Source of the DNA: Apostichopus japonicus
Taxonomy: Eukaryota > Echinodermata > Holothuroidea > Aspidochirotida > Stichopodidae
DNA length: 64,000 nucleotides
Assembly: GCF_037975245.1 (NCBI RefSeq)
Contig: NC_092570.1
Location: 13,847,001-13,911,000 of the forward strand
Reading direction: 5' to 3'
In this document: in pieces, positions 1 through 64,000 of the stretch
Numbering within the stretch: position 1 is the first letter of the stretch
Layout: each line of letters opens with the position of its first letter
Translations under genes and position numbers: made by a program
The notes under the pieces: model-generated
Seen by the model: only the letters and a program-made list of their open reading frames with translations
Databases searched by the model: none
Told to the model about the DNA's origin: nothing

Positions 1-397
1 CAAATCCAACCAACTTAAATAACAGTTGACTACAAAGAAATGTTTATGACCAGGCTGAGTAAAGGGATTCAAAATGTGTTTGCAATAACACGCCACAGGG
101 TTTCTTCAACAACTGTGATTGACGTAAATATTAGATTTACCCCTCGGCTCAGATTTCACATAGGTTTTGGAGATTAAACTGAAAATATATAAATTTACAT
201 TGGCCTGTTTCATTTGCAAAGAAGGAAATTAAACATTAATCCAAACCAAAGACATCACTTGACAGTTCTAGGATGGTATCTTGTCGGGGAGTCACTGAAA
301 GAACTCGACCTCTTCAATAAAGAGGGCGGTATGTCACATTAGAAATAACATTAATACTGTTGATGCAATCTGATGTTTAAGAAATAAGTTCAGCTTT
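1..397. other. Non-coding, nothing recognised
   Basis: AT-rich sequence with no open frame, RNA gene or repeat that I could recognise. Confidence 0.5.
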
Positions 398-795
398 TTA
401 AAGGGTGTGAAGACTCGCGCACAAAGAAACGTCTCATGCCGGTAATCTGACCTAGTTTCGAATGAGGTGGAACAGAAGTGTTAGACACCACCGTCGATCC
501 CAGAAAACACACACACAGTTTGCTACCGTCGGTAATTAGACGCTAGTGTACAGTAAATACATGCAGCTATAGGTCAATACCCACAAAACAGTGTACATAG
601 CAGCCATGGGCATATCAGCAGGGAGTTGTTATGGAACTCCCTGATCTCAGGTCCAGATAAAAGATAACAAGGTACCACGTTTCATTACTGTCTGCATTTT
701 GTAGAAACAAGCAGAAAACGTCATTTGCAAGCAACGGAAAGTTAACTTTTTCAGAGTGCAGTTTGGGGCGAGTCTTCAATGCCTTTAAGTCAAAC
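398..795 (+). repeat. Dispersed repeat R1, copy 1 (Penelope-associated)
   Basis: This roughly 400-bp stretch matches the reverse complement of 43480-43870 over almost its whole length. Shared blocks include AAGGGTGTGAAGACTCGCGC near the left end and TTTGGGGCGAGTCTTCAATG near the right end. In the second copy the right end runs into a GIY-YIG endonuclease frame of Penelope type. Here similarity stops just after the equivalent of the first codons of that frame, at about 795. It has no coding capacity of its own and is read as a fragment of a Penelope-like or chimeric retroelement. Confidence 0.7.
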
Positions 796-1409
796 CAAGA
801 TCAAGAAGATAGATATGGCTGCAACCAACTTCTATTGAAGCTGCTACTGTGCCATAGACTGCTTAAATAATTAAGTTATTCATTCTCCAACAGCCATAGA
901 TATCACTGATTTGACATACTGCCTTCTGTTGAATGGTCATGTTCTTCCAAAACAGTCTTATATTTTGACTTTCTTTTAAACTCAGTTAAACAACAGTGTT
1001 GTATGCCCTGTATCAAAATGTTACAGTCAATTGGGCAAACTTTTTAAAGATCTTATTTCTGCAATCATGTTAAAGTTGTTTTTAGAAAGAAGTAAAATGA
1101 ATTTGGGAATTTAATCTGAATATTTACATGCCAAGTCAACCACATCCTACTAAAATATAAATCATTGATTTCAAATAACAAAGTGATAAGCAGAAATGGT
1201 TAAAACAAATTCCCCAATATTCTACAGGATCAAAATATTGAGAATCGTATTGGATCGTTATATTTCTGCTGCTTTAACCTACCCTCGGTGATAACATCTT
1301 AAGAGGGTGTCTTCAAGTTGATCAACCAACATATTTTGAGTGACATTTAATAATTGTAGAGCAGCAAACTAGACATAAGTGACCACTGAGAGAGACTTGT
1401 CCAGGTATA
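796..1409. other. Non-coding, nothing recognised
   Basis: No open frame, splice-bounded exon or repeat was recognised. Confidence 0.4.
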
Positions 1410-1620
1410 GCCCCCACAACAGAGCCTCTCTGCATTACTTAATAAGTTTACAATACAACTCAATACAAACTAGTGATAAAAATACAAACAATATATCATA
1501 AAAACACTGGCACAGCCCCACAACAGAGCCTCTCTGCATTAATTAATATTAAAGTTTACAATACAACTCAATACAAACTAGTCATAAAAATACAAACAAT
1601 AAATAATAAAAAACACTGGT
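1410..1620. repeat. Tandem duplication, two units of about 105 bp
   Basis: Two adjacent near-identical units, 1410-1513 and 1515-1620, each begin GCCCC(C)ACAACAGAGCC and end in AAACACTGG. They differ by a few substitutions and small indels. They lie downstream of RBM18 and do not encode protein. Confidence 0.85.
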
Positions 1621-2296
1621 AGCTCGTAACTTAGTACCGAATACATGAATATGGAGAGGAAACAGAAATGATACAAACAAAACTCCCAGTCGTAAGTCAC
1701 ATTCTTTATTAAGGTATGTGAATTTGACGAGATGATGGCGGTGTGTACTAATAATAGTTGCGGAGTCAAGCTGATTATATCAGACATCCAAGTTGATCCA
1801 TCTCTGTACAGGGATATTGAGCCATAACAGACATCTCCTTATCCATGTCAAGTGATCCACTCAGTCATTGCAACATCCCAGCTATCTTTAATAGTTGATC
1901 CACCCTGTCCGTGGGATCGGGCTGATCCAATATTGTCACAGATCTAAGCCGATCCATTCCCCGTGGGATTTTTTAAAGCCCTAGCAAACATTTGCCTGAT
2001 CCACATGGATCCACAAAGTCATTACAACATCCCCAAGTTTGATCCATCTCTGTGGGATCGAGCTGATCCGTTAATAAAGGATATTGAGTGACGTCCCGAC
2101 ATCCTAGGATATCTCTTCATTTACAGGATTTTCTTTGGATTCTCTTCAAATCCATCCCTGTAACATGAAACCAAAATTGAACTATCCTGCCTTCACTAGC
2201 ACCCTAGCAACTAGACGCCAACTGCAGTCCAAGGACAACATTGCTGCGTTATTTATCGGTCATGTCATGTCATTCATGCATATGCATTAGATTCTG
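1621..2296. repeat. GATCC-rich degenerate repeat region downstream of RBM18
   Basis: The motif GATCCA or its close variants recurs about ten times between 1794 and 2070, often as TTGATCCATCTCTGT or GTGGGATCGGGCTGATCC. This gives a loose, irregular tandem structure. A similar GATCC-rich patch lies in the RBM18 intron at 8570-8715. The region includes the probable 3' flank of RBM18; on the minus strand an AATAAA sits near 1705-1710, but I cannot tell whether it is used. Confidence 0.45.
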
Positions 2297-5200
2297 TTAC
2301 CTCTTCCCATAGGGCTTCTTGCTATGTCTTGCAGAGTGTCGGCCTGATCCTGAGGTCTTTGTAGTTGCCTGGTGTACCGGAGTCACTTTGAAGTCCTCCC
2401 TTGATTCTGACATCTGCCTCAGTTTGCTCTCAATGGCTTTGATTTTCAAGTTAATGCTATGGGGAGATGGGGGGGGGGGGAGGAGGAGGAGAGAAAAAAA
2501 AATTGATAACTTTTGATCTTTTATTTGAATAAGACCTGTAGACAGCATTGGAAAAGAAAGTACAGTCCTGTGAATTCACACCAAGATGGAGGCATGCGAC
2601 AAAAATAAACTTGTCAACGTCGTTCGCCGGTATCTAATGCAACTGCTTCTTCACTGGATTGCTGAAATTTTGCCTACCCGTATTGAAAATATTATCCCCT
2701 AGTTTAGGGAAACCAAGCTTCCTATCCTGTCATGTATGACATACAAGTGCCATACATACCATTATAAAGTAAGTACATATTTGTGCATCTGTATGAAATA
2801 TTTTGATAATTACATGGTGTTAAGTTTTTGCATACACTCGGGTGACATGTTGCCAAGAAATTAGTGAGTTGTTTTGTACTTCCAGTCATTAGAAGTAAAT
2901 ATGTATGTCCACATGTATGTCCCCCTTCCCTACAAGAAAATATGGCAAATTTCCCATGGATTATATTATTAGTACCCATAAAATGTCTTATAAATTCATT
3001 GAGTGACAGGGACACCAAACCCCCGCCCCCCCCCCCCCCCAAAAAAAACAGTCACAAGTTGGAACCCTTATTACTAAATGGAATGGCCGACGCAAACAAA
3101 TATTTTGGACAGGTTTATAAAACGATAGTACATAATAATTAGCAGTCTATGTCAGTACCTGGATGTCTTGTTGTTTTTGTTACCGGTGCTATTATTCGTC
3201 GTGCTCGAAGACTGCCCTCCTAGTATAGCAGGTAACTTATCTGGATTCAGCTCATGATTGGACTCCACTTGAATAGGCTCGGATGGAATCTGAGGAGGAA
3301 AGGATTACGAAAAGAAATATGTCTAGATGCCGACCCCTGGGTAAGCAGATTTGAAAAACTAACAAAATCCACTGAAAGAACTAATGGGTGGTAGAAACCT
3401 GTGACTGAGGGTGCATGATGCCGAAAAGGTACCTAATACCCCTCTAGGCACGGTAGAGAAAAGGTGCTGAGGTTGAGAGAAGACAGGTAAGCAAGTAAGC
3501 AAATTTAATTATAACTTATAAATTAAGAGATTCTTCCAACATAACTTCAGTCATATTAAAACAAACACAATGTGGTACTTTGACATGCTATGTAACATTT
3601 GACAGTATTTATACTGATGTCTTGGTACAGTAGGCATTGTAAGGCGTACTGTAATACTTTTACATACTGTATGGTATTTGACCACATGTATACTTATGGC
3701 TTGGTAGTCATTGTTAGGCACACTGTAATACGTTTACATACTATATAGAATTTGACCATATATGTATACTGATGTCTTGGTAGGCATTGTATGGCACACT
3801 GTACATATTGTATAGAATTTGACCATATGTATACTGGTGTCTTGAAAGGCATTGTAAGGCACACTGTACATACTGTATAGAATTTGACCATATGTATACT
3901 GATGTCTTGGTGGACATTTTACCACACGCTGTCATACTTTTACAGGCTATATAATATTTCACTATATGTACAGTGTACTGATGCCTTGGTAGGCATTGTA
4001 AACACACTGTAAATATCGTTCAAGTGTTTCACTGAAAAATAATAAAAACACTGTAATTATTTTAAGTGGAATATATCTATGACAGTCAGAAAGTGGATTT
4101 TAAAGTGTAATTTACAGAGCTTTTGGAAAGAAATTGTATCAATCAACAGGTTGAAATTTGCATAACACTGGATGCTTTTCCTTCTAACTCCTCCACTAAA
4201 GGTTACAGTGGTTAGTTTTGAATATTTTTTATTTTTATGATGAAGACAGCTGAACAATATTTCGGCACTCCCATGTCAAAGTAAAGGGATATGTAGGAAA
4301 AGATCTGTCATATTTCAACCATTTTTTTGAGGTTACAGGAAGGCTACTGTTGAAATTACATTCAAGTTTTTATCTCTCCCCTGCCAAACTTAATAAAAGA
4401 GACCAAATTACTGCCAAAGTCCCCACTAATGTTCTCCCCCGCTATTTTATTCTTCTGCTTTTTACATCATGTTGTCCGTGGTGTCAATGTCTTTTACATT
4501 CTCCTCGGGAGGAAAGTTGTCACGAATCATTTCAGGCGTTGACACAGATCAAATTACGTCTTGAGGTGCTATTGAAAACTTGACAAGCAACAAGCACTGA
4601 AGGCGTGAACGTCTGTCTCTGAGATCTACCCATGTTTTGCATTCCCACTAGAAATATTCTCTTCAAGCTGTGGCTTGTTAAAGTTTGGTCGTAAATAATG
4701 TATGAGTAAGAATTACTTCCAATATGAGATTGCAAATTGACCAAAACTAAATACATTTAGATAAAAGAAATATTCACAGAATGAATGCCATTGAGTGAGT
4801 TATTAATGAATTTTGATCTAATCTACCAACCGGATACTTTTCATATTAATTAGTATTTTAAACACACTTAACAGAAAAGTTCAATTCCTTGACTTTTGCT
4901 TCACTCAAACTTGAAATAAACATTTGACTATAAAACAAACGAATGAGTGGCGCTGTTTTGGGATTTTACGATGGACAAGCATTGCAAAATTTATCATTTT
5001 CAACTCAAAATAGCTGCTTTAAAATGAGCTCTCTGACTTTGATGATTATTGGTCAGTTAACTGACTGTCTTGTTGAGAGGTTCTAAACAAGGTTTCGTTG
5101 ATTTGTGGCCAGTTAGACCTCATTTTAACTGTTCCATAGGGAAATTGAAAGCAAGGTTTTACTGCTCTGTGGCCAGCTAAGCTTCATTTTGACTAGATGC

Positions 5201-8200
5201 TCTAGTGAGGTTCTTAAGGAAGTTTCAAGGCTATGTGGACAGTTAGACCTCATCTGACTGTGCACTTGAGAGGTTGGCAAGATGAGATTGTACCACTCTG
5301 TGGCCAGTTAGGCCCCATTTAACTGTACCGTACAGAGCATGTATATGAGGTTTCACCACTCTGTGGCCAGTTAGGCCTCATTTAACTGTACCGTACAGAG
5401 CATGTAAATGAGGTTTCACCACTCTGTGGCCAGTTAGGCCTCATTTAACTGTACCGTACAGAGCATGTAAATGAGGTTTCACCACTCTGTGGCCAGTTAG
5501 GCCCTCATTTAACTGTACTGTACAGAAAAATGTAAATGAGGTTTCACCACTCTGTGGCCAGTTAGGCCTCATTTAACTGTACCGTACAGAGCTTGTAAAT
5601 GAGGTTTCAAAAATTTTGGCCGAAAATGCCTCCCAGATCGCTGGAAATGGCACTTCCCAGGCCTTGCAAGTTGCATCTAAGCATTTTCTATTTGAAATTT
5701 CTAGCCATATCATAAAAACGTACAAAAAAATATGCTTGAGGGGGGGCGGTCGCCCCCTTTGCCCCCCCTTGGCTACGCGCCTGAATCTTACATACGCACA
5801 GATGTACACACACTAACACACATCATCACGACAGCATACATTCAAGTCCTTAGTACCCCCTTGGCAAGTCAAGATTCATTTTCAAAACAACTTGTGTAAT
5901 TTTTTTACCTGCAGCACTGTTTTTGCCAAAAATTGTTTTTTTTTCTTTTCCATTATGTGGTGTCTTTTTTTATTTTTTCTGTTCTTGCTTGTTTTGCTGG
6001 TTACATATAAGACCTTTTCCCAATTCCTTAATAATGCACATCGTAATCACAGCAGAATACAGTAAACATGGTCTTCAACTTCAAAGCTGCTGAATAATTC
6101 AATAGAAATTTAAATGCTAAAATCCTCATCCCCAGGTTGTCAATGCAACAACTACAATCTATGCAGGTTACATAAAACCATTGCAACCCAAAGCTGGTCT
6201 GTGAATATTTTAAATTTAAATATTTTATTCATACTTAACTTCTGTCTGTTGCGTTGACATCAACGGATTTTATTAGATTAACTTCTACTTCATCATTTAT
6301 TTAACAATTCAAAGCAAGCTTTGAAGACACTGCACCAACACATATAACTACATCTCTTACTAAGGAAATTCAAAATCCTCTAGTGTCCCTCCTCAAATAA
6401 TTCGTACTCCCCACCCCCCTCCCACAAACCCCACCCATCTGCCTTCCACATCCCATCACATAACTAGTTTAAGAGCTAATTTTTACTATCCATAGATATC
6501 ACAAAATAATGTAATAACACTTGGTAGCTTCATCACACGCATTACAGGATGACTGCAGGCACAACGATCATTTTCAAATGTTACAGATCATTCGAGAGGA
6601 GCGGTTATCAGTCAGGGTTGCATTCCCAAAATTTACCACTTTCATGACTTTGTTTTAATTTTAAATAGTAAACACAGTCCATGCTCACATATGGAAATTT
6701 CAATCACTCGATTGCTACATATGGGCCAAAAGTTTGGCCAAATATAATATCAGCACGGTTTTGTATTTCTTCATGTCAAATTAGTGTCGAAGGAAGGACT
6801 GTCGAGAGAGATAGGTATCTGCAGTCAGTCGTGTCTATAATGGGATACATAACATCAGGGTGTAGACTGAGGAACCAAGTTGGCCCTACCATAGCATTTC
6901 AGACATGTAAGCATATTTTGGTTGGTAATATAGATTGAAAATAGAACATACATAACAAACAAATCAGCTCTCAATTTTTTTTTTTAAATATCAACATTAA
7001 AATTGTGACTTCAGTCATCCTTAAGGATTTGTTATTTATTTTGTACCTTGCTTTGAGCATGAGCCCACTTCACCAGAAGTTTCTTTCCAAGAGCGTTTTT
7101 ACCATCGAGGCCAGCGATTGCACCCACAGCTTCCTGAGAACCAACAAATTGTTTAGTTGAAAATAGTATCATGCTTAGATTCTGTCATGTCAAAATGTCC
7201 AAAAAAAAACCAAAAAAAAAATGAAATAGAGGGCACTATTTCACAATACTACAGCAGATGGATGGGCTGTCACATTAACATAAGGTGACCATATTTGCCT
7301 GACTGGAATCAGGGACATTTATTGCATGACTGATATGGGGGAGGGGTCTAAGGGGAGGGGAAAATTGTCAAGTGCCTAAGGTGCTTAGATGTAAAATGGT
7401 AATACTTAGAAGCACTTTTTAAATCAATTTTATTTTCAAAAATGTAGCTTTTTCGTAGATGAAATTTACTTACTTTACGAAATAGTGCTAGGCTAGATCG
7501 ATCTAGCATATTCCACTTCACACTGGCCCACCTGAAATACTGGTTAGTTCCGTTCTGCGACTACACACTTGACTAAATTTTGTTTTTATAATTATTTTAC
7601 TACTAATGTGGGATATTTTCAAAATTCCTGGACATTTTGATGAATCGGGGACATTTTCGGGGACACTTGTTCATCGGGGACAGCACACTGTAATCGGGGA
7701 CTGTCCCCGAAAATCGGGGACGTCTGGTCACCTTACATTAACATAAAGTATTCGTTTCAAAGTAGCCATCAATATGAGGTTCTTAATTCCAACAGCAGAA
7801 CAGCCTTTTCTGAATCATGTAAAGAACTAAAGGTAAACAGTTACATGGTAATTTTTCTCTTTACTTGAGTTTTGAGTTTTAAAAAAAATTAGGACATAAA
7901 CTTCTGTAATTCACACAAGATCATCAAAAAATGGCCTCTCTGGGGGTTAACATGAAAATGAATTTTCTATCCAAAATGCTTGAGAATCGCTGCTTCATAA
8001 ATAAAACAAGGTAAAAAAACATATATTTTTTTAACTTGTTCAATTTGAAACTTTTACCTCAACAGTTTTAAAACTGACAAAACAGTATCCTCTTGGTTTT
8101 CCTTGCTTCGGTCCACTTGTGTGAAAGAGGAAATCAAACTGTGTTATTTCACCATATCGCTTCAAGATCTTCAGAAGGTTTGCCCTATAAGAGAAAAAAA

Positions 8201-9523
8201 TGATCTATTTGAAGAGAGAAAATCAGTGCAAAAGTTTAATGTGACAAGCTTCGAAAAAAAGGTTAAAATATGGTGACTTACTACAGTACCTAACAATCCT
8301 CTAGATTTAGAGTTCCATCTACTGTTTTGAAAAAAGCATGTGATCAACTTAGGTTAGAACCCTCCCATGTCTTTTGCATAAAGGTTTAAGAGCCTGAACT
8401 TTGGTTGGTAACATTTTAGTTGGTATTTATTCAACATTTGTCAATGTAATAGGCTGTAGAGGGTTGTTTCTGCTTAGTAGGACTTTATTACTGTAGCTGC
8501 AGGGGTGGTGGAATAGAGTTTAATCTTGGTGGAAGGAGGGGGTTCATAGGGCAGTGTGACATAAAATCCAGGATGATCCAAGTTTACATGAAAATTACAT
8601 GGCTTGGGATCCAGAAGGATCCAAATTTTAAAAGCCTCTTTGAATTCCTCAAGTTCAAGGTGATTAGATTTTGATGTGGTTTGGATCCACTATGATCCTA
8701 TTGTAGATCCAGTGTTATCTAAAATAGACTATGAAGGGCAGTGTGACATGATAAAATCTCAACAAACTGGACCCACTGTGGACTCTGTTCCACAAATTCC
8801 AGTATTTGAATGTTTTGCAATAAATTGATGCTTAATACAGTATCTACAGTACCATTTTTTTCTTTTTCCAAAAAAGAAAAGAAAAAATAGAGGGGCACTT
8901 TCAAACTACAGATTCTTAATTTCTCATCAAAACATCACTTTTTATATAACAAAAGGGAACTGGAATGTTACTTTTCAGGGACATCAGTCTAATTTATCAG
9001 GTTGAGGTTTTTTCAAAAATTGGGGGGGGGGGGGGAGGAGGGAGGTATGAGACACCTTCTATACCACTCAACTCTGCTTTCCCCACCCCCTGGCTCTAGC
9101 ACCCTTGACTAGTGAAACCATTGTTTAACAACTTATTGGGGGTTGTATCCAATGTCAGGGTGGTTACCTATAGGCATGGGCTACAGTAGTTAACACAGTA
9201 AACAAATAATTTCCTAGGCTTGACCTCTACTACACTAGTATGGAATACGAAATTACCGTTGATTATGGTCCAAGGCTTACGTTTTTCTATGACTTCAGTT
9301 TGAAAAGAATAAGTTCCTTACCATTACAAAGTTACAGTTGGTCATGTCCTAACCTTAGCCTAAGTCTAATTTAGGCATAGTCGGCCTAGGTTGTGTAAGA
9401 CTAAGTTAGACCTACAAACCACAAACGGAATAAATGCTTTAAGCTTAAAACAACTTACTCTGATAGACGTTCATCGAGATTTCCAACCCATAGCCTTTTC
9501 CGTTCTGTGAGATCGGTCATCAT
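2297..9523 (-). CDS. RBM18: RNA-binding protein 18 (RBM18) orthologue, five exons
   Basis: Exons on the minus strand are 9523-9459, 8184-8058, 7133-7047, 3289-3159 and 2456-2297. All four introns have GT/AG ends and the phases join cleanly to give 189 aa, against about 190 in vertebrate RBM18. One RRM covers roughly residues 9-93, with RNP2 LWVGNL (11-16) and RNP1 RGYCFVSF (53-60). The stretch FDFLFHTSG and the segment [11 protein letters not shown] at the RRM end are family hallmarks. A variable Ser/Asn linker follows (94-136), then a conserved helix [11 protein letters not shown] (from about 142) and a basic tail ending KKPYGKR. The first in-frame ATG after an upstream TAG is at 9523, and a second ATG follows directly. 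RBM18 is a small nuclear RRM protein whose RNA targets are poorly defined. Introns 1-4 are about 1.3, 0.9, 3.8 and 0.7 kb and carry the repeats listed separately. Identification by recognised family motifs; sure. Confidence 0.93.
3611..4016. repeat. Minisatellite, about six units of 65-80 bp, in RBM18 intron 3
   Basis: Units start near 3611, 3689, 3765, 3830, 3895 and 3975. Each reads roughly ATACTGATGTCTTGGTAGGC, then ATTGTAAGGCACACTGTA, then a TTTGACCATATGT block. Two units lack about 15 bp in the middle. The overlapping short frames in this stretch are periodic translations of the repeat, not genes. Confidence 0.85.
4017..5048. other. Intronic, nothing recognised
   Basis: Part of RBM18 intron 3, with no recognisable coding or repeat structure. 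Confidence 0.4.
5049..5608. repeat. 63-bp minisatellite, homogenised toward one end
   Basis: Five units from 5294 to 5608 are nearly identical: CACTCTGTGGCCAGTTAGGC, then CTCATTTAACTGTACCGTAC, then AGAGCATGTAAATGAGGTTT, then CAC. The fourth has a small insertion. To the left, from about 5049, three or four more units are clearly related (TGTGGCCAGTTAGACCTCAT) but strongly diverged. Confidence 0.9.
5609..5783. mobile_element. MITE copy (CAGGCGCGTAGCCA family), one end missing
   Basis: Homologous to the right part of the element at 10904-11198 through the shared core GCCTCCCAGATCGCTGGAAA. It ends in TTGGCTACGCGCCTG at 5783, the terminal inverted repeat. The left half is absent, and the break abuts the last 63-bp minisatellite unit at about 5608. 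Confidence 0.8.
5784..7046. other. Intronic, nothing recognised
   Basis: Remainder of RBM18 intron 3. T-rich and C-rich low-complexity patches occur at 5890-5990 and 6405-6430. Confidence 0.4.
7281..7735. mobile_element. 455-bp hAT-like MITE in RBM18 intron 2
   Basis: The termini TAAGGTGACCA and TGGTCACCTTA are perfect 11-bp inverted repeats. The 8-bp sequence CATTAACA is present on both sides (7273-7280 and 7736-7743), as expected for a hAT-type target-site duplication. The right part contains repeated TCGGGGAC motifs. There is no transposase frame, so it is non-autonomous. Confidence 0.88.
8500..9020. repeat. Intronic GATCC-rich patch and poly(G)
   Basis: RBM18 intron 1. Repeated GATCCA motifs occur at 8574-8715, related in character to 1794-2070. 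A poly(G) tract lies at about 9003-9015. No coding potential. Confidence 0.4.
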
Positions 9524-10151
9524 CACCTGAACGAACCGAGTACTTCGGTACAGGGCGTCTGTAACTCTGATCGCTTCTTTATCGTCCGCTAGCTGGATAT
9601 ATAACAGGGACTAGTTTCACGAAATTAAATTAAGGGTGTATAACACTATTTTCATACGTTATACGCAATCGAGGCAAGCAATAAATACAAACGATGGCCA
9701 TATTTGTATTTTCCACTGGCTATGCATTTAACTGGTTTCCTAGATAAAACAACCATCATGCCCGCTCTTCCCTCCCTGGCCGCCCGCGTGCACACCACCA
9801 CGGCCCTTGACTATGAAAAGTTTGCAAAATAGGCCACTTTTGAATGAGTTGTTTACTCGTCTGCATATATTCAAAAGCTTATATTGTTTCTGTGGTCACT
9901 GATCAGCACATAAAGATTTTTATCTGTCTTCAGTAAATCGCTTACATTTTGTTGCCGATCTATTATTTTGTTCATTCAATCGACTGTTTTCATTGACATC
10001 GTGATATTGTTATTTTTCTCTACATGCACTGAAAACATGTTCTTATCGATTAATTCAGTGAAAGCTGCATGCTGGATTCTCTATTTTAACCAGGCTGGTC
10101 TGGTTGAATTCCAATACTCCTCCAAACTGATGGCTTGAAGAGAACCATGGC
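9524..10151 (-). promoter_or_regulatory. Probable RBM18 5' UTR and promoter region
   Basis: The sequence just upstream of the RBM18 start codon on the minus strand. An open frame runs back to an in-frame TAG near 9610. A locally GC-rich segment at 9765-9810, unusual for this window, would suit a promoter. No TATA box or other element can be assigned with confidence. Confidence 0.3.
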
Positions 10152-10546
10152 CAGTAGCGAAGCGTCCATACAGTCAGAGGGGCGGATGCCCCCCCCCCCT
10201 GACGGACTCAAATGGTTTGCTGGCGCCCATTTCAGCTTTTTACCACTTATTACTTACTCGCGATTATTGACTTTTTTATTGCGCTCTCAAATACCTATTG
10301 ACATTTGTCACATTTTGTTTGTGTAATATTCTGACAAAATGGCGATGACACATATTTATTCTTCGTTTATATGCAAATTAGCAAGGTCCGGAAAGGGTAA
10401 TTTCCGGGATCTAGGGAGTATCTTTAATCAAAAAGATTCTGTGCGCTCCGCGCCAACCTGTGGTGGCGCTCCGCTTAGATAGTGTCGAAAGCGCCCCTAC
10501 AGACCATTTTCGCCCCCTCTGATCAATACCCCTAGCACCGCCACTG
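10152..10546. mobile_element. MITE-like element with CAGT(A/G)GCG ends
   Basis: The left end is CAGTAGCG (10152) and the right end is CGCCACTG (10546) in inverted orientation. Further inside both arms there is an AGAGGGGGCG-type block (left about 10174, right about 10510 inverted). The direct repeat CCATGGC flanks the unit (10145-10151 and 10550-10556), with three extra bases at the right. No transposase frame. Confidence 0.65.
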
Positions 10547-10903
10547 AGTCCATGGCATTTGTAATCGATCTAACCGATTCGATTTTTTGCTAGAAAAGGT
10601 GAAAGTTTAGTATAGTAACCTCCATACCCAACCATTCATTGTCATCTCTCGTTGCATGATCTTCCCACTTCACAAACGAATATCGAAATTGCGTTAAATC
10701 ACCTGCCTGTCAGTATCTTATTTCTCAGTTAGTCATCATTCAAGCATAAAAGATAATGATGATATCTGAAAACATACAGAAGAAGAAGGGTTAGATGTCT
10801 CTTTAGCGACTTTTTACCGAAATTGTAAACTTGGTTGCGGTATTGTAATGCAAAAAGCTTTGCCATCGTGTGACATTTAGCATGTTACTATCAGAGCCGT
10901 ATA
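10547..10903. other. Non-coding, nothing recognised
   Basis: Intergenic sequence with no feature recognised. Confidence 0.4.
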
Positions 10904-11198
10904 CAGGCGCGTAGCCAGGAATTTGCCAAGGGAGGGGCGAAACTGTAGATTCGGCATCGCAAACTATCTAAGCGTAGAGCCACCGTGAGATGGCGCGAAG
11001 CGTACAAGAAAAATTTGGCTGAAAATGCCTCCCAGATCGCTGGAAATGGCACTTCCCAGGCCTTTTAAGTTGTATCTTAGCATTTTTCTTTTGAAAATAC
11101 TAGCGATATCATAAAAACATTTAAAAAATTTTTAAAAATATGCTCATGGGGGGGGGGCGGCTGCCCCCTTCGCCCCCGCCCCCTTGGCTACTGGCCTG
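10904..11198. mobile_element. 295-bp hAT-like MITE (CAGGCGCGTAGCCA family), complete
   Basis: Starts CAGGCGCGTAGCCAGG and ends TTGGCTACTGGCCTG, an inverted pair. It is flanked by an exact 8-bp duplication GCCGTATA (10896-10903 and 11199-11206). Internal sequence from GCCTCCCAGATCGCTGGAAA onward is shared with the partial copy at 5609-5783. A poly(G) tract lies near the right end. The 8-bp duplication points to hAT-type mobilisation; non-autonomous. Confidence 0.88.
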
Positions 11199-12255
11199 GC
11201 CGTATATTTATTTATAGCTCTGGTAACAACCAGAGCGATATACTCTGGTAACAATCACAGCCGTATATACGGCTCTGGTAACAAAGTTCCTTTATAGCTA
11301 AACGAACTCTAGTAACAATAAGAGAATAGCGTCCTCATTTATGTACGTTTTCTTAGCAACCGCTAAAACTTTTAATTTGATAAAACAACTTTGTAATTGA
11401 CACAGTGTACATAAATAAAAAATGAAACAAACAAATACTTTGTCTTTTTCACTTCCTCGAAGACCGAAGAGAAAGAATTATTCATTTAGGTCTAAATACA
11501 CAAAACTTCCGAAGCAGCTTCCTGGGTGAATATGCATCTCAGCCATTTACTAAACTACGAAATCCTGAAACAAGTTTATCTCTTTGTGTAGTCTTCATTT
11601 GATATTCTTTCTACAGTCGAGATTGAACGATTCGATTGACCTATGTCAATCCCTTTATAATTTATTTTTCAGTAACTTTATTTATGAAAAAGATTCATTT
11701 TTATAAATAATCGAGTCAAATATCAAATTAACTTTTACATGTGATATTGAACATCATTAGTATAATTAGTTTACTAGACCGCCTGCATGAGGAACATTAG
11801 TAAATAGATTTGTAACCTTCATTGTGGAAACAAAGTGATACAGAATGGTATATAACTTAGTTTGATGAAGGACGTTTTCGGTTAACTTTCTTAACCAACT
11901 GCGCAAAAACGAAATAGAAGGAAATGCAGTGATACTATAAGTATGAAGGTTTAATGATTGCCACAAACAACTTGCAAATAAAAATATATTTTAGCCTCTA
12001 TGTCAGGCATACATTAATGACCATCTTACAGCTAACAACACGCTGAGTAATGAATCACCGAGAATTAGTATTGACTTTGTAGAAAATAAGATAATGGTGA
12101 TATGGTACCTTTGATCAAATGGAACGGAGTTCGTTTAATAGAGAGAGAGGGGGGAGGGGGGGGGGAAGAAAGAGCAAGATAATTATAGAAAAGCATCATT
12201 TCATTTGTAGCAAAATATAACATACTCCAATAGTCCATCTTTAATGCAACAAGTA
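11199..12255. other. Non-coding, nothing recognised
   Basis: AT-rich intergenic DNA; a G-rich purine tract at 12140-12175. No gene evidence. Confidence 0.4.
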
Positions 12256-12835
12256 TTAAAGGATTGGTTCAGTTGTCATACATGTTTATGTTATATGAAA
12301 GAGGACAATAAAAGAAACACAATGGTGAAAAAAAACTGTTCAAATATCTTTTTCGGTTAAAAAGATATTCAAGTGTAAAGTTTTATCAGATTGTATAGAA
12401 ACTGCTGAAATCTGACTAGCTGTGATGTCACATCATCACATTTCTGAAAAGTATTTGTTTTTTTTCTAAATATTTTGTGAGATTTCATGACTTTCAACCA
12501 AAAGATATGTCAGGATATCTCATATTTGTCAAAGGAAGTATTTGAGATTAAACATCTAAAGAAGTTTTGATTATATTATTTTCAATTGTGTTAAAAAAAT
12601 TAAATAATTTTTAAAGAAATATGTTCACACATGTTAAGGAAGTGAGAATGTGACATCACACCCTCACAGTAACTCTTTCTACACCAGTCATTTTCGAAGA
12701 AATTTTGATATCTTCAAAGTGTCATATCTCCTTAACAGAGCATGCTATCATGGTAGTTTCTTCACTGTTCTTTTTGACTTTTTGTGCTCTTTCATAAAAA
12801 ATAGACATGTCAAACACCTGAACCAATCCTTTTAA
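12256..12835. mobile_element. 580-bp foldback MITE bounded by TTAA
   Basis: The left arm AAGGATTGGTTCAG and right arm CTGAACCAATCCTT form inverted repeats that continue imperfectly for about 45 bp (a GAAAGAG / CTCTTTC pair further in). A second inner inverted pair is built around TGATGTCACAT (about 12423) and ATGTGACATCAC (about 12648). TTAA occurs at both borders (12256-12259 and 12832-12835), which fits a piggyBac-type target site. No transposase. Confidence 0.75.
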
Positions 12836-13159
12836 TGAGAAACGGTGACTTTTAATAACATTTACAAGGGTAAAAGTTATAGTATTAGTATTCTCTCAAG
12901 AGCAAGGTATGTGGGAAATGGAGAAAAAATACTAGCCTAATTATTTCCTAAATTTAGAAGAATAAAAAATTGCGAGATTAAAGCTTTTAACGTTTGAGTT
13001 GACGACAACGGAATTGAAGTATATGATTTTTAGCAAATAAGATTTTTCTTAAAATTTATTTTCTCGACGCACCACTAAATGTTTGAATACTGATTCTTTA
13101 CATGTAGAAGGTAATAATGATGATTTCAAGAAAAACAGTGGCGAGGGTACTTTAACAGA

Positions 13160-13735
13160 AAAGATTGTTGGAATGTTATTCAAATATATGGCTACTTGGA
13201 AATGCCTAGAAGCAATGAGCTTCTGGTAAAATTTTATAATATGTCTGGCAGGAGTTTATAAAGTCATTGGTGGTTATATCCTTGAATTCGGGCTTATTAG
13301 TTGGAAAGCTATCCCCTCAGTAGACCAGAGCTATTATTACGTTATTACCGAAAAGGGCAAAATAAACTAAGAAAATTGAGAACCGGAGGCCAATCTCGCT
13401 TCTAAATGTAGATTATAATATTGTTGCAACTAGTGGTATCCCTACGAGACTCAAGCAAGACATTCCTGGTATTAATAATTCTGATCAAAACAGGTTTTTT
13501 GAAGAATTGTTTAATTAGTGAAAATATACGACTTATATAAGACGTTATCCAGTATGCGCAGGGACAAAAAACATACCAGGTTATATTTTATTCGTGTATT
13601 TTGTAAAAGCATTTGACAGTATTGATTGGAATTTTGTTTGTCATACAAACGGTTTTCTTGAAGATATTAAAATTATTGATAATCCGATTTATTCCTTTTG
13701 TTATAAGTATGAAGAGTCAGAGGATTAACTTTTTT
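13160..13735 (+). pseudogene. LINE (non-LTR retrotransposon) reverse-transcriptase relic
   Basis: Conceptual translation shows a decayed LINE RT. In one frame from 13380 it reads NRRPISLLNVDYNIV, then RLKQDIPGIINSDQ. After a frameshift near 13500 comes SENIRLI, a stop, then DVIQYAQ. After a second shift comes YILFVYFVKAFDSIDWNF. These match the N-terminal RT blocks of L1/Tx1-like LINEs (NWRPISLLN, RL, IINxDQTGF, GENIRLI, FxKAFDSLxW). Several stops and frameshifts make it non-functional, and the YxDD block is not preserved. Endonuclease and 3' end were not found. Confidence 0.8.
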
Positions 13736-14289
13736 GGCAATGCAGTCAGGTAGCGGATTAACTGAATAAGACAGGTAGCGGATTAACTGAAAAACATTTA
13801 TATGGAAATCAAAAGTCAAAAGTTGAAACTATTTATGACAATGTTTGCTTTGGCTACTTTGAAGTCTAACTGAGGTGGTTATAGGTTCATAATTTTTACG
13901 CGAAATTCAAAAAAAAAATCAAGCGTTTAAAATATTAGTTAGGTTTTCGCCTGAATATATTCAAATGTTTATAATTATTAACAAAAGTAACCATGAATAA
14001 CTAAAAGGTAAAGAAGATTCTTTGTGCTTCACATGAAGCATTTTGGCTGCTGTAACCTGTGAAAACATTATATGAGCTTATTGCTATTAATATTTTTGAA
14101 AAATGAATATATTGTGTGACATCCTGTTATTATGTTTTTACAGTTACTGAACAATAGATCAGTTCAAATAATAATATAAACTATAAAAAAAAACAGAACT
14201 AGAAATAAAAAAATAAGAAAAATAGAAGTTCCCTTTTATGAAAACTTTAGTTGCCAAACTACGTCATATAGTTGAAATTGTAGTTGTAG
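13736..14289. other. Non-coding, nothing recognised
   Basis: Very AT-rich. The 16-mer GTAGCGGATTAACTGA occurs twice (about 13751 and 13776); nothing else stands out. Confidence 0.4.
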
Positions 14290-14478
14290 TTGGAAAATTC
14301 AGAAAAGTAAAATAAAACTTCCAGCCCCCACCGGGATTCGAACCCGGGCCTCCCGCTTTATATGCGGACACCCTAACCACTATAGGCTATGGACGCTGAT
14401 TGTATGTCCAGAGGTTCGAAACCGGTAAGGAAGGTCGTAATTCCACTGTAGGCGTTTGTCATCTGTATATCGAAATGT
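14290..14478 (-). mobile_element. tRNA-derived SINE, family S1, copy A
   Basis: On the minus strand it reads, in order, a first box-B-like GGTTTCGAACCTC, then a tRNA-like unit with box A TAGTGGTTAGGG and box B GGTTCGAATCCC, then GGGGGCTGGAAG and a short tail. An anticodon-like stem CCGC/GCGG with a 7-nt loop is visible, but the acceptor arms do not pair, so it is not a functional tRNA. Related copies lie at 42566-42716 and 54165-54340. Confidence 0.82.
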
Positions 14479-16331
14479 ATATACATATATACTCACTACA
14501 CAAATGTGTAACTGTCATGCCTATATGACAAAATGTCATCTCTTGAAACTAGAAGGTGTTTTCATCGCTTCAACCCAGATTCAACCTAGGTTTATCTGGA
14601 TCCTGTTTATTACGCCACTTGCATATTGATAAATCATGCATTATGGTTTGGCAGTGAGAGACACTTCAGTTAGAGAAATTTACATTCGTAAACCCACGCT
14701 CTAGTAAATAGCAGCAATAATCTTTCGACAGAAATTGAGTTTTTAATGAAGAAAATAAATAGTAACCCATGCGTTATCTCCAAGCAGCAACATAACGTGA
14801 CTTGTTCACTTTTTTACTTTGTAGTGACAAAATGTTTGCAGTTAAAGCGTGCTATATATTGAAACTTTTGTTTAGTATATTGTAATATGATATGTTTCCT
14901 CAGTTTTAATACAATTAGGCTACGAATGTTTCATCCTTACTTTTCTTTTAAGTTAAGGGAAAATGAGACAATCGAACCTAGAATACTTCAAGGACACGGT
15001 AACTCGATACGATGTTGATCAATATACAGCCATGTATGTATCTATAATTACATTTGTAGATGTTACACAAATATGATTGATATCTCAAGAAGAAAAAAGA
15101 ATGTTACTCTTGTTTACTTTGTCACGTTTCAACGTTATTTTCGTCTCACCAGTCAACATGTAAATTATAGAAGAGTATAAATGCTTGTCTATTTTTTTCG
15201 TATAAACATATTTGCGTTCTCTATGGAAAAAAAATATGAGAATATCTGAATATTCATTCTAATGTTGTCATTGTCTTTAAGACAAATGGTTATGAATCAT
15301 TGGCTGTTTTAATACTTTTCTCAATCCTCTTATTATATTATGCACGGGAATTCTTTTTAACGGGCTCTTTATGAACGTGCTCTATACAAAACTCTGAATT
15401 GTTCACGATTATATAGCCCACTTTGCTCAGGGAATTCGTCCGCGGTGTTAGTGACGTTGTCAATGACGTCATCTTCATGATTGGTTGGGCAGGAAACTGA
15501 GATAAAGATATTTTACCTGCTGCATGGATTTCATCATGCATGAGATCAAATTAACATATTTTGTATTTACATCCTCTGTGTGCAGCATTAGACACGCAAC
15601 TAATTGTAAAGATTTACACTCGATTTATAATTTAAAGGGTTTCGAATTTATAGATTAATCAAAGTTTTCTGTTTCCTTTTCAAAATGCTCTTCCGGGAGA
15701 GGTTATGGCTATCTGACTCGATCACTGACAATTTATACTTAATTTATTGTGTGACAAATGCTATGGGAAGGGGAAGAAGGAAAGATGGGAGGGGAAGGGG
15801 TTTAGGAATGGTAGTTAAATGCCTATTAAAGTTTCGAAGAGGTGTAACCAATCTTGAACTTTCTATCACATTTGAACGGTGGAGGGGTGGGGGGGGGGGT
15901 AAGCGTGATGGGAGGAGTAGTGACTTTATACGAGAGTGGAAGCTGTATAAGACAAGTAATTTAACATTTTATTGATGACAGCGGTTTCTTAAAAGAAAAC
16001 TTGTTTCTCGTTCGTCGCTAACTTCGAAGTACATTTGCAAAATGTAACTATATTTTGTTGGAGTTTTGCTTTTTTTTTATATAGGCCTGCTCTCCATTTG
16101 ATGTTCATTATGAACAATCTTAGCAGGTCATGACCTTTTCTGAGGTGGAATAAAACATTAAATAACGTAAAGAGATTGTCATCAACCGACGAGAATACTA
16201 TGATGCAAATCATCTCGCTTCATAAAATTTCGGAGAAGCAAACCTACTTATTTAACTTCTTCGATTAATATAGGATTAATAGGAAACACATATAAAATAA
16301 AGCAACAAAAGCGTCTGCATATTAATATACA
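14479..16331. other. Non-coding, nothing recognised
   Basis: Intergenic. The short frames here (for example 15685-15975) are purine-rich low complexity with no family resemblance. Confidence 0.4.
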
Positions 16332-16390
16332 TTTCACGACAGGTTTCGTCCTTTTGGGACTCATCAGGCGAAGGTTGGAATCGAACCCGA
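16332..16390 (-). ncRNA. Hammerhead ribozyme motif (type I), copy 1, with tRNA-like box B upstream
   Basis: Read on the minus strand. Core CUGAUGA occupies 16367-16361. Stem II is GUCC/GGAC with loop CAAAA (16360-16348), then GAAA (16347-16344). A minimal stem III ACCUGU (A·U and C·G pairs) follows, and the cleavable C is at 16338. Stem I pairs CUUCGC (16373-16368) with GUGAAA (16337-16332), five of six pairs. All invariant hammerhead core bases are present. Directly upstream is GGTTCGATTCC, a tRNA box B, at about 16377-16388. No box A is left, so the 5' part is truncated. It lies at the edge of the satellite of about 330 bp. Confidence 0.8.
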
Positions 16391-18105
16391 CTTACCTAAT
16401 GATCAAATTTGGATGAAAAATCGAGGATTTCTGTTTGCGTCAAAATATTTACTATGGAACCGACTTTCATGTCCATCCGGTTTAAAGTAAAATACTACTC
16501 ATGTTGTCTCTTCTAAATTCCATTTTTTAAATGATGACATAATAATTAAAATCCTTACAAAATGATGAAATTTGGACGAAAAATCGAGGTTTTCAGATTT
16601 CAGCATAAATGTGTATAATGGATTCGTATGGATCAGAAACTCATTTCCCTCCGGTCGAAAGTAAAATTCTCTTCATTTTCGCCTCTTAATTCAATATTTT
16701 AAATGATGACATCATGATTTAAAGTTGAAATTCAACTGTCGTTTGAAAGAGTAGGGACCTAATTTAAACGCTAATACTGTTCAATATATAATAAAGAGGT
16801 CGTCATCCCATCTCTGCATTGCTTGGAAAAGATTTGAATAATGGCTATTTTGGTCGAAATTTGACAAAAGTCATAAGGGTATGGTCTTACAAAATGATGA
16901 AATTTGGACGAAAAATCGAGGTTTTCAGATTTCAGCATAAATGTGTATAAGTAATTCGTATGGATCAGAAGCTCATTTCCCACAGGTCAAAAGCGAAAAT
17001 ACTCTTCATTTATTGCCTCTTAATTCAATATTTTAAAAATGGCTATTTTGGTCGAAATTTGATAAAAATCATAAGGGTATATAGCCTTACAAAATGATCA
17101 AATTTGGACGAAAAACCGAGGTTTTCAGATTTCAGCATAAATGTGTATAATGGATTCGTTTGGATCAGAAGCTCATTTCCCTCAGGTCAAAAGTGAAATT
17201 CTCCTCATTTCTCGCCTCTTAATTCAATATTTTAAATTATGACATAATGATTTAAAGTTGAAATTCAACTGTCGTTTGAAAGAGTAGGGACTTATTTTAA
17301 ACGCTATAATCGTTCAATATATAATAAAGAGGTCGTCATCCCATCTCTGCATCGTTTTGATAAGATTTAAAAAAGTCTATTTTGGTTGAAATTTGATAAA
17401 AATCATAAGGGCCTTAAAATAATGATCAAATTTGGACGACAAATCGAGGTTTTCAAATTTCAGCATTAATGTGTATAATGGATTTGTATGGATCAGCTCT
17501 TTTCCTACAGGTCAAAAGTGAAATTCACTTCATTTTCCGCCTTTTAATTCAATATTTTAAAATTTGAAATTATGATATAAAGTTAAAATTCAACTGTTGT
17601 TTGAACGAGTAGAGACCTATTTTAAACGCTAATATTTTTCAATATATAATAAAGAAGTTGTCATCCCATCTCTGCATTGTTTTGAGAAGATCATAAAAAT
17701 GGCTATTTTGGTCGAAATTTGATAAAAATCATAAGGGTATATATAACCTTACAAAATGATCAAATTTGGACGAAAAATCTAGGTTTTTCAGATTTCAGCA
17801 TAAATGTGTATAATGGATATGTTTGGATCAGAAGCTCATTTCCCACAGGTCAAAAGCGAAATTCTCTTCATTTTTTGCCTCTTAATTCAATATTTTAAAT
17901 TATGACATAATTATTTAAAGTTGAAATTCAACTGTCGTTTGGAAGAGTAGGGACTTATTTTAAACGCTAAAATCGTTCAATATACAATAAAGAGGTCGTC
18001 ATCTCATCTCTGCATCGTTTTGAGAAGATTTTGAAAATGGCTATTTTGGTCGAAATTTGATAAAAATCATAAGGGAATATATATAAGATTTAAAATGGAA
18101 ATTCA
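16391..18105. repeat. Satellite array, monomer about 330 bp with deletion variants
   Basis: The landmark AAATTTGGACGAAAAATCGA recurs, with small changes, at about 16400, 16563, 16895, 17097, 17425 and 17758. Full monomers are about 330 bp, and two intervals are shortened to about 160 and 200 bp. Other shared blocks are AGAGGTCGTCATCCCATCTC and AATGGCTATTTTGGTCGAAA. There is no coding frame through the array. Confidence 0.9.
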
Positions 18106-19251
18106 ACTGCATCATTTTGAGAAGATTTAAAATTTCGCGCTTTTTGGACTATATACCAGTGTATTTTAACACAACATCATACCACCCATATTCCATGTTA
18201 CCTTTAAGCAGTAGAAAAAAAGCACAAACCTCTTGTATCTTATAATCATGCCAAAGATATATCTTTGTAGTGCATGGTAACATTAAAAGTATAGATAGTT
18301 AGAAAGTCCAGTAGCTACAAGAAACAGTTTGTCATGCATGCAGATATACACAAAGACACGAATAAACACAAAAAGTGAAAACAAACCGATGCCAGAAATA
18401 TAATTTGGTTTAATCACCACCCCCTCCCCCACCCTCCTTTTATCCTACAACAATCATATATATAGTTAAGGGAGAGGGTATATATTCCCAAATTTAATAT
18501 TCCGGAAAGCATTTCCCACAATCAAACAGTAAGATCCACAACATCATTAATTAAATGAATGATCATATAAGTAAGTTCTTGTATAAAAGAAAAAAATAAC
18601 AACATGATAAGACTTATCAGAGCAAGCAGTAAACTACCAATGCCACTGCTTTCTACCTCTAGAAATGTGCGGTTGTAGAAATGGTGGATGGCACTTTCAG
18701 TGGATATTACAGAGCCAGCACACAGTTCATTTTATGTGGGCCTCAAGTTTGTGTTTAACTTCTAGTTTCAACTAATTATACAACTTGAATACCACGGTAA
18801 CAATAACACAAAAGAATACCAATTTGTAAACAACATCATTAAATATTCGTGAAGCAGGAGGTGTGAGTAAATAACCTGAATACATGCAGTTTAGTCCAAT
18901 TTGTACACGAAAAAAATCACTGTTTGTGTTTCGTTGTCTTGTCGATCTTTTGCAGTACGTGTTGCAAGGATGATTATTCCATAATAAATATTATGACTAT
19001 TTTACAGATATTAATAAGATGGCATAAAAAACATGACACTGTCATTTATGAAACTGATCTTGCTTAATTTCATTAGGAATACAAACAAACTGTACACATA
19101 TAACATTATTCTCAGGCCTTTCATACGAAGGGTAACGATCTAAAGCTATATAATAAATAAAATATATAATATATATAATACATATATATATAATACATAT
19201 ATATATATATCGGTTTTCTGCCGTTCAAGACAGGAAATGGTTTTTAAAGTT
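18106..19251. other. Non-coding downstream flank of GPCR 1, ending in TA repeats
   Basis: Probably includes the 3' UTR of the receptor on the minus strand. A TA-rich microsatellite with TAATACATATA units lies at 19155-19210. No other feature recognised. Confidence 0.45.
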
Positions 19252-20544
19252 CTAGTCTTTAACCGTTCTGAACATCTCCAAAAGTTTAGCTTTATATCGC
19301 CTATGTCGGAATGCGTAAATGAATGGATTAACGCAAGTGTTTAATATAGCTAAGACTACAGACATTTGATAAAACCATCCACTGAAATTGAGTTTTCCTC
19401 CGAGACTTAATTGAAAGAACGCCCATTGATTTGGCGACCAACATATGAGATATACTAAATAAACTGTGAACAAGGATCGAGTAGCATTGCGTCTTTTAAC
19501 GTTTCGTCCAGGGCCGCTTTGACGGTTCGCTGGACGATGCAATTGCGACTGACGGAATCCCGTGTCAACCACAGCAACACGTCTGGTATCGGCTACCATA
19601 GATGGTACTTCGTCAGGTTCCAACGGAAGAGAATTGAGTGGATGGACGGTCGGTTGTGCAGAGCTGGATACAGTACCTTGGTCTACCCTACTGATGGCAT
19701 TGACAGAGGTCAACGCTGCACCGAGAGATGAAGCAGTACCAGACACCTTTAGCTCTAACATCCTCAGCTTCTTAATGGTCTTCGTAAACGCAAATGTCAT
19801 GACCACAACCGGAAGAAGGTACTCCCAGACAAACAACGGTCCACCTACCCAAACCGGTGACTTGGTTAAGATACAAACGCCATCGATGTAAGTGCGGGTG
19901 GTAAAGGCAATGAAATATTGGCAGATTGGCGCGAGTAACCAAACCAGAAAGACGAGGCTGATCAGATTTCTTCGGGCAAATAATTTGGCATATTTGAGTG
20001 GCCACATCGTGGCTACATAACGTTCCAGAGAGATGAGGGTGAGATTAAACGTAGACACTGCGAAAAGAGCAAACAGAGTGATTCTTGTCCAAAAGTAACA
20101 GGCAAAAGCCTGTAAAACTTGGCTGTCAGTCTTTGGACTTCCAATGATCGCGTAACCAACGTAAAGAACCAACATTAAGGAAGACAATAAATCCACGAGG
20201 GCTTGGTGAATTATTAGAAGGTTCGTCTGATTTCTACTTCTTGAACGACTGCTAATGAAAACAGCAATAACGAGTGAATTACCAATAATTCCGACCAAAC
20301 CGATCACAAACTGAAACAAAACCAGAAATGAAATGCTCGGATTCTTCAATGTTTCCACCATGAAGTCCGGCTCTGTGGTACTCTCGTTGGTTGTGGCAAG
20401 ATAATCAACCGATGTACCTTGCATGAAGTGGACCTGTCGGGAACCGTTGGTCAAGCCCTGCAAGGCTAACGCGTCCATTGACCATGTCGTTGCGTCTCCT
20501 TCAGCGCTAACCAGTTGAGTTGTTGTATTCATAACTGAATTCAT
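19252..20544 (-). CDS. Rhodopsin-family (class A) G protein-coupled receptor 1, intronless
   Basis: 430 aa, seven hydrophobic segments, single exon, with ATG at 20544. The N-terminus is about 70 aa with NxS/T sites at N6, N33 and N53. Class A hallmarks: TM1 GNS (N89), TM2 LVDLL (D118), TM3 Cys149 paired with Cys224 in extracellular loop 2, ERY (174-176), TM6 CWSP (368-371) and TM7 NPFIY (406-410). The third intracellular loop is long (about 100 aa), rich in Ser, Pro and Arg. It should be a plasma-membrane receptor signalling through G proteins. The closest visible relative is the receptor at 34556-35785, sharing RRNAT, ICWSPNQWAFFQL and ILNTCVNPFIYA. The ligand cannot be read from the sequence; peptide- or amine-like receptors are both possible. 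Confidence 0.92.
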   Translation of the reverse strand: MNSVMNTTTQLVSAEGDATTWSMDALALQGLTNGSRQVHFMQGTSVDYLATTNESTTEPDFMVETLKNPSISFLVLFQFVIGLVGIIGNSLVIAVFISSRSRSRNQTNLLIIHQALVDLLSSLMLVLYVGYAIIGSPKTDSQVLQAFACYFWTRITLFALFAVSTFNLTLISLERYVATMWPLKYAKLFARRNLISLVFLVWLLAPICQYFIAFTTRTYIDGVCILTKSPVWVGGPLFVWEYLLPVVVMTFAFTKTIKKLRMLELKVSGTASSLGAALTSVNAISRVDQGTVSSSAQPTVHPLNSLPLEPDEVPSMVADTRRVAVVDTGFRQSQLHRPANRQSGPGRNVKRRNATRSLFTVYLVYLICWSPNQWAFFQLSLGGKLNFSGWFYQMSVVLAILNTCVNPFIYAFRHRRYKAKLLEMFRTVKD

Positions 20545-22631
20545 ACAGTGCCAGATAGATGATAATTTAAACTGTCTTTGACTTCTCCAAAGCTAAAACA
20601 CGAAATAAAACCCAAAAGAGCAAAGACTATTTTGTTAATTTTCTTTTCGGTTCACAGACGGTTTCCCGTTATTGAATTATTGATGATATAAATCTTTCTG
20701 GCTAAATTTTAATTCGAGGTTTTTACTTCCAAGCTGATTGCACATCTTGAATATTTTCCTCTCTTCGTATTTTGCGTAAGATACACAATACTGGATTAAC
20801 AAGCAGGGGGGGGGGGGGGGGGGAATCCTTTGAAAATATAATAACAGAAGCTAAAATAGACAAAATGTTTGAAGATCCTCAAAAACGAACATTAAAAGAC
20901 AAAAATATATGAAAGTTAAGATAGCTATATTCTTTCTATAGATTCATGAAAGATTGTTTCCACTAAGATTCGATGTATTAAAAAAACTATATACAACTTG
21001 AAGAGATTGATGCTACGGTATACCTCGCGATACGTACTTTTGTCAAGATTGAAACCCCTGGAGCTGTGTGTCAGAGTTATATACTTATATATGTATTGTA
21101 CGAATCAAGAAGGAATGAATCTTAATATATGCATGCAGACGGTAATAGAAGTGACGCTATATAGCGAGACAATTAAGACTTGGTTAAAGTCCTTTCTAAA
21201 AATAAATTTCAAGATGATCAGATATGTCATATATGGTGTGAAATGACTTGCAGAAAGTGCAAAGTCCCCTTCTTATATCAAATTATAAAATTAAAATTTC
21301 TTGCAAATTGGCCCAGTTATATTCCAGACAGGGATTCTAAACCTTACCTTTTTTTACCAATTAAAATAAATACGACGGTAGAAACCAGTGAAAAGATGAA
21401 AACGGCACGAAGAAATATTAATAATGCAACATAGACTTAACGATACAGTATTAAATTGATATGCTACCATTAATAGTTCTTCTCTTTTTTTTCTCTGATT
21501 GCTTTTTCATTTTTCCCTTTTTTTTAACTCTTTTTTTTTACATAGTGACGTTACGAATAGCAGAATATATTGCAGACTTTCTAAGAATATATGTTTTGCT
21601 AAATATATTTTTGCTAAAAATATATTTAAATTTTTTTGCTGAACATTTTGGTCATGAAATTTCTTAAAATTCCCATTGCATAAAACTTCTGTTCATCTCT
21701 TTCTGTTTTACATACTGTATATGCCTCACAGAAACACTGAACGTGTTAAGAAGTATCATAATCATAAGCAGTAGCTTTCAATGTGGCTTTACTACAACGG
21801 AGAGAAAATTTAAAAAACACAAACACGACATGTTCGGCAGACGATCCACAACAATGTCTCTAGTCCCCTCCCGTTACCACTCCCCATCCTCATCATTATC
21901 CGTGCCACCTATTTCCTTTAATTTCTTGATTTTGAAGTTGGGTCTTATGTCGACGTTGCACCCATGCATGATCTACTGGTTTTTCATATTTCAACTTCCA
22001 AAGCGCCTGGAAGTAGCACCCATGAATTTATGGTACTTATACTAGTCGCACCCTTATATGAGAAATGAGGTAGCACATATGATATATTGGTATTTATATT
22101 TAACTTTTTAAGTTGCCCACATGTGGCTTACTCAAGGAGGATAGGGAGGGCGGCATGCCCCCCCCCCTCCCTACAAACACACACAACTTAAGTGTAGATC
22201 TTAGTTATATACCTAAATTATAGTCTAACTAAACCTACGACTACACTATGTCACCAACGACCCCAGGACCTCACCTCTTCTTTGGTCTTGTTTTAAATTC
22301 TGGATCCGCTCCTGACGTTAGACATACTAATTCCTCTCTTTGAACTATTAAATTATTAATATTTGCGCTCCAAAACATAAGCTTGCAACCGTCGAATAAA
22401 TCTAATTTAAAGTGCTTTACGAGAGATTTACCAATGACGTCATCGATTCTTATACCCTCGCAAACACATGCTGTGTTTTTAATATACTCTATGATATGAT
22501 AGGATAATAAATCCTTTTACCAATGGACTTTTGTAACAATGGGAATGACGTTAGAGAAGGTTTTCTTTTCTGGCTGGATTTATTTCCTTTGTTTCATGTG
22601 ACAGGAAGTAGGTCTCAATGGTAAATGGTAG

Positions 22632-22633
<2 letters not shown>
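20545..22633. other. Non-coding, upstream of GPCR 1
   Basis: Contains the presumed GPCR 1 5' flank. A poly(G) run occurs at 20806-20823, T-rich tracts at 21480-21540, and a C-rich stretch at 22158-22170 within a MITE-like patch ending GGATCCGCTCCTG near 22315. No gene is supported. Confidence 0.4.
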
Positions 22634-22680
<47 letters not shown>

Positions 22681-22685
22681 GTATA
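22634..22685. repeat. TA microsatellite
   Basis: Runs of TA interrupted by TATG. Confidence 0.95.
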
Positions 22686-23110
22686 AAAAGGCTGAAATAA
22701 ATTGACATATTTGCAGTGTTACACCGTTATAGCCATTGTTTGATGTTTTCTGTTTCTTCCAGCTTTAAAAGATATTACATTACTAATTGTTATTACTTCG
22801 GATAAAAGTTTTAATTGTTTGAGGACCTGAAAAATAAAGCTGCCATTTGAAGCGTGCACTAATTTCAAAGTTCTCTCGTGGCATATTTAGCTGTTTTGTT
22901 TCAATTTTCATATCTCTTCTCTCTTGTTCCAGCTACAGGATAAGTCGAAGATCCGGCAGAATCCAGGGTCATGTACCGGTATTTGAAATCTTTACTTTTC
23001 GAATCATTTCATATCCTTTGGGTGGAAATATGCCACTATTTCACATTATTTATTTTAAATGTTTTAGCCCGCTTTATAAACATAACGAACTATTCTATCT
23101 TGGCGCAGAG

Positions 23111-23200
23111 TGCTCTATGTCCAGTGGACAGAGCGGAACATGGGTTTGTTCGACTTTCTTTGGTGTTCGGCCGCACACCAAAGAAAGTCGAACAAACCCA
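23111..23200. repeat. Near-perfect 60-bp palindrome beside a shorter one
   Basis: The left arm 23141-23166 (TGGGTTTGTTCGACTTTCTT, then TGGTGT) is exactly complementary to 23175-23200 (ACACCA, then AAGAAAGTCGAACAAACCCA). The 8-nt centre TCGGCCGC is itself a CGGCCG palindrome with one flanking mismatch. Immediately left, 23111-23134 forms a second hairpin around TGTCCA-G-TGGACA with outer GCTCT/GAGC. Short frames in both directions here translate to almost the same peptide because of the palindrome, so they are not evidence of genes. Confidence 0.93.
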
Positions 23201-23365
23201 CCAACAGAACGGACGCAAAAGAGAATACGCTGGCAGAAAAACAATACACCAACAACCCTATAATCCCCGGTAATCCCGACAAGGATCCTATATATTCATG
23301 GAGCATAACTTGAAACTATCAGTTGTCTGACGATCGCTAAAACGCGTTAAACTCCGAGTTACAAC

Positions 23366-23516
<151 letters not shown>

Positions 23517-23569
23517 ATGAATGTGTAATACACCCTTAATGACAGTTATTCAAAGCCAATTTATACGCT

Positions 23570-23713
23570 ATAACACACCAGTAGAATCACTGTGGTCGAG
23601 TGGTACGGGCTTAGGTTCGTGACACGAAGATCCGAGATTCGATTCCTACCTTCGCCTGATGAGTCCCAATAGGACGAAACCGGTCGTGAAGTGGAATTTT
23701 TCTGGTGTGTTAT
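23570..23713 (+). mobile_element. tRNA-like / hammerhead composite element bounded by 12-bp inverted repeats
   Basis: The ends ATAACACACCAG (23570-23581) and CTGGTGTGTTAT (23702-23713) are perfect inverted repeats. Inside, 23592-23649 looks like a tRNA gene body, with box A TGGTCGAGTGGTACGGG, an anticodon-like hairpin around TTCGTGACACGAA, and box B GAGATTCGATTCC. A hammerhead ribozyme (23650-23691) follows with no spacer. Flanking DNA is TA microsatellite on both sides. The layout suggests a pol III-transcribed, self-cleaving short retroelement similar in principle to schistosome Sm-alpha SINEs or metazoan retrozymes. That classification is inference. Confidence 0.8.
23650..23691 (+). ncRNA. 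Hammerhead ribozyme motif (type I), copy 2
   Basis: Stem I pairs CUUCGC (23650-23655) with GUGAAG (23686-23691), six pairs including one G·U. The core CUGAUGA is at 23656-23662. Stem II is GUCC/GGAC (23663-23666, 23672-23675) with loop CAAUA, and GAAA is at 23676-23679. Stem III is minimal: A·U and C·G around a CG loop within the palindrome ACCGGU (23679-23684). The predicted cleavage follows C23685 in GUC. Every conserved core base is intact. Such short palindromic stem III forms cleave best as dimers in known families. Confidence 0.87.
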
Positions 23714-23725
23714 TCTTTATTGAAT

Positions 23726-23726
<1 letters not shown>

Positions 23727-23778
<52 letters not shown>
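23727..23778. repeat. TA microsatellite
   Basis: Uninterrupted TA repeat just right of the tRNA-like/hammerhead element. Confidence 0.95.
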
Positions 23779-23779
<1 letters not shown>

Positions 23780-24361
23780 CATTGCACAGATATGTTGCCA
23801 AAATACCCGTCCTTCAGATCCCAGTACCCTGGAATTGCACTCGATTAAACTGTAGATACCCTTATCAGATAATTTAGAAAGGCCCCCCAACCCCCCCCCC
23901 CCCCCCCCCATCCCACCCAATAAATGCTTGAATTATGTGTGGTTATGCCTTTATGTCTTGATCCATGATGTAAACAATATTATTTACGTCGAAAACGTGA
24001 AAGTAGAAATAGATGGCGCTATTTTATTACGTTGTCCGTATATTTAGATGTATGGCTCTGACGTTTTCCAAAGATTCTATGAAATATTTTTATAACTCTG
24101 GTAACAGTGTAAACTTCCGTGCACACAGTTAAAAGAGAAGAACGCCCCCACTTTAGCTTTGGATATAGACAAGGCTTTACGCACGACACATAGACGCTGC
24201 TAGCCGGCAATTTAGCGGCTGGTATTCGTTCGTTGCAACATTCGTTTTTACCGTCACTGTCGTAACATTCTTCTCCACTGAGACACTGAGATTGTTCGAC
24301 ACCCGTCTTTTATTGCTATTAATAACTTGAAATGTCAGAATATGCGTCTCATAACTCTTTG
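23779..24361. other. Non-coding, with poly(C) tract
   Basis: A C-rich run lies at 23883-23909. No gene recognised. Confidence 0.4.
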
Positions 24362-24658
24362 TTACGGAAGCGTAGAAAGGACATGTCAGTTCACGTTTTT
24401 GATGAAATGCCACAATGAAAATTGACATTTTGGGGTGATGCAGTAACTCGTCAAAATGGCAAAAAATCTGAAACTTGTCGTTTTGACTATATCATACCAA
24501 CTCATCAAAGTGCTAAAATCTCACAACTGACGTGTATTTTCGGCATTTTGACGGTCTTCAATATGTCATCAAAACTTCAATTTTTAACTTATTGCCATAT
24601 TGACGAGTTGTTGCATCTCATCGAACGGCAATTTACATGTCCCTTCTACGCTTCCGAA
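24362..24658. mobile_element. Foldback (MITE-like) element of about 300 bp
   Basis: The left end TTACGGAAGCGTAGAAAGGA and right end TCCCTTCTACGCTTCCGAA form inverted repeats of about 25 bp including ACATGT. A second, inner inverted pair is CTCGTCAAAATGGCAA (about 24447) and TTGCCATATTGACGAG (about 24592). No coding frame of note. Confidence 0.75.
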
Positions 24659-25228
24659 CTTGGTAGTTGGGTCCATTACTGATAACCTTTAATTAAGGTG
24701 ATATAAGAAGTCAAATGTCCAACTTAAGACATATGCCATTGTGTATCAGTGCAAGTATATATATTGCTGGTACCAATTATCAAAGCTATCATATAGTGCC
24801 TGCAATAGATTATGAATTGTTCTCATATGAAATGTTACCAGCTTCATTTATGCCTTTTGGCTTTCTGGTTGTGAAACTAAATGTCTAACATTTTTGGGAA
24901 CCATATTGGGACCACAAATTACTCTACTAGGGGGGCCAGGATGGGCAGGTGTGTGTGTGAATGGGCTGGGGTATTGGATGGGTTCCTAGTAAGGGCCTAC
25001 TCTACCAGTAAGTTAGCATCACGTTTAATTCTCCGTCTCAAGATAACACTTACAGCAAAACAGTAAAGAAAACCGACATGAAGGTAAGGTTTTACGACGG
25101 GCTGTAACATTTGATGACGTCATAAAGGTTTAAGATTAAGTAACCTCTCGATTTAACTAACTAAGAAGTCTAGATGTGGTTACAAACTTAACCTGTTCTC
25201 GATAAGTTTCTGTTTTATTTCATTATGA
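24659..25228. other. Non-coding, nothing recognised
   Basis: Intergenic sequence without recognisable features. Confidence 0.4.
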
Positions 25229-26083
<855 letters not shown>

Positions 26084-26895
26084 TATTACTTGCTTTACTG
26101 TTTAATATGTTATCTGAATGTCTGATCAGAGAGTGTGAAGGAGGGGTGGGGGAATGGGGTAAAAAAGTGTAGTCGTATCTTCCTAATGAACTGAAACTAA
26201 ACCATGAAGAGTGAAATAGGAGGTCCCGGGGACGTAACTGTGTCCGGAGCACAGACTATTGTCGCTGGTGCTTTGGAAGGTCTTTCTAAAGCTTTTCACA
26301 GATAATAGGGGAGTATATTTCTTCATATGTCGCCATAATAGGATACGAGTGACGAGGGTGGGGGAGGGGAGGTGGGGGTCATGGGAAAAGAAAGGGAGTG
26401 TCTACATCTTACAGTCTCTATTTGCTTTCATTCAAACCATGTTAAACTGTACATCAAGTAAGATTGGAATCCACCTTACTTTTAATTTGATAAATAATGT
26501 TCACATATACATATCAAAAACATGCCTTTTGTCACACGCCATGGAGAGGACATTTCGGCGGAATGGCTTCAATTTACAGTTAGTAACGATAGCATTCAAG
26601 GACGGCACGGTGAATTTGCCTTGGACTGCATTACCGATGACATTTATTTAGTTACAGCGCCCTCTATTTAGTCTATCAACTTCATGTATATTGCGTGTCA
26701 TGCTTGGAGAAATTAGCATACATTTTAAAGTGCGTCTAGAGTGCCACAGGGTATATTATATCAAAAATGTCGTATGTTACAGAAATAGACATGTATCGAA
26801 TAAAAATGTAATCTGTCAGCTTCTCGCAATCTCATTGGAGGAAAATTAATCGTGAAATGTCGATTTCTATCACATGATGACAGTTTCTTCAAATC
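26084..26895. other. Non-coding, nothing recognised
   Basis: Intergenic; a G-rich patch at 26340-26380. Confidence 0.4.
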
Positions 26896-27330
26896 CACCC
26901 AATATACATGGCTTGATCAGTGTGTACTGTGAATGAGACAAACGTTAATCTGTATAAAATGAAGTGTTTTATAACACTGTAACACATGTTAGACTAGTCA
27001 ACAATTGCTACTGTGAACCCAATGTATATGGCTTGATTAGTTTGTACTGTGAATAAGAGACAACCGTTAATCAGTGTAAACTGAAGTGAGTTATAACACC
27101 GTAACACATGTTAGACCTGTCAGCAGATACTAATGTACACCCAATTTTACATGGCTTGATCATTTTGTACTGTGAGTATGAGACAACCGTTAATCAGTAT
27201 AAACTGAAGTGTGTCAAAACCCGTAATACATGTTGGATAAACTGTATAAACTGAAGTATAATACAGTATAAACTGAAGTGTGTTAGAACACCGTAATACA
27301 TGTTAGACCGGTCAGCAGATGCTATTGTGG
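26896..27330. repeat. Satellite R2, three to four units of about 125 bp
   Basis: Repeated landmarks are ACATGGCTTGAT, TTTGTACTGTGAATGAGACA, CCGTTAATCAGTATAAACTG and ACACATGTTAGACC. The last unit contains an extra internal duplication of TGTATAAACTGAAGT. Related units lie in inverted orientation at 30425-30640. Confidence 0.85.
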
Positions 27331-30309
27331 AACAATAACTAACAGACGAATTCGATACTCTAAGGCTGTTTCAACTAACGACTGGTTAGGAGTCTAAGCA
27401 ACTGTTCATGTGTTTGACTGGAAAGTATACCTTGTAAAGATGGTTCGTTTTGTAGTAAAGTGTCAACCATTTTCTGTTAAAATGTGGACGAAAATATTCG
27501 CGAACCTTTAGAGCAGTCCTTCTCAGTACCAACTGTGGTCATAAATGTAAGGCATGTTAAGAAATTATAACACATCAGTTTTTTACTGCATGATTTACGG
27601 GTACTCCCTTTAACCAGTTTCAACTGATAAAGCCATGATGATCGGCTGTTTAATTTATTTCACGTCATTACCATAATACGCCACGCAAGTATGTCACCCA
27701 TTAACTAATAATGTAGGGTAATCATCATGTAAAACTAACTTGTCTATATCGATGATCAAATTCAAGGCCTTGAAATTATTTATCTTATTCTTTATGACGT
27801 CACAACAGTCACAACAATAGGGCGTAGCAAGCTCATGAGGGAATAAACATGTGAGACCATTTCATCTGAGTGTATCATAATCTCAGATATGATTTACCAA
27901 AATATTTCAAATCTATATATACCAAGTGCTAAATCTGGTCTCCTGCATTGTTACGGCCTTATTGTTTTGGAGTATTAATTCCAAACGGCTTAATGGAATA
28001 CAAATCGATTTGAGCGAATGAATAACATAGAGTTTCTTTTCCAATTTTCAGCAACATGGCAGTGTTTTGCATATTGAAAACACAGTAGCGACCATACAGG
28101 CATCGGTGATATAAATTCAGAGGTCTTTCATGTGAACAGAAAAGACAAAGGAAAACTGACGGAAAAGACAATGAATCAACATAGAGACATGTTGGTAGAC
28201 ATACAAACTGGTAGACATGCAAAACAATGTCAGTATCATGGTTTATACTGTTTCTATCTCTAAGGAACTAAATTCATTTGATTAATTTATTTTAAAAACG
28301 TCCTTTCACTTATTATACACAAAACGTTTTCTTGATTGATACGGTCGTGAGGGTGTATGTCTCTTAGCATGATGCTTGAAGCTGCGTCAACTACAGATTT
28401 CTGCTGTGTCAAGGTACTGGTATCATATATATGTGATATATGTGTGATATATGTGTGATATATGTGATATATATATATATATATATATATCCAGAACAGT
28501 GAAATATTTTCCACCCTCAACTGGTTACAAGACCTTTTTTTACATGTTTTTTACTGCGAAAGAGATAATCAGTTTTGCAACTTAAAGTCTAACGTACGAT
28601 ATCTCTTTACGCATCCTCGGTAAGAGACCGCTTATCGGCTTATCGAAATGTGTTAAGCTATACCAATCCGAATAAATTATAGACATGTTTCATTTCAAAG
28701 ATATTTTATATTCCTCTCAACCTTTCGTAACTCTTCAACCAGCTGCTATACGGTTCTCATTTTAATATATCATCTATCAAACGATAATGCTTTTAATTAT
28801 TCAGGATATATACTCGCTAATTCTAGGTGTGTCGTTTTTCGGCTTTCTCGACATGTAGAGTGTTGAAAGGTAACGTTAAACTAATCTTGAGGATGTATTA
28901 GCATTGCTAAATCTTTTACCCTATAGCATAAAATTGTATTGCCTATTAAAGTTATAAATTCGTACAAATAAGTCCTTGCTATCTGTAGTGTCTTCCGTAA
29001 CGACGGTAAATATTGACCTTGTTTCTCGTAATGATTAACATATGGAAGGTGGAATAATAGAGTGACGTCACTGGTCCATTAGTACTTATAAATCTACCTT
29101 TAACGTCAAAGTGTGAAATCCCTCAAGGGACAAGTGATTTTTTTAATTTGTCAGAAATATCCACTTTATTTTGGTTTTTAAAAATATCCAGTTCATAATA
29201 CATTAACATTCAATTTAACTTTAGTAGAAGTATAAGAAAAAGCAATGCATATAAACTTGCTTACGTAGATACTGAAGAACTATGAAGTACGGTAGCTAAT
29301 GAAGACGAATAAGTGATTAATGAAGAAAATAAGTCGTTCGTTAATTTCATAATATTTCATTTCTTGCTTTACGTATTGTTCTATAGTCTCATGCCTTTAA
29401 GCGGTGGATCATTTTGAAGAAAACAGAAACCCGTCCCTCTTTCACAAAAGCCAGTTATTTTTATTTCCACGAACTCATTTCAAGTTATAAAACCTACTTC
29501 AATGCCGTTATGGAGCATTCCAAGAATGTCGGATAAAGTCACCACAAACGCAACAACGATGGATATGTTCATTATAGCTCTGCAATCGGACTTGTGCATG
29601 CATGATATATACACACATGGGTATACGGTAAGATTTTTTTGCTGACTATCTCATCTATGTGCTAGATCACATTGTGAAGCAAAGGCTCCCATGAACGTTG
29701 CACATTTAAGCTACATAAAGCATTCTTGGAAAACACGCAAGAATTGGTTTATATATAATCATTTTTCACCTGGGAAATAATAACTTTAAAAAAAAATAAT
29801 AATAATGATAATGTTTATCTCAGGTTTTGAAATACTTGGCACGAAAGCAGGTGTTTTTTACTTCCCCTCAAGGACTATGGTGCGTTCAACAAGACAGTCA
29901 TATTAACCCTGTAGGCATTGAGTGGAAAACTCTTCTTCTTTTTTTTCTTTTTTTTTTGCACTTTTTTTTTTTACGTAGTTCAGCTGAGATAATCTGTTGT
30001 AGTGTCCTCCTTCTTGCAGGGAATAATGCAGTTACTGTATTAGGAATGTACTCATCATAGTTATATCATCCATATGAAATAGAAGTATAGGCCTTGCAAC
30101 TGATAATGCTCAATTGTGGTTCGGTTTACAATCATTTCTGCAGTGTAGGTCACAAACAGTTCCCTACAAACAATCAAGGCAAAAACGTGGTTTCTTTGTA
30201 TTGAGAATCCCACTTCTGACACCATTGTCATAAATATTACCGTTTATTAGGTGTTGGTAGAGGTGTGTTTTGCTATTTTCACTTCACTTTTTGCGCTGAA
30301 GAAGAACAC
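27331..30309. other. Non-coding, about 3 kb without recognised features
   Basis: No family-like frame or convincing exon. Minor items: a TATATGTGA-type microsatellite at 28425-28490 and T-rich tracts at 29938-29970. Confidence 0.45.
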
Positions 30310-30424
30310 AGGTACTGCTAATCCTTGCCACTTTCAGTGATCACGCATTGAAGAAGATCTAGTTATGCTTGAAAGCTTTGCAAATATCCAGATGTTGGAT
30401 GTTTGACTTCCATTCACCCACTAA
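30310..30424 (+). mobile_element. Penelope-like element 3'-end fragment
   Basis: Similar to 46978-47095, the tail of the Penelope element in the Ig gene intron. Shared blocks include TGATCA(C/T)GCA, TGAAGAAGA, GCTTGAAAGCTTTGCAAA and TTCCA(T/A)TCAC. The hammerhead-like core is decayed (CTGAAGA is TTGAAGA here, and stem II pairs poorly). Only the 3' end is present. Confidence 0.72.
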
Positions 30425-30640
30425 ATTGTTGTCGGTTGTCTCTTATTCACAGTACAAACTGATCAAGCTATGTCCTACATTGGATGCACAGTAGCATCTG
30501 CTGATAGGTCTTACATCTATAACATTGTTATAACACACGTCAGTTCTATGCTGATCAACACTTGTCTCTCTGTATTCACAGTTCAAACTGATCAACCCAT
30601 GAACATTGGGTGCACATTAATAACTGCTGACATTGGTCGT
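30425..30640 (-). repeat. Satellite R2, two inverted units
   Basis: Reverse complement of the 26896-27330 satellite: GTTGTCTCTTATTCACAGTA corresponds to the TACTGTGAATAAGAGACAAC block, and AGCATCTGCTGA to TCAGCAGATGCT. About two diverged units abut the Penelope 3' fragment. Confidence 0.8.
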
Positions 30641-31153
30641 AAGTAAACCAAGTCCACCCCCTTCCCTCCGCCGGCCCTTGTCCACTTCCCTCTGTTATCA
30701 CTGAACCCATAATGACGGGATGCCGCAAAATTGTAAATAGCAATGCTTCATCGTTTCATAAGAAGCACTTTCATGTTGATTTTCCTCTGGCACTAACTAT
30801 AAAACTCATCTGAAATAAAATGAAAAAAAAAAAACTTTACACTGTTGTTGTTTGAAAAACGCCATCGGAATAATTGTCGCTATAAGCGAGATAATATTTT
30901 GATTTCCTTTCCAGGAAGTTGTTGATAATCATAAATGGTCTGTCTGTAATATCATCAAGGTAGAGTTTTTCCAATATCTTAATTTTCCGATTCAATCTTT
31001 TCGTTATTTTATCCTTGATCTGTGATGTACATTTGGTAAGACTTTTTTATTTAGCTGCCAATGTTTACTGTAGCTCATAGATTTTCATTTCATTTTTTTT
31101 TTATATTGTAGAAAATGTTCTTTTCCTCTGTAGATTAATGATTGATATATTAT
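30641..31153. other. Non-coding, nothing recognised
   Basis: Pyrimidine-rich patch at 30655-30690; no gene. Confidence 0.4.
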
Positions 31154-31465
31154 GAGAGCGTGGTGGCCAATTGGCTAAGGCGTCGGACTCGTGATCCAAG
31201 GATTGCTGGTTCGAATCCTGCCTAGTTCATTACGTTGTGTCCTTGGGCAAGATGCTTTATATCACTTGCCTGTCTCCACCCAGGGTTTAAATGGGTACCT
31301 GTGAGGTAACTTGTCATTGGGCGCAGTATAAAACTGCTGCCGACTGGAGGGATTGTCTCTGGGACAGGTTATCATTGACCAGGGGTAATATAACGTCTGT
31401 AAAGCGCTTTGAGACCTATCGCTGGCATAAAGCGCTATAAAAAGTAAATATTATATTAAATATCA
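31154..31465 (+). mobile_element. Full-length tRNA-derived SINE with conserved core
   Basis: A tRNA-like head holds box A TGGCCAATTGGCTAAGG and box B GGTTCGAATCC (31154-31226). The body contains CCTTGGGCAAGATGCTTTAT and CTCCACCCAGGGTTTAAATG, a core found in SINEs of many marine invertebrates. The 3' part is AAAGCGCTTTGAGACC and AAAGCGCTATAAAA, a LINE-like tail. It ends in an AT-rich tail. The acceptor stem does not pair, so it is not a tRNA gene. Confidence 0.9.
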
Positions 31466-31935
31466 TTATTATAAAGAAACACAAAAGGCATTCTCATCTG
31501 AGACTGCCTCGATGCCGTCGTTCAATCTGCTGTTGCTAGCTGCATTCACCAGTTTTGGAGACTAATAATGGTTTCTGAGTACCAAGAACCATTGTCCTTA
31601 GTTCTGCTTCTAGGGATCAGAGTTTCAAGTACCAGCATCCGAGTGAAAACATTTTAGAATCCTTTTAACTAATTAAATATCCAAGAAGCTTATGCTTATA
31701 CCTGCTCAAAAGGTGTTGATCATTGATATTATAGTAAAAATTTGATGGCACTACTCGGATCTCTCGTTATTGTTTGCCAAAAATCAGAATGTCGCAAAAT
31801 AATAAGAAATTATATGATGTTGGAATGAGTAGTTGAAATTTAGCAAGCGACGTCTGGGCGTGTAATGCAATCAAACTTCTAACCGTTCTCTAATTTTGCA
31901 AATGCCATACATCACTTATACATTTTTCATCCTCG
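31466..31935. other. Non-coding, nothing recognised
   Basis: Intergenic. Confidence 0.4.
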
Positions 31936-32813
31936 TACTACCACGAAGGCTCCAGTAGTACAATTATGTTACGCTGCATGTATGATACTACTGGCGGCTT
32001 CGTGGTAATACGTTAGGCTACATGTATGATACTACTGGATGCTTTGTGGTAATACGTTAGGATACATGTATGGTACTATTGGATGCTTCGTGTTAATACG
32101 TTAGGCTGCATGTATGATACTACTGGAGGCTTCTTGGTAATACGTTAAGCTAAATGTATGATACTACTGGACGCTTCTTGGTAATACGTTAAGCTGAATG
32201 TATGATACTAGTCGAGGCTTCTTGGTAATGCCTTAGGCTGCATGTATGATACTACTCGTGGCTTCATGGAAATACGTTAGGCTGCATGTGTGATTCTATT
32301 CGAGGCTTCGTGGTAATGCTTTAAGCTGCATGTATGATACTACTCGAGGCTTGTTAGTAATGCGTTAGGCTAAATGTATTATACTACTGGAGGCTTGTTG
32401 GTAATACGTTAGGTTTCATGTATGATACTGCTGGAGGCTTCGTGGTAATACGTTAGGCTACATGTATGATACTACTGGAGACTTCATGGTAATACGTTAA
32501 GCTACATGTATGATACTATCGGATGCTCCTTGGTAATGCGTTAAGCTGCATGCATGATACTACTGGATGCTTCGTGGTAATACGTTAGGATACATTATGA
32601 TATTGATACTACTGGATGCTCCTTGGTAATGCGTTAAGCTGCGTGCATGATACTACTGGTGGCTTCATGGAAATACGTTAGGCTGCATGTGTGATTCTAT
32701 TCGAGGCTTCGTGGTAATGCGTTAAGCTGCATGTATGATACTACTCGAGGCTTCATGGTAATACGTTAGGCTACGTGTATAATACTACTGGAGGCTTCGT
32801 GGTAATACGTTAG
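31936..32813. repeat. 44-bp minisatellite, about 19 units, with inverted half-unit at the left edge
   Basis: From about 31970 the unit CATGTATGATACTACTGGAG, GCTTCGTGGTAATACGTTAG, GCTA repeats about 19 times with scattered changes. At 31936-31960, TACTACCACGAAGGCTCCAG and following bases are the reverse complement of part of the unit. No coding meaning. Confidence 0.92.
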
Positions 32814-33295
32814 TCACGTTGTCATATTTATACTTGACCAAGTCTTCAGTCTTGTGTGCGCAGAATCACTAAATCTCTGATATCGCCCAAATGGAAATAA
32901 GATTTTACTTAGCTGTTTGAGGAAGTTGTTTATGACAGTTTATCTCCTATGACATGGATTAATAATGGCGGTTTGGATTTGTGTCTCCTATACCGTCGAA
33001 GTTAATAATAGTAAATAAAAATTAATAAAAAAACTAACGGTTAAAAATTGTCACCACAAACGGCAGGTGAATCGTGATGTTGGCAAAGTAGTTAGAAATT
33101 TCACCATGAGCTTGCAGTGATTGAAAAGGTCATTATTTATTCATTTTAAACCTCATATTGAGTATTTACAGAAAAGTGATGAATACGTAAGTTACTAAAA
33201 ATTGATGTCTGTAGTTCAAAACATCACTGAAATCACGAACATCTAAATAACTAATTATGTTATGTAACAAACTTTTGACAGTGTTTTACATCACA

Positions 33296-33299
<4 letters not shown>
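32814..33299. other. Non-coding, nothing recognised
   Basis: AT-rich intergenic DNA. Confidence 0.4.
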
Positions 33300-33329
<30 letters not shown>

Positions 33330-33447
33330 CTAGTGTTCCACTAGTCTCAACTAGTATCAACATATATATATATATATATATATATATCTAACTAGTATCA
33401 ACTAGTATATATATAACTAGTATCAACATATATATATATATATATAC
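33300..33447. repeat. TA microsatellites with interspersed ACTAGTATCAACA blocks
   Basis: Three TA runs (33300-33328, 33362-33388, 33428-33447) alternate with TACTAGT-rich blocks. The first block is the same as 23366-23400. Confidence 0.9.
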
Positions 33448-34555
33448 ACACGGCGACTCCACTGTACAATTTGACGTAAAACCAATTTATTTAAGTACTG
33501 TTTTTTTTTTTTTTTTTTTGTGTGCTTCGAACCACTTAACGTCACTTGTTAACATCAACCCAGAATATGATTCATTTGGTGATCAATATTTAACGCTTTT
33601 TACTATAACTAAAGTTACCGAAATCTAAGTAAATATATACTTTTGCATTTCAACAAAAGTTCGTGATCAGCGATGTATTTTTAAAAGTGCCGACAGCTTC
33701 TAATGGAAGTTACATATTTTTAGCTGTTAAATGTGACAATATATGATGTAAAATTTTTAGAGGAAAAAAAACCGGTGTAATTGAACACTTATGCCCTGCG
33801 TGACCAAATTCATGCTGTCAATGCAGGAAACAATATCAGTTTCGTTTGAAAGGATCACTTCCTTAAACTCGTTGGCATCAATAAGACAAAGTCCAAGAAA
33901 ATGACACGTTTGAAGGAAATATTATCTCTTCATTCAATTGTACTCCTTTCTGTTTCTGTTTTCCGTATCTTTCTTCTGTTTTTTTTCTGCTTTTTTTTTG
34001 GGGGGGGGGAGCAATTTCAGTTTAAATAACGTAAGTAGTTGCGTAAGCACTGCGAAAGTTGACCTCACATATTTTCCACCTTCTTATTACAGTCTTTGTG
34101 CAGAGTGAGTGTTCACCATCAGAGGTTGCAGTATACCACTATATACGTATATACATGGTATGAATTGCAATGTCGGAGCCAAGATCATTGAATTCTGCAA
34201 ACTGTAAGACGCTTCCTAGTCATTTCAATATGGCTCTATCAGGAACGTTCCAACTTCCACCCCCCCCCCCCCCCCTCCGCCTTACACCCCTCCTTCCATC
34301 CCCTCGCCGAAATGGTTCTTCTTCTAGCAGGGAGGTGTTTCGGATAGAGACACCACGAATTATGAAGCCTTTGAAACTGCATGCGTTTGCCGCCCGTATT
34401 CTTGACAATCAATTATTCTAGCCATACATACAATAACAATTAAATCGGATAGAGCAAAGCTAAACGCTGTCTTGGAGCTCTGACAGTTTAATATTAATAG
34501 TACAACCAGTATAGACATAACGAAGTAATACATTTTTGAAGATTGTGTGTCACGG
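33448..34555. other. Non-coding, downstream flank of GPCR 2
   Basis: Contains a poly(T) run (about 33502-33519), poly(G) at 34000-34009 and poly(C) at 34259-34274. Short frames here are low-complexity. Presumed 3' UTR of the receptor lies at the right end. Confidence 0.4.
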
Positions 34556-35785
34556 TCAATGAACCCCTATTTTTCTCTTGCAGTGTCTTACCAACTCTTT
34601 TACTCTGTCTTTGTATGTTTTGTGTCTCAGGGCATAGATGAACGGATTCACGCATGTATTCAAGATGACAAGAGTCACAGATATCTTGTAAAAATAACCG
34701 CGAAAATCTAACGGTCCGCCTAGATTGAGCTGAAAGAATGCCCACTGATTTGGCGACCAGCATATGATGTAAACGAAGTACACCGTAAGAAGTGTCGTCG
34801 TCGCATTCCTCCGGCGAACGTTTACTCGAAAGTTTGATGTCGATGGTGATGAGAATGATGCTGCCGGGGATGGAGTTGGCGTTGCTGACGGTGGGGTGTT
34901 CTCCTGCTGGGAATGAAAGCAATCCTGACGATTTCTCGCTGACATAGGTAGTTTGAGAAACATAGATGTTGTTACAGTTCCCTGCGTAAATGACGTCTCG
35001 ACTCCCTGTTCGCAGGAGGCGGTAGCTTCCGTTACTACCGATCTTGATTCCACCGCCGCTGTTGTCATGGTGGCGGCCGAACGGAGGCTCGATGCGTTGG
35101 ATAGAACTTTATTCATGCGTCGAAGTTTCCGTGCAACACTTGCAAATGAGAATGACATGATTATTACCGGCAGAAAGTACTCCCATAAGAATAGCAAAAT
35201 ACCGACCCACGCAGGAGTCCAACGTATGTCGCAACCAGTCTCATCCGAGAATCGAATTGTAGTTATTATGAGTATATACTGCATTAAGGGCGAAACTAAC
35301 CAAATGACCAAAATCGTAAATCGTAGATTTCTCCGAGTAAAAATATTCGCGTACGAATGTGGGAAAATCGTCGCAAAATATCTTTCCAGCGATATAATGG
35401 TCAGATTGAATGTCGAAATTGCAAAAGATGCGAATAAGAGGTTTTGATTCTTCCAAAGAAAACATGACCATATTCGAAGGAGATATATATCTGTCTCGGG
35501 ATGTCCAGAAAGTTCGTAAACAACATGGAGGACGAGAAGGAGAGACGTAAACAAATCGATGAATGCTTGATTTGTGATTAATAAATTAGTCTGGTTTCTT
35601 TGGGTGCGACGGTGGAGAAATACGAAGCACACTAGAAAGTTTCCCACGATACCCAATAATCCTACCAAGAGCTGAGTTAGTAACAGGGCTGAAATGGCTG
35701 TGTCTACCGGAAAGCTCTCCCTGTCATCCGACGTAACTGAATCGGAACGGATTGTGGTATTCATCATTTCTTTCTTAATTAACAA
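34556..35785 (-). CDS. Rhodopsin-family (class A) G protein-coupled receptor 2, intronless
   Basis: 409 aa, single exon, ATG at 35785; a second Met pair at residues 7-8 could be the true start. Class A hallmarks: TM1 GNF (N49), TM2 FIDLF (D77), the Cys108-Cys185 pair, ERY (134-136), TM6 CWSP (342-345) and TM7 NPFIY (380-384). The third intracellular loop is about 110 aa, rich in Ser, Thr and Pro, followed by RRRNATT. The extracellular N-terminus is only about 28 aa, much shorter than in GPCR 1. Long identical stretches with GPCR 1 (FNLT.ISLERY.AT, ICWSPNQWAFFQL, ILNTCVNPFIYA) show local duplication. A short basic tail ends CKRKIGVH. Ligand unknown; plasma-membrane signalling is inferred from the family. 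Confidence 0.92.
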   Translation of the reverse strand: MLIKKEMMNTTIRSDSVTSDDRESFPVDTAISALLLTQLLVGLLGIVGNFLVCFVFLHRRTQRNQTNLLITNQAFIDLFTSLLLVLHVVYELSGHPETDIYLLRIWSCFLWKNQNLLFASFAISTFNLTIISLERYFATIFPHSYANIFTRRNLRFTILVIWLVSPLMQYILIITTIRFSDETGCDIRWTPAWVGILLFLWEYFLPVIIMSFSFASVARKLRRMNKVLSNASSLRSAATMTTAAVESRSVVTEATASCEQGVETSFTQGTVTTSMFLKLPMSARNRQDCFHSQQENTPPSATPTPSPAASFSSPSTSNFRVNVRRRNATTTLLTVYFVYIICWSPNQWAFFQLNLGGPLDFRGYFYKISVTLVILNTCVNPFIYALRHKTYKDRVKELVRHCKRKIGVH

Positions 35786-36532
35786 TATATAGTTTTCTCA
35801 ACTTTATACGAAATATTTCATGAATTTGCTCTTAATTTTACTAAAACTCATTTTTTCTAATTTTCCTTTCAGAGCTAAAATGATGGTTTCACATTTTCCC
35901 CCTAAATCGCGAATCATTATAATAACAAAACTTGAAATAAAGTTAGAAAATAGAAGAAGAAGAATAAGAAGAAGAAGAAATGTTGATAGCTTTTAAAAAT
36001 CGATCATTCGCAAGTTGACAAGTTATCAAACAAAAAACATCCTCAGCAATATATGGAATGTCGAAATCGTTACTAGCTTCAAATCCCGGATGATTTCTTT
36101 TCTGCTATGTTCTATATCTCCTCGTAAAGTCGTCTGAAACCGTTGTAAAGTTCCTAAATATGTTGATGCAGGTAAATGAAGAAAATGTCGTCTTTCTTTT
36201 CTTACTAGGGGTTTGTTAACAAAATTCTCCAGGTTTTTTAAACTTGCTTATAAAATGCGAAACTTATTAAGTAAGCAACCGTACACAGTTATCCGCATTT
36301 ATATTCCGAAAATAGCAATTAATTTCAGAATAAATTTCCGTAGAAAATTTCCGCGGGGCGTTGAACAAAAAAGCATCTGCTTGTAAGAGAGAGAGGTGGA
36401 GAGAGAGATTTAGAAACCTACACTCGACGGTAAAAAAAACCAAAAGACTGAATTTATTAACTGCACGCTTTTTCTGTCCATGAACATCTTTAATGCATGT
36501 TGTAGGCCTTAATGCTATCTATTTTTAACGTT

Positions 36533-36534
<2 letters not shown>
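35786..36534. other. Non-coding, upstream of GPCR 2
   Basis: Presumed promoter and 5' flank; an AAGAAG-type purine run at 35955-35985. No specific element assigned. Confidence 0.35.

Positions 36535-36619
<85 letters not shown>
36535..36619. repeat. TA microsatellite
   Basis: About 85 bp of pure TA repeat. Confidence 0.97.
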
Positions 36620-36620
<1 letters not shown>

Positions 36621-36764
36621 ATATCTGCTGTCAGTGAAAATGGAAACAGACGACTAAGAGTTTAGTCGACTTCTGACGTAGACGTTTATGACGTCTTGAT
36701 GACAAAATCATAGAAACAAGGTTACATTTTTTGAGATAAAAATACAAGCATAGAAATTATCACA

Positions 36765-37520
36765 GAGCGAGAGAGAGAGAGAGAGTAAGAGAGCCGGTTG
36801 AGAGAGAGATAGTGGGCGTGGATTATTTACAACACGAAACCGTATGGAAACCGTTTGGAAACCACCGAACGAAACCGTATATGGAAACCGTACGAAACCG
36901 TATATGGAAACCGCCAGAGCAGATTCTTCCGGCGGTGAAAGTTTATGAAGGAAAGACTGAGTTAGGACTTGATGAAATTTATAACATTTATGTTTATTGA
37001 TATATTTATTTATATTCATATTTCATCTACTTGTTTGATCACTGACAACAAAAGATAAACAAATTGACAGAGAGGCGATTTAAACACCCCTATCCGTATC
37101 CTAACCCGGTACCCCACCCTTAGACGTAGCCTAATCCCGTACCCCACCCCTATCCATACTGTAACCCCGTACCCACCCCCAGACGTAGAAAACATCGTTA
37201 TGAATTCCAAACTATTTGGTATATCGCAAACGAGAACAGACATTTCTTCGAATTTTATATTTTTGTTGGATTATCCCATCAGAAGAAGCCTTCATGATGA
37301 TAAATAATAATGAATAGTAAATAATCCTAATCAATAATCATGAATAATAAATAATTCCTAATAAATAGTCATGAATAATAAATAATCATGAATAATATAA
37401 ATAATCATGAATAATCTATGATCATAATAAATACACATGAATAATATATGATCATAATAAATACTCATGAATAATATAAATAATCATGAATAATAAATAC
37501 ACACATTAAATCATCATGAA
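36765..37520. repeat. Cluster of simple repeats
   Basis: Four adjacent simple arrays: GA-rich at 36766-36812, (G)AAACCGTATATGG units at 36836-36915, TACCCCACCCCTATCC-type units at 37080-37185, and AATAATCATGAATAATA units at 37300-37510. No gene. Confidence 0.75.
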
Positions 37521-39126
37521 AAGATTTATTCTTCTTTTTTTTCTTTTTTTTTGCATTAATATGATCTAATGTGGTTTGTATGAACAGTTCATGAAAACAG
37601 ACTCTCCAATTCCTTAAATTTTCTCCAAAGGAGAGAGTTTCAATTTTTAAATAACTCTAAAATGAGGAAAGTGGTTTTCTCAAAGAAAATACAGGTTACA
37701 TCAAATTTGGGAATCAATGGATTGCTTTACATTTGAATTAATTTGGAGACGAAAATAATCTATATAGTTTGAACAAAATTTTACTGAATGATTTCTGTTT
37801 TATATATTTTCTATAATCTTTTCCGTGCAATTAGGGAATCGAACTAGATTTTTCTCAAAGATGATTTGAGGGAAATTTTTTTCGTGTCAGTCCGAGTGAA
37901 TGTTAATTAACTGTACTATTCGGTTACAACTGGGTTAATCAGTGGTTGTTAAAACGTTTATGAAACCGACTTCATCAGATTCTTCTCCGTCTGTTGGTCT
38001 GTTTCATTGCTTACCATAATTGGCGTAACCCCTGATGAGTGGCAAGGCAGGGGCATAGAGCCCTCTCAGTGCAGACAACCCCCCACCCACCCGCACCCCA
38101 TGACACACGTGACTCGCCAATGAAAATGAAATTTCCAAATGGACGATTTCTCCATTAAGCTTAGAATTACTTGAACAAAGAGTTTTAGAAGGATATCCCT
38201 AATTCCCTTCCCCCCCCCACCCCTTCCCCCACCTTCCTCCTCGTGGGGAAGACTACCACTGTTTTCATTTAAATAAATCAAAACATTATTTTTTATTCAC
38301 CTTGCCAAATGTTACCTAGTGCCCACCAACAACAGATGTGTGTCTGTGTGCGACCATATGGCAGGGTATTATCGATAACTATATATAGACAAAAATCGTT
38401 AAACAGGAAATCCCTCTTGCTCCGATATAACGAGGCTCTATAGGCCTTATATGTACATCTACAGCTGTGTTATAGGCTATGGTGTACATGTGTATGGAAA
38501 ACCAAATACATCAGTAGACACACTCATCCGACCTGTACAATAACAGCTAGCACAAAACCAGACATATGCCTAAAGAAAAGAAACGGACACAGAATTCTAT
38601 GTAAATATATGCATTACAACTCAACATAGTAAAAGCGATAATAAAAGCGAAGGTTGTAACCAACATTTATTATACTCACCTAGATAAAAAAAAAAAAAAA
38701 AAAAAAATATCATTAAAAAATTTTAAAAAATTAAAAAAAAAAAAAAAAATTAAAAAACACAAGCGTTTTCTTCTTACTAAATTATTCAAATATTCCCACT
38801 AGTGCAATTTATATTCTTCATTCCATTTTCGACCCTTTTCTTTTTTAAATATGGAAAGGTTATATATTTCAACTACTTTTATTAAGACTAAAATGATGAC
38901 ATTGATCGTTTTGGTCTATTGTTGAAATAAAAGAGTTAAGATTTAACGACATTGTTCTGAGAAGCATAATTAAAGGGGCAGTATATTGGACATAGACATA
39001 TATATAAGCAGAATGGCGTAAATGAACCGTCAAAGTATGTAACATATAAAAGAATCAGAATTGAAGAGGGATTAAAAAAAACTTTTTTTCATTGCAATTA
39101 CGAATATATTAGGTGAAATCGTTTTA
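37521..39126. other. Non-coding, with A-rich tract
   Basis: Poly(A)-rich stretch at 38684-38758; poly(C) near 38208. No gene recognised. Confidence 0.4.
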
Positions 39127-39531
39127 AGGCCCGGTCACACTATACCGATTTTTTATCGGAATACAATCCGATTTTCCCGGAGGAATCGAAACTGCCAATT
39201 TTTCGTTCGGGTCTTCCAGCCACAGTGATAAAGGACCTGATTTGCTATCTGTTGAGCCATTCCGATGTGGAATAGCCCTCTCCTAACTTTTGATATTGAC
39301 TCCGTTTCCTTTTATCGGATAGCTATCCGATTTCTCTTACGATTTTTATCGTTTTTCGATGTGACGTCACTTCAGAATGTAGTTCGTTCCAGAACCCCTC
39401 AGATTTGGAGTAGGTATTCGAATATTCAACTGCGTTCATTACATTCACTACCACAAACCTCACTGTTCGGCCTAAAATCGGATAAATCGGACCGTATTCC
39501 GATAAAATATCGCTGTAGTGTGACCGGGCCT
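39127..39531. mobile_element. 405-bp MITE with AGGCCCGGTCACACT ends
   Basis: Terminal inverted repeats AGGCCCGGTCACACTA and AGTGTGACCGGGCCT extend inward through a pair of TATCGGAATAC-type blocks. TTA lies at both borders (39124-39126 and 39532-39534), as for PIF/Harbinger-type TWA targets. No transposase frame. Confidence 0.85.
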
Positions 39532-42159
39532 TTAAGGCTTTAAACCTTTAGGGCTATTTTAGGTTGTTCTTTTTTTTTGGGGGGGGGGGGGGAGTTTTTG
39601 CAAACTTATAAAACACGTTTTAAAGAGATATGGCTAGAATACTGTAAGAAGGTCGAGAAGGAAATAAGAGGGAGAACGTGGAAGGGATGTTGCTGTAGGG
39701 GGGGTGGGGGTTGGCAGGGAAGAACAGGGCAGGTTACGGGTGTGAAAGGGCCCGGTGGGGGTGTGGGGGGGGGGAATTGACACATAAGTTAGTCATGTAA
39801 ACATCACGGTAAATGAATAGTTTTTTCAAGTGAATTTCATCGCATTTTATTGATCTGATTCCCTTGCCAACCATCACCACCCCCCCCCCCTCCACCACCA
39901 CCACCACTTAACAAAGAAAGATTTGATGTCACAGCTTATTACCAGGTTGAACTTGAGTAAAGGGTATCTTTATCTAAATATTGCAGACAAACAGTGAGAA
40001 ATGTAACCTAATACACTTCACAGGTACTTCGATACGATCAGGTTTTACGTGGTAACGTTTCGAATAACAGTGTCAGCGTGGTACCGGGGGGGGGGGGGTT
40101 GGTGGGGAGTGGAGAGACTGGTGGAGGATCAGGTGGGGGCAGGGGGGGTTGTTTTTCCTTCAATTTTTAATGCACGAATAATTTCTAGTGCAAAGGCTTC
40201 GCCCGCCTCCATACAACACTGACCCCATCATATTAGCCTATGGCATTTCATAAGTAGTTCGTCAATACTATGCCAATAAGGGCCTCAGTTAAAAATCTCC
40301 AAGAGTGTCAGACCAAGTAGATTTGTACGGATACAATTATGAGAATTTTCGTTTGCCCCATATATAACTTTAAAAAAACACTTAGTCCTATACTTGTACT
40401 AAAGCAGTGGTGTGTTGTGTGTTTATAATACCTATTCAGTTTTGGTGGTATCATTAATGTTATCTATGTTCTTCATGTGTTATGTTAGTTAGGTTCCCCT
40501 TCCACCTACTACACGCAATTCACCGTCCTTAATACTTTAGGGTTAGTCACCCTTACTTATTACATATATAAGGTCATCGCTATATAAGGTCGTTTCTATA
40601 TGTGATATATGTGCTCATGCATGTATGTTTGTATATCGTCACACATGTTTATTCACTCGCAAACCCATTACTGTACGGACTTCCTGCACGGTAGCAGACC
40701 ATTGTGCAATGGACGGTGTTTTCCTTGTTACTACTTTCAGATAATTAAAGGAGATTTGGGGGTTAATAAAATATGACCAAAAAAGAAAAGAAAAAAAGAA
40801 GTACTATAACAGTGAAATCGTGCTTATATAAGATGCTATCAATATTAATATATGGAACAGTTATATTTTCAAGCAAATACATCGTAATCAAACAAACTTT
40901 TCTATCTATCTATCTATCTATACATTATATGTATTTTTGTGTATATGCGTGTGTATATGTCTGTATATGTGTGTATTGTCCCTCCGGTCGTATCCCAAGT
41001 ATTGTTGCCTTGAGTTTGTCCAAACCGACCTACCCTCCATTGACTGCGTAGTGTACATGGGTGTTGGGTGGGGAATAAGAAGCAGTGGGAACAGGGGGGG
41101 GGGGTGTCATTAATTTTTGGCATGAGAGTCCTGTGTTTTGATTTACGAGAACGTGAAGCTATATGGACTGTTTTCGATGGATAGGTCTTTTGTTGCCATA
41201 CATGTACGTTGTGCCATGAATTTCCGTTTTATTTTTTACTCTTTTGCACCCCTTTAATGTGTTGTAATTAGCGCTACCAAAAATGAAACTGTGACTGGAT
41301 GTGCGTGATCTCACCTTGCCAAGGCAAAGTACACTGCACAATTGTTGCAAAGTATAAGTATGTTTATAGTGATCTTCTCGTCTTTGCTTATTATTTTATG
41401 GTAACTATACCTCGTTAATTTAGCTTAGTCAAGTTCCTTGTTCTGTGCAAAAAAATCGTACCAAGACGATCATTTCGGAAATATTTGATTTGGTTGGTTT
41501 TTCATAGAGAAAAATATATTTTCATGTTTCATGGTTTGTGAATGTCAGTTCGCGGATAAAGTTTGAAACAAAAGATTTTTCAAATTTTGCTATTTGTTCA
41601 TGTTTACATACGTGGAAGGATATCTTTTCAATTAATGTGAATTTTCCATGGATTATGAATTTAAATATTTTATCATGTGACTCATTGTGAGATACGATAC
41701 CATTCATATTAAAGCTAAATATCAGCAGCGATACTCGGAATAAATCGTCTTATCTTTTCACTTATGTGACTCAGAACTTCCAGATGAAGAGGAGAAAAAA
41801 TTCCACGGTCATATTGTCATATATATATCCAGACTTCTGTGAATGATTATGTAGATATTTATCATGTGATCATCTTCTTACACAAGACTTGAATAACTAT
41901 CATGTGAAATATGGAGCTTTGACCTGGTAGATGTTATTCGTTTACTTTATACTTTTACATCACTACTTTGATTTTATTTCTACTCCATTTTCCACAGAGA
42001 TGCGGATTCAGATTCGAAGATTAAGAAGTCTGGAATTCTCTACGATTAAAGTTTTAAGTCAATCTGGGATATTCTCTTGGACATTTGCATATACATGAGA
42101 GGATGCTATCATTTAACCTAATGTTGTGACCTTATTTCACTCATGCATAGCGCACCGTT
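39532..42159. other. Non-coding, several poly(G) and poly(C) tracts
   Basis: Tracts at 39578-39592, 39768-39776, 39881-39891, 40087-40098 and 41094-41103, plus a TCTA run at 40901-40921. The right end is the presumed promoter of the Ig receptor gene. No gene supported. Confidence 0.4.
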
Positions 42160-49600
<7,441 letters not shown>

Positions 49601-49718
49601 TAAAATATTTCAAATTTAGCGATTTTTCTTTTCACTTTGATATAGTTTTTGAAAGTTCCTGTTCGGTTCGAATGCAGAAATAATACACATATTTCGTGCA
49701 AGACTGATATTCTGTTTT

Positions 49719-49724
49719 AATAAA
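49719..49724 (+). terminator. Candidate polyadenylation signal of the Ig receptor gene
   Basis: AATAAA about 120 bp after the stop codon, the first on the plus strand after the coding end. Confidence 0.5.
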
Positions 49725-52399
49725 AGTACCTTTTTGATATTCATTAGTTTCCTAAATAATAATAGGATTGTTTATTAATGATGTAAAGTGACGTAACAAA
49801 GATCTATTATGAAACAACCAAACGACAATATACATTAAGTTGTACTTTGCGTATGGCCATGAATTAGCTGAAATCTGATCAAGTCAATGGTGTGACCATA
49901 TAGGCCGGTGTGACCTCTTGGTGTCAATGAATAAAACAAACAAAAACTTTGACCCTGCACCAATAGAATGAATACAAATTTGACCGAAATCAGAAGATTT
50001 TATTCATTTTCTTCGTTTATGTAAGTACTACTGCATGGGTATAGTTCTGTCCCGATACCTATCAACAAAGCAGAAATTCAAACGTAATCCTCTCCTCACC
50101 AGAATAAAATCTGAGATTTCCATATCTGGCAGTCTGGGTGTGTAGAGGTATACCAAATATACAATCTCACCCAATCCCAAAACCAAAGTTGAGCTTGGCT
50201 GCTATGTGAACTCTCCTTTGGGGGGGGGGGGGACACTTGCTACTGCCACACCAGGGTCAGGTTTCTCCTTGCTACGCCTCTGGATCAAGTCGTGTCAAAT
50301 TCACATATTATTAATTCATACCCATCCATCATGAATGAAATCTATGGGTGGTTTCAAACACTTCTTGGCAAACCATTATACTATAGAGTGTCGTTATTAG
50401 TTTATTCTGTGTGTATATTTTACTTCAGCTAAACTGAATCAGTCATGATCGTCGCTTGCCATTTCATATGTGTGTATATGTTACTAAATAGATCTATAGG
50501 GAGATAAATACATAGTCATAAAGACTCAATCATATTTGTACTTGAATTTCTTGTTTATTAGAGTTCTATTGTAGCCATATATATTTGCAATGGATTTCCA
50601 TGCGGTTCTAATAGCCTGCCGATCGTAGGCCAGATCCGACAGATGAAAGTTTTCAATGCGGTCCGTGAAAACAAAAATGGCCCCCACAGTCTTCCAATAA
50701 TCGGGTATGCGGACCTTTAAAGGAACAATCTAGATGTGTTTGATATTTATGGAGGCAATCGGAAAAATACAAAATAATATTTTACCAAAATGATCTGCAA
50801 ATATCTGATTTAGAGGATTAGAGAAAAGTAAATTTAAAACTAAACAACGAGCCACAAATAGTTTAAAGGCTACGATTTATGGATGTGACGTCACGGAGTC
50901 AGCTTGTCCATGCAAATCACCCATAACATTTTCTAATGCCTCTGTCCTTTATTTAACCTACGATACAGTATAACAATATATCGGACCATTTACCCACAGC
51001 AAATACTGTAGTGTTACTAAATATATAGTATTGCCTGAAGCAAGTGGAATTATAATTATAACTAACGGAAGAGAACTTATCGGTGACTGAATAAAAAGCC
51101 ATTAAATAAATCCATATAGGATTCAGAAGTTCACCCATATTTACCTTCGAGTCATTTAATCCTAATCTGTAAATAAGTCAACTTTCTGCATAAAAGTGGT
51201 ATATATCAAAAACGCTACAGGTTTTAATCAGTGTAAAGAATTTGGAATGCCAAAAACTACTTTGTGATTGTTTTGAAGTCTTATTTCAACATTCACCAAA
51301 CTGCATATGGTTTTGAAAATAAGGCACTGTCTATATCTGTATAGAGTCCGCTCTGTGCATTGGGTAGACGTGGTCCGCTTATGTTGGATATTATGGACTA
51401 TTATTGTAAAACATTCGGCTTGAACAACCATGCTAGTGGTTCAATCTAGGTATTTTGAACTTTGAAATGTGTCTTAAGTCCCTTTGTTGCTCCTACTATT
51501 TGTTTTCTCTGTCCCTCGCAGAGAATTGATTAAGAATCACCCCCCCCACCCAACCCCCCCCCCCCCCCGCTCTTCCGAATACTATACAAATTGAGAAATC
51601 AAAATTATTCCACTAATATAGTAAACACTTCTTGTGGTTTATTACTGTTATAATGTATATACTCTCTATCTGTTGTAGTGGTAACGTATTGGGAAGGTTT
51701 TTACAGATTCCCAAATTCTAAAACATGCGTTTCACTGAGCTTGTGTGTCTGTGTGAACTATAACCAACTGTCATCTTCAAATCGAAAAACAACGCTATTA
51801 ACTTCCTTCACTCTTCAGTTTCAAAACGTTTGTAAATGAAACAATTGCTTTCACTTTTCCTTCAATGTCTGACAGGCAAAACATCTCCAGGATTCTCAGA
51901 ATAAACGCCTTAAAGAGAGATAATATTTTTGTTTAGGTCATATTTCGCAATTATCACACTGTACACGTGATGATTATATATGTAAATGAGTACACACAGT
52001 AAAATAAAAATGAAAGGAAAACCTAACTGACAGCATCAAACCTTTCGGAGGTTTCTCCTTTTGTCTCTCCGCCTCCCCCCCCCCTTCCTTCACAAATTTC
52101 GACTCCCCTTCCCTTCTGTTAGGAAAATAAATTTCGGCACTTTCAAGTTCACACACCATTTACCCGTACCCTCTTCCCACATGCACGCACCTTCTCTCCA
52201 CACACATGCACGTCCATAATCCATGTCTCCAAACGCGCGCACTCACTCTCACAACCAGTACACACCCATTATTTTCCCTCCACACGCAAATTCACATTGT
52301 GTGAGGACGTGGTGACTCTTTAGAAATCACATCCTCGGACCTGGAATTCATTTGTTCAAGTCAGAATACAAAACAAACGCACTCATACACACGCTGACA
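49725..52399. other. Non-coding, nothing recognised
   Basis: Poly(G) at 50220-50232 and poly(C) at 51541-51568; no gene recognised. Confidence 0.4.
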
Positions 52400-52444
<45 letters not shown>

Positions 52445-52453
52445 GTATATATG

Positions 52454-52488
<35 letters not shown>

Positions 52489-52499
52489 GTATATATATT

Positions 52500-52534
<35 letters not shown>

Positions 52535-52591
52535 ATACATATATACATATAGATATATATGTACATATAAATATATATATATTTATATGTA

Positions 52592-52638
<47 letters not shown>

Positions 52639-52642
52639 GTAG

Positions 52643-52672
<30 letters not shown>
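52400..52672. repeat. TA-rich microsatellite of about 270 bp
   Basis: TA runs broken regularly by TTTATATG, TATG and TACA; frames of Tyr-Ile repeats in it are artefacts. Confidence 0.97.
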
Positions 52673-52673
<1 letters not shown>

Positions 52674-53206
52674 CAATTGATATTTTGACATTTTGTATTC
52701 ATGACATTTGCGTTTCACCTCGGTTCGATAAAGTCAAATCGCAATATTGGCAATGAACCTTATACATATAGTTCTATGTTACACGTGTAGGAGTATCGCA
52801 TTGAATAAGTGTCAAGCATTTCGTAAATGACCCTTGAAATTGCTAGAATTTAACTGACATTTCCATAGTGCCAAGAAAACAAACAACAAAAACAGAATGG
52901 TTTACTTTTTGTTATTCACACACGATTTGTTAATTTAAGCAATTCTAAAAAGAAGGGCAAAAAAAAAAACTTAGAAAAAGAAAAAATTCCAAGGTAAAAG
53001 TGACGAGAAGGTTACCGATATATAGACTCCGTTCTCTTTCATACTAACGTACACTTTTAGCAATATGGAAAGGAGGTATCCTTGCTGTATACAACCAGGG
53101 TAGGCCTATATTAGGGCTTGAATAATATATACTCCTAGACACTTAAACTTGCATATCTTTTAATCAAGTTTAAGTTTACGTGTTCTTAATTATATTTGAT
53201 TTTCAG

Positions 53207-53335
53207 CGAAGAAGAAGATAAACACATGAAATGTCGGTATCGTACTGACGTTGAATTTTCTGACCATGTTTTGATCGAAATTCCGTCCGAACAAAACAGT
53301 TTCCTAAAAGCTTCAAGGCTGTCGTTGGACGGTGG
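53207..53335 (+). other. Candidate coding exon E1
   Basis: Acceptor GATTTTCAG precedes 53207 and donor GG/GTATGT follows 53335. In between is an open 129-nt segment encoding EEEDKHMKCRYRTDVEFSDH, then VLIEIPSEQNSFLKASRLSL. It is hydrophilic, like a cytoplasmic segment, with no recognisable family. The phase (1 nt in, 2 nt out) fits exon E2 at 59688. No first exon was found, so the gene is not established. Confidence 0.3.
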
Positions 53336-54164
53336 GTATGTTAATGAGCTTAGTTGCATAACTTGTTTTAAGAGGGGTTACGCAATCTTACTGTAAAAGC
53401 TTTGAATTCATCCTGTATCGGCGACCGTGAGCCGGCGGAACAGAGAACGTGTTCCCCAGTTTTGCGAGGAAACCTTAAAAGTGCTCCTTTCCATAAAGTA
53501 GAACTGTCCCCTGTGTAAATGCAAAGTAAAGTTTGTACCATTTTTCATTACCGAGTGTCCATCTATCGTTAATTTTTGAGCTGATTTTGTCCTTTGACCT
53601 CCCGCTCAAATCAAAGACAATTGTCTCTCTGCCCCTCGAAGTTTGTGTGCTATCCATATCCTACCCCCATCGTACCCCCTTCCTACCCCACCCTACCCCA
53701 TACTACCCCAACCTCACCCGTCTCCCACTCCTTCCGCCTGTTCTGATGGTATCTTTAAATACTGCGCAATTATATGTATCCACCTGAATTGTGTAGGCCT
53801 ATGGAATTATAGCCTTCTGCAACCAAAAATTACCATTTATTGGTAACCATTAAAACGGCATGGTTTCCAAGGTTACATTAAAATGAGTCAGCCATCTACC
53901 GAACTTCAAAATGTGTTCAAAATATTCCCAAGACCGGAGGGGGAAAGGCGGTTTGTCGAAAACCTCAAAAGCTATCTCTTTGTGAGGTAAAGTTTGAGGT
54001 GATTTAGCCACCTCAAACTATCAAATTAATGTGCATCTTTCCTTCAAAGTTTGTGCTCAGCAATTTCCTTCCTTTGCATGTTTGAGGAATAAAATCTTCA
54101 CATTTCTCACGAATCGAAACCCATACAGTACGGAGTTTAAACTTTGACAGTATCAACCATAGCA
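53336..54164. other. Non-coding, nothing recognised
   Basis: C-rich CCTACCCC repeats at 53660-53735; otherwise plain. Confidence 0.4.
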
Positions 54165-54340
54165 TTGTTCGATACAGTTGGCAATAGCCTATATTGGAAT
54201 GACCACATTCCTCACCGGTTTCGAACCTCTGGGCAGGTAAGCAGTGTCCATGGTCTATAGTTGGTTTGGGTTTTCGCGTACAAAGCAGGAGGCCCAGGCT
54301 CGAATCTTTTTTCTCTCTGCTCTAGATTATCCAACTCATT
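54165..54340 (+). mobile_element. tRNA-derived SINE, family S1, copy C (degenerate)
   Basis: Shares TTGTTCGATACAG, CACCGGTTTCGAACCTCTGG, CAGTGTCCATGGTCTATAG, GCAGGAGGCCCAGGCTCGAA and a TTATCCAAC tail with copies A and B. Box B is damaged. Confidence 0.72.
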
Positions 54341-55486
54341 TCAATTTGAGTTTCGATTTGTTTGTTTTCAGCATCATTTATATAAAATAAGCTTATTAAG
54401 GGAGTATCTCATAGTGCATACCGTATGATACCCCCCCCCCCCCAAAAAAAAAAACGCCATGCATCCGGAATAGAAATATATCCAATAGTTGTTTTGCATT
54501 ATCTTTACGAGGTTTTATCCGCCCCGGATTGCAGGCAAAATTACCCAAAAAAATATACTACATAAAACCGTCAATCCTCCCCTAAAGGCAAAAACTTATG
54601 AGCAATTTACAATCCTTCGGTTTGGTTGTCATGGTAACGTGATGTACACGTTTCTTCAGCCTGTCATGCCTATGCATATATTTAGTATATATAGCGACAC
54701 ATAAATGTACTTACACACTCTATCATGGGTTTATATTATAAATGCCGCCAGCCGTCGCGTGAGACTGCAATCAGCCGAATCTCACCTGATAAAATATTTA
54801 TTAATGACTGTCGCCCTCATTCAGATTTATTTTAGCGGCGTGAAACACGCGCGACTAATCGAAAGCTTAAAAGTGCTTTTGCGTTATCAAACGTCTTCAA
54901 GTGATGATAGTTAACTTTTTCAGGTCATATTTAAGAAAATGATAATAGCTAAAGTATTTCTCCAAATGGGGCCATTTTGACTTCAAATATCATCAGATAT
55001 AGGGCTCCACATCAGCCGATAATTAGTTAATTGCTCTTTCAAACTGAGATATATATATTTAAGCCCTCGATGCTGCATCCAAGTTTTAACAATTCAATTA
55101 GTGTAATAGTGGAGTCCTTTCCTGTGAGTTTACACGCTCCTCCCCCACCCGCTTTTTTTTATTCAAGATTTTGCTGTTTTGAGGGTGATAGTAAAGTATT
55201 TGGTGAACTTTGAACCTAGTTGACGATTATATGATTTTTCTAACAAACTGATTATATTTAAGTATTTGATGTTGCTCTGTTGTCATTTAAAGAAGCATCT
55301 CCTTTTATCTGAAATGTCAAAGGTCATTGCAATAAACAACTTCCGCAAACAGTTAAAGGAATAACGAAGGCAGGGATCAAAGACAATTTATATTATTCAG
55401 TAACCTAAAAACTATCTAATATTCGATTTTTAAGTTAACCGCTTCCTGCTGGACTGAATACGCTCGCTTTGAAAATTGGCTCCCAT
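54341..55486. other. Non-coding, nothing recognised
   Basis: Poly(C)-poly(A) tract at 54430-54453; no gene. Confidence 0.4.
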
Positions 55487-56386
55487 GGCATAACCACAAT
55501 ACACAGTAAGCCGCCATTGATTATGTAATACGCCTGAAATTCCATCTTGATGACGTCAGGGAGGAACAACTCTCGTAACAAGTCTTTTACCGTGTGGTAG
55601 ACTCCCCGTGGAAAATATTCAGCTGTTGTTGCTAGGGCTAGAACTTTAGAAGGCCTTGCAACTTCCTATAAGCCCAACGCAGTTTGAAATATTAATGAGG
55701 CTCTTGAAAGTCTTAGTTACGAAAAAAATCAAGAGTTCTCATTTCTTAAAACTGTAGTTAAAAAGAATGCCTAGGCTACGCTAAACAAGCACACTGAAGC
55801 TAGGCCTAGGCTACGCTAACAATGTAGGCTGACTGTAACGTTAAGCATACAGCATGACTTGTCAGACTTAGGCTTACTTCAAATCCAATTCAAATGGAAT
55901 GTTCCTTGTGTGGTCACGGATGTCGCTCCTCATCACTAAGGTAGCTTTTAGTACCGCTTTATTTTGGCAAACGGTTTCAAAGTCTGTATTGATTGTTAAA
56001 CAGCCTTCTGGGGATGAAAAAAGCTTCGCAAAATTATCCACTTCCAGGCAACAAACATCCTCCACCTGCGTTTAGGCGTTATATCGCAGTTGTCATACGA
56101 TCATCTTCTTCCATGTTTTAATCTTACTTTTTCCCTTGCCTGTAATTCCTCTGCTGTTAATATCGGATCAAAACCATAAGGCCGCCGCCCTATCATTGAA
56201 CCTTCTTTGATTCTTTCGTTTTTTTTGAGAAAAATCAAATGAAATTGTTGTTTACTGACTGTGCTTTAGTACAGCACTTGTATACGGCTACTGATCGATT
56301 GATTTGTTCCTCCCTTACGTCATCAAGAAGGAATTTGAGGCGTATTACGTAATCAATGACGACTTACTGTGCATTATGGTGAGGCC
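55487..56386. mobile_element. 900-bp element with long (about 80 bp) inverted repeats
   Basis: The left arm 55487-55569 (CACAGTAAGCCGCCATTGAT, TTGATGACGTCAGGGAGGAA) is complementary with about 80-85% match to the right arm 56304-56386 (TTCCTCCCTTACGTCATCAA, AATCAATGACGACTTACTGT). The interior has only a weak 63-codon minus-strand frame (55874-56065) of no recognised family. Probably a non-autonomous DNA transposon. Target duplication not resolved. Confidence 0.75.
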
Positions 56387-57170
56387 TTAGGAGGGGACAA
56401 TAGAAGAGATTTAAGCCTTGAAAAGTACCATTTATCCCTTAATGATCAAAGCTATACAGAATGAAATGTTTCCCGTAATGAAGTGTTCCCGAAGTTATGA
56501 GGGCGGTATTGAAGAACTTGGCAATCGTAGACTTCGGATGTGTGACCTGATTATTTCACTTTGGCTTCGGCCTTGAGTACAACATTTCTGTAAGCTGCCG
56601 AGTTGATCGAATCTAACCGTAATAGTAATTACCGTCTTTGCGATCCGCGTTATAGTCATTGCCGACTTTGCAATCTGCGGTGCCCTAATAATTTTGCAAG
56701 GTCGGTAAGAGTCTCCATAGTTTTCCCTTTTGGGAAACCAAAACTGGAGATCTAGTTGGGTATTTCCTTTAAATTAAAACTTACGATTCTGTGATTTATC
56801 TTTATAATCATGATTTAAAAAAAAAAACGACGGTTTATATATATTTAATAACTATCTAAAGATTTACTCACTAAAAAAAATACATTTACAAAATTCCTGA
56901 TTTTGTAGTCAGCGTGTATACATTTATCTCACGTTTCTTATACATTTGTTTTCCATTTTTTTCTGTTATAGTCAACTTCTTCCTCTATTTATTTATTTAT
57001 TAACTCTTTTGTTTGTATTAATTAAATGGAGCTCAAAGGGACTGAGGTTTTGTCTAACTTCAATAGAGCTTTTAAGCTTTTGTTAAGAAATTAAACAAGC
57101 AAAACGTAGTTTTGAAAAGAAAGGAATCTTGAAATGAACTGATAATGGTTTCTAATCAGCGGACTGATAC
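56387..57170. other. Non-coding, nothing recognised
   Basis: Intergenic AT-rich DNA. Confidence 0.4.
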
Positions 57171-57254
57171 CGCGCCCCTCCGCGCCCCCGCCCCACGCCG
57201 CCCCACGCCGCCCCACGCCGCCCCACGCCGCCCCACCCCGCCCCACCCCGCCCA
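57171..57254. repeat. GC-rich 10-bp minisatellite
   Basis: About six to seven tandem CCGCCCCACG or CCGCCCCACC units, starkly GC-rich against the AT-rich surroundings. Gly/Arg/Trp-rich minus frames here are repeat artefacts. Confidence 0.92.
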
Positions 57255-59687
57255 TGGGCCCTAAGCTGTACCAGATTCGTCGCAGCAATATTTCGTAGCA
57301 TATATTTGGTTGGTGTACTGTTTGAAGATAAGCCCACTTCTTCAGCCAAAATCCAGTTGCTATAGTAACACAAATCCACATTAATTTGTGCCCCTTGTAA
57401 CTACTCGGACGGCCCCTTTGTATATGCATGAAATACCAAATATTTGAAGTGCGTAGGTCGGCCATGGAGGGAGGGGGGGGGGGGGTTAAGAGGGACTCAA
57501 AAGTTATCATTTAGGGAAAATATTTTCTTTTATATCTTGAGGCTAAATGCGACATTGTGGACAAGAAGAACTTAAGTTAGTTTGTATAACACATTATACA
57601 CTGCGCGGTAACTCGTGTGTAACTACACAATATAGTTACCATGCAGTGATATATTTGGCTGTAAATGCCAGGTACTTCAAAGAAACAACTCATATAGTTA
57701 CACCTCAGATTAATTTTCTGGCTTGAAAGCTTTTTATTATTATTATTATTATATTCTCCCATTGTAAATCAATGCACTCTATGAATAGACGAAAGCATTG
57801 AAAATATATAGTCAGAGTAGTATAAACTCGGACGAAATCTTCAAACTTTGTATCCACATGAATAAATTAGCCTTTTCTATACATTTTCTTTTCTTTCAAT
57901 AACTTGATTCATACAAAGAAGAATACATTGCGTTTGACTTATGAGTCATTTAATTACTAAAGTGCCTCTTTAAGCTAAAAAGCAAAACTATAGCAGTACT
58001 AATAAATTAACACTCATCTGATGGAAATTTTGTAAAATCTTCGAAAATCAAATGCATAATATTGCAATGCATGCACTGAGTGAGGTTCATTATATAAGCT
58101 AGACATGTATATGTAAGCTTGGTGGGATGGTGATGTGTGGGTATGGTATGGTGGGGGAATGGTGGGATAGGGACGGGTTTGGTGGGTGAAGTTTGTACAG
58201 AAGGGAAACCAACATCAGGGGTCTGGGTGGGGGGGGGTGGGGCGTGATACCATGTTTTCATATATATCTTAAAACGAATCGAAGGGGTCAAACTGTTCAC
58301 GAGGGTTGGTGAGAGGGAAGCCCCTGCTTCTTGGAATGAATCCCTAACTTGACGTTACCAATGTTTCATATCTAAATGAAGAAATCAATAAAAAAAAAAC
58401 TAACGCAGCATTTTGAATGAACGTGTAACTGAAGTTATGCCTTGCTTTGATGAATTTATAATCCACCCCACCAAAGGGGCCAAATTCTCAAATTTAGCCA
58501 ATAATTATATTCTGCCCCTCCCCCTCCTCCCCCTCCACTCCCCGCCCACCGCCCCATCTCTCTCTCTCTCTGATAGCATGTTGTTCAATTACAAATGGCA
58601 GAGTGAAATGATTTTGTCTACATCAGGTTCCATCGGTTAAAATATTACTTCGTTACATGTTCCGTCTTCCAAAATATTTCACCACACGTCTAGTTGTTGC
58701 TTTAAAACTGGTTCGCACATACGAAATTATCTAACAATTTCAACAAAAAATAAATATTTTTTTCCGTACAAATTTATCACATGGTATTTTGATCATAATG
58801 TATACCCTTTTCCTAGCATATTCTGTATTTCTTACTTCGATACTTTGAAATTACCAATAAATGACAGCAAATTTTAAACAGACTATAGGTCCGGGTTTAA
58901 TTTCATCAAGAAATTATTTGCAACAAGAAAAAAACTGTTATGAATAAAGTACCATCTTAAATGAATATTTCTAATGGAACTGGTGATTCATTCAGCTGAT
59001 GAAAAGCAAAACTTATTGAATATTCATGAAGGCCTGGTTGGTGTCAGCCAGTTGGGACAATTTCCTCATGCTAATACCTCTCTAAACTGTACTCCAATAT
59101 CATGCTCTCAAAGAACTAATATTGACTGTCCAAACAGTTACCAACAATTACATGATAGAAACATGATATTCATACCGCTCGTACTGACAATATGAGTGTT
59201 CTGAAGCGGGACATGACACTACAGAATAGAAAAAATTGTCCTAACTGGGTGTTGGTGGTTGTGTCAAAGGTCAGTAAGTGACGCTGATTTTGTTAAGGCT
59301 TTTCCATTGTTTAGTACCAGGATAGTCTGTCAGCAGTTTGGTCCATTTCTGGGTAAACTTCAGTTTCTAAGGACAAAAAAAAAATACATCGTCAAAATAT
59401 GATCATTCCTTTTACATTATTAGTTTGATTGAAAATAAGAATAACGCACCAAAAAATAGAAAATTTGGGAAGTCAAAAAGTCCCAAACTCTTATGAAGCA
59501 ACCGCACTCACCCCCCCCCCCCCCACGATATAAATAACTTTACTTAATATGGTATTTGTAGATATTCTTTAAACATTAGGATTTTTTTTTAAATCTGATA
59601 TCGAAGTTCATTGCCATTTTTGAATAATTTATCTGACGTATCATTTCCAAGACGGAGTGATTCCTTCATTAACCAATTTCTTTTCAG
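57255..59687. other. Non-coding, nothing recognised
   Basis: Poly(G) at 57471-57484, G-rich GGTGGGATGG-type repeats at 58120-58245, CT run at 58556-58572, poly(C) at 59512-59524. No gene recognised. Confidence 0.4.
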
Positions 59688-59761
59688 AGTTGAGAAAGAT
59701 ATTTTAGACATTCATCCCATCTGCGCATGTGCAAAGGGAAACCGCAGAAGAGACATCAAAG
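59688..59761 (+). other. Candidate coding exon E2
   Basis: A 74-nt open segment with a strong acceptor (TTTCTTTTCAG) and donor (AAAG/GTACGT). It encodes VEKDILDIHPICACAKGNR and a few basic residues. The His-Cys-Cys-basic pattern is loosely like CHSCACKKRKH in the tail of the Ig receptor at 49320-49360. Phases match E1 before it and E3 after it. Confidence 0.35.
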
Positions 59762-61752
59762 GTACGTTCCTATGAATTCAGAGATCGACTGTTTTTCTTT
59801 CACAATTATAATTTTTTTTAAATATAAAGTAGAAAGCCATTTCTGCTCGTATGACGTAATGACCATTAATCTCTTCCCGATGAGAAACGAAACAGAAATG
59901 ATTTTGCTTTTCTACTCTGCTCCATTCTAAAGTAAGTATATTTATTTCTATAAAGAATGTATATACCATTATGATATACGCGATTCTGTTTATACCGCTT
60001 GAACGATCAGGTATTATATCTACACGCAAGCGCAGTTAAACGGCCATGAGACGACTTGAACAACTTTCTCTGTCGTTCACTCTTTTTTTTTCAAGTTGGA
60101 GATAATTTTCTTTCCTAAATATATTAAAATATCTTAAACTTGCAGTTATATGTTTAAACCTGTATCGACTAGTTTTCGTTTATACGATGTCAGGTTTTCT
60201 TGTTAACAAATATCGACATATTGATGGAATACCACAGCTACCGTAGTTACACTGCTGTTGGGCTCCATTCTAGTCTATGTGTTCAATGGTTAGGCATAAT
60301 CGCCAAATTTGACAATTGAAGAATCGACTCTACTCTAAAGATTAAAGTGAAATATGACAGAAGATTTACAAACTATATTAATCACTTTAGAGTACATTTA
60401 AAATTTCAATTTTGATTTGTGTAGAAATTATCTTTAAATCACCTTATAAATTGCTTATTTTTTTTTAATCAATTTTTGGTTTGTAAATGAATTACGCGAG
60501 AGCATATACCAATAAAATTTAAGCACAGCACATATCAAATGGCGGCATTAATTCAGCCTTTCACGTGAGGTCAAACACCTGTGAAGTAAAACAATGTGCA
60601 AAGATGGAATAAATTTACCAATGCATTACAACTGAGGCATTGTCATATATTCTTCTGTAACCTGTGTTTATTATGAATTTAATATAACAAAGATATAGGT
60701 CTGTACAGACTAGCAGATATTTTTTATAACCTTTCAATAAAAAAAAAAATCGTTCCATTCTGTGAATAAAATTGGTCAGTATGAAGAAAGGGAAGAATAT
60801 AACATTCAAACTTGGTTCGATTGAAAGGATTCTATTTTAAAAATGATATGTCGAATCAATAATTAAATAAACTGATTAAAGCTTACATGATAATCGAGCG
60901 ATATAAATTAATGATAAATGATGGTAGTTATTGATTTACTTGAAAATTTTGATGCATTTTGACCATTTTTTCACCATGTGAACACTATTCTGTCAGGCAA
61001 TGAAACAACCCTCCACCCCACCCCCACCAGCCCTCCACCCCCCCCCCTTCCACAAAAACGATAAGGAAATTATTACTTCTCATCTAAATACATTAATGAA
61101 ACCTTTGTAATACAGGAAGCTCAACTTATGGAGTTTTTTAATATTATATAAGGGTTCTTTTAATCGTTTGAAACGTATCAGACTTTTTAATTCCTTCGAT
61201 ATCATATTTGAGAGTGGTATAGACACCTTTAATAACATTTTCTATTAGCACGAGACCCTTGTATACACGGTCGACGTGACTTGAATTGATTATATTATAT
61301 TACTCGTATAGCTTCTATCAATTTGAGGAAAAAGCTGCGACGATTAACTAATTAATTGATTCTCTATTCTCTCAGTTGCGTAGGTCACTCTGTTAACATA
61401 TTAAAGAGGGTCTTAACAGAGTCTAAAATGGAATACATTCTCCCCTTCCACCCCCCCCCCCTCCCCTTGACAAGCTATTACCTCACTGCTATTGACAATA
61501 TTAACGCAGAGGATCAAGGAACGAAATACCAACCAATTTAGGCTATATACGCGTTCAATCCACTAGCGGTTAGATTGTTGGGTTTTTTTTGGGGGGGGGG
61601 GGGTGGTATCGTACACAGGTATGATGTTTAGGAGGTGCCAGTGATAAATTTGTCGAAATAGAAATAAAATTATTCAATTAGGACTATCCGATGATTAGAG
61701 ATCGATTATTATTATTATTTGTATTATGATTATTATTATTATTATGGTTGTT

Positions 61753-61768
<16 letters not shown>
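59762..61768. other. Non-coding, nothing recognised
   Basis: Poly(C) near 61018-61046 and 61450-61460, poly(G) at 61590-61602, ATT repeats at 61708-61766. Confidence 0.4.

Positions 61769-61820
<52 letters not shown>
61769..61820. repeat. TA microsatellite
   Basis: About 52 bp of TA, directly preceded by an ATT trinucleotide run. Confidence 0.95.
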
Positions 61821-61825
<5 letters not shown>

Positions 61826-62171
61826 GCTAGATAGGAAACGACATGCTGCTACTTTAAGATGTTAAGTGTATGACCGGTTGATTGTGCTAATAAATGGCAG
61901 CCGCAATGACGTCATAGCTATTTATATTTAGTATTTTAAGTTGATAAAGAGCAATTAATGGTTAAAGCCTATACATAGTTTCATTTGATAGCATCTAAAA
62001 AAAGGGACTATTTGCGGGTTGTTTCCCCTCATTAAATATATATATATATACGGAAAACTGCAACGGAACTTTTAATAGGATAAAATTGAGTAGCATAACT
62101 ACTTGCAACGTTACAGGATATGAATTTCAGGTTGTCATTTATTATTTATGGTTCACTGAATATTATTTCAG

Positions 62172-62242
62172 GATTCGGTATTATAAACAGATGTGAAAGC
62201 GGCTGGTTTTTATCTTTGACAAAACTTCACCTCCTGATAAAG
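62172..62242 (+). other. Candidate coding exon E3
   Basis: A 71-nt open segment between acceptor TATTTCAG and donor AAG/GTATGA, encoding FGIINRCESGWFLSLTKLHL and three more residues. Phase fits E2. No family resemblance; weaker than E2. Confidence 0.2.
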
Positions 62243-63162
62243 GTATGATGACAATTGTTATTAATTATTATTTATAGGATGACTACACTTGATGTCTTTT
62301 ACTCTGGAAAGCGCCTTTAATGCTTCAATCATGATGACGTCAGCTCCTCTGTACAGGCTTAGATGTTATTGTGAATCCTTTTTGTTTAATAAAATTCTAA
62401 TAACTCAACTAGATCCTGTTCTTTTAACTTCATATCAACAACAGAACACCTTTGGATAATATTCAACACCATTTGTCCTTGTTTTCCAATTGAGTGTTTT
62501 GTGTTGCATCTGGTATGTGTATTAGACTAAATAGTCCAGTCACTTTAATTGATGAACCTCACTTGATTAAAGGGTCACACTTTCTCAACAACAACAAATT
62601 TAAAGTGGTCTATTCAACATAGCAAAATCAATTGCCTTGCCTAAAGTCACCCTTTAACCTTCTTCATCCGTGCTTTCTACGGTTATAAATTCGGTTTCAC
62701 TTCCCCACATTGAGTTGACATTACGTTGAGTTGACATTACACGAAGACATTACAAATAATGATGTGTATTTACTTAAGTCATACTACATAACACTATGTG
62801 AAGGAAATGCAAGTCCCACTGCGTGTGAATATTCCAAATATAGTTAACTGACTTCAACCGCTATTTGAACAAATGTGGGGATTAAAGAGTTATAAATATT
62901 TGTCTATCAATGTTGACTGTCAAAGTAAAAATATTTTTTTTATTTTTTTTATAAAAGTGCTTTGACAGCAAAGTGGATATGTCCCTAAAGGCGCGAACTG
63001 ACCGAAGGAACACATTTTTCACTGAAGCTTAAGAGAAATTATAACGAGGATTATATTTGAACCACAGTTGCATCAGATTTGTTACCTATAGTGACTGCGA
63101 AGTCCTTTAAATACCAAATCACAGTCGAATCTATGGTTTTGAAGACTCACTTGGGAATATTT

Positions 63163-63411
63163 CTAGTGTCTTAACATTCTCTTACCTTCGTTAATTTGTG
63201 AAAGGCGGGAAAGAATTAGCATTTTTAACAAGTCTTTATTGTCGGCGAGTCTGTGTTGTCTCTGCGTTGATGCCGGAGCAGTTATATCTGAATCTGAGAA
63301 ACTTTTCTTGCCAATTCGAAGAATTTTCTTTCTCTGCTGCGAGACACTCAATTGTAGAAGACTCAAACACACTGCAGCGAAAAGACAGGCTGTACCTATA
63401 AATAAATACAT
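63163..63411 (-). CDS. Putative secreted amidated peptide (neuropeptide) precursor, 82 aa
   Basis: ATG at 63411, stop at 63163. Residues 1-24 form a typical signal peptide ending LQLSVS, then QQRKK, ILRI-G-KK, a 39-residue segment starting SFSDSDITAP and ending LILSRLSQINE, then G-KR and MLRH. Two Gly-basic amidation sites (GKK, GKR) flanking spacers fit a prohormone cleaved by convertases and amidated. The 39-mer has a helix-prone C-terminal half (DLLKMLILSRLSQ), reminiscent of class B receptor ligands; family not identified. Caution: GAAG/GTAAGA at the last site is also a good splice donor, and TTTATAG/GT upstream could be an acceptor. The segment might therefore be an internal exon of a longer protein, in which case GKR would be spurious. 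Confidence 0.5.
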   Translation of the reverse strand: MYLFIGTACLFAAVCLSLLQLSVSQQRKKILRIGKKSFSDSDITAPASTQRQHRLADNKDLLKMLILSRLSQINEGKRMLRH

Positions 63412-63538
63412 AAAACTGTGTAGATGTAAAAGTTCCAAAATGAATATTACTTAAAATTAAAAGGGGGATGCAAATGAAAAGGTTTAAGAATAATCATATA
63501 CAAAATTATGGCTTCAATCACTTTTTGAGAAATACAAA

Positions 63539-63892
63539 ATGAGATATCTTCGTTTTCCATGTAATATATACATGTTCGATGACGGACTGAGAATACAGAA
63601 GAATCAGACCTCAGGGTATAATAATTTAAATTTGAATCATAATAGAGCTTTGGATTCGCCGAATACCGAGGACTCGGACTTGGACGATATTCCGCGTACC
63701 TTAAATAGAAGTCGCTGTGCGGAAATGATACGTTGCTCTACGTCTTGTGGCGGTGTATTTAGGAATACAGCGACATGTACGTTTAGAACAAAGACGTATA
63801 TGTTAGGTACAACGACATATAACGTGACCCATTTTGCGTTCCATAGTTTATGTCTACATATTGTTACAACGTTATACGTATTAGGAAGGTAA
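63539..63892 (+). other. Open frame of uncertain status
   Basis: 117 codons in one frame, including an acidic, hydrophilic stretch (LDSPNTEDSDLDDIPRTLNR) and a Cys-rich part (CAEMIRCSTSCGG). Local CpG content is higher than in the surroundings. It could be a terminal exon of the gene suggested by E1-E3, entered at AAG after CAG at about 63600, or chance. No family match seen. Confidence 0.2.
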
Positions 63893-64000
63893 TTAAACAA
63901 AAAAAAAGAAGAAAAAAAGAAAATCGACATCATATGAAACTAATTGAACTGGTCAAGGTTTCCAGTTTTGTTCATTAAATGTTTTGTTAAAATAATTAAG

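What the first reader, a model, noticed from the sequence alone, without database searches (positions are those of the whole stretch)
23570..23713. Compact element coupling a tRNA-like pol III promoter to an intact hammerhead ribozyme, bounded by 12-bp inverted repeats
Box A, an anticodon-like hairpin and box B run straight into a type I hammerhead with every core base conserved and a palindromic minimal stem III (ACCGGU). The whole unit sits between perfect inverted repeats. Seen directly: motifs, pairing and inverted repeats. Established: schistosome Sm-alpha SINEs join pol III promoters to hammerheads, and metazoan retrozymes carry type I hammerheads with short stem III. Inference: this is a self-cleaving, possibly circle-forming SINE family not obviously described for this lineage. 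The 12-bp inverted ends are not part of either known design.
Basis: partly seen in the sequence, partly recalled or inferred. Interest (0 to 1): 0.87.

Follow-up and report, generated by a model that had tools for sequence, protein, structure and literature searches.

The report
Ribozyme retroelement with Penelope-type insertion marks
The spot holds one copy of a small repeated genetic parasite that carries a self-cutting RNA motif and a tRNA-type start signal, and its copies bear insertion marks like those of Penelope retrotransposons, which points to an enzyme that may spread such elements in animals.

Summary
A type I hammerhead (RF00163, 40.6 bits) lies at 23650-23691 behind A- and B-box promoter motifs. 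The family is multicopy: 285 exact core matches, reversed control 0. The framing is partly wrong. The inverted repeats do not bound the element; they form an internal stem. The repeat unit is about 341 bp and occurs as partial, double and 2.5-unit tandems, so this is a metazoan-type retrozyme.

The new part is how copies insert. Of 153 segments, 113 end at one of two sites about 36 nt apart, and 103 of the 112 checkable ones run into (TA)n. 5' ends are scattered. Adjacent inverted segments are head-to-head 39 times, tail-to-tail 0. Published Penelope-like elements (PLEs) show the same marks: two internal reverse-transcription starts, extension of both strands, AT-rich targets, partial tandems. 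An abundant PLE here also inserts in (TA)n, and one lies in the window. PLEs had been proposed as partners on shared type I hammerheads, tandem copies and co-occurrence; these junctions test that more directly. Pol III transcription, cleavage and circular RNA remain inferred, and a conserved T5 upstream of the start sites is unexplained.

The parts
23400..23516 (.). (TA)n microsatellite on the left, presumed target
   Evidence: Tandem Repeats Finder, period 2
23517..23528 (-). tentative short inverted remnant of the second 3' end region (about 10 matching nt; overlaps the start of the sense copy)
   Evidence: read by eye from the sequence; too short for a test of its own
23522..23735 (+). retrozyme copy in sense, 5'-truncated; monomer positions -191 to +22
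   Evidence: 96% to the 341-nt monomer of L026
23570..23581 (+). 5' arm of the internal closing stem (12 bp here, 11 bp or less in most copies)
23593..23603 (+). pol III A-box-like motif TGGTCGAGTGG
   Evidence: mean majority base frequency 0.971 over copies
23616..23628 (+). anticodon-like hairpin TTCGT-GAC-ACGAA
   Evidence: pairs counted on 79 copies, 91-93% of cells paired, 7 cells changed on both sides (6 C-G to U-A, 1 U-A to C-G)
23636..23646 (+). pol III B-box-like motif; its last five bases are also the outer 5' strand of hammerhead stem I
23650..23691 (+). type I hammerhead ribozyme, stem III ACCGGU; predicted cut between 23685 and 23686
   Evidence: RF00163 40.6 bits
23693..23697 (+). 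outer 3' strand of stem I, GGAAT, pairs with 23642-23646
   Evidence: fold; 94.9% of cells paired
23697..23701 (+). T5 run, possible pol III terminator
   Evidence: T5 or longer in 91 of 97 units matched by a flank pattern
23702..23713 (+). 3' arm of the internal closing stem
23714..23735 (+). first preferred 3' end (reverse-transcription start) region, monomer +1 to +22
   Evidence: 68 of 153 segments end at +15..26
23729..23778 (.). (TA)n microsatellite on the right, presumed target; overlaps the element's own CTATATAT
45291..47176 (+). Penelope-like element copy (RT and GIY-YIG), (TA)n at both ends: candidate helper family
   Evidence: Pfam RVT_1 and GIY-YIG; 97% to the 3143-bp unit
16330..16388 (-). 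59-nt fragment of the same family's hammerhead region, not in (TA)n
   Evidence: 95% to monomer -78..-20; below Rfam's gathering score (not listed)

Best explanation
23522-23735 is one copy of a non-coding, about 341-bp-unit metazoan-type retrozyme family. Its RNA carries a type I hammerhead (inferred active), with A- and B-box pol III motifs upstream and a stem that closes over both. Copies are made by a Penelope-like reverse transcriptase and GIY-YIG endonuclease acting in trans: the enzyme opens a (TA)n microsatellite, starts cDNA inside the retrozyme RNA at one of two sites about 36 nt apart (monomer about +15..26 and +42..60), and copies upstream for a variable distance, at times more than once round the unit; when both target strands are extended the two cDNAs join head-to-head. 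Shown here: the family, unit, tandems, two 3' sites, (TA)n targets, scattered 5' ends, head-to-head joins, and a PLE with many open frames in the same targets. Inferred: the PLE acts on this RNA (about 0.7); the template is circular rather than an uncut multimer (about 0.5); pol III makes the RNA (about 0.45); the hammerhead cuts (about 0.85).
For: Family: 285 exact core places, reversed control 0; 50 of 59 RF00163 matches over cut-off. Unit and tandems: 341-, 338- and 349-bp spacing; L118 is an 863-nt run with three identical cores; 21 of 153 segments exceed one unit. 3' ends: 68 at +15..26 and 45 at +42..60 of 153, with (TA)>=8 in the next 40 nt in 63 of 68 and 40 of 44, against 61 of 2000 random 40-nt pieces of the window. 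39 head-to-head, 0 tail-to-tail, 5 direct neighbours within 60 nt in 101 loci. 5' ends scattered; 101 of 117 segments that end at +15..60 cross the cleavage site, as does 23 of 32 in the set chosen without regard to the 5' side. PLE: 84 matches, open frames up to 983 aa; 7 of 7 fetched 3' ends (L120-L126), the window copy and L119 run into (TA)n. Published PLE traits: two adjacent internal starts with a 30-40 bp tail, cutting and extension of both strands, AT-rich targets, tandems (PMC11167929, parts 1-2 of 4 read); inverted pLTRs and head-to-head junctions (PMC3846280, passages). Constraint: hammerhead 0.977, A box 0.971, B box 0.966 majority frequency against 0.936-0.939 in the spacer and 0.921 between the boxes.
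Against: No sequence similarity between the retrozyme's and this PLE's 3' ends (338 and 440 of 1000 shuffles score as high), so how the enzyme would know this RNA is unexplained. None of the PLE copies seen shows the second 3' end, and one PLE fragment (L129) ends outside (TA)n. In the published lizard PLE the start site is not homologous to the cut DNA; here site 1 ends in CTATATAT, so pairing with (TA)n may place it and its exact position is blurred. Only 22 of 39 head-to-head pairs have both outer ends in +5..60, and 40 of 153 segments end elsewhere (10 of 37 checkable ones in (TA)n). The conserved T5 lies upstream of both start sites, so a pol III transcript that stops there could not be the template. 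Another SINE, without hammerhead, also sits in (TA)n, so (TA)n alone is not proof of PLE. No cut-site pile-up: 4 of 117 segments start within -31..-23. Covariation is weak: slid by one column the structure shows as many two-sided changes (17 cells against 16).
Confidence: 0.68

Rival explanations
1. A retrozyme or SINE moved by a LINE by ordinary target-primed reverse transcription into (TA)n; inverted joins are twin priming.
For: Twin priming by LINEs is established (recalled). LINE-like 15-bp target duplications are reported for Nematostella repeats (PMC4918200, passages). A hammerhead-free SINE also sits in (TA)n.
Against: Two fixed internal 3' ends, tandems longer than the unit and 39:0 head-to-head pairs are the published PLE picture. 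No (TA)n LINE was looked for, so this is not excluded.
Confidence: 0.2
2. A tRNA-derived SINE of the Sm-alpha sort in which the pol III transcript, cut by the hammerhead, is the moving form; tandems come later by recombination or repeated hits.
For: A and B boxes unique in the window; T5 or longer in 91 of 97 units; Sm-alpha is called a non-autonomous retrotransposon with type I hammerheads (PMC6155905, figure legend passage).
Against: 3' ends lie 20-60 nt past the T5; 5' ends show no clear pile-up at a start site near the A box (13 of 117 in -148..-125); units within L118 and L026 are identical. L044/L059 units differ (89%), which fits repeated hits there.
Confidence: 0.15
3. A small DNA transposon (MITE) with 12-bp terminal inverted repeats that picked up a hammerhead.
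For: Perfect 12-bp inverted repeat in this copy.
Against: Sequence on both sides of the repeats is shared by other copies; units are tandem; ends are variable; outermost pair fails in 66 of 79.
Confidence: 0.02

Closest known systems
Metazoan non-LTR retrozymes (Cervera and de la Pena 2020, PMC7229834)
   Same: Type I hammerhead in short (here 341 bp), GC-poor (0.416), non-coding tandem repeats from partial to multimer.
   Different: Here A/B boxes lie upstream, whereas a review says plant and metazoan retrozymes seem to harbour no promoters (PMC7761336, section 9). Here two 3' ends, (TA)n targets and head-to-head joins point to a helper. That 2020 paper already called PLEs a strong candidate, from type I hammerheads, tandem copies and co-existence.
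Schistosome Sm-alpha / Sj-alpha elements
   Same: tRNA or pol III-type head with a type I hammerhead, unit of similar size (size recalled). A full tRNA is reported in schistosome repeats (PMC4918200, passages).
   Different: No tRNA-model match here. PLE-type insertion marks are not described for Sm-alpha in the passages I saw; the 1998 primary paper is not held.
Penelope-like elements (PAc of Anolis, PMC11167929; Adineta, PMC3846280)
   Same: Two internal 3' starts 30-40 nt apart, both strands extended, AT-rich targets, partial tandems, inverted head-to-head copies, hammerhead upstream of the start sites.
   Different: This element codes for nothing; its hammerhead is above the Rfam cut-off, while Rfam finds none in the PLE of this genome even at E<=10. 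PAc start sites are not homologous to the cut DNA.

Membership tests
Metazoan non-LTR retrozyme | Type I hammerhead | tested here: met
   RF00163 40.6 bits; 65 of 79 aligned copies keep an intact core pattern
Metazoan non-LTR retrozyme | Short tandem units (about 150-450 bp), dimers to multimers | tested here: met
   341-bp unit; 21 of 153 segments longer than one unit; L118 2.5 units. Most segments are single or partial
Metazoan non-LTR retrozyme | Non-coding and low GC | tested here: met
   GC 0.416; longest stop-free run 85 codons in a three-lap monomer
Metazoan non-LTR retrozyme | Expressed as linear and circular RNA | not testable with these tools
   no RNA data at hand
tRNA-type SINE | Internal A and B boxes at tRNA spacing | tested here: met
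   motif level only
tRNA-type SINE | tRNA-derived head | tested here: inconclusive
   no RF00005 match at E<=10 in 23500-23780; only the boxes resemble tRNA
tRNA-type SINE | 3' part shared with the helper element | tested here: inconclusive
   not significant against the one PLE family compared: 338 and 440 of 1000 shuffles as high
PLE-type insertion | Two alternative 3' ends 30-40 nt apart | tested here: met
   +15..26 (68) and +42..60 (45) of 153
PLE-type insertion | Head-to-head inverted partner copies | tested here: met
   39 head-to-head, 0 tail-to-tail, 5 direct; 22 of 39 with both outer ends at the 3' sites
PLE-type insertion | AT-rich target | tested here: met
   103 of 112 checkable ends followed by (TA)>=8; background 61 of 2000
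PLE-type insertion | PLE enzyme acts on this RNA | not testable with these tools
   needs purified protein or a cell assay
Penelope-like element itself | RT and GIY-YIG reading frame | tested here: not met
   no ORF of 120 codons at 23522-23735; 85 codons at most in the unit
DNA transposon / MITE | Inverted repeats at the element's ends | tested here: not met
   repeat unit continues past both arms

The most novel reading that the evidence does not exclude
Animal retrozymes are moved by Penelope enzymes, and this family shows it in its junctions: cDNA starts inside a circular hammerhead-made RNA where it meets a (TA)n target, at two fixed sites, on both strands, and runs round the circle. It would be a retrozyme-SINE with its own pol III-type promoter that depends on a PLE rather than a LINE.
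Probability: 0.4. Interest if true: 0.8.

Novelty: new variant of a known kind. Interest (0 to 1): 0.62.

Why it matters
Which enzyme spreads hammerhead retrozymes in animals is open: one review says their repeats show no motif from which to deduce the autonomous partner (PMC7761336, section 9), and the 2020 paper names PLEs as a strong candidate on shared type I hammerheads, tandem copies and co-existence (PMC7229834). Here the insertion junctions themselves carry the marks of PLE reverse transcription, in a genome with an abundant PLE with long open frames, so the question can be tested with one protein, one RNA and one DNA. It also bears on whether retrozymes have promoters, and on whether a SINE-like element can live off a PLE.

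Tried and rejected
Rejected: inverted repeats as element ends. A shared 3' recognition sequence of retrozyme and PLE (TTTTTC..GTTATTC..(TA)n looked alike by eye): no better than shuffles. A pile-up of 5' ends at the hammerhead cut site: in the 32-segment set 5 of 32 start within -31..-24, in the larger set 4 of 117 within -31..-23; suggestive at most. A pile-up at a pol III start: 13 of 117 in -148..-125, not clear. Strong covariation: not found. Hammerhead in the PLE: none by Rfam at E<=10; a CTGAAGA..GAAA stretch seen by eye was not tested. Viral contigs: 0 exact matches of a 31-mer. Not done: spacer-only genome search (unanswered, not repeated); a search for (TA)n LINEs; relatives in other animals (none held).

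Literature: ten searches showed no report, among the rows listed, of PLE insertion marks in a retrozyme or of an echinoderm retrozyme; most subscription papers are not held, and three papers asked for were not held.

Caveats on counts: the 101 loci were chosen by four searches (144-mer, RF00163, two patterns), so copies with a hammerhead are over-represented; I left out 28 of 129 loci, 17 as repeats of one place or segmental duplicates and 11 PLE loci (L119-L129). At least two redundant pairs remain (L044/L059 are one place; L099/L100 look like a duplicate). Segments under 80% identity were dropped from the conservation count (148 of 153 used). Copy numbers are lower bounds (40, 74 and 83 candidates scored).

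Full report
What is there. Stem I is in two parts, CUUCGC/GUGAAG and, beyond a small internal loop, AUUCC/GGAAU; stem III is the two-pair ACCGGU; the predicted cut follows 23685. Upstream are an A-box-like (23593-23603) and a B-box-like motif (23636-23646), the only such pair in the window. The B box shares its last five bases with stem I. A T5 run (23697-23701) follows the ribozyme, and the inverted arms close a stem over boxes and ribozyme. The tRNA model itself does not match.

The true unit. The window lies in a 671.6-Mb genome. The 144-mer query gave 44 matches with only 40 of 1093 candidates scored; an exact 25-position hammerhead pattern occurs 285 times, its reversal 0 times. In other copies the similarity runs past both inverted arms. 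Tandem copies with spacing of 338 to 349 bp fix a monomer of about 341 bp. In its coordinates (+1 is the first base after the 3' arm; the cut lies between -28 and -27) the window copy is -191 to +22, at 23522-23735.

How copies end. I mapped 153 segments in 101 loci. 3' ends: 68 at +15..26, 45 at +42..60, 40 elsewhere. Of those with enough flank, 63 of 68 and 40 of 44 are followed within 40 nt by a TA run of 8 or more; elsewhere 10 of 37; random pieces of the window 61 of 2000. Site 1 is blurred because the element itself has CTATATAT there. 5' ends are scattered from -804 to beyond the start. Of 117 segments ending at +15..60, 101 begin upstream of the cut site, 4 at -31..-23 and 12 after it. 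In a set chosen only by a 22-mer at the 3' side (32 of the first 33 listed places; 187 places in all), 23 of 32 begin upstream of it. So the template was usually not a linear RNA ended by the ribozyme at that site: it was uncut or rejoined.

Neighbours and tandems. Within 60 nt, neighbouring segments are head-to-head 39 times, tail-to-tail 0 times and direct 5 times; in 22 of the 39 both outer ends lie at +5..60. 21 of 153 segments exceed one unit. L118 has an 863-nt run with three identical cores; cores within L026 are identical, within L003 98%, L069 97.5%, L101 92.5% and L044/L059 89%, against a median of 94% between copies. The first four fit a single circular or multimeric template; the last two do not, or are old. 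A shorter unit of about 205 bp, lacking roughly +45 to +178, occurs as dimers on contig C9.

The helper. In a lizard PLE purified protein starts cDNA at two adjacent internal sites, which explains the optional 30-40 bp tail of genomic copies, and cuts and extends both strands at AT-rich DNA; PLEs lie in tandem or partial tandem (PMC11167929, parts 1-2 of 4; passages). Rotifer PLEs often have inverted terminal copies, mostly head-to-head (PMC3846280, passages). The retrozyme shows all of these. In the same genome a PLE with RT and GIY-YIG domains gives 84 matches with open frames up to 983 aa. Its 3' ends run into (TA)n in 7 of 7 fetched copies (L120-L126), in the window copy (45291-47176) and in L119, a 3143-bp tandem; 5' ends of the window copy, L119, L127 and L129 also follow (TA)n; one L129 fragment ends elsewhere. 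The PLE 3' end is not similar in sequence to the retrozyme's, and a second 3' end was not seen among the PLE copies. So the case rests on shared mechanism marks and targets, not on shared sequence.

Function of the parts. Across copies the hammerhead (0.977), A box (0.971), B box (0.966) and T run (0.968) vary least; the spacer (0.936-0.939) and the stretch between the boxes (0.921) vary more. 65 of 79 aligned copies keep the core pattern. Structure counts fit the drawn stems (92.7% of cells paired against 33-52% when slid), but two-sided changes are few and slid versions reach similar numbers. The T5 run (T5 or longer in 91 of 97 units) sits upstream of both start sites: a pol III transcript that stops there would carry boxes and ribozyme but not the start sites. 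Either termination leaks, or a longer transcript from elsewhere is the template and the pol III product does something else. I leave that open.

Known and new. Short tandem units with type I hammerheads made as circles are known as metazoan retrozymes (PMC7229834, parts 1-4 of 6 read); schistosome repeats join a tRNA and a hammerhead (PMC4918200, passages). Partners were a guess: PLEs were named a strong candidate for type I hammerheads, tandem copies and co-existence, while a review of the same year saw no promoter and no motif that would reveal the partner (PMC7761336, section 9). The new part here is the junction evidence for PLE machinery, together with A/B boxes in such an element.

Noticed in passing
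window 42620-42731 (+) and 14322-14397 (-): A tRNA-Tyr-like SINE without hammerhead; most copies found in the fetched loci run into (TA)n at the 3' end, often beside retrozymes: perhaps a second PLE-dependent SINE.
   Followed up: partly
window 43131-43526 (-): Fragment of a second Penelope-like family; GIY-YIG match just below Pfam's cut-off (20.2 of 22.6 bits).
   Followed up: no
L079-L081 (contig C9): Dimers of a shortened retrozyme unit, about 205 bp, lacking roughly monomer 45-178.
   Followed up: partly
window 31156-31229 (+): tRNA-Thr-like head followed by a conserved-looking SINE body.
   Followed up: no
window 19255-20592 (-) and 34559-35797 (-): Two intronless rhodopsin-type receptor frames (7tm_1).
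   Followed up: no
window 16832-18081: Tandem repeat arrays of 200 and 338 bp next to the hammerhead fragment at 16330-16388.
   Followed up: no
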